64,000 bases of DNA from Arthrobacter sp. DNA4 (GTDB taxonomy: Bacteria; Actinomycetota; Actinomycetes; Actinomycetales; Micrococcaceae). Below the pieces are notes generated by a model. The model was given only the letters and a program-made list of their open reading frames with translations, did no database searches and was not told the origin of the DNA. The stretch lies in NCBI RefSeq assembly GCF_024362385.1, contig NZ_CP101466.1:2418001-2482000 (forward strand), in the 5' to 3' direction. Both the position numbers and the translations under genes were made by a program. Of this stretch, positions 1 through 64,000 are shown in pieces; position 1 is the first letter of the stretch, and each line of letters begins with the position of its first letter.

Positions 1-354
1 CTTGACGTGCGCTTTGATAAAGACAATGGGCCCGGTGGTTTGAACAGCGGTTTCGCCACGTAATTGTCCTGGGATGCAGGCGTAACTGTCCCGAACTGCA
101 GGGCGTAGATGGCATACGTCCTGCCCCGCTCGGGAACTCTTTCCATTGCGCCGATAATCTACATTATGTCAAGTGATGTTCCGAAGACCCTGGAAGGGAG
201 CCATTACGACCCGATCCCCCGACCGCCGGATACGATGCGTGCAGCAATGGCCCCGAACCAAACGCTCCTGTTCCTGGCCTTGATTCCTGACGGCAGCGCA
301 GTCATTGCTGCTGGAAAGGAGGCCGCCATGCCTTGGCAGGAGACCTCATGGTGG
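1..354. other. left-edge stretch without a convincing gene
   Basis: I see no recognisable gene here. A + strand frame from 166 is open to 492, but its composition is not protein-like and it overlaps a better small ORF on the other strand. There is an AAAGGAGG-type ribosome site at about 315-322 ahead of the ATG at 328. A 54-codon ORF there is therefore possible but unsupported. Confidence 0.3.
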
Positions 355-504
355 TCAATGACGCCTTTGCATCGACGCGCCGACGACAGCTCCGACTCCG
401 AGCCCCAGCGCAAAGCCCCAGAACGGTGTGTGGAAAATCGCCAGCCCCAGGCTGATTCCCAAGGCGGCGCCCACCAGGCTGCAAATCCATAAGGCTTTGT
501 TCAC
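355..504 (-). CDS. small hydrophobic membrane protein (49 aa), function unknown
   Basis: A GTG-started ORF of 49 residues, with a GGAG ribosome site about 5 nt upstream of the start. The product is almost entirely hydrophobic and glycine/alanine-rich. It has two likely membrane-spanning stretches (about residues 5-24 and 28-44) separated by a short His-Thr-Pro-Phe-Trp turn, and it ends in a basic Arg-Arg-His tail. That is the usual architecture of a two-helix inner-membrane miniprotein. I recognise no family. A competing 54-codon ORF on the other strand (from 328, with a good ribosome site) is less protein-like, but I cannot exclude it. Confidence 0.45.
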   Translation of the reverse strand: MNKALWICSLVGAALGISLGLAIFHTPFWGFALGLGVGAVVGASMQRRH

Positions 505-773
505 GATCTCTCCGTTATGACCGGGGTGGGCTCAACTACTGCAGCGACCTTACTTCATCCCTATCCGCCACGTGACCAAAAACGGGGAGATCCACATCGA
601 AGTTGGGTAGCTCCCACCCATGCGCCAACGGCCTTGCGCGTCTTAACCTTTTGGACATGGCGGCAGGCCCACCCGGTCCGTCGCGGGCGCACGATGGGGC
701 GGTCCCTGGATCCTCCTTTGGTCATGCAGACGGCGGCGGCGCCCGGTACTCCTTTTACTTCCCAGGACACCCC

Positions 774-1070
774 ATGCGCGAACTCCCCCGCCCCCACACC
801 TGCCCGCATTCCACGGTCACCTGCCCGGCTTGCCGTTCCGAGATGCGCGACGAAGCCCTGCGGCAGGCTCCCGGCAGACCCATTATTCTGCTGCGCCCCG
901 CACCCGTCACGGTGCGTTCCATGCCGGCAAACGCTTTGGCCTATACCGTGACCGATGTCCTCATTGAGTGGGACGCGGAATCGGATTACCACCTGCGGTG
1001 GGAGGCAAGTTGGCTTGTCCACCGGGTGCAGGCGGCACCCGACGACAGCCACCTCCAGGAAGCAGTCTGA
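774..1070 (+). CDS. hypothetical protein (98 aa)
   Basis: A short ORF starting at ATG 774 with AGGA about 6 nt upstream. The frame is open further upstream to 603, but that part is low-complexity and has no ribosome site. Residues 9-21 hold Cys-Pro-His followed by Cys-Pro-Ala-Cys, a possible metal-binding knuckle. The C-terminal half is rich in Trp, Asp and Glu. I do not recognise the family. It lies 76 bp upstream of the DUF3054 gene on the same strand. Confidence 0.45.
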   Translation: MRELPRPHTCPHSTVTCPACRSEMRDEALRQAPGRPIILLRPAPVTVRSMPANALAYTVTDVLIEWDAESDYHLRWEASWLVHRVQAAPDDSHLQEAV

Positions 1071-1146
1071 CCGCCCGCTCCCCCGCCGCGGGCACCCGGA
1101 CATCCGCACACGCCCGCCCCCCCCGTCGGCGGCTAAGCTCGAAGCC

Positions 1147-1557
1147 ATGAGTTCGTTGAAAACCAAGCCTGCACAGACATCACCGGCACGGGCAGCAGTG
1201 GTGGCGGCAGCGGTGGATATGGTGCTGATCCTCGTTTTCGCCGCGATTGGCCGCGATGCACACCACCGTGAGGAGCCTATCCTTGGTGTGCTGTTGACTG
1301 CCTGGCCGTTCCTCGCGGGCGCGGCCGCCGGATGGATGATCGCCCGCGTATGGCGCAGCCCCTTCTCCATCACCCGGGCAGGCGTTCCAGTCTGGCTCGG
1401 AAGCCTGGTGGGCGGCATGCTCCTGCGGGCGCTGACCGGGCAGACAGTTGTCCTCCCCTTCATCATCGTTGCCACGCTGGCCCTGGCCGTATTCCTTGTG
1501 GGCTACCGCCTCCTGCTGGCAGGCGCCGCACGCCTCCGCCGCCGGTCGGGCAGATAG
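1147..1557 (+). CDS. DUF3054 family membrane protein
   Basis: A 136-residue integral membrane protein with four hydrophobic segments (about 18-38, 49-71, 80-97 and 104-125). Between the first two lies the Arg-Asp-Ala-His-His-Arg-Glu-Glu stretch typical of DUF3054. The basic C-terminus would sit in the cytoplasm. Start chosen at ATG 1147; the frame is open upstream but reads as non-coding. DUF3054 proteins are common in actinobacteria and their function is unknown. Confidence 0.8.
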   Translation: MSSLKTKPAQTSPARAAVVAAAVDMVLILVFAAIGRDAHHREEPILGVLLTAWPFLAGAAAGWMIARVWRSPFSITRAGVPVWLGSLVGGMLLRALTGQTVVLPFIIVATLALAVFLVGYRLLLAGAARLRRRSGR

Positions 1558-1677
1558 CGGGCAGCAGAAGTCGGGCGAACGGGTGGCGGCAGGGAAACGG
1601 CACCCGTGTAATAGGCTGGCTGGAGAGAAAAGCCTGCCGTGCCCCAGTGCGGCGGCACCGATTGAAGGGGTTCAAAC

Positions 1678-1959
1678 GTGGTTACCGCATTTGTTCTGAT
1701 CAAGACCGACGCCGCCCGCATTCCGGAGACGGCGGAAGAAATTTCGGCCATTGAAGGCATCAGCGAAGTGTATTCCGTCACCGGCGAATGGGACCTCATT
1801 GCGGTAGCCAGGGTCCGCAGGCATGAAGACCTCGCGGACGTCATCGCGGACAGGCTCTCGAAAGTTCCCGCCGTGGTCCACACCACGACCCACATCGCAT
1901 TCCGGGCGTACTCACAGCACGACCTCGACGCTGCCTTTTCGCTGGGTTTCGAACAGTAA
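1678..1959 (+). CDS. stand-alone Lrp/AsnC ligand-binding (RAM) domain protein
   Basis: A 93-residue protein that is only the C-terminal effector-binding half of an Lrp/AsnC regulator. It shows the beta-alpha-beta-beta-alpha-beta pattern of the RAM fold and the Val-Thr-Gly-Glu-Trp-Asp stretch near residue 36. There is no helix-turn-helix. Start is GTG 1678 with an AAGGGG ribosome site. Stand-alone RAM domains are thought to sense small molecules, often amino acids, or to modulate full-length Lrp proteins. It converges on trpD with only 17 bp between the stops. A regulatory link to tryptophan synthesis is possible but not shown. Confidence 0.8.
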   Translation: MVTAFVLIKTDAARIPETAEEISAIEGISEVYSVTGEWDLIAVARVRRHEDLADVIADRLSKVPAVVHTTTHIAFRAYSQHDLDAAFSLGFEQ

Positions 1960-1976
1960 AACCCCCAACCCGGCCG

Positions 1977-3032
1977 TCAGGCGCGGGAGAGGGACACCCA
2001 ACGGTCCAGGACGGCAGCGGCAGCACCGGAGTCAATCGAATCCGCAGCACGGGCGAAGGCTTCCTGCATCCGTGTCAGGAACGGGCCCTCTGCTTCAAGG
2101 TCGAACGCAACAAGGCCGGCCGCGGCGTTCACCAGGACTGCATCCCGGGCCGGACCTTTGCTGCCAGCGAGGACGTCGCGGACAACTCCAGCGTTGGCCG
2201 CCGCATTGCCGCCGCGAAGCTGTTCAACAGTGGCCAGGCTGATGCCAAGGTCCTGTGGCGAGAAGTGCAGTTCATTGACGGCTCCGTGACGGATTTCCCA
2301 CACGGTTGATGGGCCAGTGGTGGTCAGCTCGTCCAGGCCGTCGTTGCCACGGAAGACCAGGCCCCTGCTCCCCCGGCGGGCCAGGACGCCGGCCACCAGC
2401 GGCGCCATCCGCGCATTCGCAACGCCCACCGCCGAAGCCTGTACATTGGCGGGATTGGTCAGGGGGCCCAGGAAATTGAACGCGGTCGGCACTGCCAGTT
2501 CCCGCCGGGGCACGGCGGTGTGGCGGAATGACGGGTGGAACACCTGCGCGAAGCAGAACGTTATTCCCGCCTCCTCAGCGTTCCGGGCCACCCGCGCGAT
2601 AGGCAGGTCAAGCCGGACACCTAGCGCTTCAAGAACGTCAGCAGACCCGGACGACGACGACGACGCCCGGTTCCCGTGCTTGACCACCTTCGCGCCGGCC
2701 CCGGCAGCGACCAGGGCGGCCATCGTGGAGATGTTGATGGTGTTAAGTTGGTCACCACCTGTGCCGACGATGTCCAGTTTTTCCCCGGTGATTGTCACGG
2801 GGTTGGCGTGGGCGAGCATCGCCTCAACCAGGCCGGAAAGCTCGTCCACCGTCTCGCCTTTGGCGCTGAGGGCCACAAGGAATCCGGCAATCTGCGCTGG
2901 CGTGGCTTCACCGGACATGATGGTGTCCATGGCCCAGGAGGTGTTCTCCGCAGTGAGGTCATTGCCCTTGATCAGGGCCGAGATCAACCGGGGCCAGGTG
3001 TTGCCGGACGCTGTAGTTGCCTGAGAAGTCAC
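1977..3032 (-). CDS. trpD: anthranilate phosphoribosyltransferase
   Basis: TrpD joins anthranilate and PRPP to give phosphoribosyl-anthranilate in tryptophan synthesis. The 351 residues are full length. The glycine-rich PRPP/pyrophosphate loop Gly-Thr-Gly-Gly-Asp is at 90-94 and the Lys-His-Gly-Asn-Arg anthranilate-site motif is at 118-122, followed by a serine run. A conserved Asp/Glu-rich Mg-binding segment lies near residue 245. No other trp gene is in the window, so trpD stands apart from the rest of the pathway here. It is divergent from ctaE, with about 150 bp between the two starts. Confidence 0.97.
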
Positions 3033-3144
3033 GTGCTGATGCTATCGACCGACGGCGGCCACTGACCAATGTGAACGGTTGCAGGAACTTTTCAGGGCGA
3101 TTTCGCGTCTTTGTAGAAAAAGTCCTCCGAAAAGGCGGTTTGCG

Positions 3145-3180
3145 TTGGGCAGCACGGACTTTTACAGACATAATGTCTAT
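3145..3180 (+). promoter_or_regulatory. candidate leaderless promoter of ctaE
   Basis: TTGGGC (3145-3150) and CATAAT (3169-3174) are separated by 18 nt. The -10 box is 6 nt from the GTG start of ctaE at 3181, so the transcript would begin at or next to the start codon. No Shine-Dalgarno sequence is visible, which fits leaderless initiation. Confidence 0.5.
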
Positions 3181-3819
3181 GTGACATCTGCGACCCATGC
3201 CCCCAGTACCCCGGCGCACCCCACGCTGAACCGCCCCAATATGGTTTCTGTCGGAACCGTTGTGTGGCTGTCCAGCGAGTTGATGTTCTTCGCCGGTCTC
3301 TTCGCCATGTACTTCACTCTGCGCTCCACCAGTGGGCAGATGTGGGCGGAAGAGACAGCCAAGCTCAACTTCCCCTTTGCGCTCGTAAACACGATCGTCC
3401 TCGTGGCCAGTTCCTTCACTTGCCAGATGGGCGTCTTCGCCGCAGAGCGGCTGCAGCCGCGGCGCACCGGAGGTGCACTGCAGTTCGCCCGCTGGGGAAT
3501 GAACGAATGGTTCACCCTGACGTTCCTCATGGGCGCGTTCTTCGTTGCTTACCAGACCACCGAGTACGCAATGCTGGTTTCCGAGCACGTCTCGCTCTCC
3601 TCCAACGCTTATGGCTCGGCTTTCTACATGACCACCGGCTTCCACGGCCTCCACGTCATCGGCGGCCTGATTGCCTTCCTGCTCATCATGGGCCGGTCCT
3701 TCGCCGCGAAGAAGTTCGGGCACTTCGAAGCAACGTCCGCGATCGTCACCTCTTACTACTGGCACTTCGTTGACGTCGTGTGGATCGGCCTCTTCCTGGT
3801 CATCTACGTACTCAAGTAG
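3181..3819 (+). CDS. ctaE: cytochrome c oxidase subunit III
   Basis: CtaE is the third core subunit of the aa3 oxidase in the cytoplasmic membrane. The 212 residues form five hydrophobic helices. Conserved features are [10 protein letters not shown] in helix I, the Thr-Gly-Phe-His-Gly-Leu-His-Val stretch, and the final [10 protein letters not shown] segment. The reading frame is open from 3079, but GTG 3181 gives the expected N-terminus and sits directly behind a -10 box. It is the first gene of the ctaE-qcrCAB unit, so an oxidase subunit is co-transcribed with the bc1 complex. This arrangement is typical of actinobacteria, where complexes III and IV form one supercomplex. Confidence 0.96.
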
Positions 3820-3905
3820 CCAGCTTTGATTCTTTTTCTACAAGAGGCAGAATTTCAGGTAGCGGCTCCCGGAGCCGTCGCAGGATCGAATAAAGGAACC
3901 ACCAC

Positions 3906-4694
3906 GTGAAGGCACTCTCACAAAAGCGGCGTCACCCACTTGCAGCAATAGCGCTGCTCCTGATGGGGCTCCTCATCACGGGTGGGCTGTACGCCGTGGC
4001 AACCACCGTCAACCAGGCCAAGGCTTCGACCACCACGTTCAGCGCAAGCGACACAGAGGAGGGCGGCAAGCTCTTCGCCGCCAACTGCGCCACCTGCCAC
4101 GGCATGGGTGCCAGTGGTTCCAAGGACGGACCCTCGCTGGTGGGTGTCGGTGCAGCCGCTGTTGATTTCCAGGTGGGCACCGGCCGCATGCCGATGCAGA
4201 TGAACGGCCCCCAGGCCATGAAGAAGCCCGTCCAGTTCAACGACGAGCAGACCCACCAGCTTGCAGCCTACGTCGCCTCCCTGGGAGTAAGCCCGGCAGT
4301 TCCTGCGGAAGACCTGACAAACGGCGGCGGCGATGCAGCCGCAGGCGGTGAGCTCTTCCGGACCAACTGCGCTATGTGCCACAACGCCGCCGCTGCCGGT
4401 GGCGCGCTGACCCGCGGCAAGTTCGCGCCCGCGCTTGCCGATGTATCCGGCAAGCACATCTACGAGGCCATGGCCACGGGTCCGCAGAACATGCCGGTCT
4501 TCAACGACGCCAACATCACTCCTGAAGGCAAGAAGGACATCATCACCTTCCTGAAGCAGATCGAGACCACCGGTTCACCGGGCGGTGCCGACCTTGGCTC
4601 GCTGGGTCCGGTTGCTGAAGGCCTGTTCGTTTGGGTTGCCGGTCTTGGCGTCATCATCGCCTTCACCATCTGGCTCACCTCCAGGACGTCCTGA
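3906..4694 (+). CDS. qcrC: diheme cytochrome c subunit of the bc1 complex
   Basis: QcrC is the actinobacterial cytochrome cc subunit that passes electrons from the bc1 complex straight to cytochrome oxidase, replacing a soluble cytochrome c. The 262 residues contain an N-terminal membrane anchor (about 12-32), two cytochrome c domains with CxxCH heme sites at 61-65 and 155-159, and a C-terminal membrane helix (about 238-258). Start is GTG 3906, preceded by AAAGGAAC. It lies 86 bp downstream of ctaE and is the first qcr gene. Confidence 0.97.
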   Translation: MKALSQKRRHPLAAIALLLMGLLITGGLYAVATTVNQAKASTTTFSASDTEEGGKLFAANCATCHGMGASGSKDGPSLVGVGAAAVDFQVGTGRMPMQMNGPQAMKKPVQFNDEQTHQLAAYVASLGVSPAVPAEDLTNGGGDAAAGGELFRTNCAMCHNAAAAGGALTRGKFAPALADVSGKHIYEAMATGPQNMPVFNDANITPEGKKDIITFLKQIETTGSPGGADLGSLGPVAEGLFVWVAGLGVIIAFTIWLTSRTS

Positions 4695-4792
4695 CGTTCC
4701 GCAGGAACACACAACTTCTGCTGCCCAGTCAGCAGCTTGAAATTAGAAACTAACCCGGCAACTGCCGGGACGAGAGAAGGATGAGGCGAATT

Positions 4793-5863
4793 ATGGGCAA
4801 CCATAGTGACGGCAGTCCGAACCACTCGGGCACCGTAGCTACGGCTGGTCAGAATGAGGTGGAGAAGTTCCAGGATCCTGGAATTCCCCCGCATCGTTTG
4901 CGCCTGGCTGACACGGACCCGAAGGCCGCAAAGCGGGCAGAACGGCAGGTCGCCTTACTATTTGGCATTTCTGTTGTTGGAACCCTGATCTTCCTGGTGG
5001 CGTACTTCGCCATTGATCTGGGTGATGACTCCAGCATCGCCACCATCCGGCTCCAGAACGCCCTGCTCGGCGTTGGCACTGCCTTCGCAATGCTGGGTAT
5101 CGGTACCGGTATCGTGCACTGGGCCAAGGCCCTGATGCCTGACCACGAAGTCTCCGAGGAACGCCACGCCATCCGTTACGAAGAGGACCGCCAGGCTGCG
5201 GTGCGCATCGTTGACGATATCGTGGAAGAGACCGGCATCAAGCGCCGCCCGCTGATCCGCAACACCCTCCTGGGTGCGGTCGCACTTGCCCCGCTTCCCG
5301 CCGTCGCCATCTTCGGTGACCTCGGACCCCGCCCTGACGACAAGCTCGCACACACCATGTGGGCTCCCCAGGACGGAAAGCGCAAACGCCTTACCCGCGA
5401 CCCCGATGGAACCCCCATCAAGGCCTCGGACGTCACCATCGGTTCTGCCTTCCATGTGATTCCTGAGGGCCTGAACGAACTGCAGGAGGGCAAGCTCAAC
5501 GAAAAAGCAAAGTCCGTTGTGCTCCTCATGCGCCTCGATCCCGCATCGCTGAACCCCTCCAAGGGCCGCGAAGAGTGGGGTTACAACGGAATCGTTGCCT
5601 ACTCGAAGATCTGCACCCACGTTGGCTGCCCCGTTGCTCTGTACGAGCAGCAGACGCACCACCTGCTGTGCCCGTGCCACCAGTCCACCTTCGACCTCAC
5701 GCAAGAGTGCAAGGTGATCTTCGGCCCCGCCAGCCGTCCTCTCCCCCAGCTGCCCATCGCAGTTGATGACGAGGGCTACCTCGTCGCTACAAGCGACTTC
5801 CATGAACCCGTTGGACCTAGCTACTGGGAGCGTGCTGAGCATGAGCGCAACATCAACAGCTGA
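4793..5863 (+). CDS. qcrA: Rieske iron-sulfur subunit of the bc1 complex
   Basis: QcrA carries the 2Fe-2S cluster that takes electrons from menaquinol. The N-terminal part has three membrane helices (about 52-74, 88-110 and 157-176), as in other actinobacterial QcrA proteins, rather than the single anchor of proteobacteria. Rieske motifs are Cys274-Thr-His276-Val-Gly-Cys279 and Cys293-Pro-Cys295-His296, so all ligands are present. ATG 4793 is preferred over ATG 4781, because GAGG lies 6 nt ahead of the former and the latter has no properly spaced site. The 3' end overlaps qcrB by 23 bp. Confidence 0.96.
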   Translation: MGNHSDGSPNHSGTVATAGQNEVEKFQDPGIPPHRLRLADTDPKAAKRAERQVALLFGISVVGTLIFLVAYFAIDLGDDSSIATIRLQNALLGVGTAFAMLGIGTGIVHWAKALMPDHEVSEERHAIRYEEDRQAAVRIVDDIVEETGIKRRPLIRNTLLGAVALAPLPAVAIFGDLGPRPDDKLAHTMWAPQDGKRKRLTRDPDGTPIKASDVTIGSAFHVIPEGLNELQEGKLNEKAKSVVLLMRLDPASLNPSKGREEWGYNGIVAYSKICTHVGCPVALYEQQTHHLLCPCHQSTFDLTQECKVIFGPASRPLPQLPIAVDDEGYLVATSDFHEPVGPSYWERAEHERNINS

Positions 5864-7511
5864 GCCGGCTTTCGTCGCCAAAACCAAGACAGGCCGGATC
5901 ACCGACTTCGTCGATTCACGTGTTGGCGGCTCCGGGATCCTCCGCGAGTTCGGCCGCAAAGTCTTCCCCGACCACTGGTCATTCATGTTCGGCGAAGTTG
6001 CGCTCTACTCGTTCGTCATACTGCTGCTGTCCGGAACGTTCCTGACGTTCTTCTTTGATCCGTCCATGGCGGAGACTCACTACGACGGCGGCTACATTCC
6101 CCTCAAGGGAGTGGAAATGTCGGTGGCGTACAGCTCCTCGCTGAACATCTCCTTCGACATCCGCGGCGGACTGTTCATGCGCCAGGTGCACCACTGGGCA
6201 GCCCTGCTGTTCGTGGCATCGATCGCAGTCCACATGCTGAGGGTCTTCTTCACCGGCGCATTCCGCCGCCCGCGTGAAATGAACTGGGTGGTGGGCAGCG
6301 TCCTGCTGATCCTGGCCATGGCCGCAGGCTTCACCGGGTACTCGCTGCCCGATGACCTCCTGTCCGGCAACGGCCTGCGCATCATCGACGGCGTCATCAA
6401 GTCCATCCCGGTCATCGGAACGTACATCTCGTTCTTCCTGTTCGGCGGGGAATTCCCCGGCACGGCCATCATCAGCCGCCTCTACATGCTGCACATCCTG
6501 CTGGTGCCGGCGTTGATCCTGCTGATGATCGTCCTCCACCTGTTCATGGTCGTGGTGCACAAGCACACGCAGTACCCCGGTCCCGGCCGCAACGACAACA
6601 ATGTTGTCGGTTACCCCCTGGGTCCCGTTTACGCAGCGAAGGCCGGTGGATTCTTCTTCATCGTCTTCGGCGTGATCGCCCTGATGGCGGCATTCTTCAC
6701 CATCAACCCGATCTGGAACTACGGTCCGTATGACCCCTCCCCTGTGTCGGCCGGTACCCAGCCCGACTGGTACATCGGTTTCGTCGACGGCGCCCTGCGA
6801 CTCATGCCCGGAACGCTCGGCAACTGGCACGTGGAACAGGTCTTCTTCGGTCACGTATTCACGTTCAACGTCCTCCTCCCCGCCCTGGTCCCCGCCGGCA
6901 TCCTGTTCACCGTGATGTTCACCTACCCGTGGATCGAACGCTGGATCACCAAGGATGACCGCGAGCACCACGTCCTGGACCGCCCGCGCAACGCCCCGAC
7001 CCGTACGGGCATCGGTGTTGCCGGATTCATCTGGTACTGCGTGATGTGGGCAGCTGCAGGTTCCGACCTCATTGCCACGCACTTCCACGTGTCCCTGAAC
7101 GACGTTACGTACTGGCTCCGTGCCCTGTTCTTCGTCGGACCGATCATCGGCTTCATCGTTGCCAAGCGTGTTGCCCTTGCACTGCAGCGCAAGGACCGGG
7201 AAATCGCCCTTCACGGCCGCGAGACCGGCCGTATCGTCAGGCTCCCGCACGGCGAATTCATCGAGGTGCACGCCCCGCTGGATGAGTACAAGCGGTACAA
7301 GCTTGTTGGCTTCGAATCACCCGAGGTCATCCCGGCCCTGCCCAACGAGCACGGTGTGGTGACCCGCAAGGAGAAGCGCCGCGCGTTCCTCTCCCGCTGG
7401 TTCTTCGAGGACCGCGTCGCTCCTGCTACGCCTGCAGAGCTTGAAGCAGCCCATGGCCACGGCCACGAGGCAGTTGAAGCAGCAGAGGGTTCCAAGAGCC
7501 TGACGCACTAA
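5841..7511 (+). CDS. qcrB: cytochrome b subunit of the bc1 complex
   Basis: QcrB is the menaquinol-oxidising cytochrome b. The 556 residues give about eight to nine membrane helices. Heme-ligand histidines sit in the His117-His118-Trp / His131 pair and in a second pair within the Tyr-Met-Leu-His-Ile to Leu-His-Leu-Phe helix. Start at ATG 5841 lies inside the qcrA end and gives the usual N-terminus; the longer upstream frame is only qcrA read out of phase. The C-terminal tail is hydrophilic and His/Glu-rich. It is the last gene of the ctaE-qcrCAB unit, which ends at a strong hairpin. Confidence 0.97.
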   Translation: MSATSTAEPAFVAKTKTGRITDFVDSRVGGSGILREFGRKVFPDHWSFMFGEVALYSFVILLLSGTFLTFFFDPSMAETHYDGGYIPLKGVEMSVAYSSSLNISFDIRGGLFMRQVHHWAALLFVASIAVHMLRVFFTGAFRRPREMNWVVGSVLLILAMAAGFTGYSLPDDLLSGNGLRIIDGVIKSIPVIGTYISFFLFGGEFPGTAIISRLYMLHILLVPALILLMIVLHLFMVVVHKHTQYPGPGRNDNNVVGYPLGPVYAAKAGGFFFIVFGVIALMAAFFTINPIWNYGPYDPSPVSAGTQPDWYIGFVDGALRLMPGTLGNWHVEQVFFGHVFTFNVLLPALVPAGILFTVMFTYPWIERWITKDDREHHVLDRPRNAPTRTGIGVAGFIWYCVMWAAAGSDLIATHFHVSLNDVTYWLRALFFVGPIIGFIVAKRVALALQRKDREIALHGRETGRIVRLPHGEFIEVHAPLDEYKRYKLVGFESPEVIPALPNEHGVVTRKEKRRAFLSRWFFEDRVAPATPAELEAAHGHGHEAVEAAEGSKSLTH

Positions 7512-7525
7512 GCAACGGTTGATAA

Positions 7526-7560
7526 AGGAAAGGCCCGATCCATAGGATCGGGCCTTTCCT
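7526..7560. terminator. bidirectional terminator, qcrB / GntR gene
   Basis: A perfect 16-bp stem (7526-7541 with 7545-7560) around a 3-nt loop, with A-rich and T-rich bases at the stem ends. It sits between the convergent ends of qcrB and the GntR-family gene, so it can serve both. Confidence 0.85.
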
Positions 7561-7621
7561 GTCTCAAGAGTTCTCCTGCCTGCGCCGCCGACAACCCACA
7601 GCTGTGACGGCCGGGGTGCTG

Positions 7622-8392
7622 TCAGTGGTTGCGGGCGCGCCGGGCTCCCGGTCGCTGCAGTGGTACCCACAGCTTGTACCGGTCGGCCCTGTAGTAGGAC
7701 ACGGAATAGTCAACCATCGCCCTTGCCACAAACGCGTGCCGCTGGATCTTCAGCAAGGGCGCACCCACCTCCACGTTGAGCAGGCGTGCCGTTGACGGGG
7801 AGGCGGCGGTCGCCTCGATCATGTCCTCGCCCCACTCCATCACCAGGCCAAACTGTTCGCTCAGGACGTTATAGAGCGACGTGGGCGGCTCGCCGTCGAG
7901 CAGGCCCGGGACGCGGTGGGCCGGGATGAAGTTCTCGTCCACGCTCATCGGTTCCCCGTCAGCCAGCAGGAGCCTGCGGAACCGGACCAGGGGTGTGCCC
8001 TCGTCCAGCTGGAGTTCGCGGGCCAGGAAGGCGCTGGCGCCGATTTGCTCAAAGCTCAGCACCTTGGCAGCAGGCACCATGCCGCGCCTTTGCATCTCTT
8101 CACTGTAGGACGTGAGCTTCACCTGAAGGTCGAGTTTCGGGCGCCGGACAAAGGTTCCCAGGCCCACTACGCGCTCGATGACCTCCTCCCCCACCAAGGC
8201 GTCGATGGCCTGCCGGACCGTCATCCTTGCCAGTCCGAACCGTTCGGCAAGGTCGCGTTCTGATGGCAGCGCCGACCCGGGCGGGCATGACTGTGCGATG
8301 TAACTGCGCAGGATCTCCCGAAGTTGGACGTAGATGGCTGTTCCGCTGGTGCGGTCTATTTCACCCGTGATTGCCGTGGCGCCAGCTGCCAT
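7622..8392 (-). CDS. GntR/HutC-family regulator, DasR/NagR-like
   Basis: A 256-residue regulator with an N-terminal winged helix-turn-helix (about 15-80, containing Leu-Pro-Ser-Glu-Arg-Asp-Leu-Ala and Met-Thr-Val-Arg-Gln-Ala) and a C-terminal UTRA effector domain (about 95-245). Start is ATG 8392 with AGGAG 6 nt upstream; the frame is open further but lacks coding character. It is divergent from ptsH, and the shared upstream region carries a 16-bp palindrome very close to the dre operator of Streptomyces DasR. By analogy it would sense amino-sugar phosphates and control PTS and N-acetylglucosamine genes, including ptsH and itself. The DasR assignment is inference from context and operator. 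Confidence 0.85.
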   Translation of the reverse strand: MAAGATAITGEIDRTSGTAIYVQLREILRSYIAQSCPPGSALPSERDLAERFGLARMTVRQAIDALVGEEVIERVVGLGTFVRRPKLDLQVKLTSYSEEMQRRGMVPAAKVLSFEQIGASAFLARELQLDEGTPLVRFRRLLLADGEPMSVDENFIPAHRVPGLLDGEPPTSLYNVLSEQFGLVMEWGEDMIEATAASPSTARLLNVEVGAPLLKIQRHAFVARAMVDYSVSYYRADRYKLWVPLQRPGARRARNH

Positions 8393-8428
8393 GATTTTCT
8401 CCTGCCGTTGGTTTCCCTCAATTTTAGG

Positions 8429-8444
8429 ACGGTCTAGACCAGTC
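8429..8444. promoter_or_regulatory. dre-like operator (DasR-responsive element)
   Basis: GACGGTCTAGACCAGT contains the perfect palindrome GGTCTAGACC. Its last 13 bases equal the 3' part of the dre consensus ACTGGTCTAGACCAGT that I recall for DasR. It lies 37 bp upstream of the GntR start and about 105 bp upstream of ptsH. Confidence 0.7.
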
Positions 8445-8487
8445 CCGGGACGCCGGCGCTCTTTCGCCCGGCAGGCATGGCAACCGC

Positions 8488-8493
8488 TATATT
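8488..8493 (+). promoter_or_regulatory. candidate -10 box for ptsH
   Basis: TATATT stands out in GC-rich DNA 55 bp upstream of the ptsH start and 44 bp downstream of the dre-like site. No clear -35 box is visible at 16-18 nt. Confidence 0.35.
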
Positions 8494-8548
8494 GGGTCTG
8501 GAAATTTTGCCAGCAGACGGAGGGGCCGTCTTCCGAAAAGGAGTCCCT

Positions 8549-8842
8549 TTGCCAACACAGAAGGCCGTGGTGGCAGCGCCGGTAGGCCTGCATGCACGTT
8601 CCGCCGCGGTATTTGTCCGGGCTGTCACCGATACGGGGCTTCCCGTCACCATCAGCAAGGCGGGTGCGGCGAAGGTGGACGCCCGGTCCCTGCTCCAGGT
8701 GATGGCCGCCGACTTCGCGCAGGGGTGTGAGGTGGAGCTGTCGGTCAATGAAGCCGCTCTGGAGGACGTCCTGGGGCTTGAAACGGTTGAGGCGGCCCTC
8801 CGGGACCTTCGCGTACTCCTCGAGTCGCAGGGGGCTGGCTGA
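8549..8842 (+). CDS. ptsH: phosphocarrier protein HPr
   Basis: HPr relays phosphate from enzyme I to sugar-specific EIIA proteins. The 97 residues include the active-site block Gly-Leu-His15-Ala-Arg-Ser-Ala, with His15 as the phosphorylated residue. Ser47 lies at the position of the regulatory serine in Gram-positive HPr. I chose the TTG at 8549 because AAAGGAG lies just upstream and it gives the standard N-terminus; the upstream frame (ATG 8477) has no ribosome site. No enzyme I gene is in the window. The dre-like operator upstream suggests DasR-type control. Confidence 0.93.
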   Translation: MPTQKAVVAAPVGLHARSAAVFVRAVTDTGLPVTISKAGAAKVDARSLLQVMAADFAQGCEVELSVNEAALEDVLGLETVEAALRDLRVLLESQGAG

Positions 8843-8857
8843 AGGCCGTAAATACAC

Positions 8858-8906
8858 AATAACGACGTCGGGCCCCACCAATCTGGTGGGGCCCGACGTC
8901 GTTATT
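8858..8906. terminator. very long bidirectional terminator, ptsH / ctaF
   Basis: A perfect 23-bp inverted repeat (8858-8880 with 8884-8906) around a 3-nt loop, flanked by A/T bases at both ends. It lies between convergent ptsH and ctaF. Confidence 0.9.
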
Positions 8907-8918
8907 CTCTTGGCTTGC

Positions 8919-9320
8919 TTAGTGTGCGTGGTCTCCCCGGCTGTACTCGTACACCCAGCCCACGAGGGCTACGATGGCGAGGCCGCCGGCGATGAAGATG
9001 ATCCAGGCACCAACTGCCAGGCCCAGGAAGCCAGTGGCGCAGGCGATGCCCAGAACCAGGGGCCACCAGCTCCAGGGGCTGAAGTGCCCCTGTTCACCGG
9101 CGCCCTCGTGGATTTCCGCATCGCTGCGGTCCTCGGGACGGAGGCCTACGCGCTTACCGGTGAAGCCCAGGTAGGCACCGATCATGCTTACCAGGCTTAC
9201 CACGAGCAGGATGCCCAGGATGCCCACCCATTCGCTCCAGTTGGTCAGGAATCCGTAGACCAGCGAGACGGGAACGAAGAAGAAGACTCCGGAGCCAAAG
9301 ATCCAGGATTCGATTTTCAC
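8919..9320 (-). CDS. ctaF: cytochrome c oxidase subunit IV (actinobacterial type)
   Basis: A 133-residue small subunit of the aa3 oxidase with four predicted membrane segments. It starts Met-Lys-Ile-Glu-Ser-Trp-Ile-Phe, as is usual for actinobacterial CtaF, and ends in a His-rich tail. It overlaps the end of ctaD by 4 bp, indicating translational coupling, and closes the ctaC-ctaD-ctaF unit before a long hairpin. Confidence 0.93.
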
Positions 9321-11044
9321 TGTGCGGTGTCCTTCTGGTCGGCGTTGCCGAGTACTGCCGCTGCGGGAGCCGGCGAATCAGCGGTGTGGACTTGGCGGAG
9401 TTCCGGGTGGTGCAGGTCCAGGGCGGGACGCTCGGAACGGATCCGGGGAAGGGACGTGAAGTTGTGGCGCGGCGGCGGGCAGGACGTGGCCCACTCAAGC
9501 GAAGCACCAAAGCCCCACGGATCATCAACCTGGACCTTTTCGGCCTTGCGCCAGGTGATGTAGACATTCCAGAAGAACGGGATGAGGGACGCGCCCAGCA
9601 CGAAGGATGCCACGGTGGAGAACTGGTTCATCCAGGTGAAGTTGTCCTCCACGAGGTAGTCCGCGTACCGGCGCGGCATGCCTTCGACGCCCAGCCAGTG
9701 CTGGATCAGGAAGGTGCCGTGGAAGCCCAGGAACAGGAGCCAGAAGTGGATCTTGCCCAGGCGCTCGTTGAGCATCTTGCCGGTCCACTTGGGCCACCAG
9801 AAGTAGAAGCCTGCGAACATGGCGAACACCACGGTACCGAACACCACGTAGTGGAAGTGTGCCACCACGAAGTAGGAGTCCGAAACGTGGAAGTCAAGCG
9901 GCGGTGAGGCCAGGATGATGCCGGTAAGGCCACCGAAGAGGAAGGTGATCATGAAGCCGAGGCTCCACAGCATCGGTGTCTCGAAGGTCAGCGACCCGCG
10001 CCACATGGTGCCGATCCAGTTGAAGAACTTCACGCCGGTGGGCACTGCAATAAGCATGGTCATGAACGAGAAGAACGGCAGCAGGACAGCGCCGGTGACG
10101 TACATGTGGTGGGCCCACACCGTTACCGAGAGGGCTGCAATGGCGATGGTGGCGTAGACCAGGCCCTTGTAGCCGAAGATCGGCTTGCGGCTGAACACCG
10201 GGAAGATCTCCGAGACGATGCCGAAGAACGGCAGCGCGATGATGTACACCTCGGGGTGTCCGAAGAACCAGAAGAGGTGCTGCCAGAGGACGGCACCGCC
10301 ATTCTCGGGATCGAAGATGTGTGCACCGAACTTGCGGTCCGCGCCGAGTGCGAACAGGGCGGCGGCCAGCGGCGGGAACGCCATCAGGACCAGGATCGCG
10401 GTGATCAGGGTGTTCCAGGTGAAGATGGGCATACGCCACATGGTCATGCCCGGGGCGCGCATGCAGATGATGGTGGTGATGAAGTTGACCGCACCGAGGA
10501 TGGTGCCGAAGCCGGACAAGGCCAGGCCGAAGACCCACAGATCGCCACCGATGCCCGGGGTGAACGTGGTGTTGGACAGCGGCGCGTAGGCGAACCAGCC
10601 GAAGGATGCAGCACCCTGCGGGGTGATGAAGCCGGACACTGCGATGGTGGAGCCGAACAGGAAGAACCAGAACGCCAGCGCGTTCAAACGCGGGAACGCC
10701 ACGTCGGGCGCGCCGATCTGCAGCGGCATGATCACGTTGGCGAAGCCGGCGAACAGCGGGGTGGCGAACATCAGCAGCATGACGGTGCCGTGCATGGTGA
10801 ACAGCTGGTTGTACTGCTCCTTGGTCTGCAGGATCTGCATGCCGGGCTCGAAGAGCTCCGCACGGATCAGCAGGGCCATAACGCCGCCGAGGCAGAAGAA
10901 CACGAAGGAGGCGATCAGGTACATGTACCCGATGGTCTTGTGGTCAGTGGAGGTGATCCAGTTGACGACGATGCGCCCCTTGGATTTGGGTACCACGGGA
11001 GCCGACAGGACCCCCGTGGGTGCGGATTGGGTGTACGTAGCCAC
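9317..11044 (-). CDS. ctaD: cytochrome c oxidase subunit I
   Basis: CtaD is the catalytic heme-copper subunit. The 575 residues form about twelve membrane helices. Heme a ligand His85 lies in Phe-Thr-Met-His-Gly. The His-Pro-Glu-Val-Tyr element supplies CuB and the cross-linked Tyr, His-His-Met the other CuB ligands, and Val-Ala-His-Phe-His-Tyr-Val the heme a/a3 histidines. It lies 10 bp downstream of ctaC on the same strand and is coupled to ctaF. With ctaE encoded across the locus in the qcr operon, all oxidase core subunits are present in this window. Confidence 0.98.
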
Positions 11045-11054
11045 GTCGCTCCCC

Positions 11055-11927
11055 TTACTTGGTTTCGTTCAGGTTCGGGTTGCGGTCGTACTCCACGCCG
11101 AGCAGGCCGGTGTTGCCTTCAGCCTTGAGCTGGTCCATGTGGGCCTGGAATTCGGATTCCGACACCACCTTGACGCGGAACAGCATTTCGGAGTGGTACT
11201 CGCCGCAGAGTTCGGCACACTTACCGTCGTAGGTGCCCTCTTTAGTGGGGGTGAACCGGATGTAGTTGGTCTTGCCGGGAATCATGTCACGCTTCTGCAG
11301 GAAGGCGGGAACCCAGAAGGAGTGGATGACATCGCGGGCGTTGAGCTCAAGGTCAACGGACTTGTTCACCGGCAGGTACAGCGTGGGGAGCTGTTCCTTG
11401 TCGATGGTGTTGCCGGTGAGGTGCGCCTGGACGCCGGCCTCGTGGAGGTCTTCCTGGATGACATCGCCGGACTTGTAGTTGAAGTCCCAGGCCCACTGCT
11501 TGCCGCGGACGTCCACGACGACGTCGGCCGTCTGTGAGCGGTCATCGATGGCCTGCTGGTCACGGTCGGTGAAGTAGAAGAACACCAGGACCATGAAGAT
11601 CGGGATGGTGAGGTAGAAGACTTCCAGTGGAAGGTTGAAGCTGGTCTGCCGCGGGAAGCCCACGGTTCCCTTGCGACGCCGGTAAGCGACCACGCACCAG
11701 ATGATCAGGCCCCACGTAATGGCGCCGACCACGAGCGCAGCAATCCATGAGTTGACCCAGAGGTCCATGATGCGGTCGGTGTTGCTGGTGGTGCCACGTT
11801 CAGTGGGCATCCACCCTTTCTCTACCTCTGGCGAACATCCGGTCAAAACCAACGCGCCGGCTATAGCCAAGCTTGAGATCGTGGTGATCGTTTTGCGTCG
11901 GCTGCCGGTTCGGTTCTGCGAACTCAC
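11055..11927 (-). CDS. ctaC: cytochrome c oxidase subunit II
   Basis: CtaC holds the dinuclear CuA centre that receives electrons from QcrC. The 290 residues begin with a lipoprotein signal whose lipobox Leu-Thr-Gly-Cys is near residue 31. Two membrane helices follow, then the cupredoxin domain. The CuA motif [12 protein letters not shown] is complete. It is the first gene of the ctaCDF unit, about 110 bp downstream of the hairpin that follows the erpA-like gene, so it should have its own promoter. Confidence 0.97.
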
Positions 11928-12038
11928 AGACGGCCCTTCCTACTTGTTGCTGTTGTCCGGGCAGCCATCGGCGCTCCGGGCACAAAAAAGTTTTACTACT
12001 CGGTGTAGAGCTTACCGCTCCCCGGGCGTTTCGCCCAC

Positions 12039-12094
12039 ATGTCGGCGCCGAGCCCCCGTGCCGTTTTATGCGGCAGGAAGCCCGGCGCCGACAT
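12039..12094 (-). terminator. hairpin after the erpA-like gene
   Basis: A 12-bp inverted repeat (12039-12050 with 12083-12094) encloses a second small stem (TGCCG/CGGCA). It lies between the erpA-like gene and ctaC. It starts about 18 bp past the stop that the erpA-like gene would use if its frame were intact, which is where a terminator is expected. Confidence 0.55.
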
Positions 12095-12497
12095 CAGGCG
12101 AAATAACCGGCCTAGTGGAATGAATCGCCGCAGGCGCACGAGCCGCGGCGTTGGGATTGTCGATGGTGAAGCCCTGCTTCGAGATGGTGTCCTCGAAGTC
12201 GATGCTTGCGCCGCTCAGGTACGGCACGCTCATTTTGTCGACGACGACCTCGACTCCGTCAAAGTCGCGGACGGCGTCTCCGTCAAGGAGCCGCTCGTCG
12301 AAGTAGAGCTGGTAGATCAACCCTGAGCATCCACCGGGCTGCACGGCCACGCGCAGGCGAAGGTCCGTGCGGCCTTCCTGCTCGAGGAGGCTGCGGACCT
12401 TGCCGGCGGCGACGTCGGTCAGGTTGACCTCGTGAACGGGCAGTTCGTCGCTGGCCACGGTGGTGGCGGTGCTGTTTTCGTTGGTTGAGGTGCTCAT
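12066..12497 (-). CDS. ErpA/HesB-type iron-sulfur insertion protein, frame disrupted at the 3' end
   Basis: An A-type carrier that accepts and delivers Fe-S clusters. The N-terminal 115 or so residues match the HesB/IscA fold and keep the first ligand in Pro-Gly-Gly-Cys-Ser-Gly. The expected C-terminus Gly-Ser-Cys-Ala-Cys-Gly-Asp-Ser-Phe-His is present in the DNA at 12115-12144 with a stop at 12112-12114, but one frame off. A single base is missing between 12144 and 12145. As written, the protein instead runs on through Ala-Arg-Ala-Pro to 12066, loses the Cys-x-Cys ligands and reads into the downstream hairpin. Either the sequence has a one-base error and the true gene is 12112-12497, or the gene is damaged. 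Its place beside ctaC/D fits a role in maturing redox enzymes. Confidence 0.85.
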   Translation of the reverse strand: MSTSTNENSTATTVASDELPVHEVNLTDVAAGKVRSLLEQEGRTDLRLRVAVQPGGCSGLIYQLYFDERLLDGDAVRDFDGVEVVVDKMSVPYLSGASIDFEDTISKQGFTIDNPNAAARAPAAIHSTRPVISPDVGAGLPAA

Positions 12498-12680
12498 TGG
12501 CCTACCTTCTTAGGACGGTCTGGCGGCGTCGCCGTAACGGCGCCTGCCCCTACAAATACGGTATGGGCTATAGCTACATGCTACGCGCGGCAGTCCTGTA
12601 GCTCTAACTCCTGGCGTAACCGTCAAAGCACGCCGGTTGTTCCCTGGAAGCAGGGCGTCCGCCCGCACGCCAAAAGCTGC

Positions 12681-14135
12681 TCACTCCCCGGCGTTGAGGC
12701 CCCCGCTGTTCAGCCGGGCAAGCATGAGCGCCTCCGCCAGAATGGCATTGCGGAAGTCACCGATGTGCAGGGACTCATTGGCACTGTGGGCCCGCGAGTC
12801 CGGGTCCTCCACGCCTGTTACCAGGATCTGCGCGTCGGGATACAGGTCAGTGAGGTCGGCAATGAAGGGGATGGACCCGCCAATGCCGGTTTCCACGGCT
12901 GGAACCCCCCAGGCCTCGCCCAGTGCCCACATGGCCAGCGTTGCTGCGGCGGACGACGTATCGGTCTGGAAGGGGTTGCCCGCCTCCCCCGGTGTGAAAA
13001 CCACCTTTGCACCGAAGGGCGCGTTGGCCTCGACGTGCCTGCGCACCGCGTCCATGGCCTCCGCCGGAACCTGGCCCGGTGCCAGCCGCAGGCTGAACTT
13101 TGCCCGCGCTCGTGGAAGCAGTGTGTTGGAGGCGACGTCCACGGCGGGGGCATCGAAGCCGATGATTGACAGCGCCGGCTTGGTCCACAGCCGCGAGGCG
13201 ATGCTTCCGGTCCCGGCAAGGCGGACGCCGTCGAGTACGGACGCGTCGGCCCGGTAGTCCGCCTCCGGCATTTCGACTGCAGCCGTGTCGGTGGCCACCA
13301 GCCCTTCGATGGCGACGTTTCCGTCGGCGTCGTGAAGTGTGGCAATCAGGCGGGACAGCAGGGTGGGCGCATCCAGGACCGGCCCGCCGTACATGCCGGA
13401 GTGCACCGCATGGTCAAGCACCTGCACCTCGATGGTGCCGTCCACCAGGCCGCGAAGGCTGGTGGTCAGGGCCGGTATCCCGACTTTCCAGTTGCTGGAG
13501 TCGGCCACCACAATGACGTCGGCCCGCAGCAGTTCCCGGTTCGCCTCCAGGAACGTCCGGAATGTGGGCGACCCCGCTTCTTCCTCGCCTTCGATGAAGA
13601 ACGTCACGCCCAGCCCCAGCGAGCCGGCCAGGACCTCCGCAACGGCGGCGTAGGCGGCGACGTGGGTCATGATCCCGGCCTTGTCGTCCGCGGCCCCCCG
13701 GCCGTAAAGGCGTCCGTTCTTTTCGACGGCGGTGAACGGCTCCGTTTCCCACAGGGACTCGTCGCCCACCGGCTGGACGTCATGGTGGGCGTACAGCAGG
13801 ACAGTGGGTTTACCTTCGGCGGCAGGACGGCGGGCGACGACGGCCGGGCCGCCGGGCGTACCGTCGGCTTTGTCCACGGTCAGCACCTGGACTTCACCGA
13901 TCCCGGCACCCCGGAGGAGTTCCGCGACGGCCTCGGCGCTTCGCTCCAGGGGGGTGCGCTCAAAGCTGGGCCACGCAATCCCGGGGATGGCAACGAGCTC
14001 CTTGAGCCGTGCCAGCGTCTGGTCGAAGGAACGGTCTACCGCTGAACGAAGATCTTCCGTCCTGCCGGTAGCCTCAGGGCCCGGTCCTGCCGTGGTGGTG
14101 GTGCTGTGCGGGGTGGCCGCGGGTGATGGAGTCAT
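12681..14135 (-). CDS. M20 family metallopeptidase (dipeptidase)
   Basis: A zinc peptidase of the M20/ArgE/DapE/CNDP group, about 484 residues. The metal-binding His-His-Asp-Val-Gln-Pro is near residue 115 and the catalytic Glu-Gly-Glu-Glu-Glu-Ala-Gly-Ser near 180. A dimerisation domain is inserted between the two halves of the catalytic domain. The frame also allows a TTG two codons earlier (14141). It probably hydrolyses dipeptides in the cytoplasm; the exact substrate cannot be read from the sequence. It is divergent from the DUF3043 gene. Confidence 0.9.
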   Translation of the reverse strand: MTPSPAATPHSTTTTAGPGPEATGRTEDLRSAVDRSFDQTLARLKELVAIPGIAWPSFERTPLERSAEAVAELLRGAGIGEVQVLTVDKADGTPGGPAVVARRPAAEGKPTVLLYAHHDVQPVGDESLWETEPFTAVEKNGRLYGRGAADDKAGIMTHVAAYAAVAEVLAGSLGLGVTFFIEGEEEAGSPTFRTFLEANRELLRADVIVVADSSNWKVGIPALTTSLRGLVDGTIEVQVLDHAVHSGMYGGPVLDAPTLLSRLIATLHDADGNVAIEGLVATDTAAVEMPEADYRADASVLDGVRLAGTGSIASRLWTKPALSIIGFDAPAVDVASNTLLPRARAKFSLRLAPGQVPAEAMDAVRRHVEANAPFGAKVVFTPGEAGNPFQTDTSSAAATLAMWALGEAWGVPAVETGIGGSIPFIADLTDLYPDAQILVTGVEDPDSRAHSANESLHIGDFRNAILAEALMLARLNSGGLNAGE

Positions 14136-14227
14136 GGCCAAAACATTACCCCCGTCACATTCGGCTGCTTACCAGGGCAGGCGCGGAAGCAAGCGGCGGG
14201 CACGCTCCTGCAAGGTATTCTGGTCAG

Positions 14228-14830
14228 GTGTTCGGACGTAGAAAAGAAGCGCCCTCGGCGCAGGAAACCATAGACCAGCAGGCAGCGGAGGCAGCGGCGC
14301 GGCAAAACAGTGTGGCGGGCAAGGGCGCCCCTACCCCCACCCGGAAGGCCCAGGAGGCCGCACGCAGGCGCCCGCTGGTGCCCGAGGACCGCAAGGCCTC
14401 CAAGGCCGCCGAACGCCAGGCCGTGCAGGACCAGCGCCTCAAGATGCGCCGGGCCCTGGACACCGGTGACGAGAAGTTCCTGCCCCTGCGTGACAAGGGG
14501 CCCCAGAAACGGTTCGCCCGCGACTTCGTGGACGCGCGTTTCAATCTCGGGGAGTACCTGATGTTCGGTGCGCTGGTGTTCGTGCTGGTGTCCCTGGTGG
14601 TCCCGGCCTCCAGCGACATGATGATCTACGTCCTTGGCGCTTTCTGGGTCATGTTCCTGGCGGTCTTCGTGGACGTCTTCATTCTGTCCCGCAAGCTCCG
14701 CAAGCGCCTGGCGGAAAAGTTCGGCCAGGTGGAGGGCGGCACGGTCTGGTACGGCTCCATGCGGTCCCTGCAGTTCCGGAAGCTGCGGCTGCCCAAGCCC
14801 CAGGTCCAGCGCGGACAGTACCCGGCCTGA
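14228..14830 (+). CDS. DUF3043 family membrane protein
   Basis: A 200-residue protein with a long, highly charged N-terminal half (Lys/Arg/Glu/Ala-rich, about 1-95), two membrane helices (about 110-130 and 133-155) and a basic C-terminus. This matches the DUF3043 layout of actinobacteria; the function is unknown. I chose GTG 14228 because the family begins Met-Phe-Gly-Arg-Arg-Lys. The upstream part of the frame overlaps the start of the M20 gene and does not look coding. A very strong hairpin follows. Confidence 0.85.
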   Translation: MFGRRKEAPSAQETIDQQAAEAAARQNSVAGKGAPTPTRKAQEAARRRPLVPEDRKASKAAERQAVQDQRLKMRRALDTGDEKFLPLRDKGPQKRFARDFVDARFNLGEYLMFGALVFVLVSLVVPASSDMMIYVLGAFWVMFLAVFVDVFILSRKLRKRLAEKFGQVEGGTVWYGSMRSLQFRKLRLPKPQVQRGQYPA

Positions 14831-14842
14831 CCCACCCATCAA

Positions 14843-14894
14843 CTTAAACCACGGACACCCCGGCGGAATCCCGCCGGGGTGTCCGTGGTTTAAG
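14843..14894. terminator. very long bidirectional terminator, DUF3043 gene / pyrD
   Basis: A perfect 24-bp inverted repeat (14843-14866 with 14871-14894) around a 4-nt loop, between convergent genes. It begins CTTAAA and ends TTTAAG, giving short T-runs on either strand. Confidence 0.9.
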
Positions 14895-14929
14895 CTCCTC
14901 GCCCGTCACAGGCGCCTGTGGACGACGTG

Positions 14930-16000
14930 TCAGGAGCGGCGCTTTTGTGCCAGCCCTTTGTTGATCCGTGCCGCCCAGAACGGGCCCTCGTAGAGGAAAG
15001 CCGTGTAGCCCTGCACCAGGGTCGCGCCGGCGTCGAGCCTTTCCTGGACATCCCGTGCGGACTCCACGCCGCCCACCGACACCAGGGCCAGGGCGTCGCC
15101 GGTTGCGTGCTTGAGCCGCTTCAGCACTTCAAGGGAACGCTCCTTCAGGGGAGCGCCGGACAATCCGCCGGCACCGCATTTCTCCACGTCTCCGGCCGGC
15201 GAGGACAGCCCCGCGCGGGCGATCGTGGTGTTGGTGGCAATGATGCCGTCCAGTTTCAGGTCCAGGGCAAGGCGCGCCACGTCGTCGATGTCCTCATCGC
15301 TGAGGTCCGGTGCGATCTTTACCAGCAGCGGCACGTGCCGCCCGGCGGCTCGGTCAGCTTCCTGCCCTACGGCGGTCAGCAGCGGACGGAGAGTTTCCAC
15401 GTCCTGGAGCAGCCGCAGTCCCGGGGTGTTGGGTGAACTGACGTTGACCACCAGGTAGTCAGCGGCAGGCGCCAGGCTGCGGGCGCTCACCAGGTAGTCA
15501 TCCACGGCGTCGGCAAGTTCCACCACTTTGGTTTTGCCGATGTTGACGCCGATGACCGGACGCACCGCCGGGTAGCGGCGCTGAAGCGCGGCCCGCGCGG
15601 CTTTAAGCCTGGGCGCAACGGCCGAGGCGCCGTCGTTATTGAATCCCATCCGGTTGATGACGGCCCGGTCCTGGACAAGGCGGAACAGCCGCGGCTTTTC
15701 ATTGCCCGGCTGTGCCTGCCCGGTGATGGTACCCACTTCAATGTGCCCGAATCCAAGATCCGTGAGCGCCTCGATGCCGTGCCCTTCCTTGTCAAAGCCG
15801 GCAGCAAGACCGAACGGCGACGGAAAAGTGACACCAAAGGCGGTGGTCTGCAGGGACGGATCAGGGGCGGTCAGCTTCTGCAGGACCCGTCCGGCGCCCG
15901 ACGCATGCGCGAGCCGGATGCCCTTGAATCCGATCTTGTGGGCGCGCTCGGCGTCCATCCATGAAAAGGCCAGCCTGAAGAAAGTGGGATAAACGCGCAT
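14930..16000 (-). CDS. pyrD: dihydroorotate dehydrogenase (quinone), class 2
   Basis: PyrD oxidises dihydroorotate to orotate in pyrimidine synthesis and passes electrons to the quinone pool at the membrane. The 356 residues carry the class 2 N-terminal amphipathic helix (Tyr-Pro-Thr-Phe-Phe-Arg-Leu), FMN-binding Gly-Leu-Ala-Ala-Gly-Phe-Asp-Lys, and the catalytic region [10 protein letters not shown] with its serine base. Start is ATG 16000; the upstream extension is not coding. It is divergent from a hydrolase gene. Confidence 0.96.
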
Positions 16001-16094
16001 GCCTCCAGTTTCCCGTCTCCGGTGCCGCCACACCAAAACGGAGAAGCTGCCCAACGGGCGGCGTGCCCCTGGCGCGCCGGTCTAGCATGAGGTC

Positions 16095-17060
16095 ATGCAG
16101 TGGCAGCAGGACATCCTGGGCGGGGATTTCGAGTCCCACACCTTCGCGGCCGCCGGCCCCGACGGGGTGGCACGGACGGCAACCCTGGTCCGGCTCCGGC
16201 CAGATCCGGACAGCCGCGTCGCCGGCGGCCGCCGCCGTGCCGTGCTTTTCCTGCACGGCTGGAGCGATTATTTCTTCAATGTGGACCTGGCGCGGTTCTG
16301 GGCGTCGGCCGGTTACGACTTCTACGCACTGGACATGCACAACCACGGACGCAGCCTGCGCCCGGAAGCACCGGGCGGTTATGTGGCGGACCTCGCCGCC
16401 TACGACGCCGAAATTGAAGAAGCAGCCCGCATCATCCGCCAGGAGGGCGCGCCTGGACCTTTGGCTCTAATGGGCCATTCCACCGGCGGCCTGGTGGCAG
16501 CCCTGTGGAGCAGCGGGCATCCGGAAGCAGTTTCACTGCTGATCCTGAACAGCCCCTGGCTGGAGATGCACGGGAGTTCGCTGGTGCGGCGCGCGGCGTC
16601 CAGCATGGTGCGTCCCGTCGCCCGGTTCCGCCCGCAGGCGGTTCTCCGCCTCCCGGAGCGGGGCCACTACTGGCGCACCATCAGCAGCGCGGCCGACGGC
16701 GAGTGGCCGGTTGATGAGCGGTACCGGCCCCGCATGGCTTTCCCTGTGCGCGCAGGCTGGCTGCGGGCGGTACTCGCCGGGCATGCCCGCGTGGCCCGCG
16801 GCCTGGAAATCGAGGCGCCGATTCTGGTCCTGCTCTCCAAGGGAAGCGCAAACGGCCTGCTCTGGTCCGAGGAAATGCGCCGCACCGATGCCGTCCTGGA
16901 TGTGAATATCATCGGTACCCGGGCACTCACGCTCGGCCGTACGGTGACCATCGAGCGGATTGACGGTGCCCTGCACGACGTCTTCCTCTCGCCGGAACCG
17001 ATCCGCACCGATGCCTACTCGCGGCTGGCCCGGTGGCTGCGGGCGTACGGGCAGGGCTAA
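16095..17060 (+). CDS. alpha/beta hydrolase, serine aminopeptidase / monoacylglycerol lipase type
   Basis: A 321-residue cytoplasmic hydrolase of the S33 / lysophospholipase-like group. The oxyanion region His-Gly-Trp-Ser-Asp lies near residue 54, the nucleophile motif Gly-His-Ser-Thr-Gly-Gly near 123-128, and a C-terminal histidine in Gly-Ala-Leu-His-Asp-Val completes the triad. There is no signal peptide. The substrate is unknown; a lysophospholipid or monoacylglycerol is plausible. It starts at ATG 16095 and overlaps the end of convergent uppS by 4 bp. Confidence 0.85.
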
Positions 17061-17896
17061 CCCGCCTGGGGATCCGCCGGGGCAGCGGTTGCATCAACGG
17101 CACCGCCGTACCGGCGGTCCCGCCTGGCATATTCTTCGACGGCGGCCCAGAGGGTCCGCCTGTCAACATCCGGCCACAGCGTGTCCATGAAGACGAACTC
17201 CGCATACGCGGACTGCCAGAGCAGGAAGTTGGACAGCCTCTGCTCCCCCGAACTGCGCAGGAAGAGGTCCACGTCGGGAAGGTCGGGTTCATCCAGGTAC
17301 TTCTGGATGGTCCGCTCGGTGATGGCGCCGGGCTTCAGCCTGCTTACCGCGACGTCTTCAGCAATTGCGGACACGGCGTCGGTGATCTCGGCCCGGCCGC
17401 CGTAATTAACACACATGGTCAAATTACAGGTGGTATTTGCCGCAGTGAACTGCTCGGCATCCTCCAGCTCCCGGATGACTGAACCCCAGAGGCGCGGCCT
17501 GCGTCCCGCCCAGCGCACCCGGACACCCCAGTCGTCCAGCTGGTTCCGCTGCCTTCGAAGCACGTCCTTGTTAAATCCCATCAGGAAGCGCACCTCCTCC
17601 GGTGAGCGCCGCCAGTTTTCGGTGGAGAAGGCGTAGACGCTGACATACTCGATGCCCAGTTCGATGGCTCCTGCCATGACGTCGAGCAGCGCGGGCTCCC
17701 CCGCCTTGTGTCCCTCGATCCGCGGCAGCCCCCGCTGATTGGCCCAGCGGCCGTTGCCGTCCATGACGATTGCCACATGCCGGGGAATGAACTCAGCCGG
17801 GATGGACGGCGCCACCGCACCGGAAGGATGCGGGTAAGGGGCCACCACGGGGTGGGTACGCTTCCGGGGGGCGTTGTTCTTTTTTCCCAGGGCCAC
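17057..17896 (-). CDS. uppS: isoprenyl transferase (cis-prenyl diphosphate synthase)
   Basis: This enzyme extends allylic diphosphates with isopentenyl diphosphate in cis to make the lipid carrier for cell-wall synthesis. The 279 residues include Val-Met-Asp-Gly-Asn-Gly-Arg-Trp-Ala with the catalytic Asp, Ser-Thr-Glu-Asn-Trp-Arg-Arg, and the C-terminal [11 protein letters not shown] motif. An N-terminal basic, Pro-rich extension of about 35 residues is typical of actinobacterial homologs. It is separated from recO by 2 bp, so the pair is co-transcribed. The product chain length cannot be read from the sequence. Confidence 0.94.
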
Positions 17897-17898
17897 TG

Positions 17899-18651
17899 TC
17901 AGCTACGCTCCACATGTTTGAGGGACTTCAATACTCTTTCCAAATGCCACTGCAGGTAAGCGGCCACCAGGCCGGCGGCCTCCTTGCGATGCTGCGGCAA
18001 GGACGCGTCCGCAGTGGTCCAGTCCCCGGTCAGAAGGGCCGCCAGCAGGACCACGGTTTCGGATGCGGGGGCAGGCGACCCGGGCGGCCTGCACTGTGCA
18101 CAGACCATACCGCCAAGGGGAGCGGAGAACGCCGTGTGCGGGCCCGGCCTGCCGCAGCGGGAGCAGTCGGTGAAGCTGGGGGCCCAGCCGCCGGTGGCCA
18201 GGGCGCGCAGCAGGTAGGAGTCCAGGATGAGGCCCGCAGCATGCTCGTCACGGCTCAGCGCAGCGAGGGCTCCCACCAGCAGGTTGTACTGCGCGGTGCC
18301 GGCCTCACCGTCCACGTCCGTCAGTTTCTCGGCGGTCTCCGTCATGGCGGCGGCAACCGTGTACCTGCCGTAATCCGCGGCGATGCTTCCGCCGTAGGCA
18401 CCTTTGGCGACGGCCTGCGTGACGATGTCCAGCGTGCGGCCGGATACCAGTTGCAGGTCCGCCACCATGAAAGGTTCAAGCCGGGCACCGAAGCGGCTGC
18501 TGGTGCGGCGCACACCTTTGGCGACGGCGCGGACCTGCCCATGGTGCTTCGTCAGGAGGGTGATGATCCTGTCCGCCTCGCCCAGCTTGTGGGTACGGAG
18601 CACCACGGCGTCGTCCCGGTAGGCCCGGGAGGCAAAAGACTGTTGGACCAC
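17899..18651 (-). CDS. recO: DNA repair protein RecO
   Basis: RecO loads RecA onto SSB-coated DNA in the RecFOR pathway. The 250 residues have an N-terminal OB fold (about 8-85), a helical middle, and a zinc knuckle made of Cys-Ser-Arg-Cys and Cys-Ala-Gln-Cys near 155-180. It is the first gene of a recO-uppS pair, a conserved actinobacterial order. Confidence 0.94.
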
Positions 18652-18736
18652 GCTCTATCTTCCCATCCTGCCCGGCGGCGCGCTGCCAGGCTACGGTGGT
18701 GCCGCCGGTTTGTCCCGGCGGCACCACCTGCAGGTA

Positions 18737-20503
<1,767 letters not shown>

Positions 20504-20557
20504 TCAGTGAAAGGGTGGCCGGGCAACACAAACTCCGCAGCGAGGGTGGGCCGTGCG

Positions 20558-20614
20558 CTAGATAGCGTCTGTGGCCTCGCCGCGGCAGCTAAGGAGAAGG
20601 AGCTCTGCACGCAC
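20558..20614 (-). CDS. leuA leader peptide (18 aa, four consecutive Leu codons)
   Basis: A GTG-started mini-ORF reading M-R-A-E-L-L-L-L-S-C-R-G-E-A-T-D-A-I and ending in TAG, 81 bp upstream of leuA on the same strand. Four adjacent leucine codons (CTC CTT CTC CTT) are a classic sensor for charged leucyl-tRNA. There is no ribosome site. A TACCCT -10 box ends 6 nt before the GTG, so the leader is probably translated from a leaderless mRNA. I see no clear U-tract terminator between the leader stop and leuA. The downstream mechanism (alternative helices or translational control) is therefore open. Confidence 0.8.
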   Translation of the reverse strand: MRAELLLLSCRGEATDAI

Positions 20615-20620
20615 ACTTTG

Positions 20621-20626
20621 AGGGTA
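20621..20626 (-). promoter_or_regulatory. -10 box for the leuA leader transcript
   Basis: TACCCT on the minus strand, 6 nt upstream of the leader GTG. The -35 region is weak (a CTTTCA-like sequence at about 16 nt). Confidence 0.5.
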
Positions 20627-20729
20627 ACACGGGTGCGTAAGATGAAAGGGCACTACCGTCCGTAAAGTCCAGCATGCAGACGCATTCCGGTGTACCGCCC
20701 GGCAGTGGCGTCCCAGCAAAGGAGTTGCA

Positions 20730-22682
20730 GTGCCCATTTCGGGGATCGATCTTTCCACTATTGATCACACAGTCCGGCCGCAGGATGACCTCTACCAGCA
20801 CGTCAACGGCGCGTGGCTGAAGGCCACCGAGATCCCGGACGACCGGCCGCTGGAAGGCACTTTCACCGCCCTGCGGGACGGCTCCGAGATCGCCGTCCGG
20901 GACATCATCGAGGAAGCGGCGGCCAAGGGCGACGACGCCACCGGGATCGAGCGGAAGATCGGCGGGCTGTACAACAGCTTCATGGACGAAGCCACCGTCG
21001 AGGGCAAAGGCATGGAGCCCATCCGCGGGCGGCTCGCGGAGGTTTTCGCCACGGCCTCGGTCCCGGAGCTCATTGCCCTAGCAGGCCGGTTGTTCCGAGC
21101 CGACGTGGGTGGGTTGTTCTACATCTACCCCGCCCCTGATGCGGGCAACCCCGACCGGGTCCTGCTGTACACCGGGCAGGGCGGCCTGGGCCTGCCCGAC
21201 GAGTCCTACTACCGGGAAGAGAAGTTTGCCCCGATCGTTGCCGCCTATACGGCGCACGTGGAGAAGATGTTTGAACTGGCTGGACTGCCGGATCCGAAGG
21301 GTGCCGCGGAGCGCGTGGTCGGGCTGGAGACAAGGCTCGCATCCCACCACTGGGACAACGTCACCCTCCGGGATCCGCAGAAGACCTACAACCTGAAGAC
21401 GGCGGACGAAGCCACCGCACTCTTCCCCCTCTTCGCCACCTGGTTCGAGGCTGCGGGAATCGACGCTGACAAGCGCACGGAAATCGTCGTCAGCACCCCT
21501 GACTTCTTTGCCGGCGCCGCCGGGCTCCTTGACGAAGTCCCGGTGGCCACCTGGCAGGAGTGGCTGGCCATGCGCGTCCTCAGCGCTGCGGCGCCGTACC
21601 TGTCCTCCGGGTTCGTGGATGCCAACTTCGCGTTCTACGGCACCACCATCAGCGGCACGCCCCGCAACAAGGACCGGTGGAAGCGTGGAGTTGCCGTCGT
21701 CGAGGCCGGCCTCGGGGAGGCCGTCGGCCAGATCTACGTGGCCCGGCACTTTCCCGAATCCCACAAGGCACGGATGCAGACCCTGGTGGCGAACCTCATC
21801 GAGGCATACCGCCGCAGCATCAATGACGTCAGCTGGATGGGCCAGGACACCAAAGCCGAGGCCCTGCGCAAGCTGGAGGCGTTCCGCGCGAAGATCGGCT
21901 ACCCGGACGAGTGGATCGATTACTCGGCCGTGGAGATCGACCCCGACGACCTGCTGGGCAATGTGGAGCGCGCTCACAATGCCGACGTCGACCGTCATCT
22001 GGATGAGGTGGGCAAGCCGGTGGACCGGAATAAGTGGCTGATGACGCCGCAGACGGTCAACGCCTACTACCACCCCATGATGAATGAAATTGTGTTCCCG
22101 GCGGCCATCCTGCAGCCGCCGTTCTTCACCGCCGACGCCGACGACGCCGTGAACTATGGCGGGATCGGGGCCGTCATCGGCCACGAGATCGGGCACGGCT
22201 TTGATGACCAGGGTTCACAGTTCGACGGCGGCGGGGCCCTTCGCAACTGGTGGACGGAGCAGGACCGCCAGGCCTTCGAGGCGCTGACGGCCCGCCTGGT
22301 GGCACAGTTCGATGCGCTCTCCCCCACGGCCGCGCCCGGGCACCACGTCAACGGCCGGCTCACGCTCGGCGAGAACATCGGCGACCTGGCCGGGCTGACC
22401 ATCGCCTACAAGGCATACCGGATCAGCCTGGACGGCAAGGAGCCGGAGGTTCTTGACGGCCTGACCGGGGATCAGCGCTTTTTCGCGTCCTGGGCAGCAG
22501 GGTGGCGCCAGGTCATCCGGCAGGAGGAGGCCATCCGGCGGCTTGCCACCGATCCCCACTCCCCCAACGAATTCCGGACCAACGCCATCGCGAAAAACCT
22601 CGACCCGTTCCACGAGGCATTCGATGTCACCGAGGACGACGGAATGTGGATGCCTGCCGCTGAGCGCGTCAGCATCTGGTAG
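20730..22682 (+). CDS. M13 family zinc metallopeptidase (neprilysin/PepO type)
   Basis: A 650-residue peptidase with the family's long helical N-terminal domain and a C-terminal catalytic domain. The zinc motif Gly-His-Glu-Ile-Gly-His-Gly-Phe-Asp is near residue 487 and the third-ligand motif Gly-Glu-Asn-Ile-Gly-Asp-Leu-Ala-Gly near 548. The Asn-Ala-Tyr-Tyr substrate-binding element is also present. There is no signal peptide or membrane anchor, so it is probably cytoplasmic and degrades oligopeptides, as other bacterial PepO proteins do. Start is GTG 20730 with AAAGGAG upstream. Confidence 0.95.
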   Translation: MPISGIDLSTIDHTVRPQDDLYQHVNGAWLKATEIPDDRPLEGTFTALRDGSEIAVRDIIEEAAAKGDDATGIERKIGGLYNSFMDEATVEGKGMEPIRGRLAEVFATASVPELIALAGRLFRADVGGLFYIYPAPDAGNPDRVLLYTGQGGLGLPDESYYREEKFAPIVAAYTAHVEKMFELAGLPDPKGAAERVVGLETRLASHHWDNVTLRDPQKTYNLKTADEATALFPLFATWFEAAGIDADKRTEIVVSTPDFFAGAAGLLDEVPVATWQEWLAMRVLSAAAPYLSSGFVDANFAFYGTTISGTPRNKDRWKRGVAVVEAGLGEAVGQIYVARHFPESHKARMQTLVANLIEAYRRSINDVSWMGQDTKAEALRKLEAFRAKIGYPDEWIDYSAVEIDPDDLLGNVERAHNADVDRHLDEVGKPVDRNKWLMTPQTVNAYYHPMMNEIVFPAAILQPPFFTADADDAVNYGGIGAVIGHEIGHGFDDQGSQFDGGGALRNWWTEQDRQAFEALTARLVAQFDALSPTAAPGHHVNGRLTLGENIGDLAGLTIAYKAYRISLDGKEPEVLDGLTGDQRFFASWAAGWRQVIRQEEAIRRLATDPHSPNEFRTNAIAKNLDPFHEAFDVTEDDGMWMPAAERVSIW

Positions 22683-22692
22683 CTGAACAGCA

Positions 22693-22725
22693 AAAATGGG
22701 CCCCGCCATTGGCGGGGCCCATTTT
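22693..22725. terminator. bidirectional terminator, M13 peptidase / LCP gene
   Basis: A perfect 15-bp stem (22693-22707 with 22711-22725) starting AAAA and ending TTTT around a 3-nt loop, between convergent genes. Confidence 0.9.
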
Positions 22726-22764
22726 GTTGCGGCACGGGTTCGTCAGTGCGGGGAAGACCGGTTG

Positions 22765-24351
22765 TTACTGCCGCACGATCAGCTCAGGATTTGCCTGCTG
22801 GCACACCTTGTCCCCTGCCGTCTGGTTCACAATGTCCTGGGGCAAAGCCGCGGCGGCTCCGCCTCCTGCCCCAAAGGCGGTGCCGGTGGTGAAGTCGCTG
22901 CCGACATACACCTGCACGCCTGCCACGCCCGGAGCAGGGATCATGAGGGTGGCAGGAATTCCCAGCAGCGCCGCCACATCGGCAGCAACGTCGGCAAAGC
23001 CATTGCCGTAATACACCGCGGTCTTGGCCACCGGCTGCGCGAGGAACTGGCCGGTCTGGGCGAAGCCGCCTGCAACCAGCGCCTGGACAAGCTCCTGGGC
23101 ACGGCCGTTGATGCCGCTTCCGTTGGCGACGGTCACGGGCTGGATCGCTTTGTTGTAGGGCGGCACGGGCGTCGCCGTCTCAGTGGGGGCAGGAGGTGCT
23201 GCCGTTTCGCTGGGCGACGGCGTGGTGGGTGCAGTGGGATCCGTCAGGTCCACATTCTTGCGCATAGCCGAAAAGAGCTGCGCACCCGCGGGTTCTGCGA
23301 TGACCAGCCTGTTGGGGTCCACGGGCGCCGGCGTCGTGGGCACCGCGACAAACGCCACCTTGCTGATGTCGATGTCCTTGAGCCGGTTGCCGATGGTCAG
23401 CAGCGTGGGAACAGACGCCAGCCCGTTGTCCACTGTCAGGTTCTGGGTCACGACGTCGGCGATCTTCAGCATTTTCGCGGGGTCGGACAGCGTCCCGTCG
23501 TCCTTGATCTTGCGGGTCAACGAAGAGAGGAAGCCCTGCTGCGCCTTGATGCGGCCCAGGTCGCCGCCGTCGGCAAAGGCATGACGGGTGCGCAGGTAGG
23601 CAAGTGCCATTTCGCCCTGCACGGACGACGTTCCGGCGGGCAGCCGCAGCCGGGAGTCGGGATCGTACACCGCGTCGCTGATGCACACATCCACCCCGCC
23701 CACGGCGTTGGACAGTTCCTTCACGGCGTTGAAGTCGGCCATCATGAAGTGGTCGACCTGCATGCCGGTGAGCTTGTTGACCGTGTCCACGGCGCAGCCG
23801 ATGCCGGCCTCGCTCATGGCCTCATTGATCATCACGCCGGTGCGGGCAGGGTAGTCCTTGTTGGTCTTCCGGTCCTTGCAGTCCGGAATGTCCACCAGCA
23901 GGTCCCGGGGAAAGCTGATGACGTTGACCCGCTTGTTGTCCTCGGAGATGTCCATCAGCATCATGACGTCCGACTTGCCGTAGCCGGTGGAATCGTCCGC
24001 GGTTCCGTACTCTGAGTTCTTCCCGTCGCGGGTGTCCGAGCCGAGAATCAGGATCTGCAGGCGTCCGGTGGCATCGTTTCCCGGGGACTCCGTGCTTTCC
24101 CCACCGGCGTTCAGCGGGGCCTTGGAGATGTTGTTCTGGAGCCGGAAGAACCAGAACCCGGCGAACGCGGCAGCCGCCACGAGGACCAGTGCCACCACGC
24201 CAGTGACGGCCTTCAGCCACAGGGGCATGCTGCGCAGGGGGCCAAGGTGACGTGCGGCACCCACATCATGGCTGTCCGCATGACGGGACGCCGGTCCCGG
24301 TCCGGATGACAAGTCAGCCTCGTTGTCGCGGTTATCGCGGCCTCGACCCAC
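22765..24351 (-). CDS. LytR-CpsA-Psr (LCP) family protein with C-terminal LytR_C domain
   Basis: LCP enzymes attach glycopolymers to peptidoglycan outside the membrane. The 528 residues show a short charged cytoplasmic N-terminus, one membrane helix (about 47-72), an LCP domain (about 100-265; Leu-Gly-Ser-Asp-Thr-Arg, conserved Arg in Phe-Pro-Arg-Asp, Leu-Arg-Thr-Arg-His), a Pro/Thr-rich linker (about 370-400) and a LytR_C domain at the end. GTG 24351 has AGGAAGG 7 nt upstream. The actual glycopolymer is unknown. Confidence 0.93.
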   Translation of the reverse strand: MGRGRDNRDNEADLSSGPGPASRHADSHDVGAARHLGPLRSMPLWLKAVTGVVALVLVAAAAFAGFWFFRLQNNISKAPLNAGGESTESPGNDATGRLQILILGSDTRDGKNSEYGTADDSTGYGKSDVMMLMDISEDNKRVNVISFPRDLLVDIPDCKDRKTNKDYPARTGVMINEAMSEAGIGCAVDTVNKLTGMQVDHFMMADFNAVKELSNAVGGVDVCISDAVYDPDSRLRLPAGTSSVQGEMALAYLRTRHAFADGGDLGRIKAQQGFLSSLTRKIKDDGTLSDPAKMLKIADVVTQNLTVDNGLASVPTLLTIGNRLKDIDISKVAFVAVPTTPAPVDPNRLVIAEPAGAQLFSAMRKNVDLTDPTAPTTPSPSETAAPPAPTETATPVPPYNKAIQPVTVANGSGINGRAQELVQALVAGGFAQTGQFLAQPVAKTAVYYGNGFADVAADVAALLGIPATLMIPAPGVAGVQVYVGSDFTTGTAFGAGGGAAAALPQDIVNQTAGDKVCQQANPELIVRQ

Positions 24352-24448
24352 GTGGTGAACCTTCCTCTAAAAACGAAATCCGGTCCATTTTAGTGGTCCA
24401 GGCTGGAGAACATGACGGGAACGCCCGCGCGGAGGGCGCTTATGCGGG

Positions 24449-25408
24449 TCAGAAACCCAGTTTGACCAGCTGTTTCGGGTCGCGCTGCCAGTCTTTTGCC
24501 ACCTTGACGTGGAGGTCCAGGTAGATGCGCGTGCCCAGGAGAGCCTCGATGCCTTTGCGGGCGTTGGTGCCGACTTCCCGCAGCCGGGCCCCGCCCTTGC
24601 CAATGATGATGGCCTTCTGGGAGGGACGCTCGACGTAGAGGTTGACGCGCACGTCCAGGAGGGGGTTGTCGTCCGGCCGGTCCTCCCGGGGGACAATCTC
24701 TTCCACCACGACGGCGAGGGAGTGCGGGAGCTCGTCCCGGACCCCTTCCAGGGCTGCTTCGCGGATCAGTTCAGCCACCATCACGGCTTCGGGTTCATCG
24801 GTCAGTTCCCCGTCCGGATACAGGGGAGGCGACGGCGGCATGTGGCTGATCAGCACGTCGGCGACCGTTTCCACCTGGAAACCGTCGGCAGCGGAAACGG
24901 GAACGATGTCTTTCCAGCCGTCCTCGCCCATCACCTCGCGGCCGAGCGCCGCCACGGCAAGGAGCTGTTCGGTGAGCGCCTGCTTGTCCACCAGGTCAGC
25001 CTTGGTGACGATGGCGATCACGGGTTTGCGGCCGACGGCGGCAAGCTGGGCGGCGATGAACTTGTCGCCGGGTCCGATCTTCTCGTTGGCAGGCAGGCAG
25101 AACCCGATGGCGTCCACCTCGGCGAGGGTGTCTGCCACGAGGTCATTCAGGCGCTTGCCGAGCAGGGTACGGGGACGGTGCAGGCCCGGTGTGTCCACCA
25201 GGATCAGCTGGGCGTCGTCGCGGTGGACGATGCCGCGGATGGTGTGCCGCGTGGTCTGCGGCTTGGCGGAGGTGATGGCCACCTTCTTGCCCACCAGCGC
25301 GTTGGTCAGGGTGGACTTGCCCGCGTTGGGCCTGCCGACCAGGACCGAAAAACCGGCGCGGAAACCGCCAAAGTCGTCCGGTTCGGCAGCCTTATTTTTC
25401 TTGCTCAC
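24449..25408 (-). CDS. era: GTPase Era
   Basis: Era is a GTPase that checks 16S rRNA 3' end maturation during 30S assembly. The 319 residues carry G1 Gly-Arg-Pro-Asn-Ala-Gly-Lys-Ser-Thr, G3 Asp-Thr-Pro-Gly-Leu, G4 Thr-Lys-Ala-Asp, and a C-terminal KH domain with Ile-Ile-Gly-Lys-Gly-Gly-Ala. GTG 25408 has GGGAG upstream and gives the expected N-terminus; it overlaps the 3' end of the upstream CorC-type gene by 17 bp. It is the last gene of the phoH-ybeY-corC-era operon. Confidence 0.97.
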   Translation of the reverse strand: MSKKNKAAEPDDFGGFRAGFSVLVGRPNAGKSTLTNALVGKKVAITSAKPQTTRHTIRGIVHRDDAQLILVDTPGLHRPRTLLGKRLNDLVADTLAEVDAIGFCLPANEKIGPGDKFIAAQLAAVGRKPVIAIVTKADLVDKQALTEQLLAVAALGREVMGEDGWKDIVPVSAADGFQVETVADVLISHMPPSPPLYPDGELTDEPEAVMVAELIREAALEGVRDELPHSLAVVVEEIVPREDRPDDNPLLDVRVNLYVERPSQKAIIIGKGGARLREVGTNARKGIEALLGTRIYLDLHVKVAKDWQRDPKQLVKLGF

Positions 25409-26723
25409 GTGGAACTCCCTGCTGGGTTGCTTCGGCCTCTTCCAGGAGGCCTTCAAGGTCAGTCTCTACTCTTGGTACGGGTGCCGCAATGATGTGGCTG
25501 ACCCGGTTCCGCCGGCCTTCCAGCCGGTCCGCCCGCAGCGATACGCCCTGCACATCCACGCTGCTGCCCACGATGGGAACGCGGCCCAGCGCCTTGGCGA
25601 GGAGGCCACCCACGGTGTCCACCTCGTCGTCGTCGATCTCCAGGTCGAACAGCTCGCCGAGGTCGTCGATGCCCATCCGGGCGCTGACCCGGTAGGAGCC
25701 GTCTCCCAGGGCCACGGCTTCGGCGCTCTCGGTATCGTATTCGTCCACGATCTCGCCCACGATCTCCTCGATCAGGTCTTCGAGGGTCACCAGCCCTGCA
25801 GTGCCGCCGTACTCATCAATCACGATGGCTACGTGCGTGGATTCCTTTTGCAGCTCGCGCAGGAGGTCGCTGACGGGTTTCGACTCCGGCACGTAGCGGA
25901 CCTCGCGCGCCAGCGACTCCACCAGGGGCGGCGCCTGGTCCGCTCCCAGCTGGTGGACGACAGCTGCAACATCCTTCAGGTAGACGATGCCGAGGATGTG
26001 GTCGGTGTTCTCGTTGATGACCGGGATCCGCGAGTATCCCGAGCGCAGGAACAGGGACATGGCCTCGTGGAGGCTTGAGCCGGCGTCGATGCTGACAATG
26101 TCCGTCCTGGGAACCATGACGGCGCGGACCAGGGTGTCCCCGAAATCGAAGACCGACTGGATCATCTCGGCTTCGGTGTCCTCGATCATGTCGGACTCAC
26201 TGGCCCGGTCCACAAGTTCCCGGAACTCCTGTTCGCTGAAGAACGCGTCGTCACCGCCGGGCGCACCGGGAGCCGCGGAGCTCCCGATGGCCACCAGCCA
26301 CCCTGGGATGGGCCCCAGCACGCTGGTGAGGAACCGGACCATCGGCGCGGTGAAGCGGACCACCGCGGTGGAGTGCAGCCTGCCGAGCTGCCTGGGTGAC
26401 ACACCTACGATCACGAACCCCAGGAGGGCCATAATGCCGGTGGCCACCAGGCCGGCGAGCCAGACGTTGTCCAGCAGGCTTGCGATCAGGACGGCGACGG
26501 CAACCGCCGAGGCCATCTCAAACCAGACGCGCCAGAAGCGGAGGGCCCGGGTATGGGCAACGGGTTCCGCAAGGATGCGGCGCATGGCGGTGCCGCGGCT
26601 CCTGTGCAGTGCCTCTTCAGCGTCGTGCCGGGGAAGGAAACTGAAGGCGGCCTCGGCCGCTGTCAGCAGGGCCGCGACGGCAAGGAAGACCAGTGCCACC
26701 GCGACCAGGAGCAGTTGCGTCAC
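25392..26723 (-). CDS. HlyC/CorC family membrane protein with CBS pair
   Basis: A 443-residue protein with an N-terminal DUF21/CNNM membrane domain (four hydrophobic segments within about 1-140), a tandem CBS pair (about 205-330; Met-Val-Pro-Arg-Thr-Asp at its start) and a C-terminal CorC_HlyC transporter-associated domain (about 345-420). Members are linked to magnesium and cobalt efflux; the haemolysin name is historical. It overlaps ybeY by 4 bp and era by 17 bp, so translation is coupled. Confidence 0.93.
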
Positions 26724-27193
26724 TGGGTCGTCTCTGCAGGTGCTTCTTTGCCGGTAAAGCCGGACAGGAGTTCCCGCTGGAGCCCGAACATCTCCGCCTT
26801 CTCTTCTGGTTCGGCATGGTCGTAGCCCAGCAGGTGAAGGATGCCGTGCGTGGTGAGCAGCAGCATCTCGTCCTGCAGCGAGTGGCCCGCGTTCCGGGCC
26901 TGCACTGTGGCCACCTGCGGGCAGATGGCGATGTCGCCCAGCATGCCCTGGGGCGTGGGCCGGTCAGGGGTCCCTGGAGTCAACTCGTCCATGGGAACCG
27001 AGAGCACGTCCGTGGCCCCGGGTTCGTCCATCAGCTCGATGTGCAGCTTCTCCATGGCCGGTTCATCCACCAGGAGGATGGACAGTTCGGCCTGCGGATG
27101 GATGTAGAGCTGCTCAAAGATGTACCGCGACAGGGCTACGAGCCCGGACTCATCCACCTGGACGCCGGACTCGTTGTTCACCTCGATGCTCAC
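26720..27193 (-). CDS. ybeY: endoribonuclease YbeY (rRNA maturation factor)
   Basis: YbeY is a zinc-dependent RNase in 16S rRNA processing and 70S quality control. The 157 residues end in the signature His-Gly-Ile-Leu-His-Leu-Leu-Gly-Tyr-Asp-His, which supplies three zinc histidines. It overlaps phoH and the CorC-type gene by 4 bp each. With era downstream, three genes of this operon act on ribosomal RNA. Confidence 0.96.
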   Translation of the reverse strand: MSIEVNNESGVQVDESGLVALSRYIFEQLYIHPQAELSILLVDEPAMEKLHIELMDEPGATDVLSVPMDELTPGTPDRPTPQGMLGDIAICPQVATVQARNAGHSLQDEMLLLTTHGILHLLGYDHAEPEEKAEMFGLQRELLSGFTGKEAPAETTQ

Positions 27194-28278
27194 GCGTGTT
27201 CCCCCCGTTTTTCGCGGCTTGCTGAATGTTTGACGCGGTTCCGCTGGGCTTCGTCCCAGATGCTGTAGGCGTTGACGATGTCGCCAACAAGCCTGTGCCG
27301 CACAACGTCGGCGGCATCCAGGACAGAGAAGCTGACGCCCTCGATGCCCTGCAGGATTTCTTCGACGATCCGCAGCCCCGAACGCGTTCCGAAGGGCAGG
27401 TCCACCTGGGTAACGTCTCCGGTGACCACCATCTTGGATCCGAAACCCAGCCGTGTGAGGAACATCTTCATCTGTTCCGGCGTGGTGTTCTGGGCTTCGT
27501 CAAGGATGATGAAGGCGTCGTTGAGGGTGCGGCCGCGCATGTAGGCAAGGGGCGCCACCTCGATGGTGCTTACCGCCATGAGCCGCGGGATGGATTCGGG
27601 GTCCATCATGTCGTGCAGGGCGTCGTAGAGCGGCCGCAGGTAGGGATCGATCTTGTCGCTGAGCGTGCCGGGCAGGAACCCGAGCCGCTCCCCCGCCTCC
27701 ACCGCAGGGCGCGTCAGGATGATCCGGCTGACCTCTTTCTGCTGCAGGGCCTGGACAGCTTTCGCCATGGCCAGATAGGTCTTGCCGGTGCTTACCGGGC
27801 CGATGCCGAAGATGACCGTGTTGGCATCGATGGCGTCAACGTAGTTCTTTTGGTTCAGCGTCTTGGGCCGGATAGTCCTGCCGCGGCTGGAGAGGATGTC
27901 GTGGGTGAGCACATCCACGGGATTCTGGAGTGACTGGGTGCGCAGGAGGGCAACCAGCTGCTGCAGCACCGCGGGCGTGATGACTGTGCCCCGGGCCACC
28001 AGGCCCCGGACTTCCTGGAGGAGCCGCATGATGCGGGGAACGTCACTGACGGGGCCGCTGATGGACAGTTCATTGCCGCGGGCATGGAAGTTGACGTCCG
28101 GGAACTGCTCTTCGATGAACCGCAGCGCCTCGTCATGGCTGCCGAGCGACTGAACCATTTGGTCGGAGTTCTCAAAGAGGACTACTTCGGTCCGGATGCC
28201 GGGCAGGGAGTGCGGGAATTCCCCCGGACCGCCGTCGCCCGTGTTGAGCCGTCGCTTACCATTTGCTGATTCAGTCAT
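27190..28278 (-). CDS. PhoH family ATPase (PhoH-like, YbeZ type)
   Basis: A predicted RNA-linked ATPase that usually sits beside ybeY, as here. About 362 residues, with an N-terminal KH-like segment and a P-loop ATPase domain. The Walker A reads Gly-Pro-Val-Ser-Thr-Gly-Lys-Thr instead of the usual Gly-Pro-Ala-Gly-Thr-Gly-Lys-Thr; Lys and Thr are kept. Walker B is Phe-Ile-Ile-Leu-Asp-Glu-Ala-Gln-Asn. I favour ATG 28278 (Met-Thr-Glu-Ser). Upstream in-frame ATGs at about 28320 cannot be ruled out. It is the first gene of the phoH-ybeY-corC-era unit. Confidence 0.93.
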
Positions 28279-28693
28279 GGTGCTGGCCCGCAGGCCCGTG
28301 GTCCCCTCGAAGATCGACATCATTTGTTTGCTTTGGCTGATGCCGGCGCCCGTTGCACGGTGCTCCTTGCCCAGCGATCCCTTTATCTTACGCCAGCACC
28401 CGCCCTGGCCGGGTACTGGACCGGATTCCAGGCCGGTCACCCGGCCGGTCACCTGGCCGGGACCGGCACCGGCCCTTCAGCCAGGGAATTGCAGCCGCAA
28501 ACGGGTAAGAATGCAGCGTTAGGTATCAACTTCATATCGGCCTCATATCGTTCCCGTTGCAGTTACGGCCAGGGAGGCCAAAGAGCGGCTGGGGGAACCC
28601 TCCCCTGTGCAATGCTGGAAATCCAGCGTCTGCTGGAACGCCAGGCCGCCAGGGGGATCGGCCCGCCACGCCAGGAAAGGACTAGGCAGGACA
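28279..28693. other. divergent intergenic region phoH / GerMN lipoprotein
   Basis: About 415 bp that should hold the promoters of both divergent genes. At about 28420-28460 there is a short GC-rich repeat in which CCGG(T/C)CAC recurs. I see no convincing -35/-10 pair and no gene. Confidence 0.3.
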
Positions 28694-29650
28694 GTGCCGG
28701 AAACCTCTGTGCCCGAACGGGCAGGACGATCGGTGGGCCGCATGCGCCCTGCCGTCCTCGCAGGAATCCTGGTGCTCGTTCCCGCCCTCGCAGCCTGCAC
28801 CGCCGAGAACGGACCATCGCCCTCTCTCACCTCTGCCTCAGTCCCGGCCACCGGCGGCACCATGCCGGACGCGCCCGCCACCAGCGCCCCGCTGGAAACC
28901 ACCCAGTCCTCCAACAAGGCCCCGGTGTACTGGATTGGGCGCAGCGGCGGGAACATCTTCCTCTACCGTGAGTTCCGGGACGTTCCGGAACAGGAGAACC
29001 CGGTGACGCGGGCACTGCGCGCCATGATGTCGGAGAAGCCGCTCGACCCGGACTTCTTTACGCCTTGGCAGAACCCGGACAAACTTGCCACCTCCATCTC
29101 GGGCAAGGACGTCATCACGGTCGACGTCTCGGCTGACGCCTTCAACAGCAACCTCGACGCCGACATGGCCGCCCGCGCCATCCAACAGCTGATCTACACG
29201 GCAACCGCTGCCGCCGCCAGTTCGGGCCTGATCGACACAGGGCAGCAGGTCCGGGTGCGGATCCTCGTAGACGGCCATACGGACTACGTCGCGTTCGGAA
29301 AAGTCCAGCTGGGCGCACTGATGACCCGTGCTGCCGGGCTGGTGGCGCCGGTGTGGATCATTGATCCGCAGGAAAACACGGAGGTGCCTGCCGGCAGCGT
29401 AAAGATCACCGGCCGCAGCACGTCGCCGGGAGCAAAGCTCCGCTGGCAGATCCTGCAGTCCGGGGACGGCGGAAGCAAGGCCCCGTTCCTGACCGGTGAA
29501 ACCACGGCCGGCGCCGGGCAGGGGCAGGCGGGCGTCTTTACGCTGGCACTGAACTTGCCGGCGGGCGACTATGAGTTGCGGGTGGCGCAGGCAGGTTCCG
29601 GCGGGGAGCCGGACCGCAACGAGGACACCAGGTCCTTCAAGGTCAGGTAG
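28694..29650 (+). CDS. lipoprotein with GerMN and Gmad2 domains
   Basis: A secreted, lipid-anchored protein of about 318 residues. The signal peptide ends in lipobox Leu-Ala-Ala-Cys near residue 35. A GerMN domain (about 95-220) is followed by a Gmad2 immunoglobulin-like domain (about 228-315; begins Pro-Val-Trp-Ile-Ile-Asp-Pro-Gln). The pair is named after sporulation proteins but is common in non-sporulating actinobacteria, where its role is unknown. The start is uncertain: GTG 28694 has AGGAAAGGA upstream, while ATG 28742 would give a tighter signal peptide. It converges on rsmE with an 8-bp overlap. Confidence 0.82.
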   Translation: MPETSVPERAGRSVGRMRPAVLAGILVLVPALAACTAENGPSPSLTSASVPATGGTMPDAPATSAPLETTQSSNKAPVYWIGRSGGNIFLYREFRDVPEQENPVTRALRAMMSEKPLDPDFFTPWQNPDKLATSISGKDVITVDVSADAFNSNLDADMAARAIQQLIYTATAAAASSGLIDTGQQVRVRILVDGHTDYVAFGKVQLGALMTRAAGLVAPVWIIDPQENTEVPAGSVKITGRSTSPGAKLRWQILQSGDGGSKAPFLTGETTAGAGQGQAGVFTLALNLPAGDYELRVAQAGSGGEPDRNEDTRSFKVR

Positions 29651-30416
29651 CTGTCCACCGGCCAAGGATGTCGCTTGCAAGCACGACGGCGGCCGGCCCG
29701 GCCGTGGAGGACCGCAGGACGTGGTGCCCCAACAGGGCGGTCACAGCGCCTTTGTCGCAGAGTTTCGTTACTTCCCGCGGGCTGATTCCGCCTTCCGGGC
29801 CGACGATCAGCAGGACTTCCCGGATGCCCTCGTGCCCACCCCCCTGCCACGCTTCCAGGACGGTGCGCAGCGGACGCACGGCATCTTCGTGGAGGATGAC
29901 GGCCAGGTCTGCACCCTCCACGGCGGCGGAAAGCCCGGCAGTATCGACGGCGGCCCGGACCTCGGGGATCCAGGCGCGCCGCGCCTGTTTGGCGGCGGCG
30001 GCCACAGTGGACTCCCACTTGGCATGGGCGCGGGCGGCCCTGTCACCTTTCCAGCGGACGATGGACCGTTCCGACTGCCAGGGTATGACGGCATCGATGC
30101 CCAGCTCGGTGGCGGTTTCAATGGCCAGTTCGTCGCGGTCGCCCTTGGCCAAGGCCTGAACCAGGACCAAGCGGACGTCCGGCCGGTCTTCCATTGCCAG
30201 TGCGCCGCACTCCACTCCAAGTCCCGAGGGCGCGGCGGAGACGACCTTTCCGCTCATGCGGGCGCCGGCGCCGTCGACAATGTCCACCGGCTCGCCCGGA
30301 GACAGGCGTTTGACGGTCACTGCATGCCGGGCCTCCGCCCCTTCGAGGACAAAGATCCGGCCGGGCACCATGCCCGCCAGTGAACCGGCGGAGGTGAAGA
30401 AGACGGGGTTGCTCAC
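29643..30416 (-). CDS. rsmE: 16S rRNA (uracil-1498-N3) methyltransferase
   Basis: RsmE methylates U1498 of 16S rRNA. The 257 residues have an N-terminal PUA-like domain and a C-terminal SPOUT knot with Leu-Ile-Val-Gly-Pro-Glu-Gly-Gly-Ile-Ser-Pro-Arg-Glu and Leu-Leu-Gly-His-His-Val-Leu-Arg-Ser-Ser-Thr-Ala. It lies 2 bp downstream of dnaJ, in the common hrcA-dnaJ-rsmE order. Confidence 0.95.
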   Translation of the reverse strand: MSNPVFFTSAGSLAGMVPGRIFVLEGAEARHAVTVKRLSPGEPVDIVDGAGARMSGKVVSAAPSGLGVECGALAMEDRPDVRLVLVQALAKGDRDELAIETATELGIDAVIPWQSERSIVRWKGDRAARAHAKWESTVAAAAKQARRAWIPEVRAAVDTAGLSAAVEGADLAVILHEDAVRPLRTVLEAWQGGGHEGIREVLLIVGPEGGISPREVTKLCDKGAVTALLGHHVLRSSTAGPAAVVLASDILGRWTAT

Positions 30417-30418
30417 CG

Positions 30419-31546
30419 CTACAGGTTACCGAGCCGGTCCCGAAGCTTGGCGAACATGCCGCCGCTGGCGGCGAGCTTGCCCTCGGTGAGCTGTTCGCCG
30501 CGGAGCTTGGCGAGCTGCCGGAGGAGGTCCTCCTGTGCCGGGTCGAGCTTGGCCGGAGTGTCCACCTGGAGGTGGACCTTCAGGTCCCCGCGGCCGTATC
30601 CCCTCAGGTGCGTGACACCCAGGCCACGCAGGGTGATGATCTCGCCGGACTGTGTTCCGGGCTTGACCTCGATGTCCTGCGTACCGTCGAACGTTTCCAG
30701 GCTGACGTCCGTGCCCAGTGCGGCCGCCGTCATGGGGATGTGCAGGGTGGCGTGCAGGTCATCGCCTTCCCGTACGTAGGTGGCGTCATTGTTGACGCGG
30801 ATTTCCACGTAGAGGTCACCGGTCGGTCCACCTGCAGGTCCGGCTTCGCCCTGCCCGGCGAGCTGGATCCGGGTTCCGGTGGCCACACCGGCGGGAACCT
30901 TGATGGTCAGCGCCCGCCGGCTGCGGATACGGCCCTGGCCGCTGCATTCGTTGCAGGGATCCTTGATGACCGTGCCGAAGCCTTCGCAGGTGCCGCAGGG
31001 GGCGGCCGTCATGACCTGGCCCAGGATGGAGCGCACGGCCCGCTGGACCTGGCCGCTGCCGCCGCAGATGTCGCAGCGCTCCGGGTGGGTGCCGGGCCGG
31101 CAGCAGGATCCGTCACAGGTGGGGCAGACCACGGCAGTGTCCACTTCGAGCTTCTTGTTCACGCCGAACACGGCGTCGCGAAGGTCGATCCGGACGCTGA
31201 TGAGGGCGTCCTGGCCGCGGCGGACGCGGGAAGCCGGGCCGGAGGTGCCCCCGGCGCCGAAGAAGGTGTCGAAGATGTCCTGGAATGCGAAGCCCTGGCC
31301 TGCGTAACCGGCACCGCCGAAGCCGTTGTCCGTGCCGTTCTCGTTGCCCGTGGTGTCGTAGATCCTCCGCTTTTGGGGGTCGGAGAGGACCTCGTAGGCG
31401 TGAGTTACTGCCTTGAAGCGTTCTGAAGCGTCCGCACCGGGGTTTACGTCCGGGTGAAGGGTGCGGGCCAGTTTGCGGTAGGCCTTTTTGATCTCTTCGC
31501 CCGTAGCTTCGGGTGAGACTCCAAGGACGTCATAGTGGCTGCTCAA
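30419..31546 (-). CDS. dnaJ: chaperone DnaJ (hrcA-linked copy)
   Basis: DnaJ is the J-protein partner of DnaK. The 375 residues contain the J domain with His-Pro-Asp near 34, a Gly/Phe linker (about 72-105), the zinc domain with four Cys-x-x-Cys repeats (about 138-205) and the substrate-binding C-terminus. The first zinc repeat reads Cys-Pro-Thr-Cys-Asp-Gly-Ser-Cys-Cys, with cysteines where Gly-Ala is usual. It lies 88 bp downstream of hrcA and should share the CIRCE-controlled promoter. Confidence 0.96.
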
Positions 31547-31634
31547 AGTTCGTATCTCTTCCTTGTTGTACTGCGTTCAGTGTGGGCGGCCCCGCTCTGT
31601 GGTCCGGTCCCGAAAAGGCTCCGGCGGCGAAGAG

Positions 31635-32648
31635 TCAGGGCCCCAAAATCCTGGAAAGGTAGCGGGCCACAGCCCTGACGGCGGCCATGGTGGTGGGATA
31701 GTCCATCCTGGTTGGGCCGAGGATCCCTACCTTCGCGGCGCTGTCCGGGCCGTAGCCGGTGGCCACCACGGAGGCTTCGGCAAGGCCGTCATAAGGGTTT
31801 TCCCTTCCGATACTGACGGCCACTCCCCGGTGGTCCTGGGCCATTTCGCTCAGGAGCCGCAGCATCACCACCTGCTCCTCCAGTGCCTCGAGCACGGGGC
31901 CGATGCTGAGGGGGAAATCCACGTTGGACCTGGCCAGGTTCGCCGTTCCGGCCATGACCATCCGGTCCTCCCTGGTGTTTTGTGCCAGGCCGTCCAGTCC
32001 ATGCGCCAGCGCGTGCGCGGCCTGGCGCTGGCCGTGCGCAGTTCCGGCTACGACGGCGGGGAGCGCCTTGGCCAGCTGGCTTAGCGGAGTTCCGGCCAGC
32101 GCGGCAAGGAAGCGGGTACGGAGCGCGGCCAGTGCGTCGTCGCCAAGGTCCTGGCCGACGTCGATGACCCGCTGCTCCACCTTGCCGCTGTTGGCAATCA
32201 GCACCACCAGCACCTTGCGGGGGGCCAGGAGCACGAACTCGATGTGGCGCACCAGTGCCTTGCTGAGGTGCGGATACTGGACCACAGCCACCTGGTTGGT
32301 CAGCTGCGACAGCAGCCGGACGGTGCGGTCCAGGACGTCGTCGAGGTCGTCTGCGCCTTCCAGGAGGGACTGGATGGCCCGGCGCTCCGCTGCCGACAGG
32401 GGCTTGACTGCCGAGATCTGGTCGACAAAGAGCCGGTAGCCCTTGTCCGTGGGAATTCGCCCTGCACTGGTGTGCGGGGCCGTGATCAATCCCTCGTCTT
32501 CAAGGGCCGCCATGTCATTGCGGATGGTTGCGCTGGAAACGCCCAGATGATGCCGCTCGACCAGGGCCTTTGACCCGACCGGTTCGCGGGAGTGGACGTA
32601 GTCCTCCACGATGGCCCGCAGCACTTCCAGTTTGCGTGGCTCGCTCAC
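31635..32648 (-). CDS. hrcA: heat-inducible transcription repressor HrcA
   Basis: HrcA binds CIRCE and represses chaperone genes until heat stress titrates GroE. The 337 residues have an N-terminal winged helix (about 1-75; Pro-Val-Gly-Ser-Lys-Ala-Leu-Val and Ser-Ser-Ala-Thr-Ile-Arg-Asn-Asp-Met) and a GAF-like C-terminal part. GTG 32648 has GGAGGTGGAGA upstream and gives the standard Met-Ser-Glu-Pro-Arg start. A CIRCE element lies 54 bp upstream, so the gene is autoregulated. Confidence 0.96.
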
Positions 32649-32701
32649 TCTCCACCTCCATCCATGGTCCGGGGCGCATACCCCGCCAGGTGCCACCAGT
32701 G

Positions 32702-32728
32702 TTAGCACTCGACATGCCTAAGTGCTAA
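32702..32728. promoter_or_regulatory. CIRCE operator of the hrcA operon
   Basis: TTAGCACTC, 9 nt, AAGTGCTAA. This is the CIRCE inverted repeat with one mismatch from GAGTGCTAA in the second arm. It lies upstream of hrcA on the minus strand; the divergent DUF3097 gene starts 92 bp away on the other side. Confidence 0.93.
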
Positions 32729-32819
32729 CAGTCTATTATGCCTCGGCCCGTTGTTAGCATTGGTACCGCTCCGGGCGAAATTCCGGTGCGGAGGACCTAG
32801 CGCTAGGCGGATCGAATCC

Positions 32820-33671
32820 ATGGATTACCAAAACTGGGGGCCCCGCGGCATTTCCGCCCCGGCCAAGGCGGAATTGCCCGAGGTTCCGGTGGAGCGGGGC
32901 ATGGTGCTCGAGGATGTCCAGTCAGGCTGGGTCGGCGCCGTCACCCGGGTGGAAAAGTCCGGCGGCATGCACGTCGTGGCCCTGGAGGACCGCCGCGGGA
33001 AGTCCCGGTCCTTCAAGCTCGGCTTCGGTTTCCTCCTTGAGGGCCGGCCCATCCGGCTGATGCCTCCCGCCGCCCGGCCGGCAGCCGCCGGCCCCGCCGC
33101 CGGCAGGACAGCCTCAGGCTCCGTCCGGGTCTCCGGCCAGCGGGCCCAGGTCGCCAAGGCAAGCCGCATCTGGGTGGAGGGCAAGCACGACGCCGAACTG
33201 GTGGAAAAGGTCTGGGGAGACGACCTCCGGGTGGAAGGCATCGTCGTCGAACCCCTGCACGGCATTGACGACCTCGCCGCCGCAGTTGCCGCCTTCAAAC
33301 CCGGTCCGGGCCGTCGCCTCGGCGTGCTCGTGGACCACCTCGTCCCTGACTCCAAGGAGTCCCGCATAGCCGACGCCGTCATGGCATCCCCCGGCGCGGC
33401 CGGAAATGTCCTGATCGTCGGCCACCCCTATGTGGACGTCTGGCAGGCGATCCGCCCCGCTGTCCTGGGCATTGACAAATGGCCGGTCGTGCCCCGCGGA
33501 CAGGACTGGAAGACCGGAATCCTGAAGGCCTTTGGCTGGCCGCACGCCACCAAGGAGGATATCGGCCTGGGATGGCAGAAACTGCTGGGCGCCGTACGTA
33601 CGTACGCGGACCTGGAAGCGTCCCTGCTGGGGCGGGTTGAGGAAGTCATCGACTTCCTCACCGTTCCCTGA
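32820..33671 (+). CDS. DUF3097 family protein (Toprim-like)
   Basis: A 283-residue actinobacterial protein of unknown function. An N-terminal domain (about 1-85) with a basic beta-rich segment is followed by an Ala/Pro linker. A C-terminal domain (about 105-280) contains Ile-Trp-Val-Glu-Gly-Lys-His-Asp-Ala-Glu-Leu and Val-Leu-Val-Asp-His-Leu-Val. That Glu/Asp pattern resembles Toprim folds, so nucleic-acid metal chemistry is possible. Start is ATG 32820; upstream sequence in frame is promoter-like. It is divergent from hrcA and close enough to CIRCE to be affected by it. Confidence 0.85.
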   Translation: MDYQNWGPRGISAPAKAELPEVPVERGMVLEDVQSGWVGAVTRVEKSGGMHVVALEDRRGKSRSFKLGFGFLLEGRPIRLMPPAARPAAAGPAAGRTASGSVRVSGQRAQVAKASRIWVEGKHDAELVEKVWGDDLRVEGIVVEPLHGIDDLAAAVAAFKPGPGRRLGVLVDHLVPDSKESRIADAVMASPGAAGNVLIVGHPYVDVWQAIRPAVLGIDKWPVVPRGQDWKTGILKAFGWPHATKEDIGLGWQKLLGAVRTYADLEASLLGRVEEVIDFLTVP

Positions 33672-33790
33672 AGGCCGGGCACCGGCCCGGGAGCCAGTAT
33701 TCTTGGTAGTGCAGCGCCTTTTCCCAAGGCCGCTGCACACCGCGCCCATATATGAAGTCAGCACCACTTGCACCTCCGAAGGAACAGACT

Positions 33791-34201
33791 GTGGCAGAAA
33801 ACGCACGTGATCACAGGGACGGCCAGGGCCGCTCCGAGTACCATGGCGTCCCCGCCAATGCGCTGCCGCTCACGGCCAGCGAAGACCGCCAATGGGCCAC
33901 GCTCGCGCATTTCGGCGGGATCCTGGGGTGCGTCCCCTCGCTGCTGATCTACCTGATCTTCCGTGACCGCGGGCCATTTACCGCGCAGGAATCCAAAGAA
34001 GCGCTGAACTTCAGCCTGCCGCCCACCATCGCCGCTGTGCTGGCCAACATCCTGGTGTTCATCCCCTATGTGGGAAACATCTTCGCGGTCATCGCCACCC
34101 TGATCTGGGTGGCGCTCACCTGCTTCTCCGTGGCAGCAGGGATCCACGTCAACAAGGGCCAGCCGCACCGCTACCAGTACAACCTGCGCTGGATTAAGTA
34201 G
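33791..34201 (+). CDS. DUF4870 domain membrane protein
   Basis: A 136-residue protein with a polar N-terminus and three hydrophobic segments (about 45-60, 78-98 and 100-122). The Trp-Ala-Thr-Leu-Ala-His-Phe-Gly-Gly-Ile and Ala-Leu-Asn-Phe features are typical of DUF4870/Tic20-like proteins. I prefer GTG 33791, which has AAGGA 7 nt upstream, over ATG 33752. Function unknown. Confidence 0.8.
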   Translation: MAENARDHRDGQGRSEYHGVPANALPLTASEDRQWATLAHFGGILGCVPSLLIYLIFRDRGPFTAQESKEALNFSLPPTIAAVLANILVFIPYVGNIFAVIATLIWVALTCFSVAAGIHVNKGQPHRYQYNLRWIK

Positions 34202-34260
34202 CCGCTCAGAGCTGCGGGGCCACTGGTCCCGCGGCGCGGATCCGACGGGCGTCCGCCCAG

Positions 34261-35485
34261 TCAGTCGGGCAGGATACGGCGGACCACCGCGTCCGCCAGG
34301 AGCCTGCCCTTGAGCGTGAGGACCAGACGGCCCTGGAAAGCAGCGACGGGCTCCACCAGGCCGTCAGCGATCAGGGGCCACTTCGTGCCGTACTGAGCTA
34401 AGAGTGGAGACTTCAAGCCCTGACTGCAGGCGCGCCTCCAGCATTACCCGCTCCAGGTTTCTGGTCCCGGCATCCAGGGTCTCCCTGCCCGCCGCAGGCG
34501 AATGCCCCTGGGCCAGACGGTTCGCATAGGCGGACGGGTGCTTCACGTTCCACCAGCGCACCCCGCCCACGTGCGAATGTGCGCCGGGGCCGATGCCCCA
34601 CCAGTCGTCGCCACGCCAGTAGGCCAGGTTGTGGCGGCACGCGTGCTCCGGGCTTCGCGCCCAGTTGCTGACCTCATACCAGCCGAGTCCGGCTTCGGTG
34701 ATGAGCTGGTCGGCGAGTTCGTACTTGTCGGCGTGGTCGTCGTCGTCAATTCCCGGCACCTCGCCGCGGCGCATCTGGGCGGCCAGCTTGGTCCCGTCCT
34801 CGACAATCAGGGCGTAGGCGCTGATGTGGTCCGGCTGGTAGGAGAGGGCAGTTTCCAGGGAGTGGCGCCAGTCGTCCAGCGACTCCCCCGGTGTGCCGTA
34901 AATCAGGTCCAGGCTGACGTCCAGTCCGGCCTCCCGCGCCCACTGCACCACCTGCGGAACCCTGCTGGGCGTGTGGGTGCGGTCCAGGACCTTGAGCACG
35001 TGCGGGACGGCGGACTGCATGCCGAAGGAGACCCTGGTGAAGCCCGCATCCTTGAGGACGGCGAGGGATTCGGGGGTGACCGAATCGGGGTTGGCTTCGG
35101 TGGTGACCTCGGCGCCGTCCTCGATGCCCCACTGGTCGATGGCTGCGCGAAGGATCAGGCCGAGGTCATCTGCCGGCAGCAGGGTGGGCGTGCCGCCCCC
35201 GAAAAAGACCGTGCTGAGCTTGCGCTGCGGCAGCCCGGAACGTGCCATCACGGTGCTTACCAGGGACACTTCCGACACGGCGGTTTTGGCGTAGGCATCC
35301 TGTGAGGCGCCGCCGCCCAGTTCCGTGGCGGTGTAGGTGTTGAAGTCGCAGTACCCGCAGCGCACGGCGCAGAACGGGATGTGGACGTACAGGCCAAAGG
35401 CCCGGGCCGCCGCACCGTCCGCTGCCTGTGGAGGCAGCAGACCGTCCGACGGCGCCGGGTCGCCGAGGGGAAGGACGCTGGGCAT
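34261..35485 (-). CDS. hemW: radical SAM heme chaperone HemW, frame disrupted near the 3' end
   Basis: HemW is a coproporphyrinogen III oxidase-like radical SAM protein now regarded as a heme-trafficking chaperone. The 4Fe-4S motif is Cys39-x3-Cys43-x2-Cys46, and Gly-Gly-Gly-Thr-Pro-Thr follows. As written, the frame stops at 34364 after 373 residues. The expected C-terminal end continues in the next frame to a TGA at 34261-34263, reading Leu-Ile-Ala-Asp-Gly-Leu-Val-Glu-Pro and on to Arg-Arg-Ile-Leu-Pro-Asp. The frames join at a run of four G (34374-34377; C on the coding strand), so one extra base there explains it. This is either a homopolymer sequencing error or a real 3' lesion removing about 34 residues. 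It lies 25 bp downstream of lepA on the same strand. Confidence 0.9.
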
Positions 35486-35510
35486 CAGCGGGTCCCCGCC
35501 TGCGCGGTGG

Positions 35511-37367
35511 TCACTTCTTCTTGGCCTTGTCCTTTGATTCGTCGGTGGTGAGGGCGGCGATGAACGCTTCCTGCGGAACCTCCACCGTTCCCACCATTTT
35601 CATGCGCTTCTTGCCTTCTTTTTGCTTCTCCAGCAGCTTGCGCTTTCGTGAGATGTCACCGCCGTAGCACTTGGCAAGCACGTCCTTGCGGATGGCCCGG
35701 ATGCTTTCGCGGGCGATGATCCTGGAGCCGATGGCCGCCTGGATGGGCACCTCGAACTGCTGCCGCGGGATGAGTTCGCGGAGCTTTCCGGTCATCATCA
35801 CGCCGTAGGCGTAGGCCTTGTCCCGGTGGGTGATGGCACTGAAGGCGTCCACTTGTTCGCCCTGGAGCATGATGTCGACCTTCACGAGGTCGGCAACCTG
35901 CTCGCCGTCGGCCTTCCAGTCCAGGGAGCCGTAGCCACGCGTTTTTGACTTCAGGATGTCGAAGAAGTCGAAGACGATTTCCGCCAGCGGCAGCCGGTAA
36001 CGGATTTCCACCCGGTCCTCGGAGAGGTAGTCCATGCCGCCCATCACGCCTCGGCGTGACTGGCACAGCTCCATGATGGCGCCGACGAACTCGTTGGGGG
36101 CGAGGATGGTCGCGGAGACCATCGGTTCGCGCACCTCGGCGATCTTGCCCGTGGGGTATTCGCTGGGGTTGGTCACGCGGACCACCTTCTTGTCCTCCAG
36201 GGTCACCTCGTATTCCACGTTGGGTGCCGTGGAGATCAGGTCAAGGTTGTATTCGCGCTCCAGGCGTTCGCGGGTGATCTCAAGGTGCAGCAGGCCCAGG
36301 AAGCCCACACGGAAGCCGAAGCCCAGCGCAGCAGAGGTCTCCGGTTCGTACACCAGCGCGGCGTCGTTGAGCATGAGCTTTTCGAGGGCGTCGCGCAGTA
36401 CCGGGTAGTCGGCTCCGTCCAGGGGGTACAGGCCGGAGAACACCATGGGTTTGGCATCGGCGTAGCCGGGCAGCGACTCGGCGGCCGGCTTGGCCAGGTT
36501 GGTGACGGTATCGCCGACCTTGGACTGGCGGACGTCTTTCACACCGGTGATCAGGTAGCCCACTTCGCCAACGCCCAAGCCCTTGGAGGGTGTGGGTTCC
36601 GGGGAGCTGACGCCGATTTCCAGGAGTTCGTGCGAGGCCCTGGTGGACATCATCTGGATGCGTTCACGCGGGTGGAGCATCCCGTCCACCACGCGCACGT
36701 AGGTGACCACGCCGCGGTAGGTGTCGTAGACCGAGTCGAAGATCATGGCACGGGCCGGCGCATCGGGGTCGCCCTTCGGCGCCGGCAGGTCGCGGACGAT
36801 CTTGTCCAGGAGGGCTTCCACGCCAACGCCGGTTTTGCCGGACACCCGCAGGACATCCTCAGGATCGCCGCCGATCAGGCTGGCCAGCTCGGCTGCGTAC
36901 TTTTCAGGCTGCGCCGCCGGCAGGTCGATCTTGTTCAGGACCGGGATGATGGCGAGGTTGTTTTCCATGGCCAGGTACAGGTTCGCGAGCGTCTGGGCCT
37001 CAATGCCCTGGGCTGCGTCCACCAGCAGGATTGCGCCCTCGCAAGCCGCCAGTGACCTGGAGACCTCGTAGGTGAAGTCCACGTGTCCCGGGGTGTCGAT
37101 CATGTTCAGCGCGTAACTGACACCGTCCACCTCCCACGGCATGCGGACGGCCTGGGACTTGATGGTGATGCCGCGTTCGCGCTCGATGTCCATCCGGTCC
37201 AGGTACTGGGCCTTCATGTCGCGCGCCTGGACCACCCCGGTGGACTGCAGCATACGGTCAGCCAGGGTGGACTTGCCGTGGTCGATATGCGCGATGATGC
37301 AAAAGTTCCGAATAATTGCCGGATCTGTCGCGGCGGGCACCGGTGCGGTGCGGGCCATGGGAGACAC
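35511..37367 (-). CDS. lepA: elongation factor 4 (back-translocating GTPase LepA)
   Basis: LepA is a ribosomal GTPase acting in translation and 30S biogenesis. The 618 residues have G1 Ala-His-Ile-Asp-His-Gly-Lys-Ser-Thr, G3 Asp-Thr-Pro-Gly-His, G4 Asn-Lys-Ile-Asp, EF-G-like domains II, III and V, and the LepA-specific C-terminal domain ending in a Lys-rich tail. The start is GTG 37367 or ATG 37358. lepA and hemW form a conserved actinobacterial pair. Confidence 0.97.
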
Positions 37368-37541
37368 GCAGGGTCCTTACTGTTGGCTTTTCTGCAGCCA
37401 TCCGCCAGGCACGCGAAAAGGCGCCTGCGGTCCAGCCGCACATCTTTAACGTCCAGTGTCCCACGTCTGCGACCCCGCCACCGCATCCTGGCTCGCCCGT
37501 GCACGCTGTTTCAACGCCAGCCCCGCCGATAGGCTGTCGGG

Positions 37542-38090
37542 ATGGCCATTGATCTCCGCTCCCTGGGAAACGCCGTCCGCCGCGGCCTGCGTATGCTGCA
37601 GAAACGGCCCGTGGCCCCACGGCCGGTCCAGGACCAGCGCCCGGGCGGCAATCGGCGCGCCGCCGGCGAAGGTGTCCCTGCCGAAGCGGCGGCCTATCCC
37701 GGCGATTACCGCGGCCGCGCCTCCGTCCGTTACGCCCCGCAGCCCGACGGCGATCCCGATCCGGGCGAGGTGGTGTGGGCCTGGGTGCCCTATGAGGAGG
37801 ATCACGGCAAGGGGAAGGACCGGCCGGTGCTGCTGGTGGGGCACAACGGCCCTTTCCTCCTGGGGCTGATGCTGACCAGCAAGGACAGGGTTCCTGCCGG
37901 GACGTCGTCCGCGGACTACGTGGATCTCGGCTCCGGGGGTTGGGACAACCAGGGCAGGGCAAGTGAGGTGCGGCTGGACCGTATCCTGCAGATCCGTCCG
38001 GACAGCATCCGGCGCGAAGGCGCGGTATTGGACAAGGCGCGCTTTGAACAGGTGGCGTCCGGGCTTCGGCGGCGACACGGCTGGGCCTGA
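37542..38090 (+). CDS. PemK/MazF-like protein without a linked antitoxin
   Basis: A 182-residue protein with a basic, disordered N-terminal half (about 1-75) and a C-terminal PemK/MazF fold (about 76-175; Gly-Glu-Val-Val-Trp-Ala-Trp-Val-Pro, Asp-Arg-Pro-Val-Leu-Leu-Val-Gly, Ser-Glu-Val-Arg-Leu-Asp-Arg). MazF toxins are mRNA endonucleases, but this one has no antitoxin ORF beside it. It sits in a chromosomal spot between lepA and rpsT. It may be a domesticated or non-toxic member; activity cannot be judged from the sequence. Confidence 0.82.
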   Translation: MAIDLRSLGNAVRRGLRMLQKRPVAPRPVQDQRPGGNRRAAGEGVPAEAAAYPGDYRGRASVRYAPQPDGDPDPGEVVWAWVPYEEDHGKGKDRPVLLVGHNGPFLLGLMLTSKDRVPAGTSSADYVDLGSGGWDNQGRASEVRLDRILQIRPDSIRREGAVLDKARFEQVASGLRRRHGWA

Positions 38091-38259
38091 CCCGCTGAAA
38101 TGGCCAGAGCCGCCGCTGACCTGCTAATCTTTATTGCTGTGTGTCCGTGCAGGTCGACGGTCACTGATGGTTGGCCGCCATAGGTATCCCCACGCCGCTC
38201 AGTCAAGGCCAGCCTGAAAGCCCTCTAGACCATTTCCGCATTACAAAGAGAGTTCACAC

Positions 38260-38520
38260 GTGGCGAATATCAAGTCCCAGAAGAAGCGCATCCTGACCAA
38301 CGAGAAGGCCCGCCTGCGCAACAACGCAGTCAAGTCTGAGCTGAAGACGGCCATCCGCGCCGTCAACACCGCTGTTGAGTCCGCTGACAAGGAAGCTGCT
38401 ACTACTGCGCTCGTTTCTGCCAGCCGTAAGCTGGACAAGGCTGTCAGCAAGGGTGTTCTGCACAAGAACAACGCAGCGAACCGTAAGTCGGCGATCTCCA
38501 AGAAGGTCAACGCACTCTAA
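38260..38520 (+). CDS. rpsT: 30S ribosomal protein S20
   Basis: S20 binds the 5' domain of 16S rRNA early in 30S assembly. The 86 residues are Lys/Arg/Ala-rich and helical, starting Met-Ala-Asn-Ile-Lys-Ser-Gln-Lys-Lys. GTG 38260 has AAAGAGAG upstream. Codon use is strongly biased, as expected for an abundant protein. It is transcribed alone, with a hairpin after it. Confidence 0.98.
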
Positions 38521-38545
38521 GGTTTCCAGTTCCCATGAACTGATG

Positions 38546-38584
38546 GTGTGGCCGGTACCCTCGGGTACCGGCCACACGCTTTTA
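38546..38584 (+). terminator. rpsT terminator
   Basis: A 15-bp inverted repeat (38546-38560 with 38563-38577), whose innermost pairs must open to make a loop. It is followed by CGCTTTTA, giving a short T-run on the + strand. Confidence 0.75.
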
Positions 38585-38686
38585 AGCGGCCAGTCCGGCG
38601 AGCCGCGGCAGCACGCCGTCGAATGCCACCGGGACCGTGCCGAGCCGGATGCGAAGAGCGTCCGGGCCTGTTGGGCGCTGCGGGGG

Positions 38687-39703
38687 CTATCTGCCCTGGA
38701 CGGACATGGCAATCACGGTGACGGCGTGCTCCACGGCGTACACCGGATCCCTGGACAAGCCCTTGACCTGCGCATCGGCTTCCGCCGTGGCCTGGATGGA
38801 CCGCACCAGGCCTTCAGGGGTCCAGCGCCGTACGTCGCGCTGCGCCTGCTCCACCAGCCAGGGCTGCATGCCCAATTCCGCAGCGATCTGCGCGGACGGG
38901 CCGGAGGCGCCTGCCACCCGTGCGACCGTCCGCAGCTTCGAGGCGAGTGCAGCCACCAGCGGTACCGGGTCAGCGCCGGTGGCGAGGGCGTGGCGCAGCG
39001 TCGACAGTGCAAGGGGGGCATTTCCGGCCATGGCCGCGTCGGCCACCTTGAACGCGGTGGCTTCGACCCGTCCGCCGTAATACTTGTCGACGGTGTCAGT
39101 GGTGACCGTGCTTCCCGCGTCGGCGATCAGCTGGGCGCAGGCGGCAGCGAGCTCTGACAGGTCTGCTCCCACGGCATTCACCAGGGCCTGCACGGCGTCC
39201 TGGTTGATCCGGCGTCCGGCCGCCTTGAACTCCGCGGTGACGAACTGGACCTTGTCCGCGTCCTTCTTCAGCGGCTGGCACTCTACTACCGGCCAGCCCC
39301 CTTTCCTGACGGCATCGAGGAGCTTTTTGCCGCGGACCCCGCCTGCGTGGCGCAGCACGACGACGGCGTCCTCCTCCGGGTGCTGCAGGTAGCCGAGGGC
39401 ATCGGCAAGGAAGGCGTCATTCATCCCTTCCACAGCCTCCACCTCGATCAGCTTGCTCTCGCCGAACAGGGATGGACTCACCTGCATGGTCAGGGTGCCG
39501 GCCTCGTAGCCGGTCGCGTTGATGCGGCTCACCTCCACGTCCGGTGCGGCCGCCCTGACCTGGGACCGGATCCTGTCCATCGCCCTGATTCCCAGGTACT
39601 CTTCCGGACCGCTCACCAATACGATCTGGGCCGGGGTTACGTCCCGCCAGGAGGCTGTGTTGGACGCTTGGGAGCGGGGTGCCCGCTTTTGCGCAGCGGC
39701 CAT
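38687..39703 (-). CDS. holA: DNA polymerase III subunit delta
   Basis: HolA is the clamp-loader subunit that opens the beta sliding clamp. The 338 residues show the delta N-terminal beta-clamp binding region (about 25-140) and the helical AAA-type C-terminal domain (about 150-335). The protein ends Met-Ser-Val-Gln-Gly-Arg. Its start lies 67 bp inside the end of comEC, so the genes overlap; comEA-comEC-holA is a conserved order. Confidence 0.93.
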   Translation of the reverse strand: MAAAQKRAPRSQASNTASWRDVTPAQIVLVSGPEEYLGIRAMDRIRSQVRAAAPDVEVSRINATGYEAGTLTMQVSPSLFGESKLIEVEAVEGMNDAFLADALGYLQHPEEDAVVVLRHAGGVRGKKLLDAVRKGGWPVVECQPLKKDADKVQFVTAEFKAAGRRINQDAVQALVNAVGADLSELAAACAQLIADAGSTVTTDTVDKYYGGRVEATAFKVADAAMAGNAPLALSTLRHALATGADPVPLVAALASKLRTVARVAGASGPSAQIAAELGMQPWLVEQAQRDVRRWTPEGLVRSIQATAEADAQVKGLSRDPVYAVEHAVTVIAMSVQGR

Positions 39704-41832
39704 CGGCAGTTCCTTCCGGAGGTTTTATTGCAGTATCCCAGCCTGCCACGTCTGTGCCCGGGGTCCAAGCTGCGGACACCGCGGAAGCGATGCATGCGCA
39801 CCTCCAGCAACTCCAGGAATACGACAGTTCCTGCGTGCGCCGTCCGGACCCAGCGGATGAGGCGGAGCGGCCTGGCCGCCGCCCCGACGGCGGCCAGGGA
39901 CAGGACCGACAGCAGCACCATGGACAGCATCCCGGGCACCCCTTCCGGCCATGGGAGCGCCGACCCCGGCAGCTGGGCTGCGATCCTGGCCGTAGCCGCG
40001 ACGCCCCCGCTGAAGGTCCCGGCAACGGCTATCAGCGCTGCGGCGCCCCATGGCAAGACGACCACCAGGGGCACCGCTGCTGTTCCCAGCAGGGTCACGG
40101 GAGCCACCAGGGGCGAGGCGACGACATTCGCCGCCAGGGAATAGGTTGAAAACTGGGGTTGCAGGAGCACGATGACGGGCCCGCAAAGCAGCTGGGCGGA
40201 CAACGGAACCGCTATCGCGGCAGCGAGCCACCGTGGGACCGCCGCGGGAATCCAGCTGATGATCCGCCGGCCTATAAGAATGATTCCCAGTGTGGCCAGG
40301 ACAGAAAGCAGGAAGCCAAAACTCGTGCCAAGAGCCGGATCCGCCAACAGCAGCCCCAGTACAGCCAGGCAAAGGAAGCTCAGACCGCGCCCTGAACGTC
40401 CACCGGCCAGAGAGGCGACGCCAATGGCTCCCATCAGCGCTGCGCGCAGAACGCTGGCATCAGGCCCCACCAGGACCACGAAAAGAGCCAGGCCGCCAAG
40501 GGCAACAGCTGCGGCAGGGGCACGCGGCAGCCGGAACCACCGGCACAGCAGCAGCAACGCCCCCAGCACCAGGCTGCAGTTTGCCCCGCTGACTGCCGTC
40601 AGGTGCGTCATGCCAACCGCTTTCATGGCGTTGTTCAATCCCTCATCCAGCGCACTGGTGTCACCGGTGACCATCCCCGGGAGGAGCCCGCGGGCATCCG
40701 GTTCGAGGAAAGCCGAGGCAGAAACGAATCGGCCGCGGAGCTCCCTGGCTGACTCTTCCAGCAGTGAGCCACCCGAGGGCTTGCCTGGAGCCGTCGAAGC
40801 GGCCAGGTTTCCCGCCTCCTGCCCTCCGGGGTCTGCCGGCCGCAGCTTGCCGGCAGCCCGGAGCGTCTGCCCCGGCACCACGCCGCCCCACCCCTGCCCG
40901 CCCATCACCACGAGCCGGGCGCGGGTGCGAACCAGGATGCCACCCGTTGTCACTTCCCGCGTCCACACCGGGACCGACCACCTCCCCGCCGCCCCTCCGG
41001 GTCCGGCCAGGGCCCGCGGGTTTCCGGCTACCTCGACAATGACGACGGCCGACTTTCCGTCCACGATGGCCTCAGCGAGCGGCCCCTCGAACCGCTGGCT
41101 TGAGGTTGTCGCGGAATGGGCTGCCGCCGCGGCGGCCAGCATCAGGGAGACGCCCAATGCTGCCCGAAAGCTTCGGCCCCGGACACCGAGCCTCCATCCC
41201 GGCCCCGAAGCGCGGGCGGCGGCACGCAAGCTTCCCCTCCGTCCTCCCTTCGCGGTGAGGGCCAGGAAAAGGCCGCCAACTGCCGCAAGCGCGCAGCACA
41301 CGGCGGCCAGCCACGGGGGCGGCAGCCAGAGCCCCGCCACCGAGGCAGCCCACACCGAAACTGCGGGGAGGGCAAGCCGGAGGTCCGTGCGGCGCCGCGG
41401 TCCCACATGGCCGGAGTCACTTTCCTCCCGCTCGTGGCCGCTTTCAACCAGCCGCCTGAGAGCGCGGTCCAGGCACTGCGCCCAATAACTTTTCACGTCC
41501 GCGGCTTTCAGGGGCCGGCCCTTCAGGGTCCCGACCTTCAGGGGCCCACCTTTCAAGGGCCCGCGGCGGCGTACGGGCAGACCTGGCGGTTGCAGGCGTG
41601 CCAGTCCCACCGACGGTGGGACTGCTCCGGGACGCGAACAGGATCCGGACGGTTGCGTTGTCGATGGGTGCACCCTCCGTGCGGGACCCCCGGTGTCTGG
41701 CCCCCGGCCGGGCCCCTGCACCGCCGAGTCCACGAACCGGTTCCAAGGACTCGTGGCTCCCTCTCCCCCGGCGGGGCCTCCCCGCCTTTCCGGGCCGTCG
41801 GGCCTGCCTGTGCTGCTCCTTCCGCTTGCCAA
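39637..41832 (-). CDS. comEC: ComEC/Rec2 family DNA-uptake channel, no metallo-beta-lactamase domain
   Basis: ComEC forms the inner-membrane channel for transforming DNA. The long frame (731 codons from TTG 41832) has a Pro/Arg-rich N-terminus, a DUF4131-like region with membrane helices (about 150-210), an OB-like extracytoplasmic part, and the Competence domain (about 375-660; His-Leu-Thr-Ala-Val-Ser-Gly-Ala-Asn). The C-terminal metallo-beta-lactamase domain of full ComEC is absent; the frame ends just inside holA. The first 110 or so residues are low-complexity and include four 15-bp tandem repeats, and TTG 41832 has no ribosome site. The true start is therefore probably downstream, for example GTG near 41497. 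Confidence 0.85.
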   Translation of the reverse strand: MASGRSSTGRPDGPERRGGPAGGEGATSPWNRFVDSAVQGPGRGPDTGGPARRVHPSTTQPSGSCSRPGAVPPSVGLARLQPPGLPVRRRGPLKGGPLKVGTLKGRPLKAADVKSYWAQCLDRALRRLVESGHEREESDSGHVGPRRRTDLRLALPAVSVWAASVAGLWLPPPWLAAVCCALAAVGGLFLALTAKGGRRGSLRAAARASGPGWRLGVRGRSFRAALGVSLMLAAAAAAHSATTSSQRFEGPLAEAIVDGKSAVVIVEVAGNPRALAGPGGAAGRWSVPVWTREVTTGGILVRTRARLVVMGGQGWGGVVPGQTLRAAGKLRPADPGGQEAGNLAASTAPGKPSGGSLLEESARELRGRFVSASAFLEPDARGLLPGMVTGDTSALDEGLNNAMKAVGMTHLTAVSGANCSLVLGALLLLCRWFRLPRAPAAAVALGGLALFVVLVGPDASVLRAALMGAIGVASLAGGRSGRGLSFLCLAVLGLLLADPALGTSFGFLLSVLATLGIILIGRRIISWIPAAVPRWLAAAIAVPLSAQLLCGPVIVLLQPQFSTYSLAANVVASPLVAPVTLLGTAAVPLVVVLPWGAAALIAVAGTFSGGVAATARIAAQLPGSALPWPEGVPGMLSMVLLSVLSLAAVGAAARPLRLIRWVRTAHAGTVVFLELLEVRMHRFRGVRSLDPGHRRGRLGYCNKTSGRNCRWPLRKSGHPAPKRPTQPPGGT
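41503..41562. repeat. four tandem 15-bp repeats in the 5' part of comEC
   Basis: Units 41503-41517, 41518-41532, 41533-41547 and 41548-41562 share the pattern (g/a)(c/g/a)c(c/t)TTCA(g/a)GG(g/t)(c)C. On the comEC strand each encodes a Leu-Lys-(Gly/Val/Ala)-(Gly/Arg)-(Pro/Thr) unit. Confidence 0.85.
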
Positions 41833-41842
41833 CCGGGATGCC

Positions 41843-42742
41843 TTAGACCGTCACAAAGGGCAGCAGGGCCTCGAGCAGCTTCGGCCCGACGCCATCCACC
41901 GCGTCCAGTTCTTCGACGCTTTTGAAAGGTCCATGGTCTTTTCGCCAATCCACGATCCGCTGGGCTAGTACCGGACCGACTTTGGGAAGCGTGTCCAGCA
42001 TGGCAACGTCAGCGGTGTTGAGGTTGACCTTCTCGCCCGCAGTGCTGCCTCCTGACCCCTGTGTTCCGGTAGTGTCCGCGCCGCTGCCGCCGGAGCCAGG
42101 GGCGTACGGCGGCGCGGTAGCCGGCTCGCCCTGCAGCGGGACGACGATCTTCTGGCCGTCCTCCATCACGAGTGCAAGGTTGAGCTGGTTGGCGTCGGCC
42201 TCCGGTAGTGCTCCGCCCGCAGCGGCAATGGCGTCCTCAACGCGGCTTCCCTGTTGAAGCCGTACTACTCCTGGTTTGGCCACGGCACCGGCCACATGGA
42301 CCACCAGCAGGGCCGCAGGGGCGGACTCCGCGTGGTGTGGCCCGGCATCCGGTTGATCTGCTTCGGCCTCATGTGGGGTATTCCCCCTTTCCTGGGTTTC
42401 GGCGGTTGTCCCGGAACCAACGCCTGCCAACGGCAGGACTTCCGGTGCGGCAGCGGCTGCCTGCCACCAGAACCAGGCGCAGGCGGCGGCAGCGAGGGCA
42501 GCCAGCAGCAGGGCAACGCGCAACCCCACCCGCCAACGCAGCGTAGGCGCAGTACTGGACGTGCATTCCGGACCAACGGCGCCTGGAGCCCCACCTGTTT
42601 CTGCAGGCCCCCGGTACTCGAAACCGCCCAGGCCCAGGTCGTCCTCCGAAACCCCTGCCGTTGCCTCCCCCAGGGCGGCCTGCAGCCTTGCCCTCACAGG
42701 CCGCGCCTGCTGACCTGTTGCTGCAGCGTCCCGGCGTGACAT
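41843..42742 (-). CDS. comEA: ComEA family DNA-binding protein (SLBB plus helix-hairpin-helix)
   Basis: ComEA is a membrane-anchored DNA receptor that hands DNA to ComEC. The 299 residues have a cytoplasmic N-terminus, one membrane helix (about 72-95), a linker, an SLBB domain (about 150-210) and a C-terminal tandem HhH domain (about 238-299; Val-Asn-Leu-Asn-Thr-Ala, Leu-Pro-Lys-Val-Gly-Pro, Val-Asp-Gly-Val-Gly-Pro). It lies immediately upstream of comEC. Natural transformation is plausible but not shown. Confidence 0.93.
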   Translation of the reverse strand: MSRRDAAATGQQARPVRARLQAALGEATAGVSEDDLGLGGFEYRGPAETGGAPGAVGPECTSSTAPTLRWRVGLRVALLLAALAAAACAWFWWQAAAAAPEVLPLAGVGSGTTAETQERGNTPHEAEADQPDAGPHHAESAPAALLVVHVAGAVAKPGVVRLQQGSRVEDAIAAAGGALPEADANQLNLALVMEDGQKIVVPLQGEPATAPPYAPGSGGSGADTTGTQGSGGSTAGEKVNLNTADVAMLDTLPKVGPVLAQRIVDWRKDHGPFKSVEELDAVDGVGPKLLEALLPFVTV

Positions 42743-43102
42743 AGCTCCACCCTAAGAATCCTGCCCGCTGCCCGGCAGGCGCCAAAGCCCCTATGTGGAA
42801 ACTTGGGCCCCGACGCCCGATTGCCAGAAGCAATCAAGGACGACCGAAAGCAGCATAATTTCCTGATCTCCGCAGCAAACTGGTATCTGGTTGTGACATC
42901 AAGCTGCAGCCTCATCAACGGTCATGGCCCCCTGCTTCCCGGTCCAGCCCCGCCGCCGATGCCGCCAGGCCCGAATGACCTCGGCGCCGCCACGGGCCAG
43001 CAGTTGAGCCTCGAAGGCGTCCACGTGCGGGAGCAGCTAGTAGCGAAGCTACTGCTGGACTACCGAATGCACACGGTGAGTCAACGTTTCTGCGCCCGTG
43101 GC
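42743..43102. other. gene-poor stretch at the left edge of the accessory segment
   Basis: About 360 bp upstream of comEA. A + strand frame (42803-43171) is open but low-complexity, with no family signature. I see no promoter, repeat or RNA gene here. Confidence 0.3.
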
Positions 43103-43324
43103 TTAGGGCTTCCAGGGAGTGATCCGGACACTGGTAAGGGCACGGTCCCCGGATGGATTCATCCTGGCTGAGGCACAGACGCTGAAGGCGTAGCGCGTCA
43201 GGGCGACGTCGATACATCCTGGCATTCGCACCGGCCAGAGCCGGGCAAAGCTGCCAGAACAGCCCGCGGTAATGCTGTGGTACTCCCCCAAGTTGTGACA
43301 GAGCGGGAGCCTGCGACGGGTCAC
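43103..43324 (-). CDS. possible small protein or 3' gene remnant
   Basis: A GTG-started 73-codon ORF. Its C-terminal half (Ile-Asp-Val-Ala-Leu-Thr-Arg-Tyr-Ala-Phe onwards, ending Trp-Lys-Pro) has the balanced composition of a real protein, with three cysteines. The N-terminal part does not, and the frame stays open upstream into the next gene. It may be the tail of a decayed gene. I do not recognise a family. Confidence 0.3.
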   Translation of the reverse strand: MTRRRLPLCHNLGEYHSITAGCSGSFARLWPVRMPGCIDVALTRYAFSVCASARMNPSGDRALTSVRITPWKP

Positions 43325-43352
43325 TGCGCGCGGTTTAGCAATACGTGGCTGC

Positions 43353-43664
43353 TCAATACTGCGCGACCGCGGAAAGCATGACCGCGCCGGTCACCACCGC
43401 CATTGCGAGAGAGGCCAGGGTGATTGTCCAGCTGAGTACCGAGCGTTCTTTGTGATGGATAACGCTGACCAAGCCGAGCACCGCTGTGGCCGCAGCAGGG
43501 GCTATGACTGCCTGACCGAACCCGTACCAGACCCAGTTGAAGAACGGATACTCCATCATCGGCCCGAGCGTGATCCACGCGATAAGGGTCGCTACGACGG
43601 TGATGGCAGCGAAGAGCAGGCTCCAGCGCCCGGACGCTGAGCGGGGTGTAAGTGTGATGGACAT
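43353..43664 (-). CDS. small membrane protein, three helices, unknown function
   Basis: A 103-residue protein with three hydrophobic segments (about 13-34, 45-66 and 76-98). The loop His-His-Lys-Glu-Arg-Ser-Val-Leu-Ser before the last helix closely matches Tyr-Arg-Glu-Arg-Ser-Val-Leu-Ser in the neighbouring gene upstream. It lies 9 bp downstream of that gene, so the two form an operon of related membrane proteins. Confidence 0.65.
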   Translation of the reverse strand: MSITLTPRSASGRWSLLFAAITVVATLIAWITLGPMMEYPFFNWVWYGFGQAVIAPAAATAVLGLVSVIHHKERSVLSWTITLASLAMAVVTGAVMLSAVAQY

Positions 43665-43673
43665 TTCTTCTGC

Positions 43674-44348
43674 CTAGGGGTGTGGTGTAAACAGGCTGAT
43701 GAAAAATGCAAGGTAGAAGTACGCCAGCTGCGCCGGTCCGGCGACCAGTGCGACGACCGAAAGCACTGAGCGCTCCCGGTAACTGAACATGGCCGCCAGT
43801 GCCAGCGCTGGTCCGGACATCGCTATTGCCGGGCTCAGGGCAGCCCATGGGCTGTACTGAAGAACCTCACCGACTGCAAGAAAGGCCGCGGCCCACCACC
43901 CGAGGGGTGTCGTGGGCAGGAACCGTGTCACTGCTCTTTCAGCCCGGAATCCCGCGAGAATACCCAGCACCGCCGCCGCAGTGAGAGCAATGGTCCCGGC
44001 GAAGATGAACACGTCGGGGGTCACGGGCATCTGTTTGCCCGGTGAGAAAGCTACCGAGGCGGCAGCCATGATCGCGGCCGAAAGAACAAGGAAAGCAAGC
44101 GCGCAGTAGCCGAACGCCGTGCGGATAAAGCGGTGCTTTCGCGCCTCGGCCGCGATCGCTGAGACGATGCTGAGAACAAAGGCACCGACGGCGACAGTAG
44201 CCCAAATGGTAAGCCCGGCGGGCGGAGGCCCCGACGGGAGAAAACAGGCCGTGAGGGCCACAATGAACAGCCCCACAGCCGTCCGGATAAGGGAGATACG
44301 CGGCACGGCACGCCCGGCTGCGTACGGGGACTGAAGCGGAACTGCCAT
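43674..44348 (-). CDS. multi-pass membrane protein, unknown function
   Basis: A protein of about 224 residues with six or more hydrophobic helices. Its C-terminal part resembles the 103-residue protein encoded next to it, sharing the Glu-Arg-Ser-Val-Leu-Ser loop and a Trp/Pro-rich segment before it, which suggests duplication or a shared domain. Start is ATG 44348, with GGAG 6 nt upstream. It is the first gene of a two-gene unit. Family not recognised. Confidence 0.65.
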   Translation of the reverse strand: MAVPLQSPYAAGRAVPRISLIRTAVGLFIVALTACFLPSGPPPAGLTIWATVAVGAFVLSIVSAIAAEARKHRFIRTAFGYCALAFLVLSAAIMAAASVAFSPGKQMPVTPDVFIFAGTIALTAAAVLGILAGFRAERAVTRFLPTTPLGWWAAAFLAVGEVLQYSPWAALSPAIAMSGPALALAAMFSYRERSVLSVVALVAGPAQLAYFYLAFFISLFTPHP

Positions 44349-44360
44349 CGGAGGCTCCAA

Positions 44361-44785
44361 ATGTGGTGGAAATTCACCCTAAGAGGCGAACCGTGGGATG
44401 GGAAAACATTGCAGTGGACAATAAGGCCTTGTGCAGCCACATCACTGGTCGACTTCCTGCGGCCGCTTCTGAGGCTCATCGCGTCCTTAATAAAATGATT
44501 GGCTCGGCAACAAGCCCGGGATAGGGCTCAAAGACCTACCATCCCGGCAGGGTACTTCGCCGCATGATCGACGCCGATGCGGTGGGCCCGGACGCCAGTT
44601 TCATTGAGGACACCCTGGAACTGAGCCTGCTGGCCCCGGGTGTGATTTGCGGCGATAATTGGCGGTCTTTTTTCGGCGCTCAATGTCGCTGTCAGTTTCA
44701 GGAGTGGCTTGCACAGAATGTCAGAAGTGCCGTTTACTCTCTTGAACCAGCTGGCGGAGGGGCAACAGAGCCGTTGGTCACAGAA
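44361..44785. other. gene-poor stretch, locally AT-richer
   Basis: About 425 bp with a locally lower GC content (for example TAATAAAATGATT near 44490). It contains a weak recombinase-like remnant. A GTGGACAATAAGGCC sequence at 44414-44428 lies 66 bp upstream of the multi-pass membrane gene. No intact gene is visible. Confidence 0.35.
44540..44680 (+). pseudogene. possible remnant of a site-specific recombinase C-terminus
   Basis: The frame around ATG 44564 reads Pro-Gly-Arg-Val-Leu-Arg-Arg-Met-Ile-Asp and then Leu-Glu-Leu-Ser-Leu-Leu-Ala-Pro-Gly-Val-Ile. This recalls the Leu-Thr-Leu-Leu-Ala-Pro-Asp-Ile helix of some large serine recombinases. The similarity is short and from memory; the frame then loses coding character. 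Confidence 0.2.
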
Positions 44786-45292
44786 TCATCCGCTGCGTTC
44801 CCGACCCCGAGAGGCATCCTGCGGTTGGTGGTGCATGTGACCAGCCGAGTAGAGACGGAAGCGGAACAGCATGACGAGGAGCATGAGGGGGCAGGCAAGC
44901 AGGCCGGTCTGCAGTGGGATCAGCTCGCTCCGGGCCACAAGGTCGAACCGGTACGCCATGATCAGCAGAAGGCCAGCGACCATCGTTGCGCCGGACATTT
45001 CCAGCGTCGGACGCCAAGCCATGCCCATGAAGCGCATCCAGGCGAGCATCGGGAGGGAGAGGCTGATCGCGATCACCAGCACCGTCAGCTCAGGCGCCTG
45101 CTGGTCCAAGTTGTTGTAGCCCAGCAAGGCAGCGGAGCCGAAGAATAGGAGGCCTAGCAGAACCGCTCCCGCGCACATCACAAGGCACATCTGGATGAAG
45201 TGAAGGACGAAGCGCCCCAAGGGTCGGAACCCACCGGCAGGCGGGTCGGAACTCGGTAACGAACTCTGCCCACCATTTGGAAGTACACGCAT
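44786..45292 (-). CDS. four-helix Met-rich membrane protein, unknown function
   Basis: A 168-residue protein with four hydrophobic segments (about 30-57, 68-85, 100-118 and 124-140). Its core Ala-Trp-Met-Arg-Phe-Met-Gly-Met-Ala-Trp-Arg-Pro-Thr-Leu-Glu-Met is Met-rich. I recall similar actinobacterial proteins being labelled flagellar FliP on weak grounds; there is no flagellar context here. The Met pattern could bind copper, but that is speculation. Confidence 0.7.
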   Translation of the reverse strand: MRVLPNGGQSSLPSSDPPAGGFRPLGRFVLHFIQMCLVMCAGAVLLGLLFFGSAALLGYNNLDQQAPELTVLVIAISLSLPMLAWMRFMGMAWRPTLEMSGATMVAGLLLIMAYRFDLVARSELIPLQTGLLACPLMLLVMLFRFRLYSAGHMHHQPQDASRGRERSG

Positions 45293-45717
45293 GTCGATCT
45301 ACCTCCTCGGAAATGACCGGGCTCCCTTTGTGTGGGCTTGGCGAGATCGGCAGCGACAGATGCAAGAGGGCCTTGCGGGTGTCCAAAGGGCAGTCGACGC
45401 TTTCCAGGCCAAGAGTCTCTTCTACTAACATGTGCTCCCCTTGCCTAGGCCAATAGGGCCGAAAGACCTCGTAAGACCGATGCCTATCCGTCACCGGCGA
45501 CATTGTCACTTGCATGAGCGGCGGCGGCCTCGGCGGTGAATACCGGGGGCGACACAGAACTCCGGCGCCACCACATCCGAGACGCCACGGCAGTTTGGGA
45601 GCCGGCTTGCTTAGGTCGCGGAGTCGTGGGTCATTCGGCCCTACCTCGGCCTTTGAGGCCACGGCAAGGTTGAAATCAGCAATCATTCAACAGGAAAAAG
45701 GCCCGGAAGGTTTGACG
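45293..45717. other. gene-poor stretch between divergent membrane genes
   Basis: About 425 bp. A minus-strand frame is open through much of it but lacks a clear family or start. AGGTCTTTCGGCCCT (minus strand, about 45457-45471) resembles the half-palindromic boxes bound by DosR/DevR-type regulators. Confidence 0.35.
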
Positions 45718-46113
45718 ATGTTTACTCTTCGCACCCTTGGGGGCGTCGCGCTGCTGATGGCCGGAAGCAGCTGGCTGTGGCTTACTCCCACTTTCGCTAC
45801 TCGCGGCCTGGATACTTCCGGGGTCTTGTGGAGCATCACTATGGTTCTTTCCCTGCTGACCGTCCTCGGCTTCTGCGTCGCGACTTGGGGATTGTTCGCC
45901 CGGTGGAACTGGTGGGAATACGCCGCTCTCGCCTCCGCCGGATTGGGGCTTCTTGCTCTCTTACCGTACTGGTTCGCCGCGGTAGGCGCCGGCGAGACAA
46001 TCGGAACGACCGCATGGAATGCTTTCGTGCACGTTTTGATGGTCGCCCTTGTGGCGGTGCTGCTGCTTGTACCGCCGCTGGAACGCTGGGTTGACCAACA
46101 GGTCATGAGCTAA
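45718..46113 (+). CDS. four-helix membrane protein, unknown function
   Basis: A 131-residue hydrophobic protein with four predicted helices (about 6-26, 35-58, 66-86 and 100-120). Start is ATG 45718 with GGAAGG 7 nt upstream. It is 16 bp upstream of the next + strand gene, so the two are co-transcribed. Family not recognised. Confidence 0.65.
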   Translation: MFTLRTLGGVALLMAGSSWLWLTPTFATRGLDTSGVLWSITMVLSLLTVLGFCVATWGLFARWNWWEYAALASAGLGLLALLPYWFAAVGAGETIGTTAWNAFVHVLMVALVAVLLLVPPLERWVDQQVMS

Positions 46114-46129
46114 GGGAGGAGCCGGGGAA

Positions 46130-46591
46130 ATGACTTTTCCCCGCCACCCGCTGTCGCGGGTCAACATGGACGCAAACGGCGAGGTGCCTTTCCGCGCAGC
46201 ACTCACGCTCGGGTTCTGGGCAGCACTTGCCACCGCAACCACCTACAGCATCTTCGAGCTCGGATTTCTCCTGGACCCGGTCCTGGTTTCGCCCTGGGAT
46301 GTTTGGATCCCGATAGGGGCCTCGGCCCTTATCGCTCCCTCGTTCCTTCTGCTGACGGTGAGCATCCACTATTCCTCTCCAGGAGAGGGACGAGTCTGGA
46401 CACACAGCGCGATGCTCTTCGCAACCCCCATCCGCCGGAGCAAAGTCCGGAGGTCCACCAGACTGTCTCCCATGGTTCCGGCCCCAGCTCCCCGCAGCGC
46501 GGGTGCTGCCAACCCGGCCATCCGAGGTGATCCGGTTACTGGCGTTTCACTGCAGCGACAAACTCCTGGGCTATCTGCGTCATCACGCTGA
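46130..46591 (+). CDS. membrane protein, apparently truncated at the 3' end
   Basis: Residues 1 to about 100 look real: a polar start, two hydrophobic helices (about 24-46 and 58-76) and an amphipathic segment. The next 50 residues are Arg/Pro/Ser-rich, unlike a membrane protein, and run 56 bp into the convergent lipoprotein gene. The most likely explanation is that a longer multi-helix protein lost its 3' part by deletion or frameshift near 46430. It is paired with the upstream membrane gene. Confidence 0.5.
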   Translation: MTFPRHPLSRVNMDANGEVPFRAALTLGFWAALATATTYSIFELGFLLDPVLVSPWDVWIPIGASALIAPSFLLLTVSIHYSSPGEGRVWTHSAMLFATPIRRSKVRRSTRLSPMVPAPAPRSAGAANPAIRGDPVTGVSLQRQTPGLSASSR

Positions 46592-47363
46592 CGGCCTCTT
46601 CCTCGCTTATCGCCATCCCGGTGTTGGATCCCATGTCGAGTGACACTGTTCCAGCAAGGACGCGGAGCCCAACGCCAGTGATGTTCCCGTTGAAGAATTG
46701 CCTGATCACGTAGGCCTTCTCCCCGATGTCCGGACCCGGAAGAAGTTGAATCGCGAACTTCCGGGTGCCGCCAGCTTCGGAGGGCATCTGGCCTAACATG
46801 GCGCAGCGAACCATCAGTTCCTGGCTGTAATCAAAGTCGGCTTTGACGAGGGTGACCCGGGGAGCGCTTCGCACATCAAAAAGGATCATGCCGTTTCCTT
46901 GATCGCCGGCGTTGAACACCTCCCCAAGGGCAAAGCCCATGGAGGGGTCCAACTGTGCCTCGTGCTGCCACGACCTGTGGAACACGGTGCATTCTGGTGG
47001 TTCGGTGGGACCCAGCAGGGCCGACGGCGACGCAGACGCCGGTGGCTGGGTCATCAACGCGTACGATTTGCGCGCCATGGCCGTGTCCTCGGCTCTTCCG
47101 CCGTGTGGCTCAAGGACTTTACTGCTGAGGGCCATGAGTTCCTGGTCCGTGAAGACCCTGGGCGACGCCGTGGAGGGCTCCGCCGCGGGGGCCGTGCTTG
47201 TTACATCTGCACGCGTGGTACTGCTGCCGGTCTGTGAAGGCGTGTCAGCTGGCTGGCCGGACCCGCATCCGGTGAGGATTAACAGTGCAGCGAACAACAT
47301 TCCGGCTCTTCTGAACCGACCGGCGCACCTGGGCTTTTGCACGGAGCTGGCTTCTCTGGCCAT
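46536..47363 (-). CDS. lipoprotein, unknown function
   Basis: A 275-residue exported lipoprotein. The signal peptide ends in lipobox Leu-Thr-Gly-Cys near residue 33, followed by a Ser/Thr/Pro-rich spacer (about 35-70) and a folded C-terminal domain. That domain resembles the extracellular sensor-type domains of mycobacterial lipoproteins (a Cys in Pro-Glu-Cys and one in Val-Arg-Cys may pair). AGGAGG precedes ATG 47363. A second lipoprotein gene lies upstream on the same strand. Function unknown. Confidence 0.75.
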   Translation of the reverse strand: MAREASSVQKPRCAGRFRRAGMLFAALLILTGCGSGQPADTPSQTGSSTTRADVTSTAPAAEPSTASPRVFTDQELMALSSKVLEPHGGRAEDTAMARKSYALMTQPPASASPSALLGPTEPPECTVFHRSWQHEAQLDPSMGFALGEVFNAGDQGNGMILFDVRSAPRVTLVKADFDYSQELMVRCAMLGQMPSEAGGTRKFAIQLLPGPDIGEKAYVIRQFFNGNITGVGLRVLAGTVSLDMGSNTGMAISEEEAVSVMTQIAQEFVAAVKRQ

Positions 47364-47423
47364 CCGGATCCCCTCCTGCGTGTACAGCTGTGGAGTTTGT
47401 TGGCGCAGCGCGCACAGGCTGGC

Positions 47424-48491
47424 CTAGAAGTCGATGCCCTTGACCAGGGTGACGAACTGTTCCTTGACCTGCTCTTCGCTGGGCCCCTCCGGTGAGATCA
47501 GGATCTGCGCGGTGAAGATCGCCATGTTCTGCCCACGGGCGACCATGAGGGACAAGATCGTGACCGGAACATCGCTCGGGGGCCTAAGGGACTTCGGTCC
47601 GCCCGGTTCCGACCGGATGATGAGAGTTGCCTTGTCGCCAACGCCCTGGATGTTTTGGCCATCCGGCGGCAACGGCCCCGGGAGCGCAGCCGCACCTCCC
47701 TGATGCAGTTCGATGGCAAACACGAGCGAGTCCGGACCAGGTGTGCCCAACGCGCCAAAGCGGTACCGGCAGCTGCCCTCCCCCGGGAGAACCTGTGCCT
47801 GGGTGGTGGCACCGAAGGCCTGTTTGAGAGCATCAGCGCTGACCAACGCACAAACAGGGCTGTTTGTGGATGTCTGCGGACCGACAGATGGCGCCGGCGG
47901 AACACGAAGTTCAGTGCCGTTGCCCCACCCGGCCTCGACAACTGCCTGGGCCAGGGCGCGTGCCGACACGTTGCCGTCCGGTACCGGGGTTCCTGCTGCA
48001 ATGGGTGGCATGGCCACGATGCGCAGGTCAAGGGACTCGTTGCCCCGGACGGCCTTGAGCACGGTGTTTGCCAATGCGCCTCCGGGCTCGCCGCGGAACC
48101 ACCCCGTCCACTGCATGCAGGCGAAGTCCCCGATGCCATCCACCACAGAGCAGTCGGGGGCCTTTTTCGCGTCGGTGACGTCGGCGGCCGATGCGGGCGA
48201 GATGAGCGAGACGGAGAGCGCAAGGACCTTCTCGTACTTGCTCATGTAGCTGCACAGATAGGCCGGACTTCCCGCCGGCTTCCCGTTTTGCCCCATCTGG
48301 ACCAGCCCGGGATCGACCTTGGCAGCGATGGCAGGAGTGATCAGGTCGCAGGCCGGGTTCCCTGATCCGGCTGGCTTGGCCTGGGTAGGCGACGAGGGGC
48401 TGCCACCCTGTGCGCATCCGGCCAGTCCGAATACCAGTGCGGCCAAGACCACTGGCAATGTCCAGGGAGCGCGGACTCCGGGAGCACGCAT
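47424..48491 (-). CDS. lipoprotein with two DUF3558-like halves
   Basis: A 355-residue exported lipoprotein with lipobox Leu-Ala-Gly-Cys near residue 26. Two halves each start with Cys-(Asp/Ala)-Leu-(Ile/Val) and carry a later Cys-x-(Tyr) partner (about 48-170 and 215-350). That is the pattern of duplicated DUF3558-type domains in actinobacterial cell-envelope lipoproteins. GGAGG lies ahead of ATG 48491. Function unknown. Confidence 0.75.
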   Translation of the reverse strand: MRAPGVRAPWTLPVVLAALVFGLAGCAQGGSPSSPTQAKPAGSGNPACDLITPAIAAKVDPGLVQMGQNGKPAGSPAYLCSYMSKYEKVLALSVSLISPASAADVTDAKKAPDCSVVDGIGDFACMQWTGWFRGEPGGALANTVLKAVRGNESLDLRIVAMPPIAAGTPVPDGNVSARALAQAVVEAGWGNGTELRVPPAPSVGPQTSTNSPVCALVSADALKQAFGATTQAQVLPGEGSCRYRFGALGTPGPDSLVFAIELHQGGAAALPGPLPPDGQNIQGVGDKATLIIRSEPGGPKSLRPPSDVPVTILSLMVARGQNMAIFTAQILISPEGPSEEQVKEQFVTLVKGIDF

Positions 48492-48627
48492 GATTTCCTC
48501 CGGCCTCTAACTGCCGTCCCGAACGGGAAAGTCGCTGATGGGGCGACGCTACGGACTCCCGCGAATGGCCGCCAGAGGCCAAGGACCCTGCAGTCAGTGC
48601 GGCATTAGGCCGCCCACAGTCACCCGC

Positions 48628-49623
48628 TCAGTTGGGGACCACACCGCCGTGAACCGTGGCCGACCTGCCAACGATCACCGCAAGGACCCCAAGGCCGGCG
48701 TGCGCTGCCAGGACCGCGGGAAGGGAGCTGATCTGTGCCGGAGGGCACTGTGGAAGGGCCGCCTCCAGCCGCACCGCCAGGCTCTCCGCTTCCTCAGGAT
48801 TGCCGAAGTGGTGGACGGCCAGGACCACGGAGTCGCCGGGATGCGCCTCCGCTTCCGCCACCACAATTTCCTCAAGCCGGGCCACAGCCCTGGCACCTGA
48901 TCGCACTTTTTCCAGCGGAACTATCCTGCCGCCGTCGACCGCCAGGATTGGTTTGATGGCAAGCATGGTCCCCAGGAGCGACGCGGCCGCCCCGATCCGC
49001 CCGCCGCGGCGCAACTGCTCAAGGGTGGGCACGTAGAAGAAGACCTTGGTACGTGCTGCCTGGGCCGCTGCCGCAGCGGCCACCGCGGACCGGTCACCGC
49101 CGGCTGACGCTGCTTCCAATGCTGCCTGTACAGCCATGCCCTGCGCCATGCCAACGGTTTCCGTGTCCACCACGTCGACGGGAATACCCACCCTGGCCGC
49201 AGCCAGGCGCGCAGCGTCCGCGGTGCCGGAAAGTCCGCCCGAGATGTGGACCGAAACGATCCCTTCGTATCCCCGGAGTTCAGCGGCCCGGTAGGCCTGC
49301 TCGAACTGCCCCGGCGACGGCCTGGACGTCTTGACCGCCGTCCCCGCGGCCAGGGCCACCGCGATGGTCTCCAGGATGTCGTCTTCGCCCTCACCGTAGA
49401 TTTCAGCGCCGACCATGACGGGCATCGGAGTCACCGTCAGGATCCCGTCCCGCGGCAGTCCGGCAACGTAGTCCGCCGGCAGGGCAGCAGCCGAGTCCGT
49501 GACGACGGCGGTGCGGGCGACAGGGCTGCCACCCGGACGCTGTGTTCCCGGCCGGGCCGCAGGACGGAGGCCCGACAGCCGGGCACGGACCCAAGGCCAG
49601 GCGGCGGCGTTACTGTCGGGCAA
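48628..49623 (-). CDS. DegV family fatty-acid-binding protein
   Basis: DegV proteins bind a fatty acid and present it to fatty-acid kinase. The 331 residues have the two-domain DegV fold with Val-Val-Thr-Asp-Ser-Ala-Ala near the start of the fold, Val-His-Ile-Ser-Gly-Gly-Leu-Ser-Gly-Thr and Lys-Pro-Ile-Leu. TTG 49623 has AGGAGG 4 nt upstream and is preferred over the TTG ten codons earlier. It lies 87 bp downstream of leuS on the same strand. Confidence 0.92.
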   Translation of the reverse strand: MPDSNAAAWPWVRARLSGLRPAARPGTQRPGGSPVARTAVVTDSAAALPADYVAGLPRDGILTVTPMPVMVGAEIYGEGEDDILETIAVALAAGTAVKTSRPSPGQFEQAYRAAELRGYEGIVSVHISGGLSGTADAARLAAARVGIPVDVVDTETVGMAQGMAVQAALEAASAGGDRSAVAAAAAAQAARTKVFFYVPTLEQLRRGGRIGAAASLLGTMLAIKPILAVDGGRIVPLEKVRSGARAVARLEEIVVAEAEAHPGDSVVLAVHHFGNPEEAESLAVRLEAALPQCPPAQISSLPAVLAAHAGLGVLAVIVGRSATVHGGVVPN

Positions 49624-49710
49624 GGGGCCTCCTGGAGACGCTGTCCGGCTCAACCGGCGCCGGCCGCCGGAAAGTTTCCGGCGGCCGGTGCATCACTGCG
49701 GGTGCAGCAA

Positions 49711-52233
49711 CTATGCCGGAACGATGTTGACCAGCTTAGGCGCACGGACGATCACCGTGCGGATGCCCCGGCCGTCCATGGCGCGTTGGACGTTCTCCGA
49801 CGCCAGTGCCAGTTCGCGCAGCTGGTCTTCGGAGACGTCCGGGGACACCTCCAGCCGGTCGCGGACCTTGCCCTGGACCTGGACGACGGCGGTGACCGTG
49901 TCCTGGACCAGCAGGGCGGGGTCGTGGGACGGCCAGCCGGCGTTGGCAACCGATGCAGGGTGGCCCAGCAGGTTCCACATGTCCTCGGCGGTGTACGGCG
50001 CGAACAGGCTGAGGATCACGGCAACCGCCTCTGCGGCTTCGCGGACTGCGGGATCCGCTGCGCCCGCACCGGAGTCGATCGCCTTGCGGGTGGCGTTGAC
50101 CAGCTCCATGAGTTTGGCCACCACCACGTTGAACTTGTTGGCGTCCAGCAGTTCTGCGGCATCGGCGATGGTGCGGTGCGTTACCGAACGCAGCCCGCGG
50201 TCTCCGGTTGCGGCGTCCACACCGGCATCACTGGTGACGTCCTGCGCCAGGCGCCAGGCCCTGGCCAGGAACTTGGCGGAACCGGACGGCGACACGTCGG
50301 CCCAGTCCACGTCGTCCTCGGGCGGGGACGCGAACACCATGGTCAGGCGGACAGCGTCCACGCCGTACTTGTCCAGCTGCTCGCCGAGGTCAACGCCGTT
50401 GCCCAGGGATTTGCTCATGGCCTTGCCGCCGTTGAGCACCTGGCCCTGGTTCAGCAGCGCGCTGAATGGTTCGTCGGCATCGATCATGCCGAGGTCGTGG
50501 ATGACCTTTGTGAAGAAGCGGGCGTAGAGCAGGTGGAGGATGGCGTGCTCCACGCCGCCCACGTACTGGCCCACCGGCATCCAGTCATTGATCTTCTGCG
50601 GATCGAAGGGCCCCTCGGTGTAATGCGGCGACACGAAGCGCAGGAAGTACCAGGATGAGTCCACGAACGTGTCCATGGTGTCGGTGTCCCGTTTCGCGGG
50701 CCCGTGGCAGGTGGGGCATTCCACGTTGACCCAGGACTCCGCCGCAGCCAGCGGCGAGGTGCCCTTCGGTGCCAGGTCCTCACCGCGGAGGTCCGCGGGC
50801 AGGGTAACCGGCAGCTGCTCATCGGGAACGGGGACTTCACCGCAGGACGGGCAGTGGATGATGGGGATGGGGGTGCCCCAGAAGCGCTGGCGGCTCAGCA
50901 GCCAGTCCCGGAGCCGGAAGTTCACGAACTTCTCGCCGGTACCCTGCTGTTCCAGCATGGCAATGGCGGCAGGGATGGCCTCAGCCTTGGGCAGGCCGTC
51001 CAGCTCGCCGGAGTTGATCAGGGTGCCCTCGCCCGCTGTCGCGGTGCCGGACACAGCCGGATCCTCCTCGCCGGTGTCCAGGACCGCGCGGACCGGCAGG
51101 TCGAAGGTCCTGGCGAAGTCGAGGTCGCGCTGGTCGTGGGCCGGGACGGCCATGATGGCGCCTGTGCCGTAGTCCGCCAGCACGTAGTCGGCGGCCCATA
51201 CGGGCAGCTTCTCCCCGTTCAGCGGGTTGATGGCATAGCGGCCGGTGAAAACGCCGGTCTTCTCGCGTTCCGTGGACTGGCGTTCGATCTCGGAGAGTGC
51301 CTTGACCCGTTCGCGGTATTCGTCCAGGGCGGCAGCGTGCTCGTCCGTGACAAGTTCGACGGCGAGTGGCGCGTCGGCGGCGACCACAAAGAAGGTTGCG
51401 CCGTAGAGAGTGTCCGGCCGGGTGGTGAACACCGTGACGTCCTTGGCGTCCTTGCCGCCGTCGGCCTCGATCACGAAGTTGACGTGCGCACCCTCGGACC
51501 GGCCGATCCAGTTCTTCTGCATGGCCAGGACACGTTCGGGCCAGTGGCCGCGGAGTTCGTCCATGTCGTCCAGCAGCCGGTCCGCGTAGTCGGTGATCTT
51601 GAAGTACCACTGGTTCAGGGACTTCTTGGTGACGGTGGTGCCGCAGCGCTCGCAGGCGCCATTGACGACCTGCTCGTTGGCCAGGACGGTCTGGTCCTTG
51701 GGGCACCAGTTGACCGGGGAGTTCTTCCGGTAAGCAAGGCCGCGCTCATAGAAGCGCTTGAACAGCCACTGCGTCCAGCGGTAGTACTCGGGATCAGAGG
51801 TGTGCAGGCGGCGCGACCAGTCGGCGGAGATGGCGTACCGCTTGAAGGAGGCCGCCTGGGTGTCGATGTTGGCGTACGTCCACTCGCTGGGGTGGGCGTT
51901 GCGCTTGATGGCGGCGTTCTCCGCGGGCAGGCCAAAGGAGTCCCAGCCGATGGGATGCAGGACGTCGTAGCCCTTCTGCCGCAGGTAGCGGGCCACCACG
52001 TCGCCCATGGCGAACGCCTCGGCGTGGCCCATGTGCAGGTCGCCGGACGGGTACGGGAACATGTCAAGCACGTAGCGGCGCTCCCGCGACCCGTCGTCCA
52101 CCGGGGTGAAGACCTTGAGGTCATCCCACACCTGGGGCCATTTGGCCTCCATGGCGGCGAAACTGTAGGTGCCCTCTTCAGGCTCCGCCGATACTGTTGT
52201 TGTTCCGGTCTCTGTCTCCGGCTGAACGCCCAC
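49711..52233 (-). CDS. leuS: leucyl-tRNA synthetase
   Basis: LeuS charges tRNA-Leu. About 840 residues with a class I catalytic core (HIGH-type [10 protein letters not shown] near 65; KMSKS-type Lys-Ala-Met-Ser-Lys-Ser near 600), a CP1 editing domain (about 225-420), a zinc-type Cys-Pro-x-Cys pair, and an anticodon-binding C-terminus. GTG 52233 is preferred because AAGAGGG lies just upstream; the frame is open further but there is no start with a ribosome site. A leucine leader peptide and a terminator hairpin lie in the 175 bp upstream, so expression probably responds to charged leucyl-tRNA. Confidence 0.96.
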
Positions 52234-52318
52234 TGCTGCCCTCTTCTGTTCTGTTACGGCATCTGTGCTGCCATAACGGCCTGATCCTCCTGCTGCCGGC
52301 CCGGCGCCATGCCCCGGA

Positions 52319-52348
52319 CACACAAAAGCCCCTCTCCATGGAGGGGCT
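52319..52348 (-). terminator. attenuator-type terminator in the leuS leader
   Basis: Read on the minus strand: AGCCCCTC, 6-nt loop, GAGGGGCT, then TTTGTGTG (stem 52327-52334 with 52341-52348). It lies between the leader peptide and leuS, so it would stop transcription before leuS. A second potential stem (52349-52353 with 52378-52382, with CCGA/TCGG inside) sits directly behind the leader stop codon. Confidence 0.65.
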
Positions 52349-52381
52349 GCCGCTCAGCTGTCCGATTATCGGAGCCGGCGG

Positions 52382-52408
52382 CTAACTAAGCAGAAGGATC
52401 GCACGCAT
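52382..52408 (-). CDS. leuS leader peptide (8 aa, Leu codons in a row)
   Basis: An 8-codon ORF, M-R-A-I-L-L-L-S then TAG, 148 bp upstream of leuS. It carries three consecutive Leu codons after Ile. It mirrors the leuA leader in this window (M-R-A-E-L-L-L-L-S). TAAAGT lies 6 nt before the ATG, so translation would be leaderless. A stem and a terminator-like hairpin follow. Together they look like a ribosome-mediated attenuator sensing leucyl-tRNA. Confidence 0.75.
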   Translation of the reverse strand: MRAILLLS

Positions 52409-52414
52409 GGATCT

Positions 52415-52420
52415 ACTTTA
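52415..52420 (-). promoter_or_regulatory. -10 box for the leuS leader transcript
   Basis: TAAAGT on the minus strand, 6 nt upstream of the leader ATG. No clear -35 box at 16-18 nt. Confidence 0.5.
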
Positions 52421-52521
52421 GCGCACCGGCACGTCCCCCGCCTCAGCCAGGCCGAACGGCCCGTTGCACTGGCCGGGGCAAGCGCGCATGATCGTCCCAC
52501 AACGTTGGGAGGCGGCACACC

Positions 52522-54039
52522 ATGTCAGAAGCAACCACCGCCGGCCCTGCTGAAGGACAGCCCCTCTCCCTCTGGCTGGCAACCGCCGGCACCACTGACT
52601 TTCCGGGCCTGCGCGGCACCGTGGAAGTGGACGTGGCAGTCATCGGTGGAGGCATCGCCGGGCTGACCGCAGCGCTGGCCCTGAAACGTTCGGGCCGCTC
52701 GGTGGCAGTCCTGGAAGCCGGCCGGATCGGCACCGGCGTCACTGGCCACACCACGGGCAAGGTGACGTCCCTGCACCGCCTCGCCTACACGGATCTGCAG
52801 AGCAGTCATGGCGTAGCAGCGGCCAGGAGCTACGGATTGGCGAACCAGGCGGCCGTGGAATACATCGGTGCGGTGGTGGACGCTGAGAACATTTCCTGCG
52901 GTTTCCGCCGGGTCGCCAACTACACCTTTGCTGCAGGCCATGATGCGCTGCCGCAGGTGCGGGCAGAAGCCGGGCTTGCGGCGGACCTCGGCCTTCCGTC
53001 AACGTTCACCGCCGACGTTCCCCTGCCGTTTCCCGTGGCCGGTGCCGTACGGTTTGACGGCCAGGCCCAGATCCATGCCGTCCAGTACCTCCAGGGGCTC
53101 GCCGGAAGGGTGGACGGGGACGGCAGCTTCGTCTTCGAACGCACCCGCGCGCTGGAGCTGCGCGAGGGCAGTCCCGTCACGGTGGCCGCCGCCGACGGAA
53201 CCGTGCTCGCCCGGGATGCGATTGTGGCCACGAACGTTCCCTTCGCCGACCACGGCCGGTTCGAAGCACTCTGCCAGCCGCACCGCTCCTACATCGTCGC
53301 CGCGCCGATCGGCACCCCTCCCCTGGACGCCACCTTCATCAGCGCGGATGAGCCCATGCGTTCGCTGCTGACGGTCCGCCTCAACGCGGTGACGTACCTG
53401 CTGACGGGCGGCGAGGGCCATCCCGCGGGCGCGCACGTAGACCCGGCACCGCGCCATGCCAGCCTGGCCCGTTATGCGCGCCTCCAGTTCGGGGCCGGCG
53501 GCGCGGCTTACCGTTGGTCCACCCAGGACGCGCTGCCTCTCGACGGTCTGCCCTATGCGGGGCCGTTGAACCCGGACAGCCGGCACGCCTTCGTCATCAC
53601 GGGCCTGCGCAAATGGGGCCTGACGAACGGTACGGCCGCGGCGCTGATGCTGGCGGATCTGCTCAACGGCACGCCCAATGAGTGGGCGGCCCTGTTTGAC
53701 AGCAACCGTGCGACGTCGCGGACCACCAGGGTGGCAGCGCCACCAGCAGCGCACGGGGACACCGTTCCCGGGAAAGGGACCACACAGCGGACAGCGGACC
53801 TTCTTCCCGGCGACGGCACTGTCATTGAAACGGACGGGACCAGCACGGCGTGCTACCGGGATCCTGCGGGACAGATCCACGCGGTGTCCGCGATCTGCAC
53901 CCATCTTGGCTGCACTGTCGGGTTCAACCGGGAAGACCGCACGTGGGACTGCCCCTGCCATGGCTCCCGGTTCGATGTTGACGGCAAAGTCATCCAGGGG
54001 CCGGCAACCGAGGATCTCCCTGTGCGCCCGGCGCCGTGA
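52522..54039 (+). CDS. FAD-dependent oxidoreductase with C-terminal Rieske domain
   Basis: A 505-residue protein fusing a DAO/glycine-oxidase-type FAD domain (about 35-395; Gly-Gly-Gly-Ile-Ala-Gly-Leu near 44) to a Rieske 2Fe-2S domain (about 430-505; Cys-Thr-His-Leu-Gly-Cys and Cys-Pro-Cys-His-Gly-Ser). All Rieske ligands are present. There is no signal peptide. Similar fusions are widespread in soil bacteria, and the substrate is unknown. ATG 52522 has TGGGAGG upstream. It is divergent from leuS. Confidence 0.9.
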   Translation: MSEATTAGPAEGQPLSLWLATAGTTDFPGLRGTVEVDVAVIGGGIAGLTAALALKRSGRSVAVLEAGRIGTGVTGHTTGKVTSLHRLAYTDLQSSHGVAAARSYGLANQAAVEYIGAVVDAENISCGFRRVANYTFAAGHDALPQVRAEAGLAADLGLPSTFTADVPLPFPVAGAVRFDGQAQIHAVQYLQGLAGRVDGDGSFVFERTRALELREGSPVTVAAADGTVLARDAIVATNVPFADHGRFEALCQPHRSYIVAAPIGTPPLDATFISADEPMRSLLTVRLNAVTYLLTGGEGHPAGAHVDPAPRHASLARYARLQFGAGGAAYRWSTQDALPLDGLPYAGPLNPDSRHAFVITGLRKWGLTNGTAAALMLADLLNGTPNEWAALFDSNRATSRTTRVAAPPAAHGDTVPGKGTTQRTADLLPGDGTVIETDGTSTACYRDPAGQIHAVSAICTHLGCTVGFNREDRTWDCPCHGSRFDVDGKVIQGPATEDLPVRPAP

Positions 54040-54106
54040 CGTGCCCGCGTGCTGCCGCCCGCACCCTGCCTGGCCCAAATCCAGGGAACGTCCGCCGGAC
54101 ATGGCA

Positions 54107-54140
54107 GGGGCCGCCCTGCAAGGAAAGGCAGGGCGGCCCC
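54107..54140. terminator. bidirectional terminator, oxidoreductase / glpK
   Basis: A perfect 13-bp stem (54107-54119 with 54128-54140) around an 8-nt loop, between convergent genes. GC-rich, without a strong T-run. Confidence 0.7.
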
Positions 54141-54156
54141 AAAGGTGTGAAGGACG

Positions 54157-55671
54157 CTACCTGACGTCCTCGTCCACCCACTCCATGGACTTGGTGACCG
54201 CCTTCTTCCACAGCCGCATCTGGCGTTCCTGCTCAGCCTTCTCCATCTGCGGCTCCCAGCGCTTGTCCTCGGACCAGTTGGCCGAGCACTCGCCCAGGTC
54301 CTTCCAGAAGCCAACCGCCAGGCCTGCCGCGTAGGCAGCCCCCAGCGCCGTGGTCTCAATGACCTTGGGACGGATGACCGGGACGCCAAGGATGTCCGCC
54401 TGGAACTGCATCAGGGCGTCATTGGCAACCATGCCGCCGTCGACCTTCAGCTCGCTCAGCGGCACGCCGGAGTCCGCGTTGACCGCGTCCAGCACCTCGC
54501 GGGTCTGGAACGCGGTGGCCTCCAGCGCTGCCCGGGCGATGTGGTTCTTGTTGACGAACCGGGTCAGGCCCACAATCGCACCGCGGGCATCGGAGCGCCA
54601 GTACGGGGCGAACAGGCCGGAGAACGCCGGGACGATGTACACGCCGCCGTTGTCCTTGACCGACGCGGCAAGGGTTTCCACCTCGGGGGCGCTGCTGATC
54701 ATGCCCAGGTTGTCACGCAGCCACTGGACCAGTGAACCGGTGACGGCGATGGACCCTTCCAGGGCATAGTGCGGTTTGGCGTCGCCCAGCTTGTAGCCCA
54801 CCGTGGTGAGGAGCCCGTTCTTCGAGTGGACGATTTCCTCGCCCGTGTTGAAGATCAGGAAGCAGCCGGTGCCGTAGGTGTTCTTCGCTTCGCCGGCGTC
54901 AAAAGCAGCCTGGCCGAAGGTTGCGGCCTGCTGGTCGCCCAGGATGCCCGAAACCGGCGTTTCGCGGAGCAGCTGGGAGCTATGGACGGTGCCGTACACC
55001 TCGGAGGAGGACTTGATCTCCGGCATCATGCTGCGCGGCACGCCAAAGATGCCGAGGATCTCGTCGTCCCACTGCAGGGTTTCAAGATCCATGAACAGGG
55101 TGCGGGACGCGTTGGTGACGTCGGTGACGTGCACGCCGCCGTCGACGCCGCCGGTCAGGTTCCACAGGACCCAGGCGTCGGTGTTGCCGAAGACCAGGTC
55201 CCCGGCCTCTGCCTTTTCCCTGGCGCCGTCAACGTTGTCCAGGATCCACTTGATCTTGGTGCCGGAGAAGTAGGTTGCCAGCGGCAGGCCCACCTTCTGT
55301 TTGAAGCGGTCGGCTCCGCCGTCCTTGGCCAGCTGGTCCACGATGTCCTGGGTGCGCGTGTCCTGCCACACGATGGCGTTGTAGACCGGCTTGCCCGTGG
55401 TCTTGTCCCACACCACGGCGGTTTCGCGCTGGTTGGTGATGCCGACGGCGGCAATATCGTGCCGCGTCAGGTTCGCCTTTGAGAGGGCCGAGCCGATGAC
55501 CTCGCGGGTGTTGTTCCAGATCTCCGCAGCATCGTGCTCCACCCAGCCGGCCTGGGGGAAGATCTGTTCGTGTTCCATCTGGCCGGAAGAGACGATGGCG
55601 CCGCTGTGGTCGAAGATGATGGCGCGGGTGCTGGTGGTGCCCTGGTCAATGGCGATTACGTACTGGTTCAT
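54157..55671 (-). CDS. glpK: glycerol kinase
   Basis: GlpK phosphorylates glycerol taken up by GlpF. The 504 residues are full length for an FGGY kinase, with Asp-Gln-Gly-Thr-Thr-Ser-Thr-Arg near the start, Gly-Ile-Thr-Asn-Gln-Arg-Glu-Thr-Ala, and the C-terminal Asp-Gly-Gly-Met-Val-Ala-Asn ATP motif. It is 42 bp downstream of glpF, in the order glpD-glpF-glpK on the minus strand. Confidence 0.97.
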
Positions 55672-55713
55672 AATGACGTCCTTGTCTTGTTGTTCGAACT
55701 GGGTGCCGGGGGT

Positions 55714-56463
55714 TTAGGAAGCGGCGGTGACGATGATCGGGGCGATCCGGGCAACAACTCCGGCCAGGGCGCCGCCGACAAGCGGACCCACCACCGGAAT
55801 CCAGGAGTAGCTCCAGTCACTGGAGCCCTTGCCCTTGATGGGGAGCACTGCGTGGGCGATGCGGGGTCCGAGGTCGCGGGCGGGGTTGATGGCGTAGCCG
55901 GTGGGCCCGCCAAGGGAGACACCGATGCCGACCACGAGCAGCGCGACGGCGAGTGGGCCGAGCCCCGAGGGGGTACCACCGAGGGTGAGGATGACGAAGA
56001 CCAGGACAAAAGTGCCGATGATCTCGGTGATCAGGTTCCATGGCGTGGACCGGATGGCAGGGCCGGTGGAAAAGGTCCCGAGCTTGCCGGCAGGCTCCGG
56101 CTCGTCATCGAAGTGCTGTTTGTAGGCCAGCCAGCACACCACGGCGCCGAGGAACGCGCCCAGCAGCTCGCCTCCGAAGTAGGTCAGGGTGGAGGCGAAG
56201 TCGACGGCGACTCCCGGAGCGTATTCGGGCTTGCCGTTGAGCAGCAGGCCGAGGGTGACGGCCGGGTTGAGGTGCGCGCCCGACTTGGCGGCGACGAAGA
56301 CACCCGCGAAGACGGCGATTCCCCACCCCCATGTGACCATCAGGAAACCGCCGTTGTTGCCTTTTGTCCCCCGCAAAGCCACGTTGGCAACGACGCCGCA
56401 ACCCAACAGGGTCAGCATGCCCGTGCCAAAGACTTCGGAGAGGAAGACTATTCCTAGAGACAT
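55714..56463 (-). CDS. glpF: glycerol uptake facilitator (aquaglyceroporin)
   Basis: A 249-residue MIP channel with six membrane helices and two half-helices. The signature motifs are Asn-Pro-Ala in Leu-Asn-Pro-Ala-Val-Thr and Ile-Asn-Pro-Ala-Arg-Asp, and the Asp after the second one marks the glycerol-permeable subgroup. It sits between glpD and glpK and should be co-transcribed with glpK. Confidence 0.95.
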   Translation of the reverse strand: MSLGIVFLSEVFGTGMLTLLGCGVVANVALRGTKGNNGGFLMVTWGWGIAVFAGVFVAAKSGAHLNPAVTLGLLLNGKPEYAPGVAVDFASTLTYFGGELLGAFLGAVVCWLAYKQHFDDEPEPAGKLGTFSTGPAIRSTPWNLITEIIGTFVLVFVILTLGGTPSGLGPLAVALLVVGIGVSLGGPTGYAINPARDLGPRIAHAVLPIKGKGSSDWSYSWIPVVGPLVGGALAGVVARIAPIIVTAAS

Positions 56464-56554
56464 CTTTGACTCCTTCTTTGTTTAGTTGTCGGTCCTCCGC
56501 GGGTGAAGGACCGTGGGGCCGGGACGCTGGCGCGCCCCGGCCGACTGCCTGGCC

Positions 56555-58369
56555 TTAAGAGACCAGGCTGTGCGTTTCCACGCGGTGGAAACGCTGCAGC
56601 ACGTCCTGGGCGTGCTTGATCTCAGCGGCGCGGGCCGCCGCGTCCCACTTGAGCGGGACGGACAGCACCTCCGCCACTTCGTTGAGGAGTTCTCCGGTCA
56701 CGAGCCCCCGGAAGGCCAGTGAGGTACGCCGGATGAGGACATCCACCAGGTGCCCCACCTGCTCGTTTGCCGCCATGAATTCCAACTCGCGGACGCTGAG
56801 CTCCCGGGTGGACCGCAGCGCCTGGTCAGGTTCGGCGTCGAGGTATTCGATCACGGCTTCGGCCCGGGTCCCGTAGCGGGTCAGCAGGCCGGCCGTCCGG
56901 TCTGCGTCGCGGCCGTCGGCCATGTGGGCCTTGATCCACTTCTGCACGCCTGCCTCGTCGGAAGCGCCGCCGCCGATGGGGAGCTGCGCCGTCGAAAGCT
57001 TCCGCTGCACGCCGAGCTCGGTGAGGACCTCATTGGTCAGGTGCTCTGAGAGGGCGCGGAACGTGGTCCACTTGCCGCCCACCAGGCTCAGCACGAGTGC
57101 CCCGGTTCCGTTTGTTCCGGAGGCGCGGCGTTCGATGCGGTAGTCGCGGGAGACGAAGCCCGGCTGGGTGGCGTCATGGCTCGGCAGGGGGCGCACACCC
57201 GAGAACGTGTAGACGATGTCGTCAGGCGTGACGTCAATGGACGGGAACACGTGGCCGATGAGGTCGAAGAAGTACTGGATTTCCTCGTCGGTGCAGATGG
57301 CGTCTTCCGACATGTCCGCGTCGACGTCCGTGGTGCCCACCAGCACCCGGTCACCCATGGGGTAGATGAGGACAATCCGGCCGTCGGTGTGCTCAAAGAA
57401 GATCTCCCGGCCGCGGCAGGCCGCGAGGAGGCCCGGGTGGTCCAGCACGATGTGGGAGCCCTTGGTGCCGCCCATGAAGGCCGACGCGGCGCCCATGGCC
57501 TCATTGGTCAGGTCCACCCACGCCCCGGTGGTGTTCACGATGATGTCAGCCGTGAAATCGAACTCTTCCCCGGTGAGTTCATCGCGGAGCCGGACGGTGC
57601 TCCCCCGGCCGGTCCCCGGGTTGGGGGTGGAAGACATGGACTGCAGCGAGAGGTAGTTGCTGGCGCGGGCCGTGTCACCCTGCGCGCTGGTGCCCGTCAC
57701 GTTGCTTGCGCGGCCGGCCTTTTCGCCGTCCTGGAGGACGTCGAGGGTCAGCCGTTCAGGGTTGTGCACCGAGGCGTCGAAGTAGGTTGCGGTGTATTTG
57801 ACGTCCGGCCGAAGGGCGGGAAGTTCCTGGAGGGCTGCCTTGTGGGTGCGGAACTGATGCCGGGGCACCGTGCCGCCGTCCCGGGAAAACGAATCGTAAA
57901 GGCTGAGGCCCGCCTTGATGAGGAACGCACCGCGCTCCTTGGGCTTGCCCTGCTGCTTGTGGGTGAGGAAGCGCAGCGGCGCGGAGAGGATACCGGAGAA
58001 GGTGCTGAAGATCGGGATGGTCGTCTGCAGCGGCTTGACGTAGTGCGGGGCGATCTTCAGCAGCCGGTTGCGCTCCACCACGGATTCCCGGACCAGGCGG
58101 AACTCGCCGTTCTCGAGGTACCGGATGCCACCGTGGATCATGTGCGAAGACGCGCCGCTTGCGCCCTGGCAGTAGTCGCCGCGCTCCACCAGTGCAACGT
58201 CGACGCCCTGCAGTGCCAGATCGCGGAACGTGCCCACTCCGTTGATGCCGCCGCCCACCACCAGCACTTTTGCGTGCGGGCGGCGCCGCAGGCTGTGGAC
58301 CGATGCGCGTTCGGCCCCTGGCCGGGGCGCAGTAACAGACGGTTGAACAGTTGAATCCTTGGGTCCCAA
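56555..58369 (-). CDS. glpD: glycerol-3-phosphate dehydrogenase (FAD-dependent)
   Basis: GlpD oxidises glycerol-3-phosphate to dihydroxyacetone phosphate at the membrane and feeds the menaquinone pool that QcrB oxidises. The 604 residues have an FAD-binding Gly-Gly-Gly-Ile-Asn-Gly-Val near residue 40, Gly-Ala-Ser-Gly-Ala-Ser-Ser-His-Met-Ile-His-Gly-Gly-Ile-Arg-Tyr-Leu, and a C-terminal helical domain. It is divergent from the SorC-type regulator and is probably its target. Confidence 0.96.
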   Translation of the reverse strand: MGPKDSTVQPSVTAPRPGAERASVHSLRRRPHAKVLVVGGGINGVGTFRDLALQGVDVALVERGDYCQGASGASSHMIHGGIRYLENGEFRLVRESVVERNRLLKIAPHYVKPLQTTIPIFSTFSGILSAPLRFLTHKQQGKPKERGAFLIKAGLSLYDSFSRDGGTVPRHQFRTHKAALQELPALRPDVKYTATYFDASVHNPERLTLDVLQDGEKAGRASNVTGTSAQGDTARASNYLSLQSMSSTPNPGTGRGSTVRLRDELTGEEFDFTADIIVNTTGAWVDLTNEAMGAASAFMGGTKGSHIVLDHPGLLAACRGREIFFEHTDGRIVLIYPMGDRVLVGTTDVDADMSEDAICTDEEIQYFFDLIGHVFPSIDVTPDDIVYTFSGVRPLPSHDATQPGFVSRDYRIERRASGTNGTGALVLSLVGGKWTTFRALSEHLTNEVLTELGVQRKLSTAQLPIGGGASDEAGVQKWIKAHMADGRDADRTAGLLTRYGTRAEAVIEYLDAEPDQALRSTRELSVRELEFMAANEQVGHLVDVLIRRTSLAFRGLVTGELLNEVAEVLSVPLKWDAAARAAEIKHAQDVLQRFHRVETHSLVS

Positions 58370-58467
58370 AACGACTCCCTTGGGGCTTTGTGTGATGCGG
58401 CCACCGCTGGTTGGCGCCGCCGTTCTGCTCTATTGTTTGGAGAATTGGAAAATGGAGTCAAGGACTA

Positions 58468-58481
58468 TGCACAAACGTGCA
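58468..58481. promoter_or_regulatory. candidate operator of the SorC-type regulator
   Basis: TGCACAAACGTGCA is a perfect 5-bp inverted repeat around 4 nt, in the 125-bp region between glpD and the regulator. A closely similar TGCACAAATGTAC lies at 58530-58542 inside the regulator gene. Two such copies suggest regulator binding sites. Confidence 0.4.
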
Positions 58482-58494
58482 GAACGGAAGTGAG

Positions 58495-59460
58495 ATGGCA
58501 CTTTCCCGGGACCAGGATGCCCTCCGAGCTGCACAAATGTACTATCTGCAGGACCTCACCATGGACGCCATTGCCCGCGAGCTGCGCACCTCCAGGTCCA
58601 CCGTCTCGCGCCTCCTGTCCTCGGCGCGTGAGTCCGGCCTGGTGCAGATCCAGATCCGCAACCCGCTGGACACCGGGCCTGAACTTGAGGGCATGATCAG
58701 GCGCCGGTACAACCTGGATGTCCATGTGGTTCCCATCCTTGGGACGCTGAATGAAGCCGAGACCCTGGACCGGGTGGCCATGCAGGCAGCGCGGACCATC
58801 GGGCCCCTGGTGGACTCCAACGCGATCATCGGTGTGGCCTGGGGATCTACGCTCAGCGCGGTGAGTAAGCACCTCACCCGGAAGATCACCCACGACAGCG
58901 TGATCGTCCAGCTCAACGGTGCCGGGAACATGCATACCACGGGCATTACCTACGCGAGCGACATCATGCGCCGGTTCGGGAGCGCGTACGGGGCGCGGGT
59001 GGAGCAATTCCCCGTCCCGGCGTTCTTCGACCACGCCGACACCAAGACGGCCATGTGGAATGAGCGCAGCGTGCAGCGCGTCCTGGAACTGCAGGCCAAG
59101 ATGAGCATCGCCATATTCGGCGTCGGATCCGTGCACGCCGACTATCCCAGCCACGTCTACGCGGGCGGGTACCTCGACGAGGACGACCTCAATGCCCTGG
59201 CCAACTCAGACGTGGTGGGCGACGTTGCCACAGTGTTCTTCCGGGCCGACGGGTCCTCTGACGGGATCGTCCTGAACGAGCGGTCCACCGGCACTGCCCT
59301 CGCCCAGCTCCGGGAGGTGCGCCGAAGGATCTGCGTGGTGTCGGGAGTCTCGAAGATCAACGGCCTGCGCGGGGCACTGGCAGCACGGCTCGCCACGGAC
59401 CTGATCCTCGACGAAGCCACCGCACGCGGGCTGGTGGATTACGAGGGCCTCACCAGCTGA
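58495..59460 (+). CDS. SorC/DeoR-type sugar-binding transcriptional regulator
   Basis: A 321-residue regulator with an N-terminal helix-turn-helix (about 12-50; Leu-Thr-Met-Asp-Ala-Ile-Ala and Ser-Arg-Ser-Thr-Val-Ser-Arg-Leu-Leu) and a sugar-isomerase-like effector domain (about 60-318; Gly-Val-Ala-Trp-Gly-Ser-Thr-Leu). SorC proteins bind phosphorylated sugars or polyols. Divergent placement against glpD suggests a glycerol-3-phosphate-type ligand and control of the glp genes. ATG 58495 has GGAAG upstream. An aldo/keto reductase gene follows after 19 bp. Confidence 0.9.
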   Translation: MALSRDQDALRAAQMYYLQDLTMDAIARELRTSRSTVSRLLSSARESGLVQIQIRNPLDTGPELEGMIRRRYNLDVHVVPILGTLNEAETLDRVAMQAARTIGPLVDSNAIIGVAWGSTLSAVSKHLTRKITHDSVIVQLNGAGNMHTTGITYASDIMRRFGSAYGARVEQFPVPAFFDHADTKTAMWNERSVQRVLELQAKMSIAIFGVGSVHADYPSHVYAGGYLDEDDLNALANSDVVGDVATVFFRADGSSDGIVLNERSTGTALAQLREVRRRICVVSGVSKINGLRGALAARLATDLILDEATARGLVDYEGLTS

Positions 59461-59479
59461 AGTGGGTAGAGTCGTTGCC

Positions 59480-60349
59480 ATGAGAACCTCACCACGGCTC
59501 AGCCTGAACAACGGTGTGCTGATAGACCAGCTCGGCTTTGGGCTGTACAAGGTGCCGGCAGCAGACGCGGAAGGGCTGGTGGCAACCGCGCTCGCCGCCG
59601 GCTACCGGCACTTCGACACCGCCGCCATGTATGGCAACGAAACCGGCGTGGCGCGCGGCATCAGTTCCCAGCTGGATGCAGGGACCGGCAGCGGCGGCTC
59701 AGGCGAACTCTTTCCGTCCCTGACGCGTGAAGACGTGTTCATCACCACAAAGGTGTGGAATGACCACCACGGCTACGATGCGACGCTGCGCGCCTTCGAC
59801 GATTCCATGGTCAACCTTGGCCTGGACTATGTGGACATGTACCTCATCCACTGGCCGTGCCCCCGCCGGGGCCTGTTCCCCGAGACCTACCGTGCCCTGG
59901 AGACGCTCTACCGCGAGGGCAGGGTCCGTGCCATCGGCGTCAGCAACTTCCAGCCGGCACACCTTGACCGCCTGCTGCAAAGCGCCGAAGTGGTCCCCGC
60001 CGTCAACCAGATCGAACTGCACCCATGGCTGCAGCAGGATGAGCTGCGCAACAAGCATGCGGAACTGGGCATTCGGACCGAAGCGTGGAGCCCGCTGGGC
60101 CGCGGCCAGGTGCTGGCCGATCCCGTCATCCAGGCCTGTGCCGCCGAGCACGGCCGGACCCCCGCGCAGGTGATCCTCCGCTGGCACATGCAGCTGGGAC
60201 ATATCGCCATCCCCAAGGCCAGCTCCGAAGCCCGGATCCGGGAGAACCTCGATGTCTTCGGTTTCGAGCTCTCCGGGCGCGACCTGGTGGCCATTAAGGC
60301 ACTGGACCGCGGGCAACGCACCGGGTCGCATCCGGACAACGTCAACTAG
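59480..60349 (+). CDS. aldo/keto reductase
   Basis: A 289-residue NADPH-dependent oxidoreductase with a TIM-barrel fold. Catalytic residues are visible: Asp46 and Tyr51 in Asp-Thr-Ala-Ala-Met-Tyr-Gly-Asn-Glu, the Lys in Thr-Thr-Lys-Val-Trp, and the His in Leu-Ile-His-Trp-Pro. The NADP-binding Ile-Pro-Lys-Ala lies near residue 238. It is 19 bp behind the SorC-type gene, so it is likely co-expressed. A role in polyol or carbonyl reduction is plausible; the substrate is unknown. Confidence 0.92.
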   Translation: MRTSPRLSLNNGVLIDQLGFGLYKVPAADAEGLVATALAAGYRHFDTAAMYGNETGVARGISSQLDAGTGSGGSGELFPSLTREDVFITTKVWNDHHGYDATLRAFDDSMVNLGLDYVDMYLIHWPCPRRGLFPETYRALETLYREGRVRAIGVSNFQPAHLDRLLQSAEVVPAVNQIELHPWLQQDELRNKHAELGIRTEAWSPLGRGQVLADPVIQACAAEHGRTPAQVILRWHMQLGHIAIPKASSEARIRENLDVFGFELSGRDLVAIKALDRGQRTGSHPDNVN

Positions 60350-60358
60350 GCCTCCGCC

Positions 60359-61282
60359 ATGGATACTGTGAACCCGGGGCCTTCCCCTGCGCCTGCGTAC
60401 CTGAGCCTCGCCGACCGCACCACCGCCTCCACCGTGAGCCTCGCCGGCAGCACAGTGGCTTTTTGGACCTATGAGCCCGTCGAGGAGACCCCGGAAACCC
60501 GCACCATCCTGGTGGTCCACGGGTTCCGCGGCGACCACCACGGACTCCTGCGCGTAGCCGACCAGCTTCCGGACATGCGCATCATCATGCCGGACCTTCC
60601 CGGCTTCGGCAGTTCGGACGCTTTTGCCCGCGGCCCCCACTCCGTGGAGCGCTACGGTCAGTTCATCACCGACTTCATGGTCAACCAGGGCCTGGGGCCG
60701 GACACCGTGCTCCTGGGACACTCGTTCGGGTCCATCGTGGCGTCCCACTTTGTGGCCAACAACCCGCAGGCCGTGCGCCCCCTGATCCTCATCAACCCCA
60801 TCGCCGCTCCGGCTTTGGAGGGTCCAAAGGGCGTGATGACCCGGCTGGCCGTGTTGTACTACCAGCTCGCGGCACGGCTTCCCCGTGGCCCGGGACTCGC
60901 TCTGCTGCGCAATCCGCTGATCGTTCGGGTCATGAGCGAGACCATGGCCAAGACCCGCGACCGGGAGCTGCGGGCCTTCATCCACGGCCAGCACCACGCC
61001 TACTTCAGTTCCTTTGCCGACCGGGACAGCCTCCTGGAGTCCTTCACCGCCTCCGTCAGCAACCATGTAGCGGAGGTTGCCGGTCAACTGGACCTGCCCG
61101 TGCTGCTGGTCGCCGGTGAAAAGGATGAAATCGCTACGCTCCCCAACCAGCACCGCCTCCTGGAGTTGCTACCGGACGGGGAGCTGAAGGTGATTCCCGG
61201 CGTCGGGCACCTGATCCACTACGAGACGCCTGAGCCGGCCGCCCGTTACATCCGCAGCTTCCTGAAGGACCATCCCGCGTGA
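60359..61282 (+). CDS. alpha/beta hydrolase
   Basis: A 307-residue hydrolase with His-Gly-Phe-Arg-Gly near residue 52, nucleophile elbow Gly-His-Ser-Phe-Gly-Ser near 119-124, an acidic residue in Gly-Glu-Lys-Asp-Glu, and the final His in Gly-Val-Gly-His-Leu. There is no signal peptide. The gene begins 9 bp after the reductase and overlaps the glycosyltransferase by 4 bp, so three or four genes form one transcript. The substrate is unknown. Confidence 0.88.
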   Translation: MDTVNPGPSPAPAYLSLADRTTASTVSLAGSTVAFWTYEPVEETPETRTILVVHGFRGDHHGLLRVADQLPDMRIIMPDLPGFGSSDAFARGPHSVERYGQFITDFMVNQGLGPDTVLLGHSFGSIVASHFVANNPQAVRPLILINPIAAPALEGPKGVMTRLAVLYYQLAARLPRGPGLALLRNPLIVRVMSETMAKTRDRELRAFIHGQHHAYFSSFADRDSLLESFTASVSNHVAEVAGQLDLPVLLVAGEKDEIATLPNQHRLLELLPDGELKVIPGVGHLIHYETPEPAARYIRSFLKDHPA

Positions 61283-62355
61283 AGATCGTCATTGATGCAC
61301 GTTTCACCCGTACCGACCACCACGACGGCATCAGCCGCTACGGAGCCAGCCTGATTGCTGCCACGGCAAAGATCGCGGACGTCTCCATGCTGGTGTCCGA
61401 CGAGCGGCAGCTTGCCCTGCTGCCGGACGTTCCCTACACGCTCATCAGCAGCCCGCTCTCGCCGCTGGAGCTGTTCGTTGCCCGGAAAGTCAACGCCACA
61501 GGGGCGGACGTGGTGGTCTGCCCCATGCAGACCATGGGCACCTGGGGCCGGAAGTACGGGCTGATCCTGACCCTGCACGACCTCATCTATTACGAGCACC
61601 CCGCTCCCCCGGGGTTTTTGCCGGCGCCGGTCCGGCTGCTGTGGCGTCTGTACCACAAGGCGTTCTGGCCGCAGCGCGTGCTCCTCAACCGGGCCGATAC
61701 TGTGGCAACGATCAGCCAGACCACGGCGGCGCTGATGGCCAAATACCGGCTGACGCGCAGGCCCGTGCGCATCATCGCGAACGCACCGCAGCCGCGCAGG
61801 AACCCCGTGACCCGGCGCGGCGCGGGCAAATCGATCATCTACATGGGGTCGTTCATGCCGTACAAGAACGTGGAAACCATGGTGGCCGGCATGGCCGGGC
61901 TGCCCGGCTACACCCTGCACCTGCTCAGCCGGATCACGCCGCAGCGGCGGGCGGAACTCGAAGCCATCGTGCCTGCGGGCGCTTCGGTGCTGTTCCATAA
62001 TGGCGTGACGGATGCTGAGTATGACGGGCTCCTGCGCAGGGCCACGGCCCTGGTGAGCCTGTCCAAAGCGGAGGGGTACGGTCTTCCGTTGGTGGAGGCG
62101 ATGGCGGTGGGTACGCCCGTAATCGCCAGCGACATTCCCATCTTCCGCGAAGTCGGTGCAGACGCCGCGCTGTACGTGGATCCGGAGTCCCCCGGGCAGT
62201 TCGCGGACGCTGTGGGTCAGCTGCAGGACGATGGGCACTGGCAGGACATGTCCCGCCGTTCGATTGCGCGTGCGGCGGAGTTCAGCTGGGATGAGTCGGC
62301 GCGCCAGCTGGTGGATGCTGCTCATGAGGTCGTGGCGAAAAGGCGCCGGGCCTAG
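61279..62355 (+). CDS. GT4-family glycosyltransferase
   Basis: A 358-residue GT-B glycosyltransferase, starting at GTG 61279 inside the stop of the previous gene. The C-terminal donor-binding half shows Ser-Lys-Ala-Glu-Gly-Tyr-Gly-Leu-Pro-Leu-Val-Glu-Ala, the E-x7-E motif. The N-terminal half has the acceptor-domain start Asp-Ala-Arg-Phe-Thr-Arg. It may act on a cell-envelope glycan or lipid together with the coupled hydrolase; that link is inferred from translational coupling only. It converges on priA with a 4-bp overlap. Confidence 0.9.
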   Translation: MKIVIDARFTRTDHHDGISRYGASLIAATAKIADVSMLVSDERQLALLPDVPYTLISSPLSPLELFVARKVNATGADVVVCPMQTMGTWGRKYGLILTLHDLIYYEHPAPPGFLPAPVRLLWRLYHKAFWPQRVLLNRADTVATISQTTAALMAKYRLTRRPVRIIANAPQPRRNPVTRRGAGKSIIYMGSFMPYKNVETMVAGMAGLPGYTLHLLSRITPQRRAELEAIVPAGASVLFHNGVTDAEYDGLLRRATALVSLSKAEGYGLPLVEAMAVGTPVIASDIPIFREVGADAALYVDPESPGQFADAVGQLQDDGHWQDMSRRSIARAAEFSWDESARQLVDAAHEVVAKRRRA

Positions 62356-64000
62356 AGCACGTCGACACCATCGAGCCGCAGCTGCACGGGGTCCAGGGTC
62401 CGCTTCGCAGCCACGGCTGCCCGGGTGACCCGCAGGACGCGGACGACGGCGGCAGCCTGGCCGTACGGGAAGAACAACAGGGTCCGGACGTCCTCGGCCG
62501 GGCGCCTGCCGGAGGGCGGTGCGCTGAGCAGCAGCGGCGCAGGGCCCGCCGTACGCACCGTGATACCCGCGCCGGCCAGGTCCGCTTCCACCGCACCCGT
62601 GAAGTGTTCAACGGCGGCCCGCGGCCCTGTCACCGATGCGATGCGCACCGCCGGTGGAAGCTGGAGTTCCATCCGCAGGGACAGTTCACGGTGGGCGTAG
62701 CCGGCCGGATCCCACCGCAGCAGCGCGCCCGTAGCAGCGGTGTCCGTAGCGGTGACCACCACCAGGCCTTTGTCCGGGGCAGGGCGCACCAGGGCGGCTG
62801 CGTTAAACCAGCGGCGAACGGTGTCCTCGCCCGCGCGGAGGGTCTCGCGGCGCAGCAGGGAATCGCCGTCCAGCAGCAGTGCGGCGGCGTACCCGCCGTC
62901 TGCGACGGGTTCGGCCCCCACCGTTGCCACCACCAGGGCCTTCCCGGCACCCACGTTGGCCTTCACCTGGTCCCCTGAGGACGTGATGACCGTCGTCCCC
63001 GGAAACGCGCGGCCAAGCTCTTCGGCGGTCCGCAGGACGCCGGTGGCCCCTTTTCGAAGCCGCCGGCCACCGCAGTGGGAGCACTTCCAGTCTGGGGCGG
63101 GGGTGGAACACCAGCGGCATTGGGGCAAAACGGAGGAGCCGGTCAAAGCCAGGGGCCCTTGGCAGTGTGCGCACCGGGCGGGTTCACGGCACGTCTCACA
63201 CACAAGGGAGGGTGCATAGCCCGCCCTGGCGACCTGGACCAGGACGTGGCCACGCTCCAGCCCCTCCTTGGCCGCCTGCCACGCGGCATGCGGCAGGCGG
63301 GCGATGGTGGCCAGCGGGTCCCGTCCCTGCTCGAAGCTGTCGGCAGTGCTGACGACGCGGGGAACCGACGCGCGGACAGCGGACCGCCCGGCCTCCACGG
63401 GTACGGCCCAGCCGGCCTCCACCAGCCGCTGGACCTCGGTGCTGCGTGCGTGCCCGGCAAGGAGGCAGGACGTACCCTCCTGTTCTGCCCGCAGGAGCAG
63501 GACCTCCCGGGCATGGGCGTACGGTGCGCGCTGCTCGATGTGGAGGTCGTCGCCGTCGTCCCAGCAGGCAACCAGCCCCAGGTCCTGCACCGGGGCGAAG
63601 GCGGCCGAGCGCGTTCCGATGGCGACCCTGGCCCGGCTTACCAGGAGGCGCAGGAAGTTCCGGTAGCGTGGTGTGGGACCGTCGTCGGCCGTGAGCCTGG
63701 CCACGGCCTCCTCCGGCACCAGGCCCTTCAGGGCATCTTCAAGGCGGTCCAGGTCCCGGTAGTCGGGCACCACCAGGAGCGCGCCCCGGCCTGAGGCATA
63801 AGCGGCAGCCGCGGCCTGCGCCAGCAGGGCCGGCCATCCGGTGGGACCGTACCCGTGCAGCGGATTGATGACGGCGCGGGGGGCTCCCCCTGCGGCCAGG
63901 TGCCTGAGGAAGGCAGCGCCGGTGCGGTACGGCGCCCAGGATGAAACGCCGGGGGAACCGGGCAGGCCGGGGACGCCTTCCGCTTCCCCGGTGTCCAGTG
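62352..64000 (-). CDS. priA: probable primosomal protein N' (PriA), 5' end beyond the window
   Basis: PriA acts in replication restart. The frame is open without interruption from the right edge to the stop at 62352, giving at least 549 residues of the C-terminal part. The zinc region has Cys-Glu-Thr-Cys, Cys-Ala-His-Cys, Cys-Arg-Trp-Cys and Cys-Ser-His-Cys pairs. Actinobacterial PriA proteins usually lack functional helicase motifs; in the visible part I find no clear DEAH box, which fits that class. The N-terminus is outside the window. Confidence 0.9.
   Translation of the reverse strand, partial: LDTGEAEGVPGLPGSPGVSSWAPYRTGAAFLRHLAAGGAPRAVINPLHGYGPTGWPALLAQAAAAAYASGRGALLVVPDYRDLDRLEDALKGLVPEEAVARLTADDGPTPRYRNFLRLLVSRARVAIGTRSAAFAPVQDLGLVACWDDGDDLHIEQRAPYAHAREVLLLRAEQEGTSCLLAGHARSTEVQRLVEAGWAVPVEAGRSAVRASVPRVVSTADSFEQGRDPLATIARLPHAAWQAAKEGLERGHVLVQVARAGYAPSLVCETCREPARCAHCQGPLALTGSSVLPQCRWCSTPAPDWKCSHCGGRRLRKGATGVLRTAEELGRAFPGTTVITSSGDQVKANVGAGKALVVATVGAEPVADGGYAAALLLDGDSLLRRETLRAGEDTVRRWFNAAALVRPAPDKGLVVVTATDTAATGALLRWDPAGYAHRELSLRMELQLPPAVRIASVTGPRAAVEHFTGAVEADLAGAGITVRTAGPAPLLLSAPPSGRRPAEDVRTLLFFPYGQAAAVVRVLRVTRAAVAAKRTLDPVQLRLDGVDVL

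Follow-up and report, generated by a model that had tools for sequence, protein, structure and literature searches.

A predicted leucine-responsive attenuator with a leaderless leader ORF upstream of leuS in Arthrobacter and other actinomycetes

What is a very short, leucine-rich ORF, followed by two hairpins, doing ahead of the leucyl-tRNA synthetase gene leuS of Arthrobacter sp. DNA4? The locus lies in the window, that is, the whole stretch of 64,000 nucleotides analyzed here. In our reading, to which we assign a probability of roughly 0.86, the leader is a ribosome-mediated transcription attenuator that responds to leucine and has a leaderless leader ORF. Such a leader would probably let this soil bacterium raise leucyl-tRNA synthetase when leucine runs short. 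Comparison of genomes supports the predicted ORF, the identity and position of its codons, and both hairpins; the stalling of the ribosome, the switch, and the direction of the switch are what we infer from them.

The mini-ORF, promoter box, stem, and hairpin described in a first-pass annotation of this DNA were all found where it had placed them, on the minus strand (Table 1). Six bases (AGATCC) separate the TAAAGT box from ATG 52408, and codons 5-7 of the ORF are the Leu codons CTT CTG CTT (52396-52388). The leuS transcript is predicted to be leaderless, its first nucleotide being the A of ATG 52408 or an adjacent base, with box spacing (TANNNT 6 nt 5' of the start codon) as the basis of the prediction. 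The hairpin had been credited with a T-rich tail; a terminator-type hairpin is present, with a tail (UUUUGUGUGUCCGGG) whose T-run comprises only four bases, and 79 nt lie between this tail and leuS. The leuS product matches TIGR00396 at 972 bits (cut-off 548; open frame 49711-52323 searched). Read by eye, a divergent FAD-oxidoreductase-like gene (52522-54039) with a C-terminal Rieske-like stretch begins some 100 nt away from the leuS promoter.

Table 1. Features of the leuS leader region in the window, and the leader loci assigned to cimA
Feature	Position or locus	Strand	Remarks
-10 box TAAAGT	52415..52420	minus	TGCGC directly 5' (52425-52421)
Leader ORF MRAILLLS, predicted leaderless	52382..52408	minus	eight sense codons plus stop codon TAG (52384-52382)
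Stem1	52349..52382	minus	opens at the last base of the stop codon, 5 nt past the last Leu codon
Terminator-type hairpin AGCCCCTC-CATGGA-GAGGGGCT	52327..52348	minus	folding and covariation
Remainder of the short T-run plus strongly conserved stretch GTGTGTCCGGG	52313..52326	minus	
leuS, leucyl-tRNA synthetase, type A	49711..52233	minus	start GTG 52233, read by eye
cimA leader loci	L275-L278, L281, L283, L287, L288, L296		

A 541-base query spanning the leader and the start of leuS was run against 101 genus genomes and matched 98, the genome of origin included; the three without a match are 68, 82, and 90% complete. Seventy of the 98 matching loci were fetched, the window's own counted, and the leader is present in every one of them, as 68 distinct sequences. 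All 68 carry TANNNT exactly 6 nt ahead of the start codon and CTT as the last Leu codon, followed by A, and in all of them 5 nt lead from this codon to the first base of stem1. Three Leu codons are the rule (67/68, with two in the remaining leader), and the start codon is GTG in a single case. Among the 18 distinct versions of the 27-nt ORF in the genus, Leu codons 5-7 vary only synonymously, the exception being one Thr at codon 5, whereas changes do occur in the stop and at the Arg, Ala, Ile, and Ser positions; TAG is lost to CAG or AAG in four versions, and the longer products seen have 17 residues. The synonymous variation at the Leu codons is no more than an indirect sign that the ORF is translated. 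The first-pass annotation had held that its reading would gain from conservation of the Leu codons and from compensatory changes in the hairpins among relatives, and the mini-ORF, Leu codons, and hairpins are indeed kept in close relatives (70/70 loci). A combined search pattern for box and ORF matched only 3 of 246 genomes and is too strict as a class-wide search, though all three sites are leuS leaders. Strong conservation also marks GTGTGTCCGGG (52323-52313), just 3' of the terminator, within the genus and in part outside it; termination alone fails to account for this.

Beyond the genus, 80 upstream regions from the order and class were fetched with LeuRS as bait and screened by script for a Leu-rich ORF with TANNNT 4 to 9 nt before its start. 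The leader lies ahead of leuS in 36 of these loci, 34 recognized by script and two by eye (L084 and the degenerate L089); in the other 44 it was detected by neither, and the covariance model introduced below adds one of them (L221, cut by a contig end). The peptides vary (e.g., MPRALLLT, MQQVLLLNEPRR, MRTSLLLTGPR, and MRGLLLLIGPR). Box and start codon are 6 nt apart in 25 of the 36 leaders and 7 nt in 11, and a 5-nt distance between Leu run and stem1 is seen in 32. CTT closes the Leu run in 29 of the leaders, CTC in seven.

A pattern scan of GTDB genomes, with 80 of 119 stretches listed, fixed codon and spacing in the pattern itself; it was therefore used for taxonomy, structure, and LeuRS type, never for codon or spacing counts, from which its 74 distinct leaders are excluded. 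The loci listed come mostly from Streptomyces, and also from Kitasatospora, Nonomuraea, Streptosporangium, Thermoactinospora, Nocardioides, and Arthrobacter; Pseudarthrobacter and Paenarthrobacter species, too, are among the genomes listed with such a leader. A LeuRS gene follows the leader in 77 of the 80 loci listed, and the other three have fewer than 400 bases of DNA past it. The leuS leader is, in short, a common device in actinomycetes.

The choice of the last codon deserves attention. Although CTT closes the Leu run in 68/68 distinct genus leaders and 29/36 order and class leaders, it is uncommon in leuS genes, accounting for 33 of the 835 Leu codons counted in 12 leuS genes of type A and for one of 2678 in 35 of type B (the two types are described below); in six window genes it makes up 25 of 241. 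In line with what is generally known of attenuators, a slowly decoded CTT at the stall site would explain the fixed last codon. Alternatively, CTTA may have a role at the nucleotide level. With codon and spacing fixed, the predicted stall site is open to direct test.

Folding by itself is not decisive for the leader structure. The 70-nt stretch comprising stem1 and terminator folds at -37.5 kcal/mol versus a shuffled mean of -26.7 (z -3.2), and the z-scores for the whole 109-nt leader (-1.5) and the terminator piece alone (-0.7) are unremarkable and small, respectively. For covariation, 60 of 186 located leaders were shortlisted for diversity and 49 aligned across actinomycetes; the 11 dropped included near-duplicates, leaders with long loops, and the deviating L089, L237, L271, and L272, and the covariation figures consequently lean toward well-behaved leaders. 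In this alignment, 93.7% of cells pair over 17 base pairs in two helices, and both hairpins covary, with change on both sides in 13 of the 17 pairs. Double-change cells number 75, versus a mean of 17.4 in shuffled alignments and 2 to 16 with partners slid; since the reference structure was derived from one alignment row, it is favored over the slid versions, but the compensating changes are still many. The compensatory changes anticipated in the first-pass annotation are thus found in both hairpins.

The covariance model now at hand has matches (E up to 0.01) in 87 of 148 class genomes. In the order it matches 54 of 119 genomes and in the phylum, with E up to 1e-4, 18 of 246. Of 115 class model rows, 64 lie within 700 nt upstream of a LeuRS gene. 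G244, in which leader and leuS are split between two contigs overlapping by 127 identical bases, is added to these, and the resulting set includes the 62 best rows. A model leader stands directly ahead of leuS in 65 of the 148 class genomes (G244 included), 29 of them with type A and 36 with type B LeuRS, and a single alignment and model cover both the window leader and the Streptomyces-type leuS leader. Four model matches outside the class comprise one leuS leader (MAAALLLSPPR) and three ilvB leaders. The leader might instead be a T-box or another ligand-binding riboswitch, T-boxes being the usual Gram-positive device for synthetase genes, as the earlier annotation remarked, but no Rfam family reaches its gathering score in the window, and there is no T-box or other relevant match at E up to 10 in 52200-52450; we consider this explanation highly improbable.

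Two LeuRS types stand behind this one leader. Type A, the window type (about 840 aa), occurs in 79 of 148 class genomes and type B, the Streptomyces type (about 960 aa), in 68, with no overlap at E up to 1e-40; among 119 order genomes the counts are 49 and 70, with one genome matched by both queries. Compared with the window LeuRS, type B sequences show about 36-43% identity, mostly 38-40%, versus at least 64% over the aligned stretch for type A sequences from the GTDB loci listed; identity falls to 53% in N-terminal pieces of class type A members. The types are mixed even within families, one of which (f27) has one genus with type A and three with type B, behind similar leaders. A DegV gene follows leuS in 42 of the 80 GTDB loci listed (11 type A, 31 type B), a count to be read knowing that many of the remaining loci end too early to show it; in the type A Nonomuraea locus L160, none was seen within about 2.8 kb past leuS. 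Because the same leader precedes two distant LeuRS types, the sensed signal is unlikely to be the LeuRS protein itself; the charging of tRNA is the better candidate.

A further 25 model matches, hand-picked rather than random, were followed to their downstream genes (15 of the 50 class rows that are not leuS leaders, G272, five order rows, and four phylum rows). Two precede leuS, 14 ilvB, and nine cimA, the gene for citramalate synthase. The ilvB leaders carry runs of Val, Leu, and Ile codons, and each of the nine cimA leaders has at least two Ile codons, a stem, and a terminator. Of the 23 ilvB and cimA leaders, 17 have a CTT, GTT, or ATT codon and two a CTC codon at a distance of 5 nt from the stem; in the other four the stem anchor is one base off, and two of these (L278 and L281) end in ATC by eye. 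Some of these leader ORFs lack a clean TANNNT box. As Leu, branched-chain amino acid (BCAA), or Ile codons match the gene downstream, codon identity follows the pathway while the layout is kept. Outside the window, the same genome has an ilvB leader (MTFVTGIVVVLTKRVAH; G000:C1:2822708-2822821, L274) with a terminator and the same codon-to-stem spacing, and it has no citramalate synthase above the family cut-off. We found no cimA leaders with Ile codons in the literature searched, which largely missed subscription journals.

These relatives bear on two further explanations. LeuRS might bind its own leader as a tRNA mimic and repress it, the ORF being incidental; the regulated gene is, after all, the synthetase itself, and autoregulation of this kind is known for E. 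coli thrS. This is very unlikely given that the same leader precedes two LeuRS types that are mostly 38-40% identical, that its relatives sit before ilvB and cimA with other codons, and that the Leu codons are retained through synonymous change. Alternatively, leucine might not be sensed at all, and the leuS promoter region would then simply contain a small RNA or an ordinary terminator; at about 85 nt, a leader RNA ended by termination would resemble a small RNA. The fixed codon-to-stem spacing, the preference for CTT, and a codon identity that suits the gene in three gene families make this very unlikely as well.

How, then, would the attenuator work? With transcription starting as predicted, the ribosome would load straight onto the 5' AUG. 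When Leu-tRNA is ample, it would reach the stop codon, the terminator (52348-52327) would form, and most transcripts would end before leuS. Under a shortage of charged Leu-tRNA, it would stall, and CTT, the last Leu codon, would be the most effective place. By standard footprint geometry, the front edge of a ribosome whose A site holds CTT would extend over roughly five bases at the start of the stem1 5' arm. This would free the 3' arm, which might then pair with the terminator loop across the terminator 5' arm, delaying the terminator and letting RNA polymerase read into leuS.

We put this freed-arm switch forward tentatively, with more doubt than confidence. Of the attenuation mechanism proposed in the first-pass annotation, the leader peptide and the attenuator are borne out by conservation and covariation; the switch itself is not, in that neither folding with different stretches masked nor comparison with shuffled loops revealed an antiterminator conserved across lineages. 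With the stem1 5' arm masked, pairing of the 3' arm with the terminator loop is the only recurrent alternative, at a mean probability of 0.29-0.34 before the terminator 3' arm is made; with the complete terminator present, it drops below 0.2. This pairing does not clearly surpass shuffled loops in strength (median p 0.24 to 0.55, depending on the group), and it comprises only three pairs in the window sequence, being better in Streptomyces (GCGCGG with CUGUGC). The finished terminator dominates on average (0.70-0.80 even with the stem1 5' arm masked), and the switch must therefore be kinetic or involve something unseen.

The same sensing could also drive another switch, in which stem1 is itself the antiterminator and forms on an early stall in the Leu run, as in the three-hairpin model for ilvBNC of Corynebacterium glutamicum. 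ORF, hairpin, and adjoining terminator are arranged as in ilvBNC, a gap of 1-3 nt separates the strong stem1 from the terminator, and the ilvBNC model is supported by mutations according to the available part of that study (PMC11857589). In ilvBNC, however, antiterminator and terminator share a GCC trinucleotide, whereas stem1 and terminator do not overlap in the leuS leader. Moreover, when stem1 is formed and the terminator 3' arm is unmade, the terminator 5'-arm columns pair upstream at a mean probability of at most 0.01, and stem1 and terminator can thus coexist. We consider this switch less likely than not, if still worth keeping in mind.

Returning to sensing by a stalled ribosome, one may speculate that actinomycetes possess one modular leaderless attenuator of rigid geometry, which is retuned by codon swaps alone, has been kept through in-place replacement of LeuRS by a distant type, switches without a conventional conserved antiterminator, and has its stall site at a wobble codon that is deliberately rare. 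The geometry would consist of a control run ending in NTT, one spacer codon, NNG whose G opens stem1, and the terminator; the retuning would be to Leu (leuS), Ile (cimA), or mixed BCAA (ilvB). As a whole, this generalization is possible rather than probable.

How does the leuS leader compare with known systems? In the classical enterobacterial trp and leu attenuators, control codons in a Shine-Dalgarno-led leader ORF are followed by hairpins, a clear antiterminator, and an intrinsic terminator. The window leader shares with them the control codons in a leader ORF, followed by hairpins and a terminator, and differs in the Shine-Dalgarno-led ORF and the clear antiterminator found there. T-boxes often control synthetase genes, as the window leader is predicted to do, but they bind tRNA directly and work without a leader ORF.

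Closer to the window leader is the Corynebacterium ilvBNC leader, described as a three-hairpin attenuator (PMC11857589) and as the ilvB-II motif (PMC10272879). As far as the accessible text of these papers goes, it too has an ORF about one nucleotide from the RNA start, control codons, a first hairpin, and an adjoining terminator, and differs in its BCAA codons and in the GCC shared by its antiterminator and terminator. Leaders of ilvB are already known (PMC1262725, PMC10272879, PMC11857589, in the parts available). A result cited in the available part of PMC1262725 is a caution for the whole leader group, namely, that substitution of candidate control codons before ilvBNC of S. coelicolor had no effect. 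The LEU element upstream of leuA, as described in the accessible part of PMC1262725, resembles the leuS leader in having a leader ORF with a Leu run; unlike it, the element has no obvious terminator and a proposed pseudoknot that pairs with the leuA Shine-Dalgarno sequence. By eye, leuA in the window (ATG about 20476) has its own leaderless-looking leader (20558-20626, minus strand), with TACCCT, six bases, GTG, and MRAELLLLSCRGEATDAI in that order and a Leu run ending in CTT AGC; this putative leader (20614-20558) fits the published LEU element.

The closest parallel lies ahead of leuS itself. We found no leuS leaders described for Arthrobacter in the literature searched, which largely missed subscription journals. 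The first-pass annotation had called a leuS attenuator of this type much less familiar than a T-box, which does not hold, as the available part of PMC1262725 already has such attenuators, as predictions from 2005, ahead of leuS in Streptomyces coelicolor and S. avermitilis. In S. lividans TK24, leuL2 was described in 2021 as a leuS leader peptide (MRAVRLLLSEPR), leaderless from TSS data and followed by a hairpin and a U-stretch (PMC8079986, available part). The Streptomyces and window leaders are alike in having a Leu leader peptide behind a TANNNT box, stem1, an adjoining terminator, and leuS; in the Streptomyces loci read here the Leu run also ends in CTT at the same distance from stem1, though our search pattern fixed both. 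They differ in the LeuRS type (B there, A here) and in the stop codon of the ORF, a TGA inside stem1 in Streptomyces and a TAG where stem1 begins in the window. The antiterminator claimed for Streptomyces in the available part of PMC1262725 was not found as a conserved feature in the leuS leaders compared here. A ribosome-mediated leucine attenuator before leuS is therefore well supported, but not new in kind. What the comparison provides is an extension of the Streptomyces prediction to Arthrobacter, its kin, and many other actinomycete families, with a broader leader family (leuS, ilvB, and cimA) standing behind the leader in the window.
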